Assembly (NCBI RefSeq): GCF_900446255.1
Contig: NZ_UIGI01000001.1
Span: 522,763-586,762, forward strand
From: Buttiauxella agrestis
Lineage (GTDB): Bacteria > Pseudomonadota > Gammaproteobacteria > Enterobacterales > Enterobacteriaceae
Length of the DNA stretch: 64,000 nt
Reading direction: 5' to 3'
The translations under genes and the position numbers were made by a program. Within the stretch, counting starts at the first letter, position 1. Each line of letters opens with the position of its first letter. Positions 1 through 64,000 of the stretch are shown one piece after another. The notes under the pieces were generated by a model. The model ran no database searches. It worked only from the letters and a program-made list of their open reading frames with translations, and was not told the origin of the DNA.

Positions 1-1
1 T

Positions 2-1927
2 CGTACTCGCGCTCGTACTGCGACAACTAAAGCACCACGCCAGAAAAAAGGCGGCAAACACGGCGAGTCTAAAGCTGACCGTGAAGAAGCTCGTGCTGCA
101 GTTCGTGGTGGTAAAGGCAAGCGTAAACCAAGCTCACTGCAGCAGGGCTTCAACAAGCCTGCACAGGCAGTTAACCGTGACGTCGTAATCGGCGAAACCG
201 TTACTGTTGCAGAACTGGCTAACAAAATGGCTGTTAAAGGCTCTCAGGTCATCAAAGCAATGATGAAACTGGGTGCAATGGCAACCATCAACCAGGTCAT
301 CGACCAGGAAACCGCACAGCTGGTTGCCGAAGAGATGGGCCACAAAGTCATCCTGCGTCGTGAAAACGAGCTGGAAGAAGCGCTGATGAGCGACCGTGAC
401 ACTGACGCAGTTGCTGAGTCACGTGCGCCGGTTGTTACCATCATGGGCCACGTTGACCACGGTAAAACTTCACTGCTCGACTACATTCGCTCTACTAAAG
501 TAGCGTCTGGCGAAGCGGGTGGTATTACCCAGCACATCGGTGCATACCACGTAGAAACTGACAACGGTATGGTTACCTTCCTGGATACCCCGGGCCACGC
601 AGCGTTTACTTCTATGCGTGCTCGTGGTGCTCAGGCGACGGATATCGTTGTTCTGGTTGTTGCCGCAGACGATGGCGTAATGCCACAGACTATCGAAGCT
701 ATCCAGCACGCGAAAGCGGCGCAGGTACCGGTAGTCGTTGCGGTAAACAAAATTGATAAGCCAGAAGCCGATCCAGACCGCGTTAAGCAGGAACTGTCTC
801 AGTACGGCATCATGCCAGAAGAGTGGGGCGGCGAAAGCCAGTTCATCCACGTGTCTGCTAAAGCAGGTACTGGTATTGACGAACTGCTGGACGCAATTTT
901 GCTGCAAGCTGAAGTTCTTGAACTGAAAGCAATGCGTGACGGTATGGCGAGCGGTGTGGTTATCGAATCCTTCCTTGATAAAGGTCGTGGTCCGGTTGCA
1001 ACTGTACTGGTTCGTGAAGGTTCCCTGAACAAAGGCGACATCGTTCTTTGTGGTTTCGAATATGGCCGTGTTCGTGCAATGCGTGACGAAATGGGTCGTG
1101 AAGTGACTGAAGCAGGTCCGTCTATTCCTGTTGAAATCCTGGGTCTGTCCGGTGTGCCGGCAGCGGGTGATGAAGTAACAGTTGTTCGTGACGAGAAAAA
1201 AGCTCGTGAAGTTGCTCTGTATCGTCAGGGTAAATTCCGCGAAGTTAAACTGGCTCGCCAGCAGAAATCTAAACTGGAAAACATGTTCGCCAACATGACC
1301 GAAGGCGAAGTGTCTGAAGTGAACGTTGTGCTGAAAGCTGACGTTCAGGGTTCTGTTGAAGCGATCAGCGATTCACTGCTGAAACTGTCTACTGATGAAG
1401 TTAAAGTTAAAATCATCGGTTCAGGCGTAGGTGGTATCACTGAAACTGACGCAACGCTTGCTGCAGCTTCTAACGCTATTCTGGTTGGCTTCAACGTACG
1501 TGCTGATGCTTCTGCTCGCCGCGTAATTGAATCTGAAAGCCTGGATCTGCGTTACTACTCCGTCATCTATCATCTGATTGACGAAGTTAAAGCAGCAATG
1601 AGCGGTATGCTGTCTCCGGAACTCAAACAACAGATCCTCGGCCTGGCCGAAGTTCGCGACGTGTTCAAATCACCTAAATTTGGCGCAATCGCAGGTTGTA
1701 TGGTTACCGAAGGTGTGGTCAAACGTCACAACCCAATCCGTGTACTGCGCGACAACGTTGTTATCTATGAAGGCGAGCTGGAATCTCTGCGCCGCTTCAA
1801 AGATGACGCGAACGAAGTTCGTAACGGTATGGAATGTGGTATCGGCGTGAAGAACTACAACGATGTGCGTGTTGGTGACGTGATCGAAGTATTCGAAATC
1901 ATCGAAATCCAGCGTACTATCGCCTGA
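2..1927 (+). CDS. infB: Translation initiation factor IF-2 (5' end missing)
   Basis: GTPase that brings initiator fMet-tRNA to the 30S subunit and promotes subunit joining in the cytoplasm. The reading frame is open from base 2, so the start lies before the window. The first ~60 codons are the basic, Ala/Arg/Lys-rich linker. The GTPase domain follows, with GHVDHGKT (about base 447), DTPGH (about 583) and NKID (about 749), and then the C-terminal fMet-tRNA-binding domains. It ends with TGA 69 bp before rbfA, the usual nusA-infB-rbfA order. Everything visible looks intact; the N-terminal part cannot be judged. Confidence 0.98.
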
Positions 1928-1957
1928 TATCAGCCGAGTACATAGCTAATATCTTTA

Positions 1958-1974
1958 GGGGGCCGAGCGCCCCC
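1958..1974 (+). terminator. infB-rbfA intercistronic hairpin
   Basis: GGGGGC and GCCCCC form a 6-bp GC stem around a 5-nt loop, followed by TGATTTTAT. The downstream U run is poor and rbfA/truB follow closely. Partial termination or mRNA processing is therefore more likely than a full stop. Confidence 0.55.
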
Positions 1975-1995
1975 TGATTTTATGGAGAATTTATT

Positions 1996-2400
1996 ATGGC
2001 GAAAGAATTTGGTCGCCCACAGCGTGTTTCTCAGGAATTGCAGAAAGAAATCGCAATCATCCTGCAGCGCGAAATTAAAGACCCGCGTCTGGGCATGATG
2101 ACCACCGTTTCTGGTGTCGAAGTGTCACGCGATCTGGCTTATGCCAAAGTGTTTGTCACCTTCCTGAACGATAAAGACGAACAGGCTGTAAAAGAAGGCA
2201 TCAAAGTTCTGCAAGATGCTTCTGGTTACATTCGTTCTTTGCTGGGCAAAGCAATGCGCCTGCGCATCGTGCCTGAACTGACTTTCTTCTACGATAACTC
2301 GTTAGTTGAAGGCATGCGCATGTCGAATCTGGTTTCAAACGTCATCAGAAATGATGATGAGCGCCGTGTAAACGATACGGATGACAGCAAGGAGGATTAA
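1996..2400 (+). CDS. rbfA: 30S ribosome-binding factor A
   Basis: Small KH-fold protein that binds immature 30S subunits and helps 16S rRNA 5'-end maturation; in E. coli it is needed for growth in the cold. The 134 codons match the usual length of about 133. The N-terminus [20 protein letters not shown] and the acidic tail ([14 protein letters not shown]) are typical. A GGAG-type ribosome site (TATGGAG) precedes the ATG. The stop codon shares one base with the truB start (TAATGA), so rbfA and truB are probably translationally coupled. Confidence 0.98.
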
Positions 2401-3344
2401 TGAGTCGTCCTCGTCGTCGTGGTCGTGATATACACGGAGTGCTGTTGTTAGATAAACCTCAGGGCTTATCTTCCAACGATGCGTTGCAGAAAGTTAAGCG
2501 TATTTATAACGCTAACCGTGCCGGTCATACCGGAGCGCTTGACCCGCTTGCAACCGGAATGCTGCCGATTTGCCTCGGTGAAGCGACAAAATTCTCGCGC
2601 TATCTGCTGGACTCCGATAAGCGTTACCGTGTTATTGCCCGCCTTGGGCAGCGCACTGATACTTCTGATGCTGATGGCACAGTCGTTCAGGAGCGTCCGG
2701 TAGCCTTTACTGAGCAAGAGCTGGCGCAAGCGTTAGAAAGCTTTCGTGGTGAAACACAGCAAATTCCGTCGATGTACTCCGCACTGAAATATCAAGGCAA
2801 GCCACTTTATGAGTATGCGCGTCAGGGTATCGAAGTGCCGCGTGAAGCGCGGTCTATCACGGTTTACGAACTTCTGTTTATTCGCCATGAAGGCAATGAA
2901 CTTGAGTTGGAAATCCACTGTTCTAAGGGAACGTACATCCGGACCATCACTGATGATTTAGGTGAAAAACTCGGTTGTGGTGCCCATGTGACTTTCCTGC
3001 GTCGCCTTGCAGTAAGCAAGTATCCTGTTGAACGCATGGTAACGCTTGAGCAATTGCATGAATTGGTTGAGCAAGCACAAACGCAAGAAATTGAGCCATC
3101 AGTGCTCTTAGACCCGCTATTGATGCCAATGGACAGCCCTGCGTCGGATTTCCCAATCGTGAATTTATTACCTGCTGTTGCGGGTTACTTCAAGAATGGG
3201 CAGCCGGTGCAAGTTTCGGGTAGCCCAGCAGAAGGGCTAGTCCGCGTCACCGAAGGTGATGAAGGCAAATTTATCGGCATGGCCGAAATAGACGATGATG
3301 GACGCGTTGCGCCTCGTCGTCTGGTCGTTGAGTATCCGCTCTGA
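2400..3344 (+). CDS. truB: tRNA pseudouridine-55 synthase
   Basis: Makes pseudouridine at position 55 of the T-arm in nearly all elongator tRNAs, and also acts as a tRNA folding chaperone. The 314 codons equal the E. coli length. The catalytic aspartate is D48 in [12 protein letters not shown]; the C-terminal PUA-like domain covers roughly residues 250-314. The start overlaps the rbfA stop by one base, with AAGGAGG just upstream as a strong ribosome site. It is the last gene before rpsO in the conserved nusA-infB-rbfA-truB-rpsO-pnp cluster. Confidence 0.98.
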
Positions 3345-3442
3345 CACCTGGAGTTGCCTTGCGATAAGAGGTGGCTACAGGTAAAATGGTGCGGCTTAAC
3401 TTTCATACCTTTGTTTAACATTGTTGTGAAAGTGCACTGGAG

Positions 3443-3767
<325 letters not shown>

Positions 3768-3784
3768 GTCTTGCGAGTTTCAGA

Positions 3785-3812
3785 AAAAGGGGCCTTTTAA
3801 GGCCCCTTTTTT
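3785..3812 (+). terminator. rpsO terminator
   Basis: AAAAGGGGCC-TTTTAA-GGCCCCTTTT is a GC stem ending in a T run. It also has a T run on the opposite strand, so it could stop transcripts from both directions. In E. coli some transcription reads through into pnp. Confidence 0.9.
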
Positions 3813-3880
3813 CAACCATATGGCAGCAATTCTATGGAAACTAATGTATTGTTGCAGGGTGTGATCTTTGTTGCAGAGGT

Positions 3881-3940
3881 TCGCGCGGCTAATGAGAGGC
3901 TTTATCCGCATGGGCGGGTCAGGGTTGTCATTAGTCGCGA
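3881..3940 (+). promoter_or_regulatory. pnp leader RNase III hairpin
   Basis: TCGCG-cgg-CTAATGA (3881-3895) pairs with TCATTAG-t-CGCGA (3928-3940), giving a long imperfect stem 72 bases before pnp. In E. coli RNase III cuts this stem and PNPase then degrades its own processed mRNA (autoregulation). The stem is seen directly; the function is inferred from the E. coli leader, which it closely resembles. Confidence 0.8.
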
Positions 3941-4012
3941 GGATGCGATAAAGGTCGGGTTAAACGGAGCAAGTGCAATCACCTGCTACCAAAGATTATT
4001 AAGGATATTATT

Positions 4013-6142
4013 TTGCTAACTCCGATTGTCCGTAAATTTCAATACGGTCAGCATACGGTCACAATAGAGACCGGTATGATGGCTCGCCAGGCTACCGCAG
4101 CAGTAATGGTAAGCATGGACGACACAGCTGTATTCGTGACCGTAGTCGGTCAGAAAAAAGCGAAAGCAGGTCAAGACTTCTTCCCACTGACTGTTAACTA
4201 CCAGGAGCGTACTTACGCTGCTGGTCGTATCCCAGGCAGCTTCTTCCGTCGTGAAGGCCGTCCAAGCGAAGGCGAAACACTGATTGCGCGTCTTATTGAC
4301 CGCCCAGTGCGTCCGCTGTTCCCGGAAGGCTTCGTGAACGAAGTTCAGGTTATCGCCACTGTTGTTTCTGTGAACCCACAAGTTCACCCGGACATCGTTG
4401 CAATGATCGGTGCTTCTGCTGCTCTGAGCCTGTCTGGTATTCCATTCAATGGTCCAATTGGTTCTGCTCGCGTGGGCTACATCAATGACCAGTACGTGCT
4501 GAACCCAACGGCTGACGAACTGAAAACCAGTAAGCTGGATCTGGTTGTTGCCGGTACCGAAGGTGCTGTGCTGATGGTTGAATCCGAAGCTGAACTGCTG
4601 AGCGAAGACCAGATGCTGGGCGCGGTAGTATTTGGCCACGAACAACAGCAAGTTGTTATCCAGAACATCAACTCTCTGGTTGCTGAAGCTGGCAAACCAC
4701 GTTGGGACTGGCAGCCAGAAGCTGTTAATGAAGCGCTGAATGCGCGCGTTGCTGCACTTGCTGAATCCCGTCTGAGCGATGCTTACCGCATTACTGATAA
4801 ACAAGAGCGCTATGCTCAAGTCGACATCATCAAATCTGACGTTATCGCTGCACTGTCAGCTGAAGACGATTCAATTGATGCTGGCGAAGTCAGCGACATT
4901 CTGCACGCTATCGAGAAAAATGTTGTTCGTAGCCGTATTCTGGCTGGTGAACTGCGTATCGATGGCCGCGAAAAAGACATGATCCGTGGTCTGGATGTGC
5001 GTACTGGCGTTCTGCCACGTACTCACGGTTCTGCACTGTTCACCCGTGGTGAAACTCAGGCGCTGGTTACAGCAACTCTGGGTACTGCTCGTGATGCACA
5101 GAACCTGGATGAGTTGATGGGCGAACGTACCGACAACTTCCTGTTCCACTACAACTTCCCTCCGTACTCTGTAGGCGAAACCGGCATGGTCGGTTCACCG
5201 AAGCGTCGTGAGATTGGTCATGGTCGTCTGGCTAAGCGTGGCGTACTGGCTGTTATGCCAGAAGCTGACCGCTTCCCATATACCGTACGTGTAGTGTCTG
5301 AAATCACTGAATCTAACGGTTCTTCTTCTATGGCTTCCGTATGTGGTGCTTCTCTGGCACTGATGGATGCAGGCGTGCCAATCAAAGCCGCTGTAGCCGG
5401 TATTGCGATGGGTCTGGTCAAAGAAGGCGAAAACTTTGTTGTTCTGTCTGACATTCTGGGTGACGAAGATCACTTGGGCGACATGGACTTTAAAGTTGCT
5501 GGTAGCCGTGAAGGTATCTCTGCACTGCAGATGGATATCAAAATTGAAGGTATCACCCGCGAAATCATGCAGGTGGCTCTGAACCAGGCTAAAGGTGCGC
5601 GTCTGCATATCCTTGGCGTGATGGAACAAGCTATTAATGCACCACGTGGTGACATCTCTGAGTTCGCTCCACGTATTCACACTATCAAAATCAACCCAGA
5701 CAAGATCAAAGACGTGATCGGTAAGGGTGGTTCTGTGATTCGTGCGCTGACCGAAGAAACCGGTACTACCATTGAAATCGAAGATGACGGCACAGTTAAG
5801 ATTGCTGCGACCGACGGCGACAAAGCGAAATTCGCAATTCGTCGTATCGAAGAGATCACTGCGGAAATCGAAGTGGGCCGTATCTACCAGGGTAAAGTTA
5901 CTCGTATCGTAGATTTCGGCGCATTCGTTGCGATTGGCGGTGGCAAAGAAGGTCTGGTGCACATTTCCCAAATCGCTGACAAGCGTGTAGAGAAAGTGAC
6001 TGACTACCTGCAAATGGGTCAAGAAGTTCCAGTTAAAGTACTGGAAGTTGATCGCCAGGGCCGTGTACGTCTGAGCATCAAAGAAGCAACTGAGCAGTCT
6101 CCAGCAGAAAGCGCGGCACCTGCTGCACCAGAAGCTGAGTAA
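4013..6142 (+). CDS. pnp: Polyribonucleotide nucleotidyltransferase (PNPase)
   Basis: Trimeric phosphorolytic 3'-to-5' exoribonuclease, part of the RNA degradosome with RNase E and RhlB. It has 709 codons against 711 in E. coli. The start is the TTG at 4013, giving [13 protein letters not shown]. coli pnp also uses UUG, and AAGGA lies upstream. Domain order: RNase PH-like 1 (about 1-145), helical linker, RNase PH-like 2 (about 310-545), KH (about 550-610, with the IGKGG loop) and S1 (about 620-690). Its leader carries the RNase III hairpin described separately. Confidence 0.98.
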
Positions 6143-6154
6143 GCGATACCGATT

Positions 6155-6188
6155 AAGCTCCCCGTGGCAACATGGGGAGCTGTTTATT
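6155..6188 (+). terminator. pnp terminator
   Basis: AGCTCCCC (6156-6163) and GGGGAGCT (6174-6181) form an 8-bp stem followed by GTTTATT. It probably separates pnp from nlpI partially or fully. Confidence 0.75.
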
Positions 6189-6259
6189 ACGGGGCAGGGA
6201 GTCTCGTTTTAGGGCCGGCGGACAGGACGTCATCCAATTGTTGTCTTCGGGAGTGGGAA

Positions 6260-7144
6260 ATGAAGCCTTTTTTGCGCTGGTGTTTCGTTGCGACAGCTCT
6301 CACGCTGGCAGGATGCAGCAACTCTGCCTGGCGTAAAAGCGAAGTCCTGGCGGTGCCTTTGCAGCCGACTTTGCAGCAAGAAGTCATTCTTGCACGCATG
6401 GAACAGATACTTGCCAGTAGGGCTTTAACCGATGATGAACGCGCACAGCTTTTATATGAGCGCGGAGTGTTGTATGATAGCCTCGGCTTGCGGGCTCTGG
6501 CGCGAAATGATTTTTCACAAGCGTTGGCAATCCGCCCCGATATGCCTGAAGTATTCAATTACTTAGGTATATATTTAACGCAGGCAGGCAATTTTGATGC
6601 TGCCTATGAAGCGTTTGATTCTGTACTTGAGCTTGATCCAACTTACAACTACGCGCATTTAAATCGCGGTATCGCCCTCTACTACGGTGGTCGTTATCGT
6701 TTAGCGCAAGATGATCTGCTAGCGTTTTATCAAGACGATCCCAATGATCCTTTCCGTAGTCTGTGGCTCTACATTGCTGAAAGCAATTTAGATGCAAAGC
6801 AGGCTAAGGTGGCGTTACAACAACGCCTCGATAAATCGGATAAAGAGCAATGGGGATGGAACATTGTCGAGTTCTACCTGGGGAACATTAACGAAAAAAC
6901 GTTAATGGAACGCCTCGAGGCGGACGCAACGGATAACACCTCGCTCGCTGAGCATCTCAGTGAAACCAACTTCTATTTAGGTAAGTACTACCTAAGTCTG
7001 GGGGAAAAGGACAGCGCCACGGCACTGTTCAAGTTAGCGGTCGCTAACAACGTACACAACTACGTTGAGCATCGTTATGCATTGTTGGAATTAGCGCTCT
7101 TGGGCCAGGAGCAAGATGACCTGGCAGAATCGGACCAGCAATAG
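6260..7144 (+). CDS. nlpI: Lipoprotein NlpI, outer-membrane TPR adaptor
   Basis: Outer-membrane lipoprotein that scaffolds peptidoglycan hydrolases and presents MepS to the protease Prc. The ATG at 6260 gives 294 codons, the E. coli length; longer in-frame starts upstream are not used because this one opens a proper lipoprotein signal with lipobox LAGC and lipidated Cys19. TPR-like helical repeats fill about residues 60-200 (for example [17 protein letters not shown]). It lies between pnp and the yrbN-deaD pair, as in E. coli. Confidence 0.97.
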
Positions 7145-7254
7145 CTGACGAACATCGATCAGCCCATAAACTTTTTAATTAAAGTCATCACCTTAACGGG
7201 TGAGGGCGTTTTTGTTCGTTAATCAACCAAATTTGAGCCGGTTCACACTTTTCA

Positions 7255-7332
7255 ATGAAAATTGCAGGTCAATTTCACGATGAGTTATGTAGACTGGCCG
7301 CCATCTACGAGGCACGTGTACTACATGACTGA
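7255..7332 (+). CDS. yrbN: Small protein YrbN, overlapping the deaD start
   Basis: A 25-codon ORF beginning [16 protein letters not shown] and ending VLHD-TGA. It matches the E. coli small protein YrbN (26 residues, [14 protein letters not shown]) at the same site. Its last 8 bases overlap the deaD ATG at 7325 in another frame, so ribosomes finishing yrbN end on the deaD start; coupling is likely. No function is known to me. It is too short for standard ORF callers. In the deaD frame the same DNA would encode SYVDWPP-like residues, which explains older over-long deaD annotations. Confidence 0.85.
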
Positions 7333-9322
7333 TATCATCGAGACTACTACTATCGAAACTACTTTTACCGACCTGGGTCTTAACGACTCCATCCTTAAAG
7401 CCCTGAACGATCTGGGTTACGAAAAACCATCTCCAATCCAGGCAGAGTGCATCCCACAACTGCTGGCTGGCCGCGATGTACTGGGTATGGCCCAGACAGG
7501 TAGCGGCAAAACTGCAGCGTTCTCTTTACCGCTGCTGCACAACCTTGATCCAGAGCTGAAAGCACCACAAATCCTGGTGCTGGCACCGACCCGCGAACTG
7601 GCGGTTCAGGTTGCTGAAGCCATGACGGATTTCTCTAAACATATGCACGGCGTAAACGTTGTAGCCCTTTACGGTGGCCAGCGTTATGACGTGCAGCTGC
7701 GCGCCCTGCGTCAGGGACCACAAATTGTTGTTGGTACCCCAGGTCGTCTGCTTGACCACTTAAAACGCGGTACGCTGAATCTGTCCAGCCTGAAAGGTCT
7801 GGTACTGGACGAAGCTGATGAAATGTTGCGTATGGGCTTCATCGAAGACGTTGAAACCATCATGGCTCAGATCCCAGAAGGTCATCAGACCGCTCTGTTC
7901 TCTGCAACTATGCCAGAAGCGATTCGTCGTATTACCCGTCGTTTCATGAAAGATCCGCAGGAAGTACGCATTCAATCTAGCGTTACTACTCGCCCGGACA
8001 TCAGCCAGAGCTACTGGACTGTGCACGGTATGCGTAAGAACGAAGCATTGGTTCGTTTCCTTGAGTCTGAAGATTTTGATGCGGCGATCATTTTCGTACG
8101 TACCAAAAACGCAACTCTGGAAGTGGCAGAAGCGCTGGAACAAAGCGGCTATAACAGTGCTGCACTGAACGGCGATATGAACCAGGCGCTGCGTGAGCAA
8201 ACTCTGGAGCGTCTGAAAGACGGTCGTCTGGACATCCTGATTGCAACCGACGTTGCAGCTCGTGGTCTGGACGTTGAGCGTATCAGCCTGGTTGTTAACT
8301 ACGACATCCCGATGGACTCTGAGTCTTACGTTCACCGTATCGGCCGTACTGGTCGTGCAGGTCGTGCTGGCCGTGCTCTGCTGTTCGTTGAGAACCGTGA
8401 GCGCCGTCTGCTGCGTAACATCGAACGCACCATGAAGCTGACTATTCCTGAAGTTGAACTGCCAAACCGTGATCTGCTGAGTGAGCGTCGTCTGGCTAAG
8501 TTTGCAGCTAAAGTTCAGCAGCAACTGGAAAGCAGCGATCTGGATCTGTACCGTGGTCTGCTGGCGAAAATCCAACCTTCTGCTGAATCAGAAGAAGCGC
8601 TGGATATGGAAACACTGGCTGCAGCACTGCTGAAAATGGCACAGGGCGAACGTCCTCTGATCCTGCCACCAGATGCACCAATGCGTCCACGTCGTGAATT
8701 CCGTGAGCGTGATGAGCGTTTCGAGCGTTCAGACCGTGCTCCACGTGGTGACCGTGGCGATCGTGCTCCGCGTGGTGACCGTCCAGAGCGTTCAGCTTCA
8801 GATCGTCCACAGCGTGATGGCGATGCACCACGTCGTGAACGTCGTGACGTTGGCGATATGGAACTGTACCGTATCGAAGTTGGCCGTGATGATGGTGTTG
8901 AAGTTCGTCACATCGTTGGCGCTATCGCTAACGAAGGCGATATCAGCAGCCGTTACATTGGTAACATCAAGCTGTTTGGTACTCACTCTACTATCGAACT
9001 GCCAAAAGGTATGCCGGGCGAAATCCTGCAGCACTTTACCCGTACTCGTATTCTGAACAAACCAATGAATATGCAGTTGATGGGTGATGCACAACCTCGT
9101 ACTGATCGTGGCGGCGAACGTCGTGGCGGCGGTGCTGGTGCAGGTGCTGGCCGTAGCTTCGGTGGTGGTGAGCGTCGTGAAGGCGGCCGCGGTCCACGTC
9201 GTGACGGTCCAGGCGCTGGCGCACCACGTAGCTTCAGCGGCGAACGTCGTGAAGGCGGTCGTGGCCCACGTCGTGAAGATGGCGGTGCAGCACCAGCTCG
9301 TCGTCGTCCTACCGAAGCTTAA
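7325..9322 (+). CDS. deaD: Cold-shock DEAD-box RNA helicase DeaD/CsdA
   Basis: ATP-dependent RNA helicase used in 50S assembly and mRNA decay at low temperature; a cold-shock degradosome component. The ATG at 7325 ([19 protein letters not shown]) gives 665 codons, longer than the 629 of E. coli. Motifs: Q-motif [18 protein letters not shown] (about 56), [15 protein letters not shown] (about 160), SAT and [11 protein letters not shown]. The C-terminal half carries an RNA-binding domain (about 480-560) flanked by Arg/Gly/Asp-rich repeats ([15 protein letters not shown] and [11 protein letters not shown]) that account for the extra length. The start overlaps yrbN. Confidence 0.97.
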
Positions 9323-9335
9323 TTGACAGAACTTT

Positions 9336-9398
9336 GTGCCTGCTGTTAATCAGCAGGCAGTGATAAAAATCCTGGTTATTGCAACCGGGATTTTTTTT
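9336..9398 (+). terminator. deaD terminator (two hairpins)
   Basis: TGCCTGCTG-ttaat-CAGCAGGCA (9336-9358) is followed by a second stem AATCCTGGTT-attg-CAACCGGGATT ending in eight Ts (to 9398). The second is a classic intrinsic terminator. Confidence 0.9.
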
Positions 9399-9405
9399 AT
9401 CCAAA

Positions 9406-9428
9406 TTGTACTCATGTACTGGTACAAT
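9406..9428 (+). promoter_or_regulatory. mtr promoter with probable TrpR operator
   Basis: TTGTAC (9406-9411) and GTACAA (9422-9427) form an inverted repeat, with an inner palindrome TGTACTGGTACA (9415-9426) overlapping a -10-like TACAAT (9423-9428). E. coli mtr is repressed by TrpR and modulated by TyrR. The palindrome is seen; assignment to TrpR is by position and resemblance. Confidence 0.5.
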
Positions 9429-9481
9429 GTCGCGCAGCAAACCTGTCGCTTCGACAGTCGTTCATTGTTTCAGGAATTCGT

Positions 9482-10726
9482 ATGGCAACCTTATCTACCA
9501 CTCACGCATCGCCGTCTATTTTCGGCGGAGTCATGATTATTGGCGGCACAATTATTGGTGCCGGGATGTTTTCTCTGCCAGTGGTTATGTCTGGTGCGTG
9601 GTTTTTCTGGTCATTAGCCGCGCTGCTGGTGACGTGGTTTTGTATGCTGCACTCTGGTTTGATGATTCTCGAAGCCAATCTTAATTATCGAGTCGGCTCG
9701 AGTTTCGATACCGTGACTAAAGACTTATTGGGCAAAGGCTGGAATCTGATTAACGGCCTGTCCATTGCGTTTGTGCTGTATATCCTGACCTATGCCTATA
9801 TTTCGGCGAGCGGTTCAGTTATCCATCACACGCTTGGCAAAATGTCTGTTGATTTCCCCGCAAGATTTGCCGGGTTGATCTTTGCCCTCGTGGTGGCGTT
9901 TATTGTCTGGATGAGCACGCGCGCTGTTAGCCGCATGACCACTATCGTGCTCGGTGCAAAAATACTCACTTTCTTTATGACGTTTGGCGGTTTGATGTGG
10001 CACGTCGAACCGGCAACATTGCTGGATAGCAAAGCGATTAATCCGAGCTATTTGCCGTATCTCTTTATGACACTGCCATTTTGTCTCGCCTCATTTGGCT
10101 ATCACGGTAACGTACCCAGCCTGATGAAGTATTATGGCAAAGATCCGCAAACCATTAAGCGCTGCCTGATTTGGGGAACGCTGATGGCGCTGGGGCTGTA
10201 TGTCATTTGGTTGATTGGCAGTATGGGTAATATTCCGCGCAGTGACTTCATCGCCATTGCGGACAAAGGCGGCAACATCGATGTGCTGGTAGGGGCGTTG
10301 AGCGGTGTGTTGAATAGCCGCGCGCTGGACTTGCTGCTGATCGTGTTCTCTAACTTTGCCGTTGCGAGTTCCTTCCTGGGCGTGACGTTAGGATTATTCG
10401 ATTACCTTGCTGATTTATTTAAGTTCGACGACTCACCGGTGGGGCGCCTGAAAACCGCGTTGGTGACTTTTATTCCGCCAATGTTAGGCGGTGTTATCTG
10501 GCCTGATGGTTTTATCTACGCAATTGGTTTTGCCGGGCTGGCGGCGACTATCTGGGCGGCAATTGTTCCCGCGCTGTTGGCAAAAGCCTCACGTAAAAAG
10601 TTTGGCAGCCCAATTTATCGGGTGTGGGGCGGCAATAAAATGATTGTGCTGATTCTGATCTTTGGCGTGACCAACGCAGCAATTCATATCCTTTCAAGCT
10701 TCGATCTATTACCGGTTTATCATTAA
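9482..10726 (+). CDS. mtr: Tryptophan-specific permease
   Basis: High-affinity tryptophan:proton symporter of the aromatic amino acid permease family (HAAAP), in the inner membrane. The 414 codons equal E. coli Mtr. The N-terminal stretch [20 protein letters not shown] is the family signature, and about eleven hydrophobic segments follow. It stands alone between the deaD terminator and its own terminator, with an operator-like palindrome 55-75 bp upstream. Expression is expected to fall when tryptophan is plentiful. Confidence 0.97.
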
Positions 10727-10730
10727 ATTT

Positions 10731-10754
10731 GTCGCCCCTCCGTTGAGGGGCGAC
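10731..10754. terminator. Shared mtr / yhbW terminator
   Basis: GTCGCCCCTC-cgtt-GAGGGGCGAC is a perfect 10-bp stem between the convergent ends of mtr and yhbW. U runs are short on both sides, so it may act mostly as a stabilising 3' hairpin. Confidence 0.75.
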
Positions 10755-10758
10755 ATCA

Positions 10759-11769
10759 TTAACTCGTCAAACTTTCATGCACATCCATCGCCAAATCAAA
10801 TGAATGTAGTCGGGCTTCGGTATCAAAAATTTGCCCGTTCACCATGATTTCATCGGCCTGGGTTTCCCGCAGCAGTGAAATCAGCCCGTGGCGCACCTTC
10901 GCTGTATCGCCGACCAGCGACATGCTCAACGCTTGCTGAACGCCATACTTCTCTGCGGGACTCCAGAAGTTATCCATATTTTCAATCGGTGGCGGTAGTT
11001 GGCCAGTCTCACCGCGACGGAGTTTAACGAAAGCCTGCTGCATAGAGGTAAACAGGAATTCGGCATCACGGTTGCTGTCGGCGGCGACGATATTTATACA
11101 CACCATCGCGTACGGTTTTTCCAGACGTGCAGACGGTTTGAATTGAGCGCGGTAAAGTTGCAGCGCCTGGAACAACATATCTGGAGCAAAGTGTGAAGCA
11201 AAGGCAAACGGCAACCCAAGTTGCGCGGCCAGCTGCGCGCTATACAAGCTGGAACCTAACAGCCAGACGGGGATTTTCGCGTTGTAACCAGGAACCGGGC
11301 GCACTACCGGGTTAGGATCGGTTGCGTCAAACCACGAAACCAGCTCACTGACATCGCGCGGGAAATTGTCGATATCGCCGCTCATATGACGGCGCAACGC
11401 CATCATTGTGCGCTGGTCACTTCCCGGTGCGCGGCCCAGGCCCAAATCGATACGGCCCGGATAGAGCGTTTCCAGCGTGCCAAACTGCTCGGCAATCACT
11501 AACGGCGAATGGTTTGGCAACATCACGCCGCCTGAGCCCAGGCGCAAAGTCTCGGTATTCGCCGCAAGATAGCCAATCAGCACGGATGTCGCCGCACTGG
11601 CGATACCGGTCATATTGTGGTGTTCAGCCAGCCAATAGCGATGGTAGCCGCGCTTTTCGGCAAGGCGAGCTAAATCCAGAGAACGATGGAACGCATCACG
11701 AGGCTGGGAGCCTTGTGGAATCGGGGCTAAATCCAGTAGAGAGAAAGGAACTTGGGTGATGTCAGACAT
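10759..11769 (-). CDS. yhbW: Luciferase-like flavin monooxygenase YhbW
   Basis: Member of the bacterial luciferase-like family (FMN-dependent, TIM-barrel). The natural substrate is not known. The 336 codons are close to the 335 of E. coli. Recognisable stretches include [20 protein letters not shown] and [20 protein letters not shown]. It runs toward mtr and away from ubiV, with a 103-bp gap on its 5' side. Function beyond oxidoreductase would be a guess. Confidence 0.93.
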
Positions 11770-11872
11770 AACGGCTCACTTTGTTAGACGAAGTGGGTAA
11801 CTTCGTTTGCTGATAATTAGCCTTAGTATTGCGCAGAACCATCAACAATTAAGTAACAAAGTGAGCCTTTTC

Positions 11873-12757
11873 TCAGCTCTGAGTCACCAGTTCTAATCCA
11901 GCGACGCGTCGCCAGTAACCATTGCAATCACTTTGCTGCGCTAGCGTCAAAGGAGCATTACCATTCTCATTTTTGCGGAAGGCTTCCAGAACGCGCAATG
12001 TTTCCATCCCCATCGGCGATAAACGTACCATATCGACCAGGCCTTTCATCGATGCCAGTTCGTTACCGAGGTTGTAAACATAACCGCTCATGGTCTGAAT
12101 GCCGTTAAGTACGAACACTTGCTGATTTTCCTGCGACAGCATATTGCGCCCGACAGGATATTTAATGCAGCAGGTTTCGCATTCATCTTTTGGCTTATCT
12201 TCAGAACGAGCGGTAAAGCAGCGCGCAGAATAGGCCAGCGGTAAATGACCGTAGCTCAGGACTTCCACTTCAAACTTGTTGCGAATACCTAGCTCATCAC
12301 ACTGAGTCAGCATGTTTGCCAGCCAGTCGCGTGACAACTCCACAGGCATGCACCAACGAATCATGCCTTGTTTGAGTAACAGACGCAGAGTCACCGCGTT
12401 ATAACAGTTAAGCGCATGACCCGCGACAAACGGCAGCTTGCGCTCTGCCGCCATGTTCACCGCACCCAAATCGTTAGCTTCAATCAGGAAATCGCCATTC
12501 TCAACGTAACGTTTTAGCTCGTTGAGTTCAGACGGAGCCTGAACCAGGGCGAGGGTCGAAAGCACCACTTGTTTGCCCTGGCCTGCGAGGTTTTTCGCCA
12601 TATCTAACCAGTCGCCAGTTTTGGTCGCACGACGCTTACTACACACTGACTCGCCAAGATAAATAGTCTCAGCGCTGCTGTTTGCGGCAGCCTGATAAAA
12701 TTTTTCCAGTGTCTCTTTTGGCCAGTAGTAAAGCACCGGCCCTAATGAATATTTCAT
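11873..12757 (-). CDS. ubiV: O2-independent ubiquinone hydroxylation protein UbiV (U32 family)
   Basis: With UbiU it forms a 4Fe-4S heterodimer that, with UbiT, hydroxylates ubiquinone precursors without oxygen. The ATG at 12757 (MKYSLGPVLYYWPKETLEKF) gives 294 codons, near the E. coli 292; a longer in-frame start would overlap ubiU. Cluster cysteines are visible in GESVCSKRR (about 39), ARCFTA and ECETCCIKYP. It starts 8 bp after the ubiU stop, so the two are one operon. Confidence 0.95.
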   Translation of the reverse strand: MKYSLGPVLYYWPKETLEKFYQAAANSSAETIYLGESVCSKRRATKTGDWLDMAKNLAGQGKQVVLSTLALVQAPSELNELKRYVENGDFLIEANDLGAVNMAAERKLPFVAGHALNCYNAVTLRLLLKQGMIRWCMPVELSRDWLANMLTQCDELGIRNKFEVEVLSYGHLPLAYSARCFTARSEDKPKDECETCCIKYPVGRNMLSQENQQVFVLNGIQTMSGYVYNLGNELASMKGLVDMVRLSPMGMETLRVLEAFRKNENGNAPLTLAQQSDCNGYWRRVAGLELVTQS

Positions 12758-12765
12758 GGGTTTTC

Positions 12766-13761
12766 CTACTGCCATTTACGGTGATAGGCACCGAGTGTGG
12801 TTTGCGTGCCTTCGGCCATCTCGCCCAGCGCTTCCATCCACGCGGGTTGAGCGTGATAGTTTTCCGGATCGGCCATGCAGCGGTCGATAGCCTGACGCCA
12901 GACTTTGGCGACCTGGGTGACATACGCCGGGCTGCGCTGGCGACCTTCAATTTTCACCGAAGCAATATTTGCCGCGAGTAATTCAGGCAGCAGTTCAAGC
13001 GTGTTCAGACTGGTTGGCTCTTCAAGCGCGTGATATTTCTGGTCATCAACCAGATAGCGACCTTTACACAGCGTCGGATAACCTGCATTTTCACCATCCT
13101 GATAACGGTCAATCAGCACGTCGTTGAGACGCGACTCAAGCCCTTGCGGCGTTTGCTGCCAGCGGACAAACCGTGCCGGAGAACACGCGCCCACCGTATT
13201 TGGCGATTCGCCAGTCAGATAAGAAGAAAGGTAGCAACGGCCTTCAGCCATAATGCACAGGCTGCCAAAAGCAAAGACTTCCAGCGGCACCGGAGTTACC
13301 CTGGCTAACTGTTTTACCTGATGAATAGATAACACGCGCGGCAGAACCACTCGCGCGACATCGAAATGGCGATGATAAAAACGAATCGCTTCTTCATTGG
13401 TGGCGGAGGCCTGTACCGAAACATGGCGCTCAACGTGCGGATATCGTTCTGCTGCGTACTCAAGCATCGCCAGATCGGCGAGAATTAAAGCATCGGCTCC
13501 GAGTTGCGCTGCCATATCCACTGCTCGTTGCCAGCGCACATAGCCGTCAGGGTGCGCAAACGTATTGATAGCGATATGCAGTTTACGGCGATGTTGATGC
13601 ACGTAACTCACCGCTTCTTGCAGTTTCTTCTCCGTGAAATTCAGTCCAGCAAAATGGCGGGCGTTGGTGTCATCTTTAAGACCAATGTAAACCGCATCGG
13701 CACCATTATCGATGGCCGCTTTCAACGCCGGTAAGTTTCCGGCTGGGCAAAGCAACTCCAT
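12766..13761 (-). CDS. ubiU: O2-independent ubiquinone hydroxylation protein UbiU (U32 family)
   Basis: Partner of UbiV in anaerobic ubiquinone synthesis, annotated in the past as a U32 peptidase. The 331 codons equal E. coli. The four expected 4Fe-4S ligands are present: C169, C176, C193 and a fourth in TLCKGR (about 232). First gene of the ubiUV operon, divergent from ubiT across a gap of about 250 bp with FNR-like motifs. The stop is followed 8 bp later by ubiV. Confidence 0.96.
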   Translation of the reverse strand: MELLCPAGNLPALKAAIDNGADAVYIGLKDDTNARHFAGLNFTEKKLQEAVSYVHQHRRKLHIAINTFAHPDGYVRWQRAVDMAAQLGADALILADLAMLEYAAERYPHVERHVSVQASATNEEAIRFYHRHFDVARVVLPRVLSIHQVKQLARVTPVPLEVFAFGSLCIMAEGRCYLSSYLTGESPNTVGACSPARFVRWQQTPQGLESRLNDVLIDRYQDGENAGYPTLCKGRYLVDDQKYHALEEPTSLNTLELLPELLAANIASVKIEGRQRSPAYVTQVAKVWRQAIDRCMADPENYHAQPAWMEALGEMAEGTQTTLGAYHRKWQ

Positions 13762-13871
13762 AATTTATCCTGAATCATCGGGTAACCTTTGAGGTAACCC
13801 ATGCAGCCCAGGGCAAGGGCCACAAAATTGTTAACGAACTGGGATTTTAGTTAACCCGTCCGCGACAAATT

Positions 13872-13909
13872 TTGATTTAAGGCAGTTAATGGCGTATTGA
13901 TGACATCAA
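13872..13909. promoter_or_regulatory. FNR-like motifs between ubiUV and ubiT
   Basis: TTGATTTAAGGCAG (13872-13885) keeps the first FNR half-site exactly. TTGAT-GAC-ATCAA (13897-13909) has both half-sites but a 3-base spacer instead of 4. E. coli ubiUVT responds to FNR. One or both motifs could serve the two divergent promoters; the short spacer makes the second doubtful. Confidence 0.45.
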
Positions 13910-14009
13910 TATAGAGGTATCGATAACCCGCGTAATTGTTGATTTGCACCGCTACGGAGAATGGCTGGTGTGGCAAAATAGCGTTCAAATTTCTCAAGGA
14001 GTAAAGCTC

Positions 14010-14534
14010 GTGTTGGATAAATTGCGTTCACGCCTGGTCCATTTAGGTCCGTCATTGTTAAGAACACCGGTTAAACTGACGCCCTTTACTCTGAAGCGCC
14101 AGGTACTTGAACAGGTTCTGGGCTGGCAGTTTCGTCAGGCAATGGAAGAGGGTGAGCTCGAATTTCTTGAGAATCGTTGGTTAAGCATTGAAGTCCGCGA
14201 TCTCGGCCTGAAGTGGTTTACTTCGGTACAAGATAATAAACTGGTGGTTCGTGAAGACGCTCCTGCTGATGTCAGCTTTAGCGCAACGGCGAATGATTTA
14301 TTGATGATCGCTGCACGCAAACAAGATCCCGATACCCTGTTTTTCCAGCGTCGCCTGGTTATTGAAGGGGACACCGAATTGGGTCTGTACGTCAAAAATT
14401 TAATGGATGCCATTGAGCTGGATGCGATGCCGAAACCTTTACGCATACTGCTGCTGCAACTGGCTGATTTTGTCGAAGCAGGTATGAAACACAAACCTGT
14501 TCCAGAAAGTAACTCGGTAGGTGAGCCATGCTAA
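14010..14534 (+). CDS. ubiT: Anaerobic ubiquinone accessory factor UbiT (SCP2 domain)
   Basis: SCP2-domain lipid-binding protein that works with UbiU/UbiV in oxygen-independent ubiquinone synthesis. The start is set at the GTG at 14010: it follows AAGGAG at the right distance, gives 174 codons as in E. coli, and the next residues LDKLRSR align with the E. coli N-terminus (ATG there). The SCP2 domain covers about 35-140. The 3' end overlaps yhbS by 7 bases. Confidence 0.94.
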   Translation: MLDKLRSRLVHLGPSLLRTPVKLTPFTLKRQVLEQVLGWQFRQAMEEGELEFLENRWLSIEVRDLGLKWFTSVQDNKLVVREDAPADVSFSATANDLLMIAARKQDPDTLFFQRRLVIEGDTELGLYVKNLMDAIELDAMPKPLRILLLQLADFVEAGMKHKPVPESNSVGEPC

Positions 14535-15034
14535 TTCGTGTAGAAATACCTATTGATGCTCCAGGCATCGACGCTTTACTTCGCCGTTCCTTTAAGGGCA
14601 ATGGTGAGGCAGATTTAGTGAAGGATTTACGAGAAGACGGCCTGTTAACACTTGGCGTTGTGGCAACCGATGACGAAGGTCAGGTTGTCGGTTACGCCGC
14701 CTTTAGCCCAGTTGCGGTCGAAGGTGAAGAGCTTCAGTGGGTTGGCCTGGCACCGCTGGCAGTTGATGAAGCTTATCGTGGTCAGGGGCTGGCAAAACAG
14801 CTGGTCTATGAAGGGCTGGATTCACTCAATGAGTTTGGCTACGCGGCGGTTGTCACGTTAGGCGAACCGGCATTGTACGGGCGTTTTGGTTTTGTTCCTG
14901 CTGCACAATTCGATTTGCGTTGTGTGTGGCCTGATACCGAAGCCTATTTCCTGATTCATCCGCTGGCCGATGACGCGCTAAATGGCGTAAGTGGATTAGT
15001 GGAATATCACGAGCATTTTAACCGAGAGTTTTGA
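14528..15034 (+). CDS. yhbS: GNAT-family N-acetyltransferase YhbS
   Basis: Cytoplasmic GNAT-fold acetyltransferase of unknown substrate; 168 codons against 167 in E. coli. The acetyl-CoA-binding loop is visible as [19 protein letters not shown] (about 80-98). The ATG lies inside the ubiT end (7-bp overlap), so it is probably coupled to ubiT. Its own 3' end overlaps the convergent yhbQ by 17 bp. Confidence 0.94.
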
Positions 15035-15326
15035 TCTCTGATGACGTTTGAAGGCTTGCCAGCAGGTCTTCAAACGACAATGCTCCTTTTACCAGCATCT
15101 CTTTCTGCGCTTTAGTTAGCTGCTTGATGCGATATTCCAGGCGCAAGGCGCTTGAACGATCGCCAACCAGATGGCTGAATGCCAGCGTCAATTCACCTCT
15201 CCCGCGCAATGCTTTAGCGCCTTTTCCAGCCTGATGCTGCGAGAAGCGGCGTTCCACATCGGTGGTTATACCGGTATATAAACGGTTATCAAGAGTGCGA
15301 ACTAAATAGAGATACCAGGGAGACAT
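15018..15326 (-). CDS. yhbQ: GIY-YIG nuclease-superfamily protein YhbQ
   Basis: Short single-domain GIY-YIG protein of 102 codons (100 in E. coli). The motif appears as YLYLVRT-x8[16 protein letters not shown], followed by the usual catalytic-region glutamate in RLEYRIKQL. Related E. coli work reports weak DNA-cutting activity; its role is not settled. It is convergent with yhbS, with overlapping ends. Confidence 0.93.
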
Positions 15327-15379
15327 AGGTCAGGCGCATAATTAACGTTTTACGCAGAATATCACTCTTCAGGTTGCCC

Positions 15380-15823
15380 ATGGAAACTCTCAATGCCATC
15401 AGTCGCTGGCTGAACAAACAGCATGTACTGACTTACTGCGCTGGCGGTCATAGTGATTTATGGTGCGCCAATGCGTTCTATTTATACGATGCGCAGCGCG
15501 TGGCTTTTTATCTGTTAAGCGAATCCCACACCCGCCATGGCGAGTTGATTGGTAAACAGGCCAGGGTGGCCGGAACCGTTAACGGGCAGCCGAAAACCGT
15601 CGCACTGATTCGTGGCGTGCAGTTCCGCGGGGAAATTACGCTGATTGAAGAAACTGAAGCGGCAAATATTCGTAACCTTTACTGCAAACGCTTCCCGGTG
15701 GCGAGAGTGATGTCTGCTCCGGTCTGGGAAATTCGGCTCGATGAGCTGAAAATGACAGATAACACGCTCGGTTTTGGGAAAAAACTGCACTGGCTGCGAG
15801 ATGACACTAAGCTTGGTGAATAA
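15380..15823 (+). CDS. yhbP: YhbP family protein (FMN-binding split-barrel like)
   Basis: Uncharacterised protein of 147 codons, the E. coli length, from the ATG at 15380; an in-frame TTG two codons earlier is not needed. The sequence is of the pyridoxamine-phosphate oxidase-like split-barrel type ([32 protein letters not shown]). No activity can be assigned. It is followed 15 bp later by yraR; the E. coli gene yhbO, normally between them, is absent. Confidence 0.93.
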
Positions 15824-15838
15824 GCAACAGGAGAACTT

Positions 15839-16480
15839 ATGAGCCGGGTTTTGTTAACAGGGGCCACGGGTCTCATTGGCGGGCATCTATTACGCATGTT
15901 GATCGAGGCACCGCAAGTCAGCCACATCACTGCGGCGACACGGCGGCCTTTGCCTGCAATGAGTAAAGTCACCAATCCCCACGATCCTCAATTGAGTGAT
16001 GCACTCACACAATTAACCGAGCCGCTTGATACCGTGTTTTGTTGCCTCGGCACCACGATGAAAGAAGCGGGCAGCAAAGAAGCTTTTGTGCTGGCAGATT
16101 ACACGCTGGTGGTGGATACCGCCATAACCGGCCAACGCCTTGGCGCGAAGCATATGCTGGTGGTGAGTGCGATTGGCGCTAACAGTCAATCACCGTTTTT
16201 CTACAATCGTGTGAAAGGCGAAATGGAAGAGGCGCTGATCGCGCAAGACTGGCCGCGTTTAACCATTGCTCGCCCGTCCATGTTGATTGGGCACCGTGAA
16301 TCGCAACGTTTTAATGAATCGCTGTTTGCGCCGCTGTTTAAAATCATGCCTGGGAAATGGAAGTCAATTGAAGCCAGAGATGTGGCAAAGGCGATGTTGC
16401 GAGAAGCGCTGAATCCGTCTCGCGAAGGTGTGAACATTCTGGACTCGCGGCAGTTGCGGGAAATAGCAAAAGCCCCTTAA
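15839..16480 (+). CDS. yraR: NAD(P)-binding Rossmann-fold protein YraR
   Basis: Short-chain, atypical SDR-like protein of 213 codons (211 in E. coli). The glycine-rich dinucleotide loop [11 protein letters not shown] lies near the N-terminus and [14 protein letters not shown] near residue 120. Substrate unknown. AGGAGAACTT gives a good ribosome site. Its last codons and stop fall inside the terminator shared with nrdG. In E. coli it is next to yraQ; here nrdG follows, which marks a rearrangement. Confidence 0.94.
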
Positions 16481-16487
16481 GGGGCTT
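16468..16487. terminator. Bidirectional terminator shared by yraR and nrdG
   Basis: AAAGCCCCTT-AAGGGGCTTT is a perfect 20-bp palindrome. It includes the yraR stop codon (16478-16480) and touches the nrdG stop (16487-16489), so the two convergent genes share a compact terminator. Confidence 0.85.
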
Positions 16488-16954
16488 TATCGCAAATGAT
16501 GCACAACCTGGTTGCTACTACCACGCCAGATAAGCGCCGGATCTTTGAGGTCCTGAACAAATTTACCGTCGATCAGCACATTGATTAAATCAACAACTTC
16601 ACGTTGAGCTTCGGTCAATTCCTCAAGCTTATAACCCGTCCACAGCCAGATATCTTTGCCGGGACATTCCGTTTTTACTCGTTGCACCAGTTTCAGCACA
16701 TCCGCGATGTTTTGCGGGTGAAGCGGATCGCCGCCCGAAAGCGACAACCCCTGGCGGCGAATACGCGTGTCATTCAGATCGTTGATTATCCGATCTTCCA
16801 TTTCCTGCGTGAACGCCGTGCCTGAATTTAACCGCCAGGTGCTTTTGTTGTAACACCCGGGACATTCATGCACGCAGCCAGAAACAAACAGCGTGCAGCG
16901 TGTCCCTGGCCCGTTCACGATATCTACCGGGTAGTATTGATGACAACGCATCAA
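16487..16954 (-). CDS. nrdG: Anaerobic ribonucleotide reductase activase
   Basis: Radical-SAM enzyme that installs the glycyl radical on NrdD. The 155 codons are one more than E. coli. The 4Fe-4S motif is C27-x3-C31-x2-C34 (SGCVHECPGCYN). It overlaps the nrdD end by four bases (ATGA), so the two are coupled in one operon. Active only without oxygen. Confidence 0.97.
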   Translation of the reverse strand: MMRCHQYYPVDIVNGPGTRCTLFVSGCVHECPGCYNKSTWRLNSGTAFTQEMEDRIINDLNDTRIRRQGLSLSGGDPLHPQNIADVLKLVQRVKTECPGKDIWLWTGYKLEELTEAQREVVDLINVLIDGKFVQDLKDPALIWRGSSNQVVHHLR

Positions 16955-19086
16955 CCAATCTGCCCGTTGCCCAAATGCTTCACGCGGCGCTTAACTTCTT
17001 CCTGCTTACCGGCGTTAAATGGACGTGCATCCGGGCTGCCCAGATAACCGCAGACGCGGCGCGTTACGGATACGCGAGCCGCATCGTGGTTGCCACATTT
17101 AGGGCAGGTGAAGCCTTTGCTGGTGCACTCAAACTCACCGGTAAAACCGCACTCGTAGCATTCGTCAATTGGCGTGTTGGTGCCGTAATACGGAACGTGT
17201 TTGTAGCTATAATCCCAGACGTCTTCCAGCGCTTGCAGATTGTGCTGAATATTTGGATATTCGCCGTAACAGATGAAACCGCCGTTGGCCACTGGTGGGT
17301 ATGGCGCTTCAAAGTCGATTTTGTCGTATGGGTTAACTTTCTTCTCAACATCTAAGTGGAAGCTGTTGGTGTAGTAACCTTTATCTGTCACGCCCGGAAC
17401 CACGCCAAATTCTGCAGTATCAAGACGGCAGAAACGGTCGCACAGGTTTTCACTTGGCGTGCTGTAAAGGCTGAAGCCGTAGCCGGTTTCATCTTTCCAG
17501 GTGTCGGTCGCCAGGCGCAGGCGCTCAACAATAGCGACGGCTTTCGCGCGTAACTCTTCGCTGTCGTATACGTGTTGATTGCCAAACAGCGCATTCACCG
17601 TTTCGTGGATACCGATGTAACCCAGGGAAATCGACGCGCGGCCATTTTTGAAAATCTCAGAAACGTCGTCGTCTGCTTTCAGACGCACGCCACAAGCCCC
17701 TTCCATATACAGGATAGGTGCCACGCGAGCTTTAACGCCTTCCAGACGTGCAATGCGCGTCATCAGTGCCTTGTATGCCAGTTCCAGGCGCTCATCGAGC
17801 AGTTTCCAGAAGGCAGATTCATCACCCTTTGCTTCCAGCGCAATACGCGGCAGGTTCAGGCTGATAACGCCGATATTGTTACGGCCATCGTGGATCTGCT
17901 CGCCATTTTCTTCATACACGCCGAGGAAACTACGGCAACCCATTGGCGTTTTGAACGAACCGGTCACTTTCACAACCTGGTCGTAGTTCAGAATGTCCGG
18001 GTACATGCGCTTGCTGGCGCACTCCAGCGCGAGCTGTTTAATGTCGTAGTTTACGTCGCCCGCTTTGTGGTTCAGGCCGTCTTTAATCGCAAAGACCAGT
18101 TTCGGGAACACCGCTGTTTTACGGTTTTTGCCCAGACCCGCAATGCGATTACGCAGAATAGAAGTCTGAATCAGGCGAGATTCCCAGCTGGTCCCCAGAC
18201 CAAAACCGAAGGTCACGAACGGTGTCTGACCGTTAGCAGTGTGCAGCGTGTTGACTTCATATTCCAGCGACTGGAAAGCGTCGTAACACTCTTTTTCGGT
18301 ACGAGAAAGCGCATAGCCTTCGGCATCTGGGATTTGCCACTTTTCAGCAGTCTGGCGATGTTTTTCAAAGCTTTCAGTGACGAACGGTGCCAGCACTTCA
18401 TCAATACGGTTAATCGTGGTGCCGCCGTAAATATGGCTGGCAACCTGGGCGATGATTTGCGCCGTGACGGCGGTTGCCGTAGAGATGGATTTCGGTGGCT
18501 CAATCTCCGCGTTACCCATCTTAAAGCCGTGCGTCAGCATGCCTTTGAGGTCAATCAGCATGCAGTTAAACATCGGGAAGAACGGTGAGTAATCGAGGTC
18601 GTGGTAGTGAATATCGCCACGCTCGTGCGCTAGCACCACATCACGCGGCAACAAGTGCTGCGAGGCATAGTGTTTCGCCACAATACCGGCTAAAAGATCG
18701 CGCTGAGTCGGGATAACTTTGCTGTCTTTATTGGCGTTTTCATTGAGCAAAGCGGAGTTAGTTTGTTCCACCAGACCGCGGATTTCCTGATTCAGGCGAC
18801 CACGTTTTTCGCGTTCGATATCACGGTCATGGCGATATTCGATGTAAGCGCGTGCTAGCTGCTTGTAGTCACCCGCCATCAACTGGTTTTCAACGGCGGT
18901 CTGGATTTCGCCAATATCAACCTGGCTGCGGCCTTCCATCTGCACACGCACAATGTCTGCGACGGTGGCGCAATAGTCTGCGTCATCGACTCCCGCTGCT
19001 TTAGCTGCACGAAGAATAGCTTCTTTAATGCGCTCTGAAGTGAAAGGCACTTTGCACCCGTCTCTTTTCATCACATGCGGTGTCAT
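16951..19086 (-). CDS. nrdD: Anaerobic ribonucleoside-triphosphate reductase
   Basis: Class III reductase that makes dNTPs from NTPs using formate under anaerobiosis. It has 711 codons against 712 in E. coli. It carries an N-terminal ATP-cone (about 1-95), the catalytic glycyl-radical barrel, a zinc site (CYECGF and CPKCG, about 645-665) and the radical glycine G680 in RVCGYLG. It is first in the nrdDG operon; the 526-bp upstream region holds FNR-, NrdR- and DnaA-box-like motifs. In E. coli the upstream neighbour is treC; here a vgrG module intervenes. Confidence 0.98.
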   Translation of the reverse strand: MTPHVMKRDGCKVPFTSERIKEAILRAAKAAGVDDADYCATVADIVRVQMEGRSQVDIGEIQTAVENQLMAGDYKQLARAYIEYRHDRDIEREKRGRLNQEIRGLVEQTNSALLNENANKDSKVIPTQRDLLAGIVAKHYASQHLLPRDVVLAHERGDIHYHDLDYSPFFPMFNCMLIDLKGMLTHGFKMGNAEIEPPKSISTATAVTAQIIAQVASHIYGGTTINRIDEVLAPFVTESFEKHRQTAEKWQIPDAEGYALSRTEKECYDAFQSLEYEVNTLHTANGQTPFVTFGFGLGTSWESRLIQTSILRNRIAGLGKNRKTAVFPKLVFAIKDGLNHKAGDVNYDIKQLALECASKRMYPDILNYDQVVKVTGSFKTPMGCRSFLGVYEENGEQIHDGRNNIGVISLNLPRIALEAKGDESAFWKLLDERLELAYKALMTRIARLEGVKARVAPILYMEGACGVRLKADDDVSEIFKNGRASISLGYIGIHETVNALFGNQHVYDSEELRAKAVAIVERLRLATDTWKDETGYGFSLYSTPSENLCDRFCRLDTAEFGVVPGVTDKGYYTNSFHLDVEKKVNPYDKIDFEAPYPPVANGGFICYGEYPNIQHNLQALEDVWDYSYKHVPYYGTNTPIDECYECGFTGEFECTSKGFTCPKCGNHDAARVSVTRRVCGYLGSPDARPFNAGKQEEVKRRVKHLGNGQIG

Positions 19087-19107
19087 GATCTCTCCATTTA
19101 AAAAAGG

Positions 19108-19195
19108 TTATCCACAAAGGGATGTCATTGTCTGCAAGCTGGTATTTGCTCGCATTGCCATAGGCTTTCTGTTTTTGCCCCTGGCTTTATCCACA
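19108..19195 (+). promoter_or_regulatory. Two perfect DnaA boxes upstream of nrdD
   Basis: TTATCCACA occurs twice in the same orientation, at 19108-19116 and 19187-19195, within 110 bp of the nrdD start. Both equal the strongest E. coli DnaA box. Known precedent is DnaA control of nrdAB; involvement in nrdDG is inference. The boxes would lie in or near the nrdD 5' leader. Confidence 0.5.
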
Positions 19196-19244
19196 GATAA
19201 TCCCCAGAAGTGGCTGTGGCTCTTGTTGCTATAATAGTCGATTA

Positions 19245-19291
19245 ATACAAGATGTAGGGGCGGGGTGCATTTTAAGGTCTATATGTAGTGA
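19245..19291. promoter_or_regulatory. Candidate pair of NrdR boxes
   Basis: ATACAAGATGTAGGGG (19245-19260) and GGTCTATATGTAGTGA (19276-19291) each resemble the NrdR consensus and are exactly 31 bp apart, the three-turn spacing typical of this ATP-cone repressor. The matches are partial, so this is a reasoned candidate. Confidence 0.5.
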
Positions 19292-19301
19292 TTTGCATCA
19301 A
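19288..19301. promoter_or_regulatory. FNR site for nrdDG
   Basis: GTGAT-TTGC-ATCAA differs from the FNR consensus TTGAT-N4-ATCAA only at the first base. nrdDG is FNR-activated in E. coli. The site overlaps the edge of the second NrdR-like box. Confidence 0.7.
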
Positions 19302-19612
19302 ACAAGTTTGCGATTTTATTGATGCAGGACAAGGTAAATCGGGCGTAGCAGGAAGGATGGGCAACAAGGAGAAATCTTAAAATTTTTAAAGTATGCAGTT
19401 CGTGCATTTTGTTAACCAGAGCCCTTTTCCCTCATTACTTTGTATGATTTCTAATTTCTTTTAATGTGATGAAAATCACAGCCATCCTTCAGAGTCAGTC
19501 TTATTGTGATTTCCATATACATTATTGATTTTATTATATTTATCAGAATTATGGTTCAGTTTCAACTATAGGCTCTGGTCAATAATTCCACGGACAGGAA
19601 AGGACTTCCATC
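19302..19612. other. Gap between nrdD control region and vgrG
   Basis: AT-rich and without a credible gene. It holds the far upstream region of nrdD and the vgrG promoter and leader, ending in the strong ribosome site AGGAAAGGA before the vgrG ATG. The left edge of the inserted vgrG module must lie here; I found no flanking repeat or transposon end that would define it. Confidence 0.6.
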
Positions 19613-21985
19613 ATGGCTTCAGACGGCACCCGCTTTACCTTCACCGCCGGGCGTACTCCGGCGGATACCTTTGCGGTGGTGAACTTTAAGCTTAAACAAT
19701 CCCTCTCTTCCCTGTTCAGCCTGGATATCTCCGTCGCCTGCAATGACCCGGCGATTGGCTTTCAAAAACTCCTCGATGAATACGGGGTTCTCACCATCTG
19801 GCAGGGCGAGGTGATTAAACGCCGGGTGCGCGGCATCGTTACCTTCTGCGAACAGGGTGACAGCGGCAAGCACCAGACGCTTTACTCGATGACGGTGCGC
19901 CCGGAGTTCTGGCGCAGCTCCCAGCGGCAGAACTGCCGCAGCTTTCAGAACTACGACATCCAGTACATCTTTGCGAAACTGCTGAAAGAGATGCGTATCC
20001 GCACGCATGACGCGCTGTTCCGGCGTCCGCATCCGGCGCGGGAATTCTGCGTGCAGTTTATGGAGTCGGATTACGACTTTATCGCCCGCCTCGCCGCCGA
20101 AGAAGGCATTTTTTTCTTCGAGGATGAATATCTCGACGACCGTGACCAGAAGCTGACCTTCACCGATGACCGCAGCAACCTGCGCGGCCTCGGGGCGTTT
20201 CCGTACAACCTCAATGCCGCCTCTGAATCGTCCACCTACTGCATCAATACCTTTCGCCGCAGCGCGCAAATCCGCCCGGCAAAAGTCACCACCCAGGATT
20301 ACACCTTCACCGCGCCGAACTGGCAGGCGCAGTATCAGGAAGAAGGGGCAGACCTGTCGTATCAGCGCCCGGATTATGAGATTTTTGACTATCCGGGGCG
20401 TTTTAAGGATGAACAGCACGGGGCCGATTTTGCGAAATATCAGATGGACGGCTGGCGCAATAACGTCGATTTTGCCAGCGGCACCAGTAATTGCCCGCAG
20501 TTACAGCCGGGGCGCTGGTTCACCCTTACCGACCACCCGCGTGAAGATTTAAACAACCCGTGGCAGGTGGTGTCGAGCGAGATGACCGGCAGCCAGCCGC
20601 AGGCGCATATCGGCAGTTCCGGCCAGGGCACTACCCTCACCAACCGCTTTCATGTTATCCCGGCCACACAGACCTGGCGACCGGCACCGTTGCCGAAACC
20701 GCTGGTGGACGGCCCGCAAATCGGGATTGTTACCGGTCCTGCCGGGGAAGAAATCTACTGCGACGAGCACGGGCGTGTGACGGTGAAATTTGCCTGGGAC
20801 CGCTATAACAAAACCAACGAAGAAAGCTCGTGCTGGGTGAGGGTCTCGCAGGCGTGGGCGGGCACCGGCTTCGGTAACATCGCCATCCCGCGCGTCGGCC
20901 AGGAAGTGATTGTCGATTTCCTCAACGGCGACCCCGACCAGCCGATTATCACCGGGCGCACCTATCACGCCGCCAACCGCTCTCCGGGCGACCTGCCGGG
21001 GACCAAAACCCAGATGGCAATACGCTCGCAGACGTATAAGGGTAATGGATACAACGAATTAATGTTTGACGACCAGACCGGCCAGGAATTGCTGTCGATG
21101 CATGCCCAGAAGGACATGAAGACCGTGGTGCTGAACAACCGCGATACGAATGTGAAAGTCGACCACAGTGAAACCATCGGCCATAACCAGCAGGTCACTG
21201 TCGGCCTGGGGCAGACGGTGAAAATCGGCAAGGAGAACGCCGCCGGACACGACCAGACAATCACCGTGGCGCATGACCGCAGCATCACCGTACGCAATGA
21301 CCAGACGCTGAAAGTCACCCGCGACCGGACGGTAAACAGCGGGCGCGATGACACTCTGCACGTGGTAAAAGACCGCAAAGTGACGGTGAAGGGCAAGCAG
21401 GAGCACAAGACCACCGGCGACCATATCAGCCTGGTGGAAGGCAAGCACAGCCTGGAGGTAAAAGGTGATTTAGCGCGCAAAGTGACCGGGGCGCTGGGTA
21501 TCTACGTTGACGGCGATATTGTGCTGGAGAGCAGCAGCCAGATTAGCATGAAAGTGGGCAGTTCATTCATCGTCATCCGCCCGGCCGGGGTGGACATTAT
21601 GGGGCTGAAAATCAACCTCAATGGTGGCGGTAGTGCGGGGACACCAGTTCAGACCCTGCAACCGACGGTGCTGAGTGCGTTGGGTGATAAAGTGGATGAT
21701 GCAGCAACTGAGTCGCCGCAGGATGAGAATGCAGATAGTTCTGGCGATGGAGATAATTCTGAGGGAGGGGACGAACATGGTAGCGAGGATGAATCTGACC
21801 AGTACAATATCCAATTCCATTTTTCGGATGATGACGATACACCCTATACAGATATGAAATATGTTGCTTGTTTTTCTGATGGAACACAAAAAGAAGGAGT
21901 GATCGATAAAAATGGATTTACAGAGACATTTAATTCGATACAAAAAGAAGATATAAAAATTAAGGTTTTGTTCGATATTTGGTGA
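19613..21985 (+). CDS. vgrG: Type VI secretion spike protein VgrG with C-terminal adaptor domain
   Basis: Trimeric tip of the T6SS needle, which carries effectors into neighbouring cells. It has 790 codons. Domains: gp27/gp44-like base (about 1-380), gp5-type OB fold (about 390-470, WVRVSQAWAGTGFGNIAIPR), beta-helix of repeated VTV/DRT units (about 480-660), an acidic Asp/Glu/Ser/Gly linker (about 696-728), then a ~60-residue beta-rich C-terminal domain. That last part (FSDGTQKEGVIDKNGFTE) resembles the transthyretin-like adaptor domains that bind cargo effectors. DNA is GC-rich up to about 21.65 kb, then turns AT-rich. No other T6SS structural gene is nearby. Confidence 0.95.
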   Translation: MASDGTRFTFTAGRTPADTFAVVNFKLKQSLSSLFSLDISVACNDPAIGFQKLLDEYGVLTIWQGEVIKRRVRGIVTFCEQGDSGKHQTLYSMTVRPEFWRSSQRQNCRSFQNYDIQYIFAKLLKEMRIRTHDALFRRPHPAREFCVQFMESDYDFIARLAAEEGIFFFEDEYLDDRDQKLTFTDDRSNLRGLGAFPYNLNAASESSTYCINTFRRSAQIRPAKVTTQDYTFTAPNWQAQYQEEGADLSYQRPDYEIFDYPGRFKDEQHGADFAKYQMDGWRNNVDFASGTSNCPQLQPGRWFTLTDHPREDLNNPWQVVSSEMTGSQPQAHIGSSGQGTTLTNRFHVIPATQTWRPAPLPKPLVDGPQIGIVTGPAGEEIYCDEHGRVTVKFAWDRYNKTNEESSCWVRVSQAWAGTGFGNIAIPRVGQEVIVDFLNGDPDQPIITGRTYHAANRSPGDLPGTKTQMAIRSQTYKGNGYNELMFDDQTGQELLSMHAQKDMKTVVLNNRDTNVKVDHSETIGHNQQVTVGLGQTVKIGKENAAGHDQTITVAHDRSITVRNDQTLKVTRDRTVNSGRDDTLHVVKDRKVTVKGKQEHKTTGDHISLVEGKHSLEVKGDLARKVTGALGIYVDGDIVLESSSQISMKVGSSFIVIRPAGVDIMGLKINLNGGGSAGTPVQTLQPTVLSALGDKVDDAATESPQDENADSSGDGDNSEGGDEHGSEDESDQYNIQFHFSDDDDTPYTDMKYVACFSDGTQKEGVIDKNGFTETFNSIQKEDIKIKVLFDIW

Positions 21986-22001
21986 GATTTTAGGAGGAAA
22001 T

Positions 22002-22562
22002 ATGTTTAGCAGTGCAGATGAAAAAATAACAATAGGAACTACATCTTTAGAAAAGGGAGTTGTTGTGCACCAAAAAATAACAGATCCCTTTAAAAAAATG
22101 ATTAGAAATGCCTTGAAAGAGCAGCGCATAATTTTATTGGAAAGAAAAAATGAACTTGAAATATGGGATGGGTGTGCTCAGCAAAGGTTCAAAAAAGCGT
22201 TTGGTTTAACTAATGAAAAGGCACGGCAATGGATACTGGAAGGTATAAATAAAGAGATTTTATTAAATAATGAAATTCCAATATCTAACTTTAAGAAGAC
22301 CAAAGAAAATGTTTATGCATCCGTAAACTCCTCTGATTTAGAGCATAATATTAATATTGGAGAGAAATTCTCGAAGGCGCCTTTGACTGGTGAGGATTCA
22401 CAAGTGGTAACCTTATGTCATGAAATGTCACACTTCGATGATATTCTAGGTACTAAAGATTTAGGTGAGGGTTCCCCAAGAAGTTATGCAGTTTCACTGG
22501 CAAGGAAATGTGATGAAAGAACTATGCAAAGCTCATACAATTTTGAAATGTATTTTGTGTAA
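22002..22562 (+). CDS. Probable T6SS effector, M35-like zinc metallopeptidase
   Basis: A 186-codon AT-rich gene 16 bp after vgrG with a strong AGGAGG ribosome site. HEMSH at residues 140-144 followed by GTKD (D153) fits the aspzincin pattern (HExxH plus Asp of GTxD) of M35/lysine-specific endopeptidases. The segment WDGCAQQRFKKAFGL (about 52-66) also suits that family. No signal peptide is seen, as expected for cargo loaded in the cytoplasm. Position behind a VgrG with an adaptor tail argues for an effector delivered by that spike. The target is unknown; a protease or cell-wall peptidase role are both possible. Confidence 0.75.
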   Translation: MFSSADEKITIGTTSLEKGVVVHQKITDPFKKMIRNALKEQRIILLERKNELEIWDGCAQQRFKKAFGLTNEKARQWILEGINKEILLNNEIPISNFKKTKENVYASVNSSDLEHNINIGEKFSKAPLTGEDSQVVTLCHEMSHFDDILGTKDLGEGSPRSYAVSLARKCDERTMQSSYNFEMYFV

Positions 22563-22565
22563 ATC

Positions 22566-23225
22566 ATGAAAACAATAAATTATCAATCACTACTTTTTTG
22601 TATAACTCTTTTGTGTTCATTTTACACATTAGCAGTTCCAAATGATTGTAGTGATGGACAGCAATATGGTTATGGAAAGCTTTTTTATAACGGAGTTGCG
22701 CATACAAATGAGGCAATTTATCCATTAAGAATGCAACATGCATACAATGCACCAGATCCCATAAATGACAACAGGATATATAAAGAAAATTCGTTGCAAT
22801 CCCATGCGCTCAAAATTGTCATTAAGGCAGAGGAATTGGAAGGTAATATTAATGTTTCAGTAGAGAATAAAAGTGATAAATCGATATTTATCCCTAAGAA
22901 AAATACTGCGGTTGAGGGGCGCTTATCCAACCCAATCTTTTCTATAACTTCCGGATGTATTTATTTGGATTATGTAGGGGAGCTAGTTAATTTTGGAAGT
23001 ATATATCAATATCCTGATGATTATGTCACCATTGAACCTGACCATAAATATGAAACGATCGTAAAACTTGGGAGGTATTATCACTTCCTTCCAGGCGTAC
23101 ATACCTATGAAATCTTTATTCCGGAAACTCCATTTTCTTTTAAAGACAAGATTGGCAGTGACGAGTTATTTGTTGAGTCCAATAAAATACAAATAACAAT
23201 TACAGCGCCAGTAAAAATCAATTAG
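22566..23225 (+). CDS. Putative periplasmic immunity protein of the vgrG module
   Basis: A 219-codon protein with a clear Sec signal peptide (hydrophobic SLLFCITLLCSFYTLAVP, cut near residue 24), so it is exported. The mature part is predicted mostly beta and contains an immunoglobulin-like stretch (INVSVENKSDKSIFIPKK). It starts 3 bp after the effector stop, giving the usual effector-immunity layout. AT-rich like the effector. I do not recognise a named family. Immunity is inferred from order and location; an alternative is a co-transferred periplasmic protein of other function. If correct, the effector acts in the periplasm. Confidence 0.6.
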   Translation: MKTINYQSLLFCITLLCSFYTLAVPNDCSDGQQYGYGKLFYNGVAHTNEAIYPLRMQHAYNAPDPINDNRIYKENSLQSHALKIVIKAEELEGNINVSVENKSDKSIFIPKKNTAVEGRLSNPIFSITSGCIYLDYVGELVNFGSIYQYPDDYVTIEPDHKYETIVKLGRYYHFLPGVHTYEIFIPETPFSFKDKIGSDELFVESNKIQITITAPVKIN

Positions 23226-23232
23226 TTTCTGG

Positions 23233-23268
23233 AATAAATAAAAAGCCCATTTGGGCTTTTTATTTATT
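23233..23268. terminator. Bidirectional terminator between immunity gene and treC
   Basis: A perfect 17-bp stem with a 2-base loop; the core is AAAAAGCCCA-tt-TGGGCTTTTT. A/T runs at both ends let it serve both convergent transcripts. It marks the right side of the vgrG module. Confidence 0.9.
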
Positions 23269-23280
23269 AATTCAGTATCT

Positions 23281-24933
23281 TTACTGCAACCAATAAACCG
23301 CTTCAAATGGTCGTAAACTCATTTCACCCGGTTTGCCCGCCGCATCAGAATAGTTGCTCATCAGGACATCCCAGCCACCCTCGAACGCTTCCGGCACCCA
23401 CCATTGGTTTTCACGGCTGAGGTTTGCCGCAACCACCAGCGTCTGGCCTTGCCATTCGCGGCGATAGCACCATAAATACGGATGCTCAGGCAGCAAATCC
23501 TGATAGCTACCCCAGGTGAAAACAGGATTCGCTTTACGCAGCTTAATCAGTTTCTGATAGGCATAAAACACAGAGTCCGGGTCATCAACGGCTGCTTTGG
23601 CATTGATAGATTGATAGTTATCGCACAGGTTTATCCACGGCGTGCCGTCAGTGAATCCGGCGTGTTCGCCATCATTCCACTGCATGGGTGTCCGGCTGTT
23701 ATCACGTGATTTACTGGCAAGGATTGCCAACAGGTTTTCACTGTCACGGCCTTGCGCGCGTAGCTCTGCGTACATGTTGTGGCTTTCCACATCACGGTAA
23801 TCAATGATGCGTTTGAAGTGCGGATTGGTCATTCCCAACTCTTCGCCCTGATAAATGTACGGTGTGCCCTGCATACCGTGCAGCACCATCGCCAGCATTT
23901 TTGCCGCCGGAACACGCAGTTCGCCTTCATCACCAAAACGCGACACGATGCGTGGCTGGTCGTGGTTACACCAGAACAACGCATTCCATGCCACGTTATG
24001 CATGCCTTGCTGCCAGTGGCTGAAGATAGCTTTGAGCGCCACGTAATCCGGAGCCGCCAGCGCCCATTTTTGCCCGTTGGGATAATCCACTTTCAGGTGA
24101 TGGAAGTTGAAGGTCATCGACAATTCGTTGCTGTTGAGTGCGGCATATTGCTGGCAGTTATCGAGCGTCGTGGATGACATTTCGCCCACCGTCATCAGCT
24201 CGCGTGGCACAAACACATCGCGGCTCAGCTCTTGCAGATATTCGTGAATACGCGGCCCATCGGTATAAAAACGACGCCCGTCACCGCCTTCAATATCACT
24301 TGGGTAATCCTGGTCTTTCGAAACCAGGTTAATCACATCAAGGCGTAATCCATCTACGCCGCGATCGGCCCAGAACTCGCAAACCTTCTTCAATTCAGCG
24401 CGAACCTGCGGATTTTCCCAGTTGAGATCCGCCTGCTCTGGGGCGAATAAATGCAGGTAGTACTGGCCGCTTTCTGCATGCCAGCGCCAGGCGTTACCAC
24501 CGAATTTAGAGCGCCAGTTGTTTGGCAATACATCCGGCGTACCGTCGCGCCAGATATAAAACTCGCGGTATGGACTTTCTTTGTTCAGTGCTTCGTGGAA
24601 CCAGGCATGCTGGGTGGACGTATGGTTGAAAACCATATCCAGAATGACGCGGATGCCGCGTTCGTGGGCGCCGGCGACTAACAAATCGAAATCATCCAGC
24701 GTGCCGTAGGTGTGGTCGATGGCGCAGTAGTTCGCCACGTCGTAGCCGTTATCCACCTGCGGTGAAACATAAAACGGTGTCAGCCAAATGGCATCAACAC
24801 CCAGCAGTTTGAGGTAATCGAGGCGTTTGATGACACCAATCAGATCGCCAGTGCCGCTGCCGGTCGTGTCCTGAAAACTCTTAGGGTAGATTTGGTAGAT
24901 GACGCCATGTTGCCACCAGGGAGTTGAGTTCAT
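23281..24933 (-). CDS. treC: Trehalose-6-phosphate hydrolase
   Basis: Cytoplasmic GH13 enzyme that splits trehalose 6-phosphate into glucose and glucose 6-phosphate. The 550 codons match the E. coli 551. GH13 motifs are visible: DMVFNHTS, DGLRLDVINLV (nucleophile Asp about 200), TVGEMS (acid/base Glu) and NHDQPR. It lies downstream of treB, 45 bp away, with a hairpin in the gap, and forms the treBC operon. Confidence 0.97.
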   Translation of the reverse strand: MNSTPWWQHGVIYQIYPKSFQDTTGSGTGDLIGVIKRLDYLKLLGVDAIWLTPFYVSPQVDNGYDVANYCAIDHTYGTLDDFDLLVAGAHERGIRVILDMVFNHTSTQHAWFHEALNKESPYREFYIWRDGTPDVLPNNWRSKFGGNAWRWHAESGQYYLHLFAPEQADLNWENPQVRAELKKVCEFWADRGVDGLRLDVINLVSKDQDYPSDIEGGDGRRFYTDGPRIHEYLQELSRDVFVPRELMTVGEMSSTTLDNCQQYAALNSNELSMTFNFHHLKVDYPNGQKWALAAPDYVALKAIFSHWQQGMHNVAWNALFWCNHDQPRIVSRFGDEGELRVPAAKMLAMVLHGMQGTPYIYQGEELGMTNPHFKRIIDYRDVESHNMYAELRAQGRDSENLLAILASKSRDNSRTPMQWNDGEHAGFTDGTPWINLCDNYQSINAKAAVDDPDSVFYAYQKLIKLRKANPVFTWGSYQDLLPEHPYLWCYRREWQGQTLVVAANLSRENQWWVPEAFEGGWDVLMSNYSDAAGKPGEMSLRPFEAVYWLQ

Positions 24934-24952
24934 AATCCTTTCCTAAATCGAA

Positions 24953-24970
24953 GGGGCCAAAATTGGCCCC
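24953..24970 (-). terminator. treB-treC intercistronic hairpin
   Basis: GGGGCCAA-aa-TTGGCCCC is an 8-bp perfect stem in the 45-bp gap. It has no long U run, so it more likely tunes mRNA stability or partial termination than ends transcription. Confidence 0.5.
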
Positions 24971-24978
24971 AGGTAAAA

Positions 24979-26397
24979 CTAAACCACTAACAACGTGCCC
25001 TGACGGTGTTTGCGTTTATACATCACGCTGGTCAGCACGATTGGAATCACGACGGCAATCAAGATAGCGAGGGAATACACTTCCCAATAGCGCGGCTGAA
25101 TGGACAAAATTCCCGGTAAGCCACCTACACCAATCCCGTTCGCCATCACTCCGCTCAGGCCACACAGCAAGCCTGCCAGACCTGAGCCGACCATCGCGCA
25201 CAGCATCGGGAAGCGGTATTTCAGGTTGATGCCGTACATCGCCGGTTCAGTTACACCGAGGTAGGCAGAAATCGCCGCCGGAACTGAAATCTCACGCTCG
25301 TTATGCTTACGGCTGCAAATAATGATGCCGACAACCGCGGATGCCTGCGCAATGTTAGAAAGCGCAATCAATGGCCACACCGGCGTTCCGCCCATGCTCT
25401 GAATCATCTGCATGTCGATGGCGAGTGTTGTCTGATGCACACCGGTAATCACCAGCGGTGCGTACAGGAAGCCAAACAGTGCAGCGCCGACAGGGGCAAA
25501 ACTTCCCGTCATCAAATGGCGAACCGCAAAGGCCACACCATCACCAATCCATCGACCAAACGGGCCGATAAACGCATGCGCCAGGAACACCGCCAGAATC
25601 AGCGAACACACAGGCACTATTACAAGATAGAGGTAATCTGGCACGATGCGTTTCAGACGCGTCTCAATAAAGCCCAGAGCCAGACCCGCCAGCAGGGCTG
25701 GAATCACCTGCGCCTGGTAGCCAACTTTTTCGATGGTGAACCAGCCGAAGTTCCAGACTTCCGGAATTTTGCTACCCAATTCATAGGCATTCATCAACTG
25801 CGGTGACACGAGCGTGACGCCAAGCACAATACCAAGGATAGGCGTCCCACCCATTTTTCGCACTGCTGACCAGCAAATACCGACCGGTAAATAGAAGAAA
25901 ATAGCTTCGCCAATCAACCATAAGAAGTCGTAAATCGATTGCAGGGACGGGTGCATTTGCGCCAGCGTCTGCCCGTTGCTCATCGGCAAATCGCCAATCA
26001 CATTACGGAAGCCGAGGATTAAACCCCCGCTGATTAATGCTGGTAGGAGGGGGAAGAAGATCTCGGCGAAGTGCGAAATTAATTGCTCATGCCACTTCAT
26101 ATTCTGGCGCGCAGCGAGTTTCGCTTGTTCTTTATCTGCGGTGCTATGGCCTGTCGCGGCGATCAATGCCTTGTAGTAATCGCCCACTTCCGGACCAATC
26201 ACCACCTGGAACTGCCCGGCGTTTGTAAAGCAGCCTTTAACCATCGGCAGCTCTTCAATCTCTTTCGGCTTCGCAATCGCGGTATTGTTTAATACGAACC
26301 GTAAGCGAGTTATGCAGTGACTGACGGTGGCAATATTCTCGCGCCCGCCGACCAGTTCTATCAGCTTATCTATATCCTGTTGTTTCACTTTGGCCAT
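24979..26397 (-). CDS. treB: PTS trehalose-specific EIIBC component
   Basis: Inner-membrane phosphotransferase permease that takes up trehalose and phosphorylates it to trehalose 6-phosphate. The start at 26397 (MAKVKQQDIDKLIEL) gives 472 codons, near the E. coli 473; longer in-frame starts run through the operator and are rejected. The EIIB domain carries the phosphorylated C28 (VSHCITRLRF), and about ten membrane segments form EIIC. It lacks an EIIA domain, so it probably uses EIIA-Glc. Repressed by TreR through the palindrome about 75 bp upstream. Confidence 0.96.
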   Translation of the reverse strand: MAKVKQQDIDKLIELVGGRENIATVSHCITRLRFVLNNTAIAKPKEIEELPMVKGCFTNAGQFQVVIGPEVGDYYKALIAATGHSTADKEQAKLAARQNMKWHEQLISHFAEIFFPLLPALISGGLILGFRNVIGDLPMSNGQTLAQMHPSLQSIYDFLWLIGEAIFFYLPVGICWSAVRKMGGTPILGIVLGVTLVSPQLMNAYELGSKIPEVWNFGWFTIEKVGYQAQVIPALLAGLALGFIETRLKRIVPDYLYLVIVPVCSLILAVFLAHAFIGPFGRWIGDGVAFAVRHLMTGSFAPVGAALFGFLYAPLVITGVHQTTLAIDMQMIQSMGGTPVWPLIALSNIAQASAVVGIIICSRKHNEREISVPAAISAYLGVTEPAMYGINLKYRFPMLCAMVGSGLAGLLCGLSGVMANGIGVGGLPGILSIQPRYWEVYSLAILIAVVIPIVLTSVMYKRKHRQGTLLVV

Positions 26398-26469
26398 GAT
26401 GAGGTTCCAGAGTAAGGAGTGAGGTTTTTTATCTGCCGCAAGGTTATCTTTTAATCTCTCCCACGAAAA

Positions 26470-26483
26470 TGGGAACGTTCCCG
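26470..26483. promoter_or_regulatory. TreR operator
   Basis: The 12-bp perfect palindrome GGGAACGTTCCC (26471-26482) lies between treR and treB and matches the E. coli TreR operator core. TreR releases it when trehalose 6-phosphate binds. Confidence 0.8.
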
Positions 26484-26523
26484 AAATCAATCGACGATCA
26501 CAATAAACCTGAAGGGAGGGGTG

Positions 26524-27471
26524 TTACTGGAGAGTACTGGGGATAACGATCTGGCGCAGTTCGCGAGCTTGCGTGACTTGCCCAATCAACTGCAAAACCG
26601 CCTGGCGGCCTGCCTCGGCATACCCTGGATCGACCGTGATGATTTCCGGGTGCAGGAACTTCATCAGCGGCGTATTCCCGACGCTCGCCAGTTGCAGCGT
26701 GGTGCGTTGGTGTTCCTGGAGATATTTGCTGGCGCCCAGAGCGAGGGTATCGGTCGCGCACAGCAGGGCGGTGGTTTCTGGTAACAAAACTTCAGCGACG
26801 TGTTCGTAACCTTGTTTCATCGCCAACCCCGGTAGCGCCACGTTTGGCGTCAGTTGGTGTTGTTTGCAAAACGCGAGATAGGCTTCATGGCGGCGCAAGC
26901 CAGTTGTCACATCGCTATGGGGCACGCCGAGGAAACTGATGTGGCGATGGCCCTGCTCATAAAGGCGCGACATCAAAATATTAATTGCCCCTTCGTCGTC
27001 ATAACAAACCGAGGCAAACCCTTTGGCATCCCGCGCCATGAGTACCAGCGTCGATTGCCAGGGGGCGAGCATTTTTTCATTGATGCCGGTAAAACCAAAC
27101 AGAATCACACCGTCGATATTGCGTCGCTTGAGCATACCCAGATGCTCTTCGACCAGTTCCGGGTCGAACTGGCTTTCCATCATGATCGGGTCGTAACCCT
27201 GCTCATAGAGCGACGGCAGCATGGTTTGTACCGCCAGGTTTTCTGATAACGAGTCCAGACGCGTCACGATAATGGCGACCACTTTGTCACTTTGCCCACG
27301 CATCGCCCGCGCCGAGCGGGAAGGGGAGAAACCCTCTTGCTGCATCACCGCTTCCACGCGTTCTCGCGTGCGGGCGCTGACGCCGCTTTCGTTATTCAAC
27401 ACACGAGAAACAGTCGATTTACCGACACCGCTTAAACGGGCGATGTCTTTAATAGTGAGGCGGCTTTGCAT
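26524..27471 (-). CDS. treR: Trehalose operon repressor
   Basis: LacI/GalR-family repressor of treBC. The ATG at 27471 (MQSRLTIKDIARLSGVGKST) gives 315 codons, exactly as E. coli. The N-terminal helix-turn-helix and hinge cover about 1-60 (STVSRVLNNESGVS); the periplasmic-binding-protein-like sensor fills the rest. Same strand as treBC, 126 bp upstream, with the operator in between. Longer upstream in-frame starts are not supported. Confidence 0.96.
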   Translation of the reverse strand: MQSRLTIKDIARLSGVGKSTVSRVLNNESGVSARTRERVEAVMQQEGFSPSRSARAMRGQSDKVVAIIVTRLDSLSENLAVQTMLPSLYEQGYDPIMMESQFDPELVEEHLGMLKRRNIDGVILFGFTGINEKMLAPWQSTLVLMARDAKGFASVCYDDEGAINILMSRLYEQGHRHISFLGVPHSDVTTGLRRHEAYLAFCKQHQLTPNVALPGLAMKQGYEHVAEVLLPETTALLCATDTLALGASKYLQEHQRTTLQLASVGNTPLMKFLHPEIITVDPGYAEAGRQAVLQLIGQVTQARELRQIVIPSTLQ

Positions 27472-27543
27472 CGTTATCGTTCTTCCCTGCAATCGTTTTT
27501 TATAGAGTAAGGTCTGCCCACGATACCACAATGGAAAAAATCT

Positions 27544-27578
27544 GGTTTACGTCAGGTTTAGGTTTGGGGGCGTAGAAT
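27544..27578 (+). promoter_or_regulatory. PhoP-dependent mgtA promoter
   Basis: GGTTTA-CGTCA-GGTTTA (27544-27560 region) is a perfect PhoP direct repeat with 5-bp spacer. TAGAAT (27573-27578) follows 12 bp later as the -10. This puts the transcript start near 27585 and the leader near 270 nt, close to the Salmonella mgtA leader length. Confidence 0.8.
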
Positions 27579-27584
27579 GCCCGC

Positions 27585-27854
27585 GACTAGTGTAATGACT
27601 TTTTCTTTTAACCGGAGGCGACATGGAACCTGATCCCAGTCCAAGCCCTGTAATGACAGGAATAATCCGGTAAGACTCCCTTCTTTGAAGCAACTGCCTT
27701 TGAAGTGACTGCCTTACCGGATTGCGTAAGGCAGAGATCTATCTTGTATCAATCAACGATATCCCTGCTGAAAAAATTATTTGGCCTGCAAGGCAAGGAT
27801 TAGCCGCGCCTGCATGTCACCAGGCTCCGCATTACGTGGGGCCGAGGGACTATT
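27585..27854 (+). promoter_or_regulatory. mgtA leader: Mg2+/proline-responsive attenuation region
   Basis: Two exclusive pairings are visible. AATCCGGTAAG (27664-27674) is an exact 11-base complement of CTTACCGGATT (27713-27723). The alternative is the local hairpin CTGCCTTAC (27709-27717) with GTAAGGCAG (27726-27734). The first segment contains the mgtL stop codon, so the position of the mgtL ribosome can decide which pairing forms. Known mgtA leaders switch in this way in response to Mg2+ and proline. The start coordinate is estimated from the promoter. Confidence 0.75.
27623..27673 (+). CDS. mgtL: mgtA leader peptide MgtL
   Basis: A 16-codon ORF, MEPDPSPSPVMTGIIR, preceded by GGAGG. The E. 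coli/Salmonella MgtL also begins MEPDPTP. Prolines sit at positions 3, 5, 7 and 9. Slow translation of the prolines at low proline or Mg2+ is known to raise mgtA readthrough. The C-terminal half differs completely from the RRRLKLFR tail of E. coli as I recall it. The stop codon lies in the switching segment. Confidence 0.85.
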   Translation: MEPDPSPSPVMTGIIR

Positions 27855-30569
27855 ATGCTGTTAAAAAATCTGACCCGGCAGTTGTTTGCACAACTGAGCC
27901 GCCACCTGCCACGTCGCTTGATCCAACGCGACCTGATGCCGGATGACAATACCGTTGCTCATGCTCAGGACGTCCCGGCTTCATTAAGCGAAGCCTGCCT
28001 GAAATATGCGCGAGCCTCAGAAGAACAACTGTACCGCGATTTCCAGAGCCACCCGGAAGGGCTGAATGCGCGTGAAGTCGAGCGTGCGCTAGAGCAACAT
28101 GGCCTGAACCAAATCCCGGCGCAAAAAGCGTCGCCATGGTGGGTTCATCTGTGGATGTGCTATCGCAACCCTTTCAATATCTTGCTGACAATCCTCGGGA
28201 TTGTTTCCTATTCCACTGAAGACTTGTTTGCCGCAGGCGTCATCGCGCTGATGGTAGTCATCGCCACCTTGCTGAATTTCGTTCAGGAAGCGCGTTCCAC
28301 CAAAGCGGCGGATACGCTAAAAGCGATGGTCAGCAACACCGCGACCGTGCTGCGTGTCGTCCATGAAAGCGGTGAAAACGAGTTTATCGAAATCCCGCTC
28401 GACCAGCTGGTGCCGGGCGATATCGTCAAACTGGCGGCAGGCGACATGATCCCGGCGGATCTGCGCGTCATCCAGGCACGCGATCTTTTCGTCGGCCAGG
28501 CCTCGCTCACTGGCGAATCCTTGCCGGTAGAAAAAGTCGCTGTCAGCCGCGATCTGTCGCACAACAACCCGCTGGAATGCGACACGCTGTGCTTTATGGG
28601 CACCAACGTGGTGAGCGGCACGGCGCTGGCAATGATCATCTCAACAGGCGGCAATACCTGGTTTGGGCAACTGGCCGGGCGCGTAACCCAGCAAGAAAGC
28701 GAACCGAATGCATTCCAGAAAGGCATCAGCCGTGTGAGCTGGGTACTCATCCGCTTCATGCTGGTGATGACGCCTGTCGTGCTGCTGATTAACGGCTTCA
28801 CCAAAGGCGACTGGTGGGAAGCTGCGCTGTTCTCGCTCTCTGTGGCGGTGGGTTTAACACCTGAAATGTTGCCGATGATCGTCACTTCGACGCTGGCTCG
28901 CGGGGCGGTGAAACTCTCGAAGCAAAAAGTGATCGTCAAGCACCTCGACGCGATCCAAAACTTCGGGGCGATGGACATCCTTTGCACCGACAAAACCGGC
29001 ACGCTGACCCAGGATCGTATTGTTCTGGAAACTCACACCGATATTCTCGGTGCGGTCAGCAACCACGTTCTGCATACCGCCTGGCTGAACAGCCATTACC
29101 AGACGGGCCTGAAAAACCTGCTGGATGTCGCGGTGCTGGAAGGTGTTGACGAGGATCATGCGCGTAACGCTGCCGCCCGCTGGCAGAAAGTGGATGAGAT
29201 CCCGTTCGACTTTGAACGTCGCCGCATGTCGGTAGTTGTCTCCGAACAGCCGGAAGTGCATCAGTTGATCTGCAAAGGTGCGTTGCAGGAGATCCTGAAC
29301 GTCTGCTCCCAGGTTCGTTACGGTGACGAAATCGTGCCGCTCAGCGAATCTATGCTGGCACGTATTCGCCGAGTGACTGACGATCTGAATCGCCAGGGTT
29401 TGCGTGTGGTGGCCGTTGCGACCAAATTCTTACCCGCGCGTGGCGAAGATTATGGCCGCGTGGATGAATCTGATCTGATCCTTGAAGGCTATATCGCGTT
29501 CCTCGATCCACCAAAAGAAACCACCGCTCCGGCTCTTAAAGCGCTGAAAGAAAGTGGCATCACGGTGAAAATTCTCACCGGAGACAGCGAACTGGTGGCC
29601 GCGAAAGTGTGCCGCGAAGTGGGTCTGGACGTGGGCGAGTTGGTGACAGGCAGTGAAATCGAAAACATGCCTGACGACCAGCTTGCGGAACTGGCTCTGC
29701 GCACTACGCTGTTTGCCCGCCTGACGCCAATGCACAAAGAACGCATCGTGCGCCTGCTGCGTGGTGAAGGTCATGTGGTTGGATTCATGGGTGATGGCAT
29801 TAACGACGCCCCGGCATTGCGTGCCGCAGACATTGGTATTTCCGTGGATGGCGCGGTAGATATTGCGCGTGAGGCCGCAGATATCATCCTGCTGGAAAAA
29901 AGCCTGATGGTGCTGGAACAGGGTGTGATTGAAGGGCGCAGAACCTTCGCCAACATGCTCAAATACATCAAAATGACCGCCAGTTCTAACTTCGGTAACG
30001 TATTCAGCGTGCTGGTGGCAAGCGCCTTCCTGCCGTTCTTGCCGATGCTGCCGTTACACTTACTGATTCAGAATCTGCTGTACGATGTCTCCCAGGTGGC
30101 GATTCCGTTCGATAACGTCGATGACGAGCAAATCAAAAAACCGCAGCGCTGGAACCCGGCGGATTTAGGCCGCTTTATGGTGTTCTTCGGGCCGATAAGC
30201 TCCATCTTCGATATCCTGACGTTCTGCGTGATGTGGTGGGTGTTCAAGGCCAACGTGCCAGAAGCACAAACCCTCTTCCAGTCTGGCTGGTTCGTGGTGG
30301 GGTTACTGTCGCAGACATTAATTGTGCATATGATTCGTACCCGTCGCATCCCGTTCATTCAGAGCCGAGCAGCGTGGCCGTTGATGATCATGACGCTGGT
30401 CGTAATGATAGTTGGGATTGGCCTGCCGTTCTCGCCGCTGGCAAGTTATCTGCAACTTCAGGCGCTGCCGCTGAGCTACTTCCCATGGCTGATTGCGATC
30501 CTTGCCGGATACATGACGCTGACTCAGTGCATGAAAGGGTTCTACAGCCGTCGTTACGGCTGGCAGTAA
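27855..30569 (+). CDS. mgtA: Magnesium-transporting P-type ATPase
   Basis: Inner-membrane P3B ATPase that imports Mg2+ under limitation. It has 904 codons against 898 in E. coli; the N-terminus is slightly longer or divergent. The phosphorylated aspartate is D379 in CTDKTGTLT; also present are TGES (actuator), KGALQEIL (nucleotide binding) and GDGINDAPAL (P domain). About ten membrane helices. Controlled by a PhoP promoter and the mgtL leader upstream. Confidence 0.97.
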   Translation: MLLKNLTRQLFAQLSRHLPRRLIQRDLMPDDNTVAHAQDVPASLSEACLKYARASEEQLYRDFQSHPEGLNAREVERALEQHGLNQIPAQKASPWWVHLWMCYRNPFNILLTILGIVSYSTEDLFAAGVIALMVVIATLLNFVQEARSTKAADTLKAMVSNTATVLRVVHESGENEFIEIPLDQLVPGDIVKLAAGDMIPADLRVIQARDLFVGQASLTGESLPVEKVAVSRDLSHNNPLECDTLCFMGTNVVSGTALAMIISTGGNTWFGQLAGRVTQQESEPNAFQKGISRVSWVLIRFMLVMTPVVLLINGFTKGDWWEAALFSLSVAVGLTPEMLPMIVTSTLARGAVKLSKQKVIVKHLDAIQNFGAMDILCTDKTGTLTQDRIVLETHTDILGAVSNHVLHTAWLNSHYQTGLKNLLDVAVLEGVDEDHARNAAARWQKVDEIPFDFERRRMSVVVSEQPEVHQLICKGALQEILNVCSQVRYGDEIVPLSESMLARIRRVTDDLNRQGLRVVAVATKFLPARGEDYGRVDESDLILEGYIAFLDPPKETTAPALKALKESGITVKILTGDSELVAAKVCREVGLDVGELVTGSEIENMPDDQLAELALRTTLFARLTPMHKERIVRLLRGEGHVVGFMGDGINDAPALRAADIGISVDGAVDIAREAADIILLEKSLMVLEQGVIEGRRTFANMLKYIKMTASSNFGNVFSVLVASAFLPFLPMLPLHLLIQNLLYDVSQVAIPFDNVDDEQIKKPQRWNPADLGRFMVFFGPISSIFDILTFCVMWWVFKANVPEAQTLFQSGWFVVGLLSQTLIVHMIRTRRIPFIQSRAAWPLMIMTLVVMIVGIGLPFSPLASYLQLQALPLSYFPWLIAILAGYMTLTQCMKGFYSRRYGWQ

Positions 30570-30581
30570 TCTTAAAAATCA

Positions 30582-30604
30582 GCGGGATGTGATCTACATC
30601 CCGC
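30582..30604 (+). terminator. mgtA 3' hairpin
   Basis: GCGGGATGT-gatct-ACATCCCGC is a perfect 9-bp stem 12 bp after the mgtA stop, followed by GTTTCC. The U run is weak but the stem is strong. Confidence 0.7.
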
Positions 30605-30695
30605 GTTTCCGTCCCATAATCTTGATGAATATTTCTACACGTGTTACCAGATTGTTTTTGCTTTTTTCTGGCCCGTCACTGTTAAAGGAATATTC

Positions 30696-33086
30696 ATGTT
30701 TAAATCCATTCGTTTGAGCCTGCTGGCAGGTTGCATCGCGGCAACGTGTCAGGCTTGGGCTGCACCGGCTGGCGACTTACCGTTAATGCCCTGGCCGCAA
30801 GAAGTGAATCGCCCGGCTGCGGAAGGCACGCTGCAAATTGACAACGCCATTTCCATAAAAATAAGCGGCGACAAGCTGCCAGGTGCTATCGACCGTTGGC
30901 GGCAGAGAATCTCCCAGCAAACGGGCTGGCAGCTACAACCCGCGCAGGCCAATTCTGCAAAACCCACCATTGATATCCAAATCAAAAAAGCCGTTGCTCC
31001 CTTACCTAAACTCGATAGCGATGAAAGTTACGAATTAAGCGTCACCGCCGACGGCGTGAAGCTCACAGCAAACACGCGCTTTGGCGCGATGCGCGGCATG
31101 GAAACCCTCTTACAGCTCATTCAGAACGGGCCTGATAATACCGCCATTCCATTTGTCGCAATTAAAGACCAGCCCCGTTTCCCGTGGCGCGGTTTGCTTA
31201 TCGACTCTGCCCGCCATTTCATGCCGATTAAAGATATTTTGCGCCAGTTAGATGGAATGGCGGCGGCCAAAATGAACGTGCTGCACTGGCATTTAACGGA
31301 TGACCAGGGCTGGCGTTTTGCTTCGACTGCGTACCCAAAATTGCAGCAACTGGCCAGCGACGGCGACTTTTACACGCAGGCGCAGATGAAAGAAGTGGTG
31401 CGCTATGCGGCTTCGCTCGGCATCCGCGTAGTACCGGAAATGGACTTGCCGGGACATGCTTCGGCGATTGCGGTGGCTTATCCTGAGTTGATGAGTGCGC
31501 CGGGGCCATACCAAATGGAGCGCCATTGGGGCGTGTTAAAACCGTTACTCAACCCGACCAACGATGCGGCCTATAAATTTGTCGATACCTTGATTGGCGA
31601 ACTCACCGCCATTTTCCCGGACAGCTATTTGCACATCGGGGGCGATGAAGTGGACGATGAGCACTGGCAAAAATCGGCAGAAATCCAAGCATTTATGAAG
31701 CAGCATAATCTGGCGGATACCCACGCATTGCAGACCTACTTCAACCAACGCCTGGAAAAGATCCTCGAAAAGCATCATCGTCAGATGATGGGCTGGGATG
31801 AGATCTACCATCCCGCTCTGCCAAAAAGCATTTTGATCCAATCCTGGCAGGGTCAGGATGCGCTGGGTGCCGTTGCAGCGAACGGTTACAAAGGCATCCT
31901 CTCGACAGGTTTCTATCTGGATCAACCGCAATCTACCGCTTACCACTATCGCAACGAAGTCTTGCCGCAAGGGCTGAATGGCGTTGATGAAATTGCGGAA
32001 GCTGACAGCGCACAAAGCTGGTTCTTCAGTATGCCGCGCCTGAAAGGCAGTGCCGTGGAAGGAAGTTTTACGCTGGTGAATGGTAAAACAACCTGGCGCG
32101 GATTTATCGATTTCAAAGGAAAATCCCGCCGTGCGGTGCGTGATATTGAGTGGTTAAGCCCAACGCAGGTGACGTTTACCGTCGACACCTGGATGGGGGA
32201 AACACGCCCCGTTTTAACACTGGATAAGGACAAACTGAGCGGTTATTTGCTGGTGGGCAACGTCCGTTACCCGGCTACCGGGCAGAAGCTTGATGCTGTG
32301 CCGGATGGTATCCAGCCGGTGGTGCCGACGCCGGAGCAAATGAATAATATTATCGGCGGCGAAGCGGCTCTGTGGGCTGAAAACGTTGCATCGCCGCTGC
32401 TGGATATCAAACTGTGGCCGCGTACGTTTGCGGTTGCCGAACGTCTGTGGTCGGACGAAGATGTCAAAGATATCGACAACATGTACCAGCGCTTGCAGGC
32501 GATAGACGCCTGGTCGACGGTTTCCGTCGGCCTGGAACAACATGCTGCTGCGGCGGAGCAAATGACGCGTCTTGCGGGTTCGACGGAAATTATGCCGTTG
32601 CAAATACTCGCTCAGGCGGTAGAGCCGGCACAGTATTACACGCGCCAGCATTTGAAATTCCAGGCTGGAAACTACCATCACTTTGAGCCACTCAACCGCT
32701 TTGCCGATGCGCTGGGTGCCGAAAGCAACCAGGTGCGAGCCATGGATTCTTGGGTCGATAAACTGATTGCTGATCCGGAAGATGGCAACAGCGCGGATTC
32801 GCTGCGCCACACCTTTGCGCGCTGGCAGAGCAATACGCCGGATGTGCTGGAGTTAATCAACGGTAATTATCAGCTCAAAGCGCTAAAACCGGTGGCGGAA
32901 AACGTCGATAAGCTGGCGGGAATTGGGCTGCGTCTGACGGATCTGGTGGCTAAACAGGGAAACCTGAGCGCTGACGAAGTTCAGGGGATTCAAAAACAGC
33001 TCGACGATGCGGCACAAACGCAAGATGAAGTGGTGATCGCGGCAGTGTATCCATTGCAGAAATTGCTGCGGGCGAGTGTGAAGTAA
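30696..33086 (+). CDS. Exported beta-N-acetylhexosaminidase (GH20)
   Basis: A 796-codon GH20 enzyme expected to remove terminal GlcNAc/GalNAc from chitooligosaccharides or glycoconjugates. The signal peptide ends near AWA-AP (about residue 22), so it is periplasmic or exported. A GH20b-like N-terminal domain (about 25-160) precedes the catalytic barrel, with the catalytic pair D317-E318 in HIGGDEV and motifs HWHLTDDQGWR and MDLPGHA. A beta-rich insertion (about 430-530) interrupts the barrel. E. coli K-12 has no such gene between mgtA and ridA. It is flanked by hairpins on both sides, so probably monocistronic. Confidence 0.92.
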   Translation: MFKSIRLSLLAGCIAATCQAWAAPAGDLPLMPWPQEVNRPAAEGTLQIDNAISIKISGDKLPGAIDRWRQRISQQTGWQLQPAQANSAKPTIDIQIKKAVAPLPKLDSDESYELSVTADGVKLTANTRFGAMRGMETLLQLIQNGPDNTAIPFVAIKDQPRFPWRGLLIDSARHFMPIKDILRQLDGMAAAKMNVLHWHLTDDQGWRFASTAYPKLQQLASDGDFYTQAQMKEVVRYAASLGIRVVPEMDLPGHASAIAVAYPELMSAPGPYQMERHWGVLKPLLNPTNDAAYKFVDTLIGELTAIFPDSYLHIGGDEVDDEHWQKSAEIQAFMKQHNLADTHALQTYFNQRLEKILEKHHRQMMGWDEIYHPALPKSILIQSWQGQDALGAVAANGYKGILSTGFYLDQPQSTAYHYRNEVLPQGLNGVDEIAEADSAQSWFFSMPRLKGSAVEGSFTLVNGKTTWRGFIDFKGKSRRAVRDIEWLSPTQVTFTVDTWMGETRPVLTLDKDKLSGYLLVGNVRYPATGQKLDAVPDGIQPVVPTPEQMNNIIGGEAALWAENVASPLLDIKLWPRTFAVAERLWSDEDVKDIDNMYQRLQAIDAWSTVSVGLEQHAAAAEQMTRLAGSTEIMPLQILAQAVEPAQYYTRQHLKFQAGNYHHFEPLNRFADALGAESNQVRAMDSWVDKLIADPEDGNSADSLRHTFARWQSNTPDVLELINGNYQLKALKPVAENVDKLAGIGLRLTDLVAKQGNLSADEVQGIQKQLDDAAQTQDEVVIAAVYPLQKLLRASVK

Positions 33087-33108
33087 TTTTTAACGGTGAT
33101 AAAAATTT

Positions 33109-33128
33109 AAGGCCGCAAATGCGGCCTT
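33109..33128. terminator. Shared GH20 / ridA terminator
   Basis: AAGGCCGC-AAAT-GCGGCCTT stem between convergent genes. On the minus strand it is followed by AAATTTTTATC, so it is strongest for ridA. Confidence 0.8.
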
Positions 33129-33140
33129 ATGATTGGCTCG

Positions 33141-33530
33141 TTAGCGGCGAATGGCAATCGCTTCGATTTCAATCTTCACATCTTTTGGCAGGCGAGCGAC
33201 TTCCACGCAAGAACGCGCAGGGAAGGTCGCTTTGTGCTCATTAAAGAAAGCTTCGTAGGTCGCATTTACGGTCGCGAAGTCGTTCAGATCTTTCACGAAA
33301 ACGGTCGTTTTAACGATATCGCCTACTTTCAGGCCAGCCGCTTCAACAATCGCCTGCACGTTTTCCAGAGACTGGCGCGCTTGTGCTGCCACATCTTCCG
33401 GCACGCTGCCCGTTTTCGGGTCAACAGGAATCTGACCAGAAGTGATAATCATGCTGCCAAGATCAACGCCCTGAACATATGGGCCGATTGCTGCAGGTGC
33501 GTTTTCGGTGCTAATGGTACGAGAAGACAT
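33141..33530 (-). CDS. ridA: Enamine/imine deaminase RidA
   Basis: Trimeric YjgF-family enzyme that hydrolyses reactive 2-aminoacrylate/imine intermediates made by PLP enzymes such as IlvA. The start at 33530 is preferred because AAGGA lies 7 bases before it, while the ATG at 33536 abuts the same site. It gives 129 codons (128 in E. coli). Family stretches VKTTVFVKDLNDFATVNATY and ARSCVEVARLPKDV are intact. It follows pyrBI on the same strand. Confidence 0.96.
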   Translation of the reverse strand: MSSRTISTENAPAAIGPYVQGVDLGSMIITSGQIPVDPKTGSVPEDVAAQARQSLENVQAIVEAAGLKVGDIVKTTVFVKDLNDFATVNATYEAFFNEHKATFPARSCVEVARLPKDVKIEIEAIAIRR

Positions 33531-33597
33531 TTTCATTCCTTATGAGAAGTGATAAAGCTCCCGTCCATTATAGGGATGACAGCCTTAGCAGCAATGA

Positions 33598-34059
33598 TTA
33601 ATCTGCCAGCACAACGTAATGTGAGAACTCCTTCTCACAATATTTACATTTGAGGCTAATGTTCTCGTCGCGCTTTTTCACTGCAAATGAAGAATGAACC
33701 GGTTCACTTCTGCTGATGCAGTTGGTATTTGGGCAAACCAGAACTTTATCGATGCGCGAAGGCAGGCTCGGTTTGCTTTTACCTACCACTTCATATTCAT
33801 CAATTCGGTTTACCGTGGCGTGCGGTGCATACAGCGCCAGTTGATTGACTTGCTCGTCTGTCAGGAAGGTATTTTCTATTTTAATCAGGTCTTTACGGCC
33901 CTGTTCGCGTGAAGGCAGGTTCAGACCGATGGTGATGCGCTGGTCGGTTTCCGTTAACTGGAACAGCGTCAGCAATTTAAAACCAACCTGCGCAGGAATA
34001 TGGTCGATAACGGTGCCGCGTTTAATCGCTTCAACTTGTAATTTGTTGTCGTGTGTCAT
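33598..34059 (-). CDS. pyrI: Aspartate carbamoyltransferase regulatory chain
   Basis: Binds CTP/UTP (inhibitors) and ATP (activator) and links the PyrB trimers of ATCase. The ATG at 34059 ([20 protein letters not shown]) gives 153 codons, as in E. coli; a longer start would overlap pyrB. The zinc site is present: C-x4-C in CPNTNC and C-x2-C in CKYCEKEF. It starts 17 bp after pyrB and is co-transcribed with it. Confidence 0.98.
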
Positions 34060-34076
34060 CTTAATCTTCCTCTCAC

Positions 34077-35009
34077 TCAAACCAGTTCAGGTTGCAAAAC
34101 TAACGCCAGCAGAGCCTGGCGGGCATAAATACCGTTGCCTGCCTGTTGGAAATACCAGGCGTGTGGGGTTTTATCAACGTCGGTGGTGATTTCATCAACA
34201 CGTGGCAGCGGGTGCAGCACTTTCATGTTGGTGCGGGCATCAATCAAATCTGCGGCGCGCAGCACAAACTGAGCTTTTACGTTGGCATATTCCGACGGGT
34301 CCAGGCGCTCTTTCTGCACGCGAGTCATGTACAGAATATCCAGTTCACCGACCACATCGTCGATGGCTTCGTGGCAGCTCCACTCAATGCCTTTTTCGTC
34401 CAGCATATCGAGAATGTACTTCGGCATCGCCAGCGCATTTGGTGCGATAAAGTAGAAGCGGTTGCCTTCGAATTTCGCCAGCGCTTGCGCCAGTGAATGC
34501 ACGGTGCGGCCATATTTCAGGTCACCGACCATGGCGATATTCAGGTTTTCCAGGCGGCCCTGCGTTTCCTGAATGGTGAACAAATCCAGCAGCGTTTGTG
34601 TTGGGTGTTGGTTCGCGCCATCGCCCGCATTGAGCACCGGTACATTACCTGAGAATTCCGTCGCCAGGCGCGCCGCACCTTCTTGCGGATGGCGCATCAC
34701 AATGGCATCAACATACGTGCTGATAACCGAAATGGTATCGGCCAGGGTTTCGCCTTTTTTGCCCAGCGAAGTATTGCTGCTGTCCGAGAACCCGACTACC
34801 GATGCACCCAGGCGATGAATAGCAGTTTCAAAAGAGAGGCGCGTGCGCGTTGATGCTTCAAAGAAGCAGCTGGCAACAACGATGTGTTTGAGTAATTCAG
34901 GTTGCGGATTGGCTTTCAGTTTTGCCGCAGTAGACAACACCAGTTCAAGTTCTTCACGACTGAGATCGTTTATGGAAATGATATGTTTCTGATATAGGGG
35001 GTTAGCCAT
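34077..35009 (-). CDS. pyrB: Aspartate carbamoyltransferase catalytic chain
   Basis: Condenses carbamoyl phosphate with aspartate, the committed step of pyrimidine synthesis. The ATG at 35009 ([20 protein letters not shown]) gives 310 codons, E. coli length. The carbamoyl-phosphate loop is STRTR at 53-57, and [12 protein letters not shown] and the 240s-loop [10 protein letters not shown] are present. Expression is set by the pyrL attenuator just upstream: low UTP stalls polymerase and allows readthrough. Confidence 0.98.
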
Positions 35010-35037
35010 GTTTATCTCCTGCTCTCGGGCGTCGGGC

Positions 35038-35065
35038 AAAAAAAAAGCCCCTCAATGAGGGGCCT
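35038..35065 (-). terminator. pyrBI attenuator
   Basis: On the minus strand GGCCCCTC-att-GAGGGGC is followed by nine Ts, ending about 28 bp before pyrB. The pyrL stop codon falls inside the stem, so a ribosome that keeps up with polymerase would block terminator formation. Confidence 0.9.
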
Positions 35066-35156
35066 TTGGAATTGATTGAAGCAACGGAAAGAAAAACAGG
35101 TTAGCGCCGTCTTTCAGACGACGTTGTGTGGCATTTTTTTGAACACACTGGACCAT
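35052..35156 (-). CDS. pyrL: pyrBI leader peptide
   Basis: A 34-codon ORF starting MVQCVQKN and containing the U-rich stretch encoding NLFFFPLLQS, ending APH-stop within the attenuator stem. The E. coli leader also begins MVQCV and has a Phe-rich centre (FFFP) but is 44 codons long and ends beyond the stem. UTP-sensitive pausing at the U-rich run couples translation to attenuation. TTTCCTCCGG (plus-strand reading) gives a good ribosome site. Confidence 0.85.
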   Translation of the reverse strand: MVQCVQKNATQRRLKDGANLFFFPLLQSIPKAPH

Positions 35157-35291
35157 GTTTCCTCCGGCAAATTGTGGCGCATTATACGCATGTAAGAGGA
35201 CACTTCAAGCGAATAATTCACATATTTTGCCTGTTAGCAATCGGTTGCTGTGAATACTTATCCGCATTAAATCCCGCCGAAGGCGTGGCTC

Positions 35292-36608
35292 TCAGGCATT
35301 CTTATTGCGCAGTTCAAAGCGCGGTGAAATCAGGCCATACAACGTCCAGCCGAGGAACGTCACAATGGCGCCGTACATCATCGCTTCTTCACCAGATGAA
35401 TACAGGGCGTAGAAGCTATACATCGCACCAATGAACGCGAAGATATTGGCAATGCGCGCTTTGTTCGGTGCCACATTCGCCACTTTCTGGATAATCACCA
35501 GCGCCGCCATCGACAGGATGTAAGGGATAATATTGGTGACTACCGCCAGGTTAACCAGCACGTTGAACTGTTTATTCAGCGATGGGCTGATGGTCATTAA
35601 CGACAGCCCAGTCTGGATAAGCACGATAACAATCATGCCTTTTACAGGCGCATCGGCTTTGGTCAGTTTGGAGAAGACTTTAGGGAAATAGCCTTCATCA
35701 GCAGAGGATTTAAACACTTGAGCGATGGTGAACTGCCAGCCCAACAGCGAACCGACGCAAGACATAATCATCAACGCCATGATGATTTTACCTACGCCAG
35801 GTGTGAACATCTGCGCAAAGGCTAAACCAAACGGTGCGGTTGAATTGGCCAGGTCCATGTTTGGCACGATACCGGCAATCACGTTGGTAGAAATAATATA
35901 AACAACCGCCGCGCCCAACGTGCCGCCGAGTACCGCGATAGGCACATTACGCTCAGGATTTTCCACCACATCAGTATTTGCGCAGGCCGATTCCAAACCT
36001 AAGAATGCCCACAGCGTCATGGCGATAGAAGAACCGACTGCTTCAAAAACAGGAAGGTGGTGCGGGTTCCAGGACTCCATATATAAAGTCGGGCTAAACC
36101 AGAACCAGCCGATGACTGAAATCCCCAATACCGGAATAATCACGCCCCAGACGGTGACGCCGCTGATACGTCCGGTAATGCGTGCGCCGCCAAAGTTTGC
36201 CGCCGTGGCGAGCCACAATACGCCGATCGTGGCGACACAAATCCCGATTGGGGATAAGGTTGCATCGAGTAATTCGGTGCCGTAACCCACGGCTGAGATA
36301 GCAATCGCGACGTTGGCAATCAGCAGCGAAACCCCGTAGGTGTAGTTCGCCATAAAGTTGCCAGATTTGCCAAAGGCATACTCTGCGTAGCCGCCCATCC
36401 CGCCTGATTTACGACTAAACATCCCGCATTTCGCGAACGCGTAAGCCAGGGCCATCGAACCCAAAGCGGTCACTAACCATGAAATTATCGACAGCGTCCC
36501 CACTTCCGCTAATTTAGTCGGCAGCATGATGATCCCTGAGCCCATCATGTTTACCGCGGTTAAAATCGTGAGCTGAACGACGCCCATTTTGTTGTTAGTC
36601 TTACTCAT
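35292..36608 (-). CDS. potE: Putrescine-ornithine antiporter
   Basis: APC-superfamily inner-membrane transporter that exchanges putrescine for ornithine, supporting acid resistance with SpeF. The ATG at 36608 (MSKTNNKMGVVQLTILTAVN) gives 438 codons, near the E. coli 439. The GSGIIMLP motif near the N-terminus, about twelve membrane segments, and the ESACANTDVVENPERN loop are conserved. It is 121 bp downstream of speF in the speFL-speF-potE operon. Confidence 0.96.
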   Translation of the reverse strand: MSKTNNKMGVVQLTILTAVNMMGSGIIMLPTKLAEVGTLSIISWLVTALGSMALAYAFAKCGMFSRKSGGMGGYAEYAFGKSGNFMANYTYGVSLLIANVAIAISAVGYGTELLDATLSPIGICVATIGVLWLATAANFGGARITGRISGVTVWGVIIPVLGISVIGWFWFSPTLYMESWNPHHLPVFEAVGSSIAMTLWAFLGLESACANTDVVENPERNVPIAVLGGTLGAAVVYIISTNVIAGIVPNMDLANSTAPFGLAFAQMFTPGVGKIIMALMIMSCVGSLLGWQFTIAQVFKSSADEGYFPKVFSKLTKADAPVKGMIVIVLIQTGLSLMTISPSLNKQFNVLVNLAVVTNIIPYILSMAALVIIQKVANVAPNKARIANIFAFIGAMYSFYALYSSGEEAMMYGAIVTFLGWTLYGLISPRFELRNKNA

Positions 36609-36729
36609 AATCTGTTCCTTTAATAATTTTGAGTAGCGAAGAACCGGCAACGTCACGCTTCTTCGCTGTTTCTTTTTTTATGGAAGAATCAATTTTTGCC
36701 AGTAACCCTGACGCTTTTTGATTTCAAAT

Positions 36730-38892
36730 TTATTGTTTAATAACATAGCCATAAGCGCGTTTTTTGCGGTCCTCATCCAGCTTGATATAAACCCCTTGTA
36801 ACTCCGGCGCGAAGCCAGGTAACAAATTGATCCCTTCTTCCAGCGCCAGGAAATAACGCTGCACAGAGCCGCCCCAGATTTCCCCTGGAACCACACATAA
36901 AACGCCAGGAGGATAGGGCAGAGCACCTTCAGCGGCGATGCGACCTTCAACCTGCGATAACGCCACTAATTCAACGTTTCCGCGCACAAACTCAATGTTT
37001 GCCTGTTGAGGATTCATCACGACTTTCGGGAAGTGAGCCTTACGGAACATCTCTTTTTGCAGCTGTTTCACGTCATGGCTGACGTACAAATCGTGCATTT
37101 CCTGGCACAGCTGGCGGATGGTGTAGCCGTGGTAACGTTCTTCGTAGGCTTTGTAGATGGAGGGCAGAACGTCGCAGAGTGGCGCATCTTCTTCAATCAG
37201 GCGTTCAAAACGTGCAATCTGGGCAACAAGATGCTGCATCTTTGCCATATCTTCCGCAGGCGTCATCAGGAACAGAATGGAGTTCAGGTCGCATTTTTCC
37301 GGCACAATGCCGTTCTCGCGCAGGAAATTGGCGAGAATGGTCGCAGGGACACCAAACTTGTCGTACTCACCGGTTTGAACGTTGATACCTGGCGTGGTCA
37401 GCATCAGTTTGCAAGGATCAACGAAATATTGATGCTCTGCGTAGCCTTCAAATGAGTGCCAGCGATCGCCGGGGATGAAATTAAAGAAACGCAGATCGTT
37501 CGCCATCACCTCAGTATCAAAATCTTCCCATTTGCGGCCTTCGACTGTTTCTGGCACGAACGGGCGAATGTGTTTGCAGAGTTTTAACAGCAGCTTACGC
37601 GTCTCAATCCCCACTTTTACGCAGTCCATCCACATGCGTTTACCGCTTTCGCCTTCGTGCATTTTGGCGTTGACGTCCAGGGCTGCGAACAACGGATAGA
37701 ACGGGCTGGTGGAGGCGTGCATCATAAACGCGTTGTTCATCCGCTTATGATTCACGTAACGATCCTGGCCTTTGATATGTTTATCTTTTTTATGAATTTG
37801 TGAGGTTTGGGAGAAGCCCGCTTGTTGCTTATGCACAGACTGCGTCACCAGAATCCCTGGATCGTTTTCATCTAGTTCGAGCAACAGCGGTGAGCAGTCA
37901 TTCATCATCGGAATGAATTGCTCGTAACCTACCCATGCTGAATCAAACAAGATGTAGTCGCACAAATGACCAATCTTATCGACAACCTGACGCGCGTTAT
38001 AAATGGTGCCGTCGTAAGTGCCTAACTGAATAACTGCCAGGCGGAACGGGCGTTTTTCAGCGCCACGATTTGGAGCCACTTCGCGCACTAAATCACGCAA
38101 ATATTTTTCTTCAAAACAATGGGCATCAATACCACCGATAAAACCAAACGGGTTGCGAGCTGTTTCCAGATAAACAGGTGTGGCACCTGCCTGAATCAAT
38201 GCGCCGTGGTGGTTTGATTTATGGTTATTACGGTCAAACAGCACCAAATCTCCCGGTGCCAGCAGCGCATTGAGCACCACTTTGTTTGAGGAAGACGTCC
38301 CGTTTAATACGAAGTAGGTTTTATCGGCGTTAAACACTTTCGCCGCATGCATTTGTGCGGTGCATGGTGCGCCTTCGTGAATCAGTAAATCGCCCATTGA
38401 GACGTCTGCGTTACACAAGTCGGAACGGAAGAGCGTTTCGCCAAAGTAATCAAAGAATTGGCGTCCGGCTGGGTGACGGCGGAAGAACTGACCCCCCTGG
38501 TGCCCTGGGCAGTCAAAAGCGGCATTGCCTTGCTGCACATATTCCACCAGGCTGCCAAAGAACGGCGGTAGCACTTCTTTTTCATATTTAACCGCTGCGG
38601 CTTCCAGTTGTTTACCGTAGAAATCTACGTTTCCATCGCACAATTCAAACACGCCGGTGACGCGTGGAAGCACTTCAGCAGGCAACTCTTCTTCACAACA
38701 CACCGCGACAAAAATGGGAATGCCGAAGCCCGTTTGTTCAATAGTATTCAACATCCCTGAGATAGCATCTTTCACGGAAATAACAGCAGCAGACACATCA
38801 GTGAAATTAGTATGAGTAATATCGACGATTTCGCGATCGGTACTAAAGCATTCAGTTGTGCTGGTATTAACCGCTATTTTTAATTTTTCCAT
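36730..38892 (-). CDS. speF: Inducible ornithine decarboxylase
   Basis: PLP-dependent fold-I decarboxylase that converts ornithine to putrescine, induced at low pH with ornithine. The start at 38892 (MEKLKIAVNTSTTECF) gives 720 codons; E. coli SpeF has 732, and the C-terminal tail here stops sooner (after YVIKQ). Domains: N-terminal wing (about 1-105), PLP core with Schiff-base lysine K355 in QSVHKQQAG, then the C-terminal domain. Upstream in-frame starts run into the regulatory leader and are rejected. Controlled by speFL. Confidence 0.96.
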   Translation of the reverse strand: MEKLKIAVNTSTTECFSTDREIVDITHTNFTDVSAAVISVKDAISGMLNTIEQTGFGIPIFVAVCCEEELPAEVLPRVTGVFELCDGNVDFYGKQLEAAAVKYEKEVLPPFFGSLVEYVQQGNAAFDCPGHQGGQFFRRHPAGRQFFDYFGETLFRSDLCNADVSMGDLLIHEGAPCTAQMHAAKVFNADKTYFVLNGTSSSNKVVLNALLAPGDLVLFDRNNHKSNHHGALIQAGATPVYLETARNPFGFIGGIDAHCFEEKYLRDLVREVAPNRGAEKRPFRLAVIQLGTYDGTIYNARQVVDKIGHLCDYILFDSAWVGYEQFIPMMNDCSPLLLELDENDPGILVTQSVHKQQAGFSQTSQIHKKDKHIKGQDRYVNHKRMNNAFMMHASTSPFYPLFAALDVNAKMHEGESGKRMWMDCVKVGIETRKLLLKLCKHIRPFVPETVEGRKWEDFDTEVMANDLRFFNFIPGDRWHSFEGYAEHQYFVDPCKLMLTTPGINVQTGEYDKFGVPATILANFLRENGIVPEKCDLNSILFLMTPAEDMAKMQHLVAQIARFERLIEEDAPLCDVLPSIYKAYEERYHGYTIRQLCQEMHDLYVSHDVKQLQKEMFRKAHFPKVVMNPQQANIEFVRGNVELVALSQVEGRIAAEGALPYPPGVLCVVPGEIWGGSVQRYFLALEEGINLLPGFAPELQGVYIKLDEDRKKRAYGYVIKQ

Positions 38893-39217
38893 TTTGCTTA
38901 TGTTCTCTAATGTTCGTAATGCGTAAAATTTAGATATGGCATAGCCGTCAGATATTCCCTGATGGGATTCCGATGCTTTATTATTTTTTAAAGGCAATAG
39001 CTACCCGCAATAATTCTTAATATGGAATTATTGATAAGAGTCGATAAATGCCAGGTGATTGATTCACCAGTCAGGCTTGTCTGTTAATTTGGATAGTCAA
39101 ATGCCGCACGCAAAACAATGGATAATAGTAACCCTGTTCAATGGGTTACTGGGTTTATCAGTGTTTGGTGACAAGCAGGAACGAGTATCCGCAAAAGCAG
39201 ATGCCGTTAGGGGGAGA
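38893..39217 (-). promoter_or_regulatory. speF leader between speFL and speF
   Basis: A 325-nt untranslated stretch with no credible gene. It includes a hairpin GTAACCC / GGGTTAC (39128-39149). In E. coli this leader ends transcription by Rho unless an ornithine-stalled ribosome on speFL keeps it open. No U-rich intrinsic terminator is seen, in line with Rho control. Confidence 0.65.
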
Positions 39218-39322
39218 TTACTTAGAGTTGAAAAGGTGGAAGTCAAAGCAGCTACGATGTATCAGCATCATAATATGCGTAATACGTCGGATGTGCGGCA
39301 TGGCCTTATTATTATTTTCCAT
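39218..39322 (-). CDS. speFL: Ornithine-sensing leader peptide SpeFL
   Basis: A 34-codon ORF on the minus strand. It begins MENNNKAMPHIRRITHIMML and ends with a region containing FDFHLFNSK. The E. coli SpeFL is also 34 residues (MENN-MPHIRR-THIM-FDFHFFN). Ornithine makes the ribosome stall at its end and induces speF-potE. The match in length, sequence and position is strong. AAGGG lies before the ATG. Too short for usual gene finders. Confidence 0.93.
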   Translation of the reverse strand: MENNNKAMPHIRRITHIMMLIHRSCFDFHLFNSK

Positions 39323-39382
39323 TTTATATTTCCCTTCATTTTTGGAAATCGGGGCTATTGTAATCAGGCTAATTTATAAAAC

Positions 39383-39398
39383 TGTGATGTCGGTCACT
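39383..39398. promoter_or_regulatory. Candidate CRP site upstream of speFL
   Basis: TGTGA-TGTCGG-TCACT differs from the CRP consensus TGTGA-N6-TCACA at one base. It sits about 60 bp before the speFL start, near where the promoter should be. Confidence 0.45.
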
Positions 39399-40341
<943 letters not shown>

Positions 40342-40351
40342 TCAATGATGG

Positions 40352-40377
40352 TGGCGGATGGCTAGCGCCCTCCGCCA
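40352..40377. terminator. tabA / argI shared hairpin (REP-like)
   Basis: TGGCGGA-tggctagcgccc-TCCGCCA, a 7-bp stem with a GC-rich loop between convergent genes. The shape is like a degenerate REP unit. Confidence 0.6.
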
Positions 40378-40384
40378 TTAACTA

Positions 40385-41392
40385 TTAAAGGTCAGCCAGC
40401 GTCGCGACCATCACCGCTTTAATGGTGTGCATCCGGTTTTCAGCCTGGTCAAATACCACGCTATTAGCCGACTCAAACACTTCATCTGTCACTTCCATTC
40501 CGCCGTGCATACCGTACTGCTCCGCCATTTGCTTGCCCAGCGTCGTTTGGTCATCGTGGAAAGCAGGCAGACAGTGCATGAATTTCACATCAGGATTGCC
40601 GGTCAGTGCCAGCATCTTGCTGTTTACCTGATATGCCCTTAACAGATTGATACGCTCAGCCCATTTTTCTTTGGCTTCACCCATCGACACCCACACATCG
40701 GTATAAATGAAGTCGGCACCTTTTACGCCCGCCGCGATATCTTCCGTCAGCGTAATGTTCCCGCCATTGTGAGCCGCTAGTGCCTGGCATTCCGTTACCA
40801 GTTTTTCATCCGGCCAGCAGGCTTGTGGGGCCACCAGGCGCAGGTTAAGCCCGGTGAGTGCGGCGGCCTCCAGCATTGAATTTCCCATGTTATTACGCGC
40901 ATCACCGGCGTAAACCAGCGTCATCTGCTGGAATGTTTTGCCCGGCAATTGCTCTTGCATCGTCAGTAAGTCGGCCAGTAACTGCGTTGGATGAAACTCA
41001 TTCGTCAGCCCGTTCCACACCGGTACACCCGCGTATTGTGCCAGCGTCTCAACGATTTCCTGGCCAAAACCACGATACTGAATACCGTCGTACATCCGGC
41101 CCAAAACGCGCGCAGTATCTTTAATTGATTCTTTATGCCCAATCTGGCTGCCGCTTGGGCCGAGATAAGTCACTCGCGCACCCTGGTCAAATGCGGCAAC
41201 TTCGAAAGAGCACCTCGTACGAGTCGAGTCTTTTTCGAAGATGAGCGCGATGTTTTTACCAGTAAGATGCTGAACTTCATTGCCTTTTTTCTTGTCTTTT
41301 TTCAGGCTGGCTGAAAGGCCGAGGAGTTCGTGAAGTTGGGCAGGGGTGAAATCCAGTAATTTCAGAAAATGCTTTTGATAAAAGTGACTCAT
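40385..41392 (-). CDS. argI: Ornithine carbamoyltransferase
   Basis: Makes citrulline from ornithine and carbamoyl phosphate in arginine synthesis. The 335 codons are one more than E. coli. The carbamoyl-phosphate loop STRTRC is at 56-61; [12 protein letters not shown] and HCLPAFHD (with the catalytic Cys) are intact. Two tandem ARG boxes upstream show ArgR repression. It stands divergent from rraB. Confidence 0.97.
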
Positions 41393-41419
41393 ATTTTCCT
41401 CACATGGCGCACGCCATTT

Positions 41420-41458
41420 ATTGAATATAAATTCAATTTATATGTATGGTTATTCATT
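41420..41458. promoter_or_regulatory. Tandem ARG boxes (ArgR operator) of argI
   Basis: Box 1 at 41420-41437 has TGAAT-ATAA-ATTCA, perfect. Box 2 at 41441-41458 has TGTAT-GGTT-ATTCA, one mismatch. The 3-bp gap between the 18-bp boxes is exactly the spacing needed for one ArgR hexamer. Confidence 0.9.
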
Positions 41459-41555
41459 TGCAACCCCTCGCGTAAAAACTTTAGCGGGAAAGGTGGAGGC
41501 AAACTCAGCCGTGTGTGAAAATAGAAGTATCTGCCTACAAATTGAGGAAAGGGCC

Positions 41556-41981
41556 ATGGCAAATCCAGAACTGCTGGAAGAGCAACGCGAAGAAACGCGT
41601 TTGATTATTGAAGAATTACTGGAAGACGGCAGCGATCCTGATGCGCTGTACACTATCGAGCATCACCTTTCCGCAGATGATTTCGAAACTCTTGAGAAAG
41701 CCGCTGTTGAAGCATTCAAAATGGGTTACGAAGTCACTGACCCGGAAGAGCTGGAAGTTGAAGAGGGTGAAACAGTAATCTGCTGTGACGTGCTGAGTGA
41801 GTCTGCGCTGAAAGCTGAATTACTGGACGAGCAAGTCGAACAACTGCTGAACCTCGCCGAGAAATTCGGTGTGGAATATGACGGTTGGGGCACTTACTTC
41901 GAAGACCCGAACGGCGAAGACGGTGAAGAAGGCGATGACGAGGATGAAGTCGACGAAGACGACGACGGCGTGCGCCACTAA
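41556..41981 (+). CDS. rraB: RNase E inhibitor RraB
   Basis: Binds the C-terminal half of RNase E and changes degradosome composition and activity. The ATG at 41556 ([20 protein letters not shown]) gives 141 codons (138 in E. coli); the longer in-frame ORF upstream overlaps the argI operator and is rejected. The strongly acidic tail ([17 protein letters not shown]) is typical. AGGAAAGG is the ribosome site. miaE follows 56 bp later. Confidence 0.96.
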
Positions 41982-42037
41982 TCTCTTCCGTGCAGCGGTG
42001 TGATGCCGCTGCACATCAAGGATCAATAATAACCCTT

Positions 42038-42796
42038 ATGAACTACCCGCAACTCCTCTCCCCGGTATTGAATTTCCTGCATTGCCCCACGCCAGAAACC
42101 TGGATTGAAAAAGCCCGTCAGCCGGAGCATTTACCGTTATTGCTGACAGACCATCTGGTGTGCGAACTCAAAGCTGCGCAAACTGCGATGTTTTTGATTC
42201 GCAAATACGTTGCCGATAAAACCAGTGCCCAGCTGTTGCTGGACTGGTTAAAGCCGTATGAGGATTTTACTTTTCGTGAAGGTGCCGAGCCTGACTTCAT
42301 CGCACTTCATAAGAGCCTGAGCAAAAGCGTGATGCCCAAAACGGACAGCGCCTGGGGCCAGCAGCTTATCGACAGCATGGTTTTGTTGATTAAAGAAGAG
42401 CTGCATCACTTCTGGCAGGTGCGCGAGATAATGGTCGCCCGCAACATCCCCTACGTGAAAATCACCGCCAGTCGTTACGCCAAAAGTTTGCTGAGCGAAA
42501 CGCGAACGCACGAGCCTGTCATGCTGGTGGATAAACTGATTTGTGGGGCGTATATCGAAGCGCGTTCCTGTGAGCGTTTTGCCGCACTGGCACCGCATCT
42601 GGATGACGATCTACAGAAATTCTATTTGTCGCTATTGCGTTCAGAAGCCCGGCATTATCAGGATTATTTAGCATTAGCCGAACAAATTGCCGGGAGAGAT
42701 ATCAGCGATCGGGTGCGTTTCTTTGGGGAAGTCGAGGCCGCTTTAATTAGCAGCCCGGATAGCGAATTCCGTTTTCATAGTGGCGTGCCGACTTAA
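42038..42796 (+). CDS. miaE: tRNA 2-methylthio-cis-ribozeatin hydroxylase
   Basis: Diiron monooxygenase that hydroxylates the isopentenyl side chain of ms2i6A37 in tRNA; needs oxygen. The ATG at 42038 ([16 protein letters not shown]) gives 252 codons. Diiron ligands are visible in [10 protein letters not shown] and SEARHYQDY (two E-x2-H motifs). The gene is absent from E. coli K-12 but present in Salmonella and many other enterics. Its end overlaps convergent yjgM by 4 bp. Confidence 0.93.
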
Positions 42797-43296
42797 AGCG
42801 TTCTGAGCATTCGCACTTCGCAATCAACATGCCCGGTGCAGCCCAGTGGCTCAGTAATATGTTCGAACCCTAAGCGTTCATACAGCGCGATAGCTTCTGT
42901 CAGGAATGCCGTCGTTTCGAGGTAGCAGCGCTTGAATCCTTCTTCGCGGGCGAAATCCATCGCCTGCAATGCCAGCCTTTTTGCCAGTCCTTTGCCACGC
43001 ACCACCGGCAGGAAATACATCTTCTGCAATTCACAAATATCCGGCTCGCTACAGGTTAACGGCGCGACGCCTCCGCCACCAACCACTTTGCCGTCCAGCT
43101 CCACAATCCAGAACGCGTGTCCTGCCTGGCTGTAAACCTGAAACAGTTCATCCAGATTAGGGTCTGCAACGGTATAGCCTTTATCGGCAGTTAAACCATA
43201 TTCAGCAGAGACTTCGCGGATTACACCCGCGATAGCCGCATTGTCGTGGGCGGTTATCCGGCGTAGAGCGATTTCAACCGGAGCGGTAATATTCAT
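42793..43296 (-). CDS. yjgM: GNAT-family N-acetyltransferase YjgM
   Basis: GNAT acetyltransferase of 167 codons, the E. coli length. The acetyl-CoA loop is [20 protein letters not shown] (about 95-114). Substrate uncertain. Convergent with miaE (4-bp overlap) and downstream of valS on the same strand but separated by its terminator. Confidence 0.93.
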
Positions 43297-43384
43297 AATA
43301 AGACTCGAGATCCTTTAAATATATATTGCGAGTTAATAGCACTCTCGTAAAAAGGGTGCAAGAGAGAGCTTTTTAATCATGCAT

Positions 43385-43412
43385 AAAAAAGGCCGGGAAT
43401 TTCCCGGCCTTT
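43385..43412 (-). terminator. valS terminator
   Basis: GGCCGGGAA-t-TTCCCGGCC, a 9-bp GC stem; on the minus strand it is followed by TTTTTT. A strong intrinsic terminator for holC-valS. Confidence 0.9.
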
Positions 43413-43430
43413 GACTTTCAGCGAAACGAA

Positions 43431-46286
43431 TTACAGTGCGGCAATCGTCGCTTTCTGTTCGGTCAGTTTCACTTTAGCTTCGCCACAGGCAGCCAGACGT
43501 TCGCGCTCTTTTGCGACAACGGCTTCTGGCGCGCGCGCCACGAAACCTTCGTTAGACAGCTTGTTTTCGATGGCTGTAATTTCAACATCCAGCTTCGCCA
43601 TCTCTTTATCCAGACGCGCAAGTTCAGCGGCTTTATCGACCAGGCCCGCCATTGGAATCAACAGTTCTGCACCTTCGATGATTTTGGTCACGGAAACCGG
43701 GCCTTTATCATCAGCAGGCAGCAGGGTGATGCTTTCCAGACGCGCCAGGTTTTGCAGGAAGGTACGGTTCGCATTTACGCGACGTTCCGCTTCTGCACTG
43801 ACGTTACGCAGCAATACTGGCAGCGGTTTGCCCGGAGAGATGTTCATCTCAGCACGCACGTTACGCACCGCAGTGATTGCCAGCTTCAGCCACTCGGTAT
43901 CGGCAAACGCAGCTTCATCGTCCTGAGCGCTGTTATACGCCGGGAACGGTTGCAGCATAATGGTATCTTCGGTGATGCCTTTGAAGGTTTTCACGCGCTG
44001 CCAGATGGTTTCAGTGATGAATGGAATGATTGGGTGCGCAAGACGCAGCAGCCCTTCCAGCACGTTGATCAGCGTATTACGCGTACCGCGCAGTTCCGCT
44101 TCTGTGCCGCTGTTCATTACCGGTTTGGTCAGCTCCAGATACCAGTCACAGAACTGGTTCCAGGTGAATTCATACAGAATGTTAGCAGCGATATCAAAAC
44201 GATAGCTGTCCAGCGCTTCACGATATGCTTTCACCGTACGGTTGAATTCCGCCAAAATCCAGCGGTCTGCCAGAGACAGAACCATTTCGCCGCCGTTAAA
44301 GCCGCAATCCTGGTCTTCGGTATTCATCATCACGAAACGGCTGGCGTTCCACAGCTTGTTACAGAAGTTACGATAACCTTCCAGGCGCTTCATGTCCCAG
44401 TTGATGTCGCGACCGGTTGACGCCAGAGCTGCCAGTGTAAAGCGCAGTGCATCGGTGCCGTGCGGTTCGATGCCGTTCGGGAATTGCTTCTCGGTGCGCT
44501 TGCGGATTTTCTCAGCCAGCTGCGGCTGCATCATGTTGCCGGTACGCTTCTCGAGCAGATCTTCCAGGGAAATACCGTCAACCATATCCAGTGGATCGAT
44601 GACGTTACCCTTGGACTTAGACATTTTCTGCCCTTCGTCATCACGGATAAGACCGGTCATATAGACAGTTTTAAACGGAACCTGTGGTTTGCCGTCTTCA
44701 TCTTTGATGAAGTGCATGGTCAGCATGATCATGCGTGCAATCCAGAAGAAGATGATGTCGAAGCCGCTGACCATCACGCTGGTTGGGTGGAAGGTGCGCA
44801 GCGCTTCGGTGTTCTCAGGCCAGCCCAGCGTGGAGAACGTCCACAGACCGGAAGAGAACCACGTGTCCAGCACGTCTTCGTCCTGGTTCAGTGCAACGTC
44901 TGCACCTAAATTGTTTTCAGCGCGAACTTCCGCTTCGTTGCGGCCGACATACACGTTGCCTTCGGCATCGTACCAGGCCGGAATGCGATGACCCCACCAA
45001 AGTTGACGAGAAATACACCAGTCCTGAATATCACGCATCCAGGAGAAGTACATGTTTTCGTACTGTTTTGGCACGAACTGAATGTCGCCTTGCTCAACCG
45101 CTTCTACCGCAACTTTCGCCAGCGGTGCAGTGCGCACGTACCATTGGTCGGTCAGCATTGGCTCGATAACCACGCCGCCACGGTCGCCGTAAGGTACGGT
45201 CAAATCGTGTGGTTTGATCTCTTCGAGCAGACCCATTTCGTCGAATTTAGCGACAACAGCTTTACGTGCAGCAAAGCGTTCCAGTTTCTGGAACTCAGCC
45301 GGGATTTCGTTGCTATACAGATCGGCTTCTTCGCCGTTGGTATCGAACACTTCTGCCGTTTCGCGGATGTCACCGTCGAAGGTCAGAATGTTGATCATTG
45401 GCAGGGCGTGACGACGGCCAACTTCGTAGTCGTTGAAGTCGTGAGCAGGCGTGATCTTCACGCAGCCGGTGCCTTTTTCCATGTCGGCGTGTTCATCGCC
45501 CACGATCGGAATAAGACGGTTAACCAGCGGTAGCACCACAAATTTACCGATCAGATCTTTATAGCGCGGATCTTCCGGGTTTACTGCCACGCCGGTATCA
45601 CCGAGCACGGTTTCCGGACGGGTAGTCGCGACAACCAGGTAATCTTTGCCATCAGCGGTTTTCGCGCCGTCAGCCAGCGGATAACGCAGGTGCCACATGG
45701 AACCTTTGGACTCGCGGTTTTCCACTTCCAGATCGGAAATCGCGGTACGCAGTTTCGGGTCCCAGTTTACCAGGCGCTTGCCGCGATAAATCAAATCTTC
45801 TTTGTACAGGCGAACGAACACTTCTTTCACCGCGTTGGACAGGCCTTCGTCCATGGTGAAGCGCTCGCGCTCCCAGTCTACGGAGTTGCCAAGACGACGC
45901 ATCTGACGGGTGATGGTGCCACCAGACTCTGCCTTCCATTGCCAGATTTTGTCGATAAAGGCGTCACGGCCATAATCATGGCGTGTTTTGCCTTCTTCGG
46001 CGGCAATTTTGCGCTCAACGACCATTTGCGTTGCGATGCCGGCGTGGTCAGTCCCCGCCTGCCACAGGGTGTTTTTACCCTGCATGCGCTGGTAACGAAT
46101 CATGGTGTCCATGATCGTTTGCTGGAAGGCGTGACCCATATGCAAGCTGCCGGTAACGTTCGGCGGCGGGATCATGATGCAGAAGCTTTCCTGGCTGGTA
46201 TCGCCATTTGGCTTAAAGTAGCCCTGCTGTTCCCAATGCTCGTAAAGCGGCTGTTCGATATCTTGCGGGTTATATGTCTTTTCCAT
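43431..46286 (-). CDS. valS: Valyl-tRNA synthetase
   Basis: Class I aminoacyl-tRNA synthetase that charges tRNA-Val and edits threonine. The 951 codons equal E. coli. The HIGH-type motif is HMGH at 49-52 and KMSKSKGN lies near residue 555; the editing domain lies between them and a C-terminal coiled coil ([20 protein letters not shown]) ends the protein. It starts 6 bp after holC, so the two form an operon. Confidence 0.98.
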
Positions 46287-46292
46287 TGTCTG

Positions 46293-46751
46293 CTATGTCG
46301 TTCCCGGCGGGGTATGAGTCGCCGTAGTCAAGTGGAAACCAGCAACGCGATAGGCTTTGTAGCGATCGCGGGCCAGTTGTTTTTGAGTGTCTTCGTAAGG
46401 TACGAAGTCTATCACTTCATGGAAAGCGGTGGCAAAATCTGCGAACTGCGGCAACAGGCTAATCAGCACATCGCGTGGTGAACTTCCACGTCGTTGCGGC
46501 CAGGCCAGTTCCACCGGGGCGCCATAACGTGGCCCTTCACCGGCAAGATTATGAGGGACAAATGCGTGCGCATCGCGCTGCCAGAGTGCTTCATCCAGAC
46601 GGATAGCCTGTTGTTCATCAACACATGCAATCAGCAGGCGCTTGCCTGCGCGAAAGCTTTCTGCCGCCAGTTCACAAACCAACGCTTCAACGGCACTCAA
46701 CTCACCGGAAGGCGTGTCGTTGTCGAGCAGGTAGAACGTCGCGTTTTTCAT
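46293..46751 (-). CDS. holC: DNA polymerase III chi subunit
   Basis: Clamp-loader accessory subunit that binds single-strand-binding protein and HolD (psi). It has 152 codons against 147 in E. coli, with a few extra C-terminal residues (THTPPGTT). The N-terminus MKNATFYLLDNDT is standard. The gene sits directly upstream of valS with a 6-bp gap. A short GC palindrome separates it from pepA. Confidence 0.96.
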   Translation of the reverse strand: MKNATFYLLDNDTPSGELSAVEALVCELAAESFRAGKRLLIACVDEQQAIRLDEALWQRDAHAFVPHNLAGEGPRYGAPVELAWPQRRGSSPRDVLISLLPQFADFATAFHEVIDFVPYEDTQKQLARDRYKAYRVAGFHLTTATHTPPGTT

Positions 46752-46782
46752 TGAGCCAGCTTTTTCCAGGTAATGGGTTTTA

Positions 46783-46802
46783 CCCTCTCCCGGAGGAGAG
46801 GG
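46783..46802. repeat. Short GC palindrome between pepA and holC
   Basis: CCCTCTCC-CGGA-GGAGAGGG, followed by TGAGGGCG. It is the same type of palindrome as the one at the 3' end of lsrK that was split by the 640-bp element. Likely a dispersed intergenic repeat. Confidence 0.65.
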
Positions 46803-46814
46803 TGAGGGCGTAAA

Positions 46815-48329
<1,515 letters not shown>

Positions 48330-48601
48330 CTACGCTCCTGAATCTTAAAGACAACGGCGGTGGCTACGGCTAGAATTGCAAGCTTTCGTAACTCATCTCC
48401 GCGGTTGCGATGACTTCGTGTTAATCTTACGAGTATGTTTTTACAGTTTCGGCGACGTCATTTAAATCACCCTGCGCCAGAATCATGCCGGGCTTTTTAA
48501 TCTTAGCGATGTTTTCGACGACTCAAGAGAATAAATGACGTATAAGCGATGAAACAAGCGATTTTCCTGCAAAAAGACTCGTTTTCACAGGCGTATTTAA
48601 T

Positions 48602-49705
48602 GTGATTATCATAAGATATCTGGTTCGGGAGACGCTCAAAAGCCAACTTGCGATCCTTTTCATCCTGCTGCTGATCTTTTTTTGTCAGAAGCTGGTCAGG
48701 ATACTGGGTGCGGCGGTTGACGGCGAAATTCCGACAAATCTCGTATTTTCCCTTTTAGGACTGGGTGTGCCTGAAATGGCGCAGCTCATCCTGCCTCTTA
48801 GCCTTTTCCTTGGGCTACTCATGACGCTTGGCCGTTTGTATACCGAGAGTGAAATCACGGTAATGCATGCCTGTGGCTTGAGTAAAGCGGTGCTTATCAA
48901 AGCTGCAATGATTCTCGCACTCTTTACCGGCGTAGTCGCAACCGTCAACGTGATGTGGGCAGGACCATGGTCCTCTCGTCACCAGGACGAAGTGTTGGCG
49001 GAAGCCAAGGCTAACCCTGGAATGGCGGCACTCGCTCAGGGGCAGTTCCAGCAAGCGACGGACGGTAACTCTGTGCTGTTTATTGAAAGCGTAGACGGCG
49101 CCAGCTTCAAAGATGTGTTCCTTGCGCAATTACGCCCGAAAGGCAATGCGCGCCCTTCCGTGGTGGTGGCAGATTCCGGCCAGTTATCTCAACGCCCGGA
49201 CGGCTCGCAGGTTGTCACGCTAAACACCGGCACACGCTTTGAAGGGACCGCGTTATTGCGCGATTTCCGCATTACCGACTTCCAGGATTACCAGGCGATT
49301 GTAGGGCACCAGACCGTAGCGCTTGACCCTGATGATTCCAGTCAGATGTACCTACGTACTTTATGGGCAAGCGATGCGCCGAATGCGCGAGCCGAACTGC
49401 ACTGGCGTTTAACGCTGATTGTGACCGTATTTATTATGGCATTGATGGTGGTTCCGTTAAGCGTGGTCAACCCGCGCCAGGGGCGTGTGCTTTCTATGTT
49501 GCCTGCCATGTTGCTCTATCTGGTCTTCTTCCTGCTTCAGACCTCGCTGAAATCTAACGCGGCGAAGGGGAAAATCGACCCGATGATTTGGATGTGGTTG
49601 GTTAACCTGGTTTATTTTGCCATCGCAGTGGTGCTTAACGTGTGGGACACGGTGCCGATGCGCCAGCTACGTGCGCGCTTTAGCAGAACACGAGGAGCGG
49701 CATAA
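48602..49705 (+). CDS. lptF: LPS export permease LptF
   Basis: Inner-membrane half of the LptB2FG ABC transporter that lifts lipopolysaccharide to the Lpt bridge. The GTG at 48602 (MIIIRYLVRETLKSQLA) gives 367 codons (366 in E. coli, also GTG). Three N-terminal and three C-terminal membrane helices flank a periplasmic beta-jellyroll (about 130-260). The stop is immediately followed by the lptG ATG. Confidence 0.96.
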   Translation: MIIIRYLVRETLKSQLAILFILLLIFFCQKLVRILGAAVDGEIPTNLVFSLLGLGVPEMAQLILPLSLFLGLLMTLGRLYTESEITVMHACGLSKAVLIKAAMILALFTGVVATVNVMWAGPWSSRHQDEVLAEAKANPGMAALAQGQFQQATDGNSVLFIESVDGASFKDVFLAQLRPKGNARPSVVVADSGQLSQRPDGSQVVTLNTGTRFEGTALLRDFRITDFQDYQAIVGHQTVALDPDDSSQMYLRTLWASDAPNARAELHWRLTLIVTVFIMALMVVPLSVVNPRQGRVLSMLPAMLLYLVFFLLQTSLKSNAAKGKIDPMIWMWLVNLVYFAIAVVLNVWDTVPMRQLRARFSRTRGAA

Positions 49706-50782
49706 ATGTTTGGTGTTCTCGACCGTTATATCGGTAAAACCATCTTCACCACCATCATGATGACATTGTTCATGCTGGTGTCGCTGTCGGGCATTATTAA
49801 GTTTGTCGACCAGCTCAAAAAAGCCGGGCAGGGCAGTTATTCCGCTTTAGGTGCGGGTGTGTATACCGTTCTGAGTGTGCCAAAAGACATTCAAATCTTC
49901 TTCCCAATGGCTGCACTGCTTGGTGCATTGCTGGGGTTGGGGATGCTGGCGCAACGTAGTGAGCTGGTTGTCATGCAGGCATCGGGTTTTACGCGTCTGC
50001 AAATTGCATTGTCAGTAATGAAAACGGCGATTCCGTTAGTATTGCTGACGATGGCGATTGGTGAATGGGTTGCCCCGCAAGGCGAACAAATGGCGCGTAA
50101 CTACCGCGCACAGCAAATGTACGGCGGTTCGTTGTTAACCACGCAGCAAGGTTTGTGGGCAAAAGATGGCCAGAACTTCGTCTATATCGAACGCGTGAAA
50201 AGCGACAACGACCTCGCGGGCATCAGCATCTACAGCTTTAACCAGGATCGTCGGTTGCAATCGGTTCGCTATGCCGCCTCCGCACAGTACGATGCGGAAC
50301 ATAAAGTATGGCGATTGTCTCAGGTTGATGAATCTAACCTGAGCAATGAGAAACAAATTACCGGTGCTCAGACTGTGAGCGGTGAGTGGAAAACCAAACT
50401 CACGCCCGACAAGCTAGGTGTTGTTGCTCTGGACCCGGATGCACTCTCGATAAGCGGCCTGCACAATTACGTGAAGTACCTGAAGTCCAGCGGGCAAGAC
50501 GCCGGGCGTTATCAGCTCAATATGTGGAGCAAAATCTTTGCGCCGCTTTCTGTTGCGGTGATGATGCTGATGGCTCTGTCGTTCATCTTCGGGCCGCTGC
50601 GTAGCGTGCCAATGGGTGTGCGTGTTGTCACCGGTATCAGCTTCGGTTTCGTGTTCTACGTGCTCGACCAAATCTTTGGCCCACTAAGCCTGGTGTATAA
50701 CATTCCGCCGATTCTCGGTGCGTTGTTGCCAAGTGCCACGTTCTTCCTCATTAGCTTATGGTTAATGATGAAGCGCTCATAA
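49706..50782 (+). CDS. lptG: LPS export permease LptG
   Basis: Second permease of LptB2FG, same fold as LptF. It has 358 codons against 360 in E. coli. Membrane helices at about 12-35, 60-80, 98-120 and three at the C-terminus. The start abuts the lptF stop (TAAATG), so the pair is coupled. It ends at a strong hairpin shared with yjgR. Confidence 0.97.
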   Translation: MFGVLDRYIGKTIFTTIMMTLFMLVSLSGIIKFVDQLKKAGQGSYSALGAGVYTVLSVPKDIQIFFPMAALLGALLGLGMLAQRSELVVMQASGFTRLQIALSVMKTAIPLVLLTMAIGEWVAPQGEQMARNYRAQQMYGGSLLTTQQGLWAKDGQNFVYIERVKSDNDLAGISIYSFNQDRRLQSVRYAASAQYDAEHKVWRLSQVDESNLSNEKQITGAQTVSGEWKTKLTPDKLGVVALDPDALSISGLHNYVKYLKSSGQDAGRYQLNMWSKIFAPLSVAVMMLMALSFIFGPLRSVPMGVRVVTGISFGFVFYVLDQIFGPLSLVYNIPPILGALLPSATFFLISLWLMMKRS

Positions 50783-50796
50783 GATATTGTTATTAT

Positions 50797-50832
50797 GTAT
50801 GGAACTCTTTTCTTAGGGGAAGAGTTCCATAC
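50797..50832. terminator. lptG / yjgR shared terminator
   Basis: GTATGGAACTCTT and AAGAGTTCCATAC form a perfect 13-bp stem with a 10-nt loop between the convergent genes. It lacks a clear U run but is a long stable hairpin. Confidence 0.75.
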
Positions 50833-50837
50833 AAGAT

Positions 50838-52340
50838 TTATCGTTTACGCCCGCCCATAATGCTCCCCAACACACCGCGTATAATTTGATTCGTCACCTG
50901 GCGTGCAGCGCTTTTCGCCATGGTTTGCACGACGCCATCTTTCTTGCCGCCGCGTGGCCCGGTGGTGCCAAACAGAATATCCTTCAGCCCGCCAAGAATA
51001 CCGTTATCAACGGCTACTGATTCGCCTTTCACGGGTGGTGCATTTTGTTGCTCGCCTGCGGCCTGAACACCTTGTTGCAGGCGCTCATAAGCCGATTCAC
51101 GGTCAACGGTTTCGTCGTATTTCCCGTACAGTGGCGAGTGGTTCAGCAGCCCATTTCGTTCATCGTCAGTCACTGGCCCCATACGTGAACAAGGGGCGAT
51201 CACCATTGCGCGTTCGACCACCGTCGGGCTGCCTTTTTCATCCAGCAAAGAGATGAGAGCTTCGCCTGTACCCAACTCCTGAATCGCTTTTTCAGTATCA
51301 AATTTAGGGTTAGCACGCATGGTTTGCGCCGCGGCTTTCACCGCTTTCTGATCTTTGGGAGTAAAGGCGCGCAGTGCATGTTGAATGCGATTACCGAGCT
51401 GCCCCAGCACCGTATCCGGAATATCTGATGGATTCTGGGAGACAAAGTAAACGCCAACGCCTTTAGAACGGATCAGGCGAATCACCTGCTCGATTTTATC
51501 GAGCAGCACTTGCGGCGCATCGTTAAACAGCAGATGGGCTTCATCAAAGAAGAACACCAGCTTCGGTTTCTCCAGATCCCCCGCTTCGGGCAACTGCTCA
51601 TAGATTTCTGACAACATCCAGAGCAAACTGGCAGCATACAGCTTCGGCATTTGATAGAGCTTTTCGGCGGATAAGATATTGATAATGCCTTTGCCGTTGG
51701 CATCGGTGCGCATCCAGTCTTTGATATCCAGCATCGGCTCGCCAAAGAAATACTCGGCACCTTGTTGTTCAAGCTGCAACAACCCGCGCTGAATGGCTCC
51801 GACAGACGCACTGCTGATATTGCCGTATTGGTTCTGGAATGATTTGGCGTTATCGCCGATATACTGAGTCGCCGCGCGTAGATCTTTGAAGTCGAGGAGT
51901 AACAGGCCCTGATCGTCAGCAATACGGAAGATGATTTGCAGCACCCCGGCCTGAATGTCGTTGAGGTTGAGTAACCGTGAAAGCAGGAGTGGCCCGAGGT
52001 CAGAAACCGTTGCCCGCACCGGGTGGCCTTTCTCGCCGAAGATATCCCACAGCACCACTGGATTACCATGTGGCGACCAGTCATTCACACCGATTTTTGC
52101 AAGCCTTGCGAGCAGCTTTTCAGACTCGACGCCAGCTTGTGCAACGCCGGTGAGATCGCCCTTAACATCCGCCATAAATACCGGCACACCAATTTCGGAA
52201 AACGATTCGGCCAGCTTTTGCAGCGTGACAGTTTTACCTGTACCTGTAGCGCCGGTTATCAGCCCATGACGGTTCGCCATACTGGGCAGCAAATGCAGTT
52301 CTTGTTCGGTGGTTCTGGCAATCAGGAGCGGCGCAATCAT
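50838..52340 (-). CDS. yjgR: HerA/DUF853-family ATPase YjgR
   Basis: P-loop NTPase of the HerA/VirB4-like DUF853 group; role unknown. The start at 52340 ([20 protein letters not shown]) gives 500 codons, as in E. coli; upstream in-frame extension runs into the dhaK promoter. Walker A is GATGTGKT (about 30-37), and Walker B appears in [13 protein letters not shown]. The C-terminal GGRKR tail is typical. Confidence 0.93.
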
Positions 52341-52475
52341 GATGAATTCCCTGTGGCGACATTTCCATAAGCATAGCAAGCGGCAGACGTTCGTCATTAG
52401 CCAAAATCCAGGATTGCGGCAGCTCTCGCAGCAAAGGCTATGCTTTGCATATGTATTACTTATTATTGGGAAACT

Positions 52476-54113
52476 ATGTCCAGATTCTTCTTTAACGACC
52501 GTAAGCACATGGTCGACGACGCCATTGAAGGCGTCATCATCAGCTCTCGTTTTCGCAATCTGACCCGTTTAGATACTGACCCCGCTATCCGCGTCGTCGT
52601 GCGCAAAGACTGGAACAAAAGCAAAGTCGCGATAATTTCTGGTGGTGGTTCTGGCCATGAACCGGCACATGCAGGATTTGTCGGTAAAGGGATGTTAACT
52701 GCGGCAGTGTGTGGCGATTTATTTGCCTCGCCGAGTGTAGACGCTGTGTTGAACGCGATTGTGGCAGTGACTGGCGACCGGGGTTGTCTACTCATCGTCA
52801 AAAACTACACCGGCGATCGTCTGAATTTCGGCCTCGCCGCTGAACGCGCTAAAAAGCATGGGCTGAAAGTCGAGATGGTTATCGTCGGCGATGATATTTC
52901 GCTGCCCGACAATAAACAGCCGCGAGGCATTGCCGGAACGATTTTAGTGCACAAAATTGCGGGCTATGCCGCAGAGCAGGGCAAGTCATTAAGCGATGTT
53001 CGAGACATCGCGCAACTTGCTTGCGACAGCATTGCCAGCATGGGTGTCGCCATGCAAACCTGCAATCTGCCGGGTCAGAATGATGAAGAAGGGCGCATCA
53101 AAAAAGGTCATGTTGAGTTGGGCCTCGGGATTCACGGCGAGCCTGGAGCCAGCACAGTTGATAGCCAAAACAGCCAGAAGACGATTACCGCGTTAGTTAA
53201 ACAGCTGCGTAAGGCAACGGGGCCGAAAGCCCGGCTTGCGGTGCTTATCAATAACCTTGGCGGAACATCTGCGCTGGAAATGGCCCTGCTGACGAAAGAG
53301 CTGGTGCATTCAGAACTCAAAGAGCAAATCGACTATTTGATTGGCCCAGGCGCACTGGTGACTGCCTTAGATATGAAAGGGTTCTCGCTTTCTGCCATCG
53401 CGCTTAATGAGACATTTATCGAAGCGTTGCAGGCCGATGTTGAAACTGCGGGCTGGCAACCGCTGGTGAAACTCGACCCAATGCCGCTGCAAAAGCACCG
53501 CGTGATCCACGGCGGAACCCATGCGAAACCGTCGGAAAACGACGCCGTTAAAGCGCTGGTCGCCACCATTACCCGCACGCTTATCGAGCAGGAAGATGCA
53601 TTGAATGCGCTGGATGCCAAAGTGGGCGATGGCGATACCGGCTCGACGTTCGCGCTGGGGGCGAGGGAAATCGCGCAGCTTAACGATGACGGCAAGCTGC
53701 CATTAAACGACACGGCGGCACTGCTGGAATTAATAGGCGAGCGTTTAGCCACGGTCATGGGCGGTTCGAGCGGCGTGTTGATGTCGATTTTCTTTACCGC
53801 CAGCGGGCAGGAAGTCGCTAAAAAGCAGCCTCTTGCCAACGCTTTACTGTTTGGGCTTGAGCAGATGAAACGTTACGGCGGCGCTGATTTAGGCGATCGC
53901 ACCCTAATCGACGCGTTGCAGCCCGCGCTCGAAGCCTTGAAAAACAGCGACCTCAGTGCTGCGGTGACGGCTGCGAATAAAGGGGCAGAAGCTACCGCGC
54001 AGATGCAAAAAGCTAACGCCGGGCGCTCATCATACGTGAACAGCGAAAACCTTAATGGGGTGAAAGACCCCGGTGCGGTGGCGATTGCGGCGGTGTTTGC
54101 AGGAATGAAGTGA
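52476..54113 (+). CDS. dhaK: ATP-dependent dihydroxyacetone kinase (DhaK-DhaL fusion)
   Basis: Single-chain kinase that phosphorylates dihydroxyacetone (and often D-glyceraldehyde), like the Citrobacter freundii enzyme of 552 residues. The ATG at 52476 ([20 protein letters not shown]) gives 545 codons. The DhaK domain (about 1-330) has [10 protein letters not shown] and the substrate-binding H220 in GLGIHGEPG. The DhaL ATP domain (about 365-545) has [13 protein letters not shown]. No glycerol dehydrogenase or dha regulator is adjacent. Divergent from yjgR across 135 bp. Confidence 0.93.
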
Positions 54114-54129
54114 TTGTGTCGATTTTGCA

Positions 54130-54158
54130 GGGTGGATAAGCGCTAGCGTCATCCACCC
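54130..54158. repeat. REP-like palindrome between dhaK and ygjP
   Basis: GGGTGGAT-aagcgctagcgtc-ATCCACCC, an 8-bp stem with a GC loop, in the form of an enterobacterial REP unit. It also suits a shared 3' end for the convergent genes. Confidence 0.65.
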
Positions 54159-54168
54159 TTTTCCCCGG

Positions 54169-54669
54169 TTAAGCCTGGCCACTTAACGCCATTTGCGTCA
54201 ACCAAAGCCGCGTATCAAACTCAAGCTGATGATATTGCGGCTCCATATGGCAGCACAGCGAGTAAAACGCCTTGTTGTGATCCTTCTCTTTCAGGTGTGC
54301 CAGCTCGTGAACCACAATCATGCGTAAAAAGGCTTCTGGCCCATTTTTAAACACCGTTGCCACGCGAATCTCCGCTTTAGCTTTCAGCTTATTTCCCTGA
54401 ACGCGCGACACCGCCGTGTGCAAACCCAACGCATTATTCAGCACATGAATTTTGCTGTCATACGCCACTTTATTAATCGGCGGCGCATTGCGCAGAAACT
54501 GGTTCTTCAAATCTTGCGTCCAGGCATACAGCGCTTTGTCGGTGGTGATGTTGTGCGTATCCGGGTAGCGTTTTTGCAGCACTTCGCCCAGACGTTGTTC
54601 CGCAATCAGGGTACGAACCTGCGAGAGCAAATGTTCCGGATATCCCTGCAGATAAGTTAAATTGCTCAT
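54169..54669 (-). CDS. ygjP: Zinc-peptidase-like (WLM/DUF45) protein YgjP
   Basis: A 166-codon protein (167 in E. coli) of the YgjP/DUF45 metallopeptidase-like family. The HExxH motif is HELAH in VVHELAHLKEKDHNKAFY (about 120-137), with a further histidine as the likely third ligand. The true reaction is uncertain. It is divergent from rlmG with 106 bp between starts, as in E. coli. Confidence 0.92.
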   Translation of the reverse strand: MSNLTYLQGYPEHLLSQVRTLIAEQRLGEVLQKRYPDTHNITTDKALYAWTQDLKNQFLRNAPPINKVAYDSKIHVLNNALGLHTAVSRVQGNKLKAKAEIRVATVFKNGPEAFLRMIVVHELAHLKEKDHNKAFYSLCCHMEPQYHQLEFDTRLWLTQMALSGQA

Positions 54670-54775
54670 GAGTTCTCTCTTGCTTGACGTCTTTCAAAAG
54701 GCAGTTTGGAAAAAAAAGGGTATACTCACGCCCCCATTCGGGGATTAGCCGAAATTTTACCATCCAGGAGGGCCG

Positions 54776-55912
54776 ATGAGCCAATTAGACAACGGTTTCC
54801 GTTCACTGACACTAAAACGTTTTCCAGAAACGGACGACGTTAACCCACTACAGGCGTGGGAAGCTGCCGATGATTATCTTTTGCAGCAACTGGACGAAAT
54901 CGAAATCAGTGGCCCGGTCCTGATTTTTAATGACAATTTCGGGGCGCTGTCTTGCGTGCTGGCTGAACACAAGCCATATAGCATCAGCGACTCGTATCTT
55001 AGCGAACTGGCTATCCGTGAGAACCTGCGCGAGAACGGCATCGTTGAGTCCAACGTCACGTTCCTCGATAGCACTGCGAAATATCCGCAAGCTCCGGCCG
55101 TGGTTCTGATTAAGATCCCTAAAACCTTAGCTTTGCTCGAACAGCAATTGCGCGCCCTGCATGAAGTCGTGACGCCTGAAACTCGCATTATTGCGGGTGC
55201 TAAAACGCGTGATATTCACAACTCCACTATCGAGTTGTTCGAAAAAATCATCGGGCCGACCACCACCACATTGGCGTGGAAAAAAGCGCGTTTGATCAAC
55301 GCAACGTTCAGCGCACCGGTTCTGAAAGACACCGCAGAAACCCTGAGCTGGAAGCTGGAAGGCACGCCGTGGACGATTCACAACCACGCAAACGTCTTTT
55401 CCCGCACCGGTCTGGATATCGGCGCACGCTTCTTTATCGAGAATTTGCCAACCAATCTGGAAGGTGAAATTGTCGATTTAGGTTGCGGTAATGGCGTGAT
55501 TGGCCTGCATCTGCTTGAGCAAAACCCAGAAGCGAAAGTGGTATTTGTTGATGAGTCACCGATGGCCGTTTCCTCAAGCCGTCTGAACGTTGAAACCAAC
55601 ATGCCGGAAAACCTGGATCGTTGCGAGTTTATGATTAACAACGCATTGTCAGGTGTGGAGCCGTACCGCTTTAACACGATTCTGTGTAACCCGCCGTTCC
55701 ATCAACAGCACTCTTTGACCGATCAGGTGGCGTGGGAAATGTTCCACCATGCGCGTCGTTGTCTGCAAAATGGCGGCGAGCTGTACATCGTTGCTAACCG
55801 CCATCTGGATTACTATCACAAACTGAAAAAGATCTTCGGTAACTGCGACACCGTTGCCACCAACAAGAAATTTGTGGTGCTGAAAGCGGTGAAACTAGGC
55901 CGTAATCGTTAA
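54776..55912 (+). CDS. rlmG: 23S rRNA m2G1835 methyltransferase
   Basis: SAM-dependent enzyme that methylates G1835 of 23S rRNA. The 378 codons equal E. coli. The N-terminal half is a degenerate methyltransferase-like domain; the catalytic C-terminal half has [14 protein letters not shown] (about 235-248) and the NPPFH motif (about 304) of base N-methyltransferases. AGGAGGG is the ribosome site. It ends 3 bp from the convergent fadH. Confidence 0.96.
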
Positions 55913-55915
55913 GAG

Positions 55916-58381
<2,466 letters not shown>

Positions 58382-59770
58382 ATGAGAATAACAGCATTAG
58401 CACTGTTAATAGCCGCTATTTTTTCAAGTGGCGCAATAGCCTCAACAAATGAATCAGCCCTGGAACAGCGTTTGAATCAATTAGAGAAACGCCTAATAGC
58501 CGCCGAAAACCGCGCTGCCAGTGCAGAAGCTGAAATCCAACAAATGAAAGCGACACCACCGCCAGTCGCGGCAACCGCACCGGTTGCTGTAGTGAGCGAA
58601 CAATCTGTTAATAGTAAAGCCGATAATCAATCGCCTAAATTAACCTTAAGCGGCTATGGCGACCTTAAAATATATGGCGATGTGGAATTTAATATGGATG
58701 CCGACAGCCACAGTAATGGCCTGACATCTGTTCGTCGCAGTGCCAATACTAATTGGGCCGATGGCACTAACGAGCGTTGGGATATTAATGGTCGTATTCT
58801 GCTTGGCTTTGATGGTTATCGCCGTATGGATGATGGTAATTTTGCCGGGTTCAGCGCGCAACCGTTAGCCGATTTAACCGGCCATATGAATCTTGATGAT
58901 GCGACATTCTTCTTTGGTCATGAGAACGACTGGAAAATTAAAGTGGGCCGCTTTGAAGCCTACGATATGTTCCCGCTCAACCAGGATACCTTTGTTGAAT
59001 ATTCCGGTAATACGGCGAACGATCTTTACGGTGATGGTTACGGCTACATTTACATGATGAAAGAAGGGCGCGGGCGTAGTGATACGGGCGGAAACTTCCT
59101 CATGAGTAAAACTATCGACAACTGGTATTTTGAGCTTAATACCCTGCTGGAAAATGGCACTTCTCTGTATCAGGACAAGTCATATCACGGTAATGAAATG
59201 GTGGACGATAAAAACGTGGCGTATGTCCGCCCCGTCATTTCCTGGTCTGAAGGCGCGTTCTCTGCCGCCGCGGCGATGGAAGCGCAAGTGGTTGATAACG
59301 CATATGGTTATAAAGATGCTAACGGTCAGATGGTCGATCAATCCAACCGCACTGGTTACGGCCTGACGATGACCTGGAACGGGCAGAAAAACGACCCGGA
59401 TAACGGCATTGTCGCTAACCTGAATACCGCCTATATGGACGCCAGTGATGAAACCGACTTCACCGCAGGGGTGAACGCCTTATGGCAGAATTTCGAGCTT
59501 GGTTATATTTATGCGCACAACGATATTGATAAGTTTGATGTGACCAACGCGGTGGAAAACTGCGACAGCGATTGCTGGATAACCAACGCCGGGAGTTATG
59601 ACATCCATACCATTCACTCTTCGTATCTCTTCCCGAACGTCATGGGCATGAAGAACTTTAATATTTACTTGGGGACTTACGTATCGTGGGTCAGTGCGGA
59701 TCAGGACTCCAGCGATGGCAGCGATAACACCCGCTATGGCGGGCGTGTGAGATTCAAATATTACTTCTAA
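58382..59770 (+). CDS. RafY-like carbohydrate outer-membrane porin
   Basis: A 462-codon outer-membrane protein. Signal peptide ends near SGAIA-ST (about 20). A short heptad coiled coil follows (ALEQRLNQLEKRLIAAENRA), like ScrY and RafY, then a Pro/Ala/Val linker, then a beta-barrel from about residue 80 ending in the terminal Phe (VRFKYYF). The barrel resembles RafY, the raffinose porin, more than LamB. The sugar is unknown, and no matching permease or hydrolase is next to it. Probably monocistronic; a REP unit follows. Confidence 0.85.
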   Translation: MRITALALLIAAIFSSGAIASTNESALEQRLNQLEKRLIAAENRAASAEAEIQQMKATPPPVAATAPVAVVSEQSVNSKADNQSPKLTLSGYGDLKIYGDVEFNMDADSHSNGLTSVRRSANTNWADGTNERWDINGRILLGFDGYRRMDDGNFAGFSAQPLADLTGHMNLDDATFFFGHENDWKIKVGRFEAYDMFPLNQDTFVEYSGNTANDLYGDGYGYIYMMKEGRGRSDTGGNFLMSKTIDNWYFELNTLLENGTSLYQDKSYHGNEMVDDKNVAYVRPVISWSEGAFSAAAAMEAQVVDNAYGYKDANGQMVDQSNRTGYGLTMTWNGQKNDPDNGIVANLNTAYMDASDETDFTAGVNALWQNFELGYIYAHNDIDKFDVTNAVENCDSDCWITNAGSYDIHTIHSSYLFPNVMGMKNFNIYLGTYVSWVSADQDSSDGSDNTRYGGRVRFKYYF

Positions 59771-59800
59771 TGTGGGCTGTAAGCGCAACTCTCTTCGTAG

Positions 59801-59827
59801 GTCGGATAAGCAGCCGCGTCATCCGAC
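59801..59827. repeat. REP-like element after the porin gene
   Basis: GTCGGAT-aagcagccgcgtc-ATCCGAC, a 7-bp stem with GC-rich loop, preceded by CGTAG: the usual form of enterobacterial REP (GTAGGTCGGATAAG). Likely also a 3'-end stabiliser. Confidence 0.75.
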
Positions 59828-59841
59828 AAAACTCACCCTCT

Positions 59842-59850
59842 CCCTCAGGG
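59842..59850. repeat. Left 9-bp target-site duplication
   Basis: CCCTCAGGG directly precedes the element's CTGTCTC end and is repeated exactly at 60491-60499 after the other end. Nine bases is the duplication size of Tn5/IS50-type transposition. Confidence 0.85.
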
Positions 59851-60490
59851 CTGTCTCTTAGTCACATCTTTGTGAGAAGGGAGACAGTTCCGTTCACCCG
59901 ATGTTCATTGTTTCATATAGCCACTGAACTGGTGAACGTCTTAGGGTGACCACCGTCGTCACCCTAAGAACCCGGACTCCCGGCAAATCAATCGCCGCAA
60001 GCGGTAAACACCGTTTTTCACCCAACATTCGCGGTCGTTCGCGACTCGTTCCAGACGATCGCTCACTCACGTGGCTCCCGGCCACGTGACCCCGACTGAA
60101 GGGTAAAAACGGTGCGATTGAAGCCGGAACACAAGGTCAACGTCAAAACCTAAAGACCACACCGAGCCGGTTTTGACCTTGTACCCGGTATAAATTGCCC
60201 CAGTGTTCCCCAGAAGTCAGGGTTGAGCTGCCGGGAGCAGCGAAAGTGAGCGATCGTCAGGAACGAATCGCGAACGACCCTGAACGTTGGGGATAAGCTG
60301 GGGTTTACCGCGCAGCGGCAATTTAATGGCCGGGCGACGGGGTCGCCAGGGGGATGTCGTTATCCCACTGGCACGTTCACCGTTTTCTGGAATTAAAGAG
60401 ATAACAGAACGCACGGGTGAACGGAAAATCAACGAGGCTTACAGGTCTCACCCTGACAAAATGCCCGGGTGAGTTGTGTATAAGAGACAG
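59851..60490. mobile_element. 640-bp non-autonomous element with Tn5/IS50-like ends
   Basis: The left end CTGTCTCTTAGTCACATCT and the right end, read inward, CTGTCTCTTATACACAACT agree at 16 of 19 positions. They differ from the Tn5 mosaic end by 2 and 1 bases. The element is bounded by a perfect 9-bp duplication. No transposase fits: only three ORFs under 75 codons occur. The interior is rich in inverted repeats: a 34-nt pair at 60033-60066 and 60246-60279 (32 of 34 paired), an 11-bp hairpin at 59940-59968, an 8-bp hairpin at 60068-60088, and CACCGTTTTT- and GTTTACCGC-type pairs. It behaves like a MITE mobilised in trans. Confidence 0.85.
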
Positions 60491-60499
60491 CCCTCAGGG
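60491..60499. repeat. Right 9-bp target-site duplication (contains the lsrK stop)
   Basis: CCCTCAGGG, identical to 59842-59850. Its TCA (60494-60496) is the lsrK stop codon on the minus strand, so the insertion left lsrK's reading frame intact. Confidence 0.85.
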
Positions 60500-62083
60500 A
60501 GAGGGTCGGGGAGAGGGCATCACCAACCCCGGCGCTTGCCACATTGACGTCGTCAAACCGCTATCAACCAGCGTGAGCTGATCGGCATATACCTTCATCC
60601 ACTTGCGTTTCATCTCGTCATACAACTCACGATGCGCCAGGTTCGGCGTAAACTCGTGTTGCCATTGCACCAGCCGTTCGCCAGCATCTGCCAGATTATT
60701 GAATATCCCGGCACCGACGCCCGCCGCAATCGCACACCCCAGCGCTGTCGCCTCTTTCACCACCGGCACGCGTACTGGCAAACCGGTTACATCGCTCAGA
60801 ATCTGGCTCCACAAAGCCCCTTTCGATCCGCCGCCAGCAAACACCAGCGATTCAAATTTAATGCCTGAAAAACCGGATATTTGCTCGAGATTGCAGGCCG
60901 AAACAATCGCTGCATTCTCTTCGAGGGCCCTGAACAGCGTCGATTTATTGCATTTTTCTGGGTCGATGGAGAGGTTAATAAACGACGGTGCAGCGTGATA
61001 CCACTGCTTGAAATGCATCGCGTCGGAGAAAATCGGCATCACGCCGTGAGAGCCAGCAGGCACCCGCGCCGCCATCTCTTCGAGCAGGGCGTAAGTGTCC
61101 ACGCCAAGCCTTTCTGCCAGCAGCTTTTCTTCGGCACAAAAGGCATCCCGGAACCAGCGCATGGTCAGACCGGTAAAGAAGCTAATGGACTCCGCTTGCA
61201 CCATGTTGCTGATAACGTGCGGATTAATGCGAATATTCATATCCGGATCGGTTTTGATCGCGGGCAGATTCACTACCTGCTGCCAGAACGTGCCGCCTAA
61301 AACTGCCGCTTGCCCGGCGCGAACCACACCCAGCCCTACACAACCGAGCTGCACATCGCCGCCGCCCATCACGACCGGCGTGCCTGCCAGCAAACCACTT
61401 TGTTGCGCTGCTTCCTGCGTCACGCCACCCAGCACGGTGCCGGTTTCTTTCACTGGTGAGAGAATGTCGGCGCGCAATCCGGCCATATCCATTAAGGCAG
61501 GCTGCCAGTCGCGAGTCGCCAGATCCAACATGCCAGTGGTACCCGCGTTAGAAGGATCCACCGCCAACTCGCCGCTCAGTTTCGCTGCCAGCCAGTCGCT
61601 AATCATCGTGACGGTTGCCGCCTGGCGATAAATATCAGGCCGATGGTGTGCAAGCCATAGCAGGCGCGGCATAGCGCTTAACGCCAGCGTCTGGCCGGAA
61701 ACCTGGTAAACTTCGGATTCAAACTGGAAATCGTGGATCTCTTTAAGCTCGGAGACTTCACGGCTGGCGCGGGCATCCACGTTGGCACATGCCCATATAG
61801 GATCGCCGTTACGATCGTAAAGCACGATCCCTTCACGCATCGAGCAGCAAGCGACGGCACTAATTGCACCTGGGGGAAGATGCGCTTTTTGCAGCGCATC
61901 GCGAATACATTGGCAGGCAAGCTGCCAGTTGGTGGTGAGATCAAACTCCATCGAGCCGGGAACATCGGCAACACTTAAGTGCTTCCATTCAGCCTGGCCG
62001 ACGGCAATCTGGTGGCCTGAAGTATCAAAGATAACGGCGCGAATACTCCCCGTTCCGGCGTCCAGCGCTAATAAATAACTCAT
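60494..62083 (-). CDS. lsrK: Autoinducer-2 kinase
   Basis: FGGY-family cytoplasmic kinase that phosphorylates imported AI-2 (DPD); phospho-AI-2 then relieves LsrR. The ATG at 62083 ([20 protein letters not shown]) has GGGGAAG upstream and gives 529 codons (530 in E. coli, with a different N-terminus). ATP-domain motifs [13 protein letters not shown] and [11 protein letters not shown] are intact. After the usual end (WQAPGL) nine extra residues VMPSPRPSP are read from a GC palindrome; the stop lies in the target duplication of the neighbouring element. Same strand as lsrR, 30 bp apart. Confidence 0.95.
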
Positions 62084-62113
62084 GAACACTTCCCCGCAGC
62101 TTATGGCGCGGGG

Positions 62114-63085
62114 TTAATCAGCTAACGCTAACACCGCCCGCGCAGTCTCTTCTTCCGTCACCAGGCCGTTGATACGCAGGCCACGAAGTGCGGCATAAAT
62201 AGCGTCCGCTTTATCCACGCCCCCCGCAACACCGACAATTGTCGGGAGATGCGCCAGGTCGTCGAGCGTTACGCCAAGCAATTCACGATGGATTTCCAGA
62301 CCTTCCACCAGTTCGCCATCCGCTTGCAGGAAATAACCCAGAATATCGCCCACCGCACCTTTGCGGGCGTACATCAGTTGTTCGCCCTCGCTGATATAAC
62401 CCGAGCGCAAAATGGTGGCATCGCGTTTTTGGTTGATAGCGCCAATGCCGACAACCGCAACATCTGCGGCGGTCGCCGCGAGGATCACGTCGCGCACGCT
62501 CGATTCCATACGTAAGATCTCAGCCACCTGCGGCGATGAAACCCGCAGAGGGGCGGGGATCATGCTCACGCTGCACGCCGCATCTAACTGGCCGATGCCG
62601 GTCATGTACGGGCCAACGCCGCCGGAAAGCGTCACCAGGCGAATCTGCTGTGAGCCGATAAACCCGCTCAAATGCTGGAGGCAATTCATGGTCGCTTCGC
62701 CAAAGCCCACTGCCAGTAATTGCCCCGGTTCCAGAATGCCCATCAGCGATTGCGCAGCGCCAATGCCTAAGCGCGTATTCATCGGGGGCGTGTTATGCGC
62801 CGGAAGCACTCGCGCAATCTTAAGACCGAAACGCTGCTGCAATTGGGTTTCCAGCGCCAGGCAGCCCTCAAAACGCGAGTTAATCTGCACCCGAATGACA
62901 CCGGACTGACGCCCCTTTTCCAGCAGACGCGAAATCTTCAAACGAGGCAGCCCAAGCCTTTCACCGATATCGTTCTGCGTCAGGCCATCGTGGTAATAAG
63001 ACCAGGCCACACGCGCCAGCAACTCTTCTTCTGCCATCGGCAAGGCGGCTAACTTGCCTTCTTCTGCTGCTCGTTTATCGCTCAT
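62114..63085 (-). CDS. lsrR: Transcriptional repressor of the lsr operon
   Basis: SorC/DeoR-type repressor that releases DNA on binding phospho-AI-2. The ATG at 63085 ([16 protein letters not shown]) gives 323 codons (317 in E. coli). The helix-turn-helix is [24 protein letters not shown] region (about 40-62); the sugar-binding domain fills the rest ([30 protein letters not shown]). Divergent from lsrA, with lsrK behind it. Confidence 0.95.
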
Positions 63086-63298
63086 AAGTGAACTCTTATT
63101 AAAATTTAGATCATATGTTCGAGAGTGCGGGATAAGAAAATGTGAAGCGCACGGCAAAAAGATCATTTTCAGATGCAAATGGTTTAGCTGATCTATTTAA
63201 AAATTTTGTGATCTCCGCCCTGTTGTAAAAATTATCCGGCGTCTACGCTTTTGAACATTATTAATTCAAATTCTCTTTTGTTCAATTGTGGAGTGAAA
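63086..63298. promoter_or_regulatory. lsrR-lsrA divergent control region
   Basis: TTGAACA (63251-63257) and TGTTCAA (63279-63285) form an inverted repeat near the lsrA start, a good candidate LsrR operator. TTTTGTGATCTCC (about 63204) has a CRP half-site; lsr genes need cAMP-CRP in E. coli. Half-sites are seen; binding is inferred. Confidence 0.5.
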
Positions 63299-64000
63299 AT
63301 GCCCAACACCACCGCAATGCTTGCAGCCCGCAAAATTAGCAAACAGTTTTCAGGCGTGAATGTTCTGAAAGATATTGATTTTGCTCTGTATGCCGGGCAG
63401 GTCCACGCATTATTGGGCGGTAATGGGGCAGGGAAATCGACCCTGATGAAGATTTTCGCTGGCGTCGAAACGCCGGATAGCGGTGAACTGAATATCCACG
63501 GCAAAGCATTTGGGCGACTGAAACCCGGCCAGGCGCACGAACTGGGAATTTATCTGGTGCCGCAGGAGCCGATGCTTTTTCCCAACCTCACCGTGCGCGA
63601 AAACATTCTGTTTCGTCTGCCTAAGGCGCGCGATGTGGAAAAACGGCTGCAAGAGAAAATGACCCAGCTGGAATGCCAGATCCCGCTTTATGCCGCTGCC
63701 AGCACGCTGGAAGTTGCCGATCAACAAATGGTCGAGATCCTGCGCGGTTTGATGCACGAAGCGAAGATCCTGATCCTCGATGAACCTACCGCATCCCTGA
63801 CTCCCGGTGAAACCGATCGCTTGTTCCGCCAGATCCGCGCGCTGCAAAATCTGGGCGTCGGCATTGTTTTTATCTCCCACAAGCTGCCCGAAATTCGCCA
63901 GATCGCCAGCCACATTTCTGTGATGCGCGACGGTGCCGTGGTGCTACAGGGCGAAACAGCGCAGCTGCTCGATGAGCAACTGATCAACGCCATGACTCCT
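63299..64000 (+). CDS. lsrA: AI-2 import ATP-binding protein LsrA (3' end beyond window)
   Basis: ATPase of the LsrACDB transporter that imports AI-2. The ATG at 63299 follows GGAG by 6 bases; 234 codons are visible, about the first half of this double-ABC protein (roughly 500 residues in E. coli). The first ABC domain has Walker [10 protein letters not shown], the [16 protein letters not shown]-loop, a signature-like [15 protein letters not shown], Walker [14 protein letters not shown] and the switch ISHKLPE. The frame is open to the last base. Confidence 0.95.

Follow-up and report, generated by a model that had tools for sequence, protein, structure and literature searches.

A 640-bp element with Tn5/IS50-type ends and a foldback core, inserted at the apex of a BoxC/PIT-type repeat in Buttiauxella

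Tn5 encodes a much used DDE transposase that is prized as a near-random inserter, and its target consensus is A-GNTYWRANC-T. Mobile insertion cassettes of IS4-family groups are non-autonomous, have IS-type ends and are flanked by duplications. TRIP1 repeats of E. coli are poorly understood. For the IS50 subgroup, PMC2266710 gives the end consensus CW------Y---CA-A--W-. Repeated palindromes serve as insertion targets of ISRm22 (IS4 family) and ISPsy8, the latter inserting on the axis of symmetry (PMC1525189). An intrastrand triplex is proposed for repeats of the BoxC/PIT/TMECO type (PMC4666352), and TRIP1-like repeats are reported to rearrange E. coli chromosomes (PMC10888264).

The stretch of DNA analysed here (64 kb, hereafter the window) contains a 640-bp element at positions 59851-60490, which by direct reading is bounded by 19-bp Tn5/IS50-type ends and flanked by two copies of CCCTCAGGG (left copy, 59842-59850; right copy, 60491-60499). 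The left end (CTGTCTCTTAGTCACATCT, 59851-59869, + strand) and the right end (AGTTGTGTATAAGAGACAG, 60472-60490, - strand; CTGTCTCTTATACACAACT as the reverse complement) are alike at 16/19 positions, with 3/19 mismatched, and differ from the Tn5 mosaic end at 2 and 1 positions, respectively. Counted by eye against the IS50 ends, the left end has 3 mismatches to the inside end and 5 to the outside end, while the right end has 2 to the outside end and 5 to the inside end. When at most 4 mismatches to the mosaic end and an outermost C were required, the two ends of the element were the sole two places found in the 64-kb window, compared with a mean of 0.05 such ends per window in 20 mononucleotide-shuffled windows; the exact mosaic end was absent from the 64-kb window. 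An earlier note on this DNA had described a 640-bp element with 19-bp ends (16/19) and a perfect 9-bp duplication, and re-reading reproduced this to the base; its placing of the ends within 1-2 bases of the mosaic end, with the left nearer the inside end and the right nearer the outside end, agrees with the counts above, and its statement that no transposase is present was borne out by tblastn across the whole 64-kb window, in which no IS50-type transposase was matched (best E 0.62).

Both 19-bp ends fit the IS50 subgroup consensus by eye, and the 9-bp duplication of the window copy falls within the 8-9 bp of the subgroup. No DDE transposase with a YREK motif is encoded in the element, which is therefore a derivative of the IS50 subgroup rather than a member IS. 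As in MITEs, the element is short (640 bp) and without a transposase match in the window, has terminal inverted repeats and a target duplication, and is present in several copies in one genome (G009, B. agrestis). The whole element is predicted to fold into one hairpin, with an RNA energy of -338.8 kcal/mol (mean of 20 shuffles, -207.0; z -16.5). Known RNA families gave no match to 59700-60700 up to E 1. Maintenance of the hairpin by selection is not claimed: double changes were present at 38/190 predicted pairs in 13 copies (rows L085 and L094 were probably misoriented in this count) and were not counted as support, because many represent one block change and template-switch correction would look alike.

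The element is very probably a non-autonomous transposon of the IS50 subgroup (a MITE or small insertion cassette) of ISEc13-like origin, mobilized in trans into a C-rich palindrome. An ISEc13-like IS would have been stripped of its transposase gene while retaining both ends and some subterminal DNA, and a TRIP1-like foldback repeat would have come to occupy the space between them. Both 19-bp ends would be paired and the element excised by a trans-acting transposase of the ISEc13/IS50 branch, which would then insert it, with cuts staggered by 9 bp, in the middle of a C-rich palindrome, in this case a BoxC repeat. The ends, the duplication, the empty site, the family, the homology of the right shell to an IS and the likeness of target are shown directly, whereas mobilization in trans, the enzyme responsible and the sequence of events that united shell and core (see below) are inferred.

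An empty site in a close relative, which the earlier note had proposed to look for, was found in G001, the nearest genome searched. The query comprised 601 bases (both flanks and one duplication copy) and was matched over 599 bases at 95%; there the sequence is CCCTCTCCCTCAGGGAGAGGG, uninterrupted by an insert and with CCCTCAGGG present once. This rules out that the 640 bp are ordinary ancestral DNA. Other members or remnants were seen by eye in the same intergenic region of G005, G009, G006 and G010. A kinase-like ORF of 531 aa (60494-62089, - strand; named by eye) ends within the BoxC repeat, such that repeat sequence supplies both its C-terminal residues, PSPRPSP, and its stop, the latter lying within the right duplication copy.

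Relatives of the element were detected by BLASTN in 19/147 genomes, consisting of 12/12 Buttiauxella genomes, among which G006 gave weak matches only (E 2e-4), and 7 others; copies are undercounted because three candidates per genome were scored. Matches to CTGTCTCTTNNNCACANCT with at most 1 mismatch were present in 15/19 genomes (41 matches in G009), whereas the reversed control had no match in G009 and one in each of two further genomes, and a scan of named genomes for the exact left end returned 98 stretches. Of 25 regions fetched from G009, 20 contain paired ends with a spacing of 257-726 bp and at most 3 mismatches per end. The B. agrestis copies L070, L072, L080 and L081 are surrounded by the perfect 9-bp repeats CTCAGTCCG, CCCAAAGGG, CCCTAAGGG and CTCAGGGAG, L077 by a perfect 11-bp repeat, L069, L074, L075, L079, L083 and L085 by repeats of 9/10 letters and L078 by one of 8/9 letters; the remaining paired G009 copies have weaker repeats, and no repeat reaching 8/9 or 9/10 letters is present at 9/20 of the B. 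agrestis copies with paired ends. Duplications in family copies range from 9 to 11 bp. L078 (G009) and L002 (G004) occupy one site in two species, as do L094 and L099, and some insertions are therefore old. By eye, L009 and L024 appear to carry the same insertion as L078/L002, in several Buttiauxella species. Draft contigs of G005, G007 and G002 often break at or in elements, perhaps because of the long hairpins, the repeats or the removal of adapter-like ends by trimming. These data favour the earlier proposal of a family with differing duplications moved by an IS50-like transposase (four other perfect repeats and the G001 empty site). Its suggested BLASTN search for further copies succeeded within Buttiauxella, where the duplications differ, and, for the whole element, returned nothing from collections of E. 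coli (20,395 records), plasmids (72,556) and phages (50,697). Titles and abstracts of open-licence PubMed Central papers revealed none that deals with IS50-type MITEs in Buttiauxella, which does not prove that none exists.

The left end of the window element recurs in a 245-bp element of two uncultured Enterovibrio assemblies, for which 12 insertions in 11 loci (L175, L182, L193, L198, L200, L211, L222, L238, L239, L241 and L242) have perfect 9-bp duplications, such as GTCTACACC; the central base is A or T in 12/12, by eye the sites are not in C-rich palindromes, and further copies have no repeat. A proteobacterial MAG contains a 202-bp element within CCTCC..GGAGG palindromes (L160, L178). IS50-type MITEs therefore recur in Gammaproteobacteria, and the hairpin rule described below is not universal.

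The IS50-type transposase domain PF14706 was absent from 12/12 Buttiauxella genomes (one genome per species), so that no donor is shown for the genus; it was present in 6/147 relatives and in 17/392 genomes drawn from the family. G252 contains two 1492-bp IS copies (L110 and L119) with intact frames. The 456-aa product of L119 matches the Tn5 transposase in PDB (E 1.8e-85), and, in the listed full-length matches, the named element closest to it is ISEc13 (~73% identical). At the DNA level, the L119-type IS has matches in 2238/5426 E. coli genomes, in 870 of which 80% or more of the IS is covered. Intact ISEc13-like relatives reside elsewhere in the family, outside the 12 Buttiauxella genomes. 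A wrecked 2398-bp IS50-type copy in G034 is flanked by a perfect 9-bp duplication, its middle being filled by apparent IS110- and IS3-type genes (by eye). In E. coli 504239, a 35-bp palindrome between trmL and lldD (L268, 401-433 and surroundings) consists of two IS50-type inside ends and sits in a BoxC-like repeat; 13/60 sampled E. coli rows match solely its 33-base piece.

The element splits the apex of a BoxC/PIT-type repeat, the left half of which (CCCTCTCCCTCAGGG) lies at 59836-59850 and the right part (CCCTCAGGGAGAGGGTCGGGGAGAGGGC; by eye similar to entries in Table 1 of PMC4666352) at 60491-60518. Read by eye, the G001 empty site has the BoxC/PIT arrangement, in which CCCTCTCCC-loop-GGGAGAGGG precedes a third, G-rich block. 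The motif CCTCTCCN3-9GGAGAGG occurs 14 to 252 times per genome in 12 Buttiauxella genomes (reversed control, 0/12). Target sites were scored as hairpin apices when at least 7/8 stem positions paired and the centre was at most 4 bp from the duplication. The IS set comprised, from 36 PF14706 loci, 9 with ends on both sides plus L089 (a refetch of the L063 place), with L060 excluded for its short flank; the 28 element rows represent 26 sites, because L078/L002 and L094/L099 are the same sites. With one reconstruction, 16/28 element rows and 7/10 IS50-type sites qualified, compared with 2.3-2.7% of controls, and 8/8 stems were present in 6/28 and 3/10; with the better of two reconstructions, 19/28 and 8/10 qualified and 8/8 stems were present in 8/28 and 3/10. 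Counted as distinct element sites, 15/26 reached at least 7/8 and 6/26 reached 8/8. An earlier arm-pairing test, which ignored palindrome centres off the duplication middle, gave at least 6/8 pairs in 11/28 element and 8/10 IS sites (control, 3.8%). Among ISEc13-type loci (16, of which 11 independent), 4/11 independent sites had at least 7/8 pairs (L253, L255, L260 and L265) in a test that assumed 9-bp repeats, several being 8 bp; L252, in ygfK, had 4 pairs only. Two IS50-type elements of different genera, L089 and L253, lie in hairpins that resemble terminators and are nearly identical to each other (CCCCAGCTAGGCTGGGG and CCCCAGCCTAGCTGGGG), the second of them adjoining trpA.

Arm composition is clearer than the palindrome counts and carries the target argument. 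For this analysis, L067, L104 and L107 (no clean repeat, or N) and L255 and L256 (no repeat) were excluded from the IS sites, and 14/28 element rows with a direct repeat of at least 8/9 or 9/10 letters were used, amounting to 13 sites (L078 = L002), which as sequences belong mostly to one repeat family. With the right arm complemented, positions 2, 3 and 4 outside the duplication were C in 81, 84 and 94% of arms at the 16 IS sites; in the 14 element rows, position 2 was C in 100%, position 3 C or T in 100% and position 4 C in 100%. All six arm positions 2-4 were pyrimidines in 14/16 IS sites and 14/14 element rows, compared with 1.3% of window positions, and at least five of the six were C in 12/16 and 9/14, compared with 0.3%. 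The target rule of ISEc13-type IS is a pyrimidine tract facing a purine tract across 8-10 bp. This rule could be one of sequence alone, with a C tract giving way to a G tract over 8-10 bp and hairpins a by-product of palindromic sites, and we give that alternative an even chance. C nearly always forms the left tract and G the right one, and a REP-like palindrome at 59797-59828, 14 bases left of the left duplication copy, was not used as target; against this, arms at the 16 IS sites paired with their own partner at 5.75/8 positions vs 4.93 after shuffling, a value reached in 0.1% of 10000 shuffles, and L117 has the opposite polarity (GGGC..GCCC) and is still palindromic. Arm and pairing data are compatible with both the sequence reading and the hairpin reading. 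The REP-like stretch itself has many matches in Buttiauxella genomes.

The element is nested, an IS50-type shell of 37 + 62 bp surrounding a 541-bp foldback core. The left shell (59851-59887, + strand) consists of the end followed by an imperfect inverted self-copy, which by eye is the layout of the inside end in L119 and ISEc13. In the right shell (60429-60490, - strand), the outer 40 bp are 80% identical to the outside end of the intact IS50-type IS L119 (E 5e-6). The core (59888-60428), with inverted termini TTCCGTTCACC..GGTGAACGGAA, was delimited at the points where relatives in other copies start and stop. L098, a 404-bp Tn5-ended element from another genus, had matches in 63/295 family genomes (32/154 genera), and the E. 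coli K-12 stretch with TRIP1c matched 75/295 (41/154 genera), with at most 2 candidates per genome scored and many matches short. In a small local set, TRIP1c was 78% identical to L098 over 155 bp (E 6e-28) and 76% identical to the window element over 59 bp (E 4e-5), other pieces being short. The window core does not have the high similarity over a 146-273 bp repeat that defines TRIP1, and would be a distant relative of TRIP1 at most; it probably belongs to a wide enterobacterial repeat group that remotely includes TRIP1. The earlier note described neither the nested structure nor the non-random use of a hairpin apex as target.

A clear Tn5-type end pair was present in 1/60 loci matching L098 or TRIP1c, some of which overlap, namely L272 (the place of L098), and a recognisable shell is absent by eye from some Buttiauxella cores (such as L008 and L025) and from nearly all elsewhere. 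The histories of shell and core are therefore at least partly separate. The core might accordingly be the real mobile unit, moving by a mechanism of its own and caught by the shell only in Buttiauxella and a few relatives. We consider this possible but doubtful: the cores in dozens of genera and those without a shell speak for it, whereas the duplication and empty site of the window copy lie at the shell ends, not the core ends, so that shell and core moved together in the window insertion. An artefact of chance or of sequencing-adapter remains, to which the ends being 1-2 bases from the tagmentation-library adapter might point, has a negligible probability and was ruled out, since no exact mosaic end, and therefore no adapter, is present in the window, shuffled windows yield 0.05 ends each, and diverged, independent copies occupy different sites in several assemblies, including a 5.1-Mb contig.

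Weighing against a trans-mobilized IS50-subgroup derivative are the missing genus transposase, the 9/20 copies without a repeat, the weak G006 matches, the 4/11 ISEc13-type sites and the cores without a shell. The Tn5-ended element family, its nested architecture and the likeness of its targets to those of a named IS branch are real. A natural Tn5-like branch found at palindrome tips (intergenic repeats, terminators) offers a comparison for the protein determinants of target choice, and this branch is accompanied by a matching family of transposase-less elements, which is also a lead on how TRIP1-like repeats may have travelled. That transposases of the ISEc13 branch read folded targets (C-rich hairpin apices including triplex-forming BoxC repeats and terminators) and that non-autonomous elements with these ends provided one route for the spread of TRIP1-like repeats in Enterobacteriaceae, TRIP1 being a remnant, is an unlikely combination as a whole; its two parts, the hairpin reading and the TRIP1 link, are offered as leads.

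Compared with Tn5/IS50, the element has ends that differ from the mosaic end at 1-2 positions and a 9-bp duplication, but its target, CCCTCAGGG, misfits the published Tn5 consensus by eye. IS of the ISEc13/IS50 subgroup (IS4 family) share with it the 19-bp ends, their outside end differing by 1 base from the element's right end, as well as duplications of 8-9 bp, subterminal sequence on the outside-end side and, in sampled sites, C-rich and often palindromic targets; unlike the element, they encode a transposase, in place of which the element carries a repeat. TRIP1 of E. coli (PMC10888264) is likewise a GC-rich foldback, and TRIP1c is similar to the core and L098; the TRIP1a and TRIP1c stretches of K-12 that were read differ in showing no Tn5-type ends, and the similarity to the window core is short. 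ISRm22 and ISPsy8 resemble the element in using a palindromic repeat as target, but are autonomous IS of other groups at other repeats. The MITEs and cassettes of other IS4-family groups are, like the element, non-autonomous with IS-type ends and duplications, whereas the interior of the element is a separate foldback repeat group.
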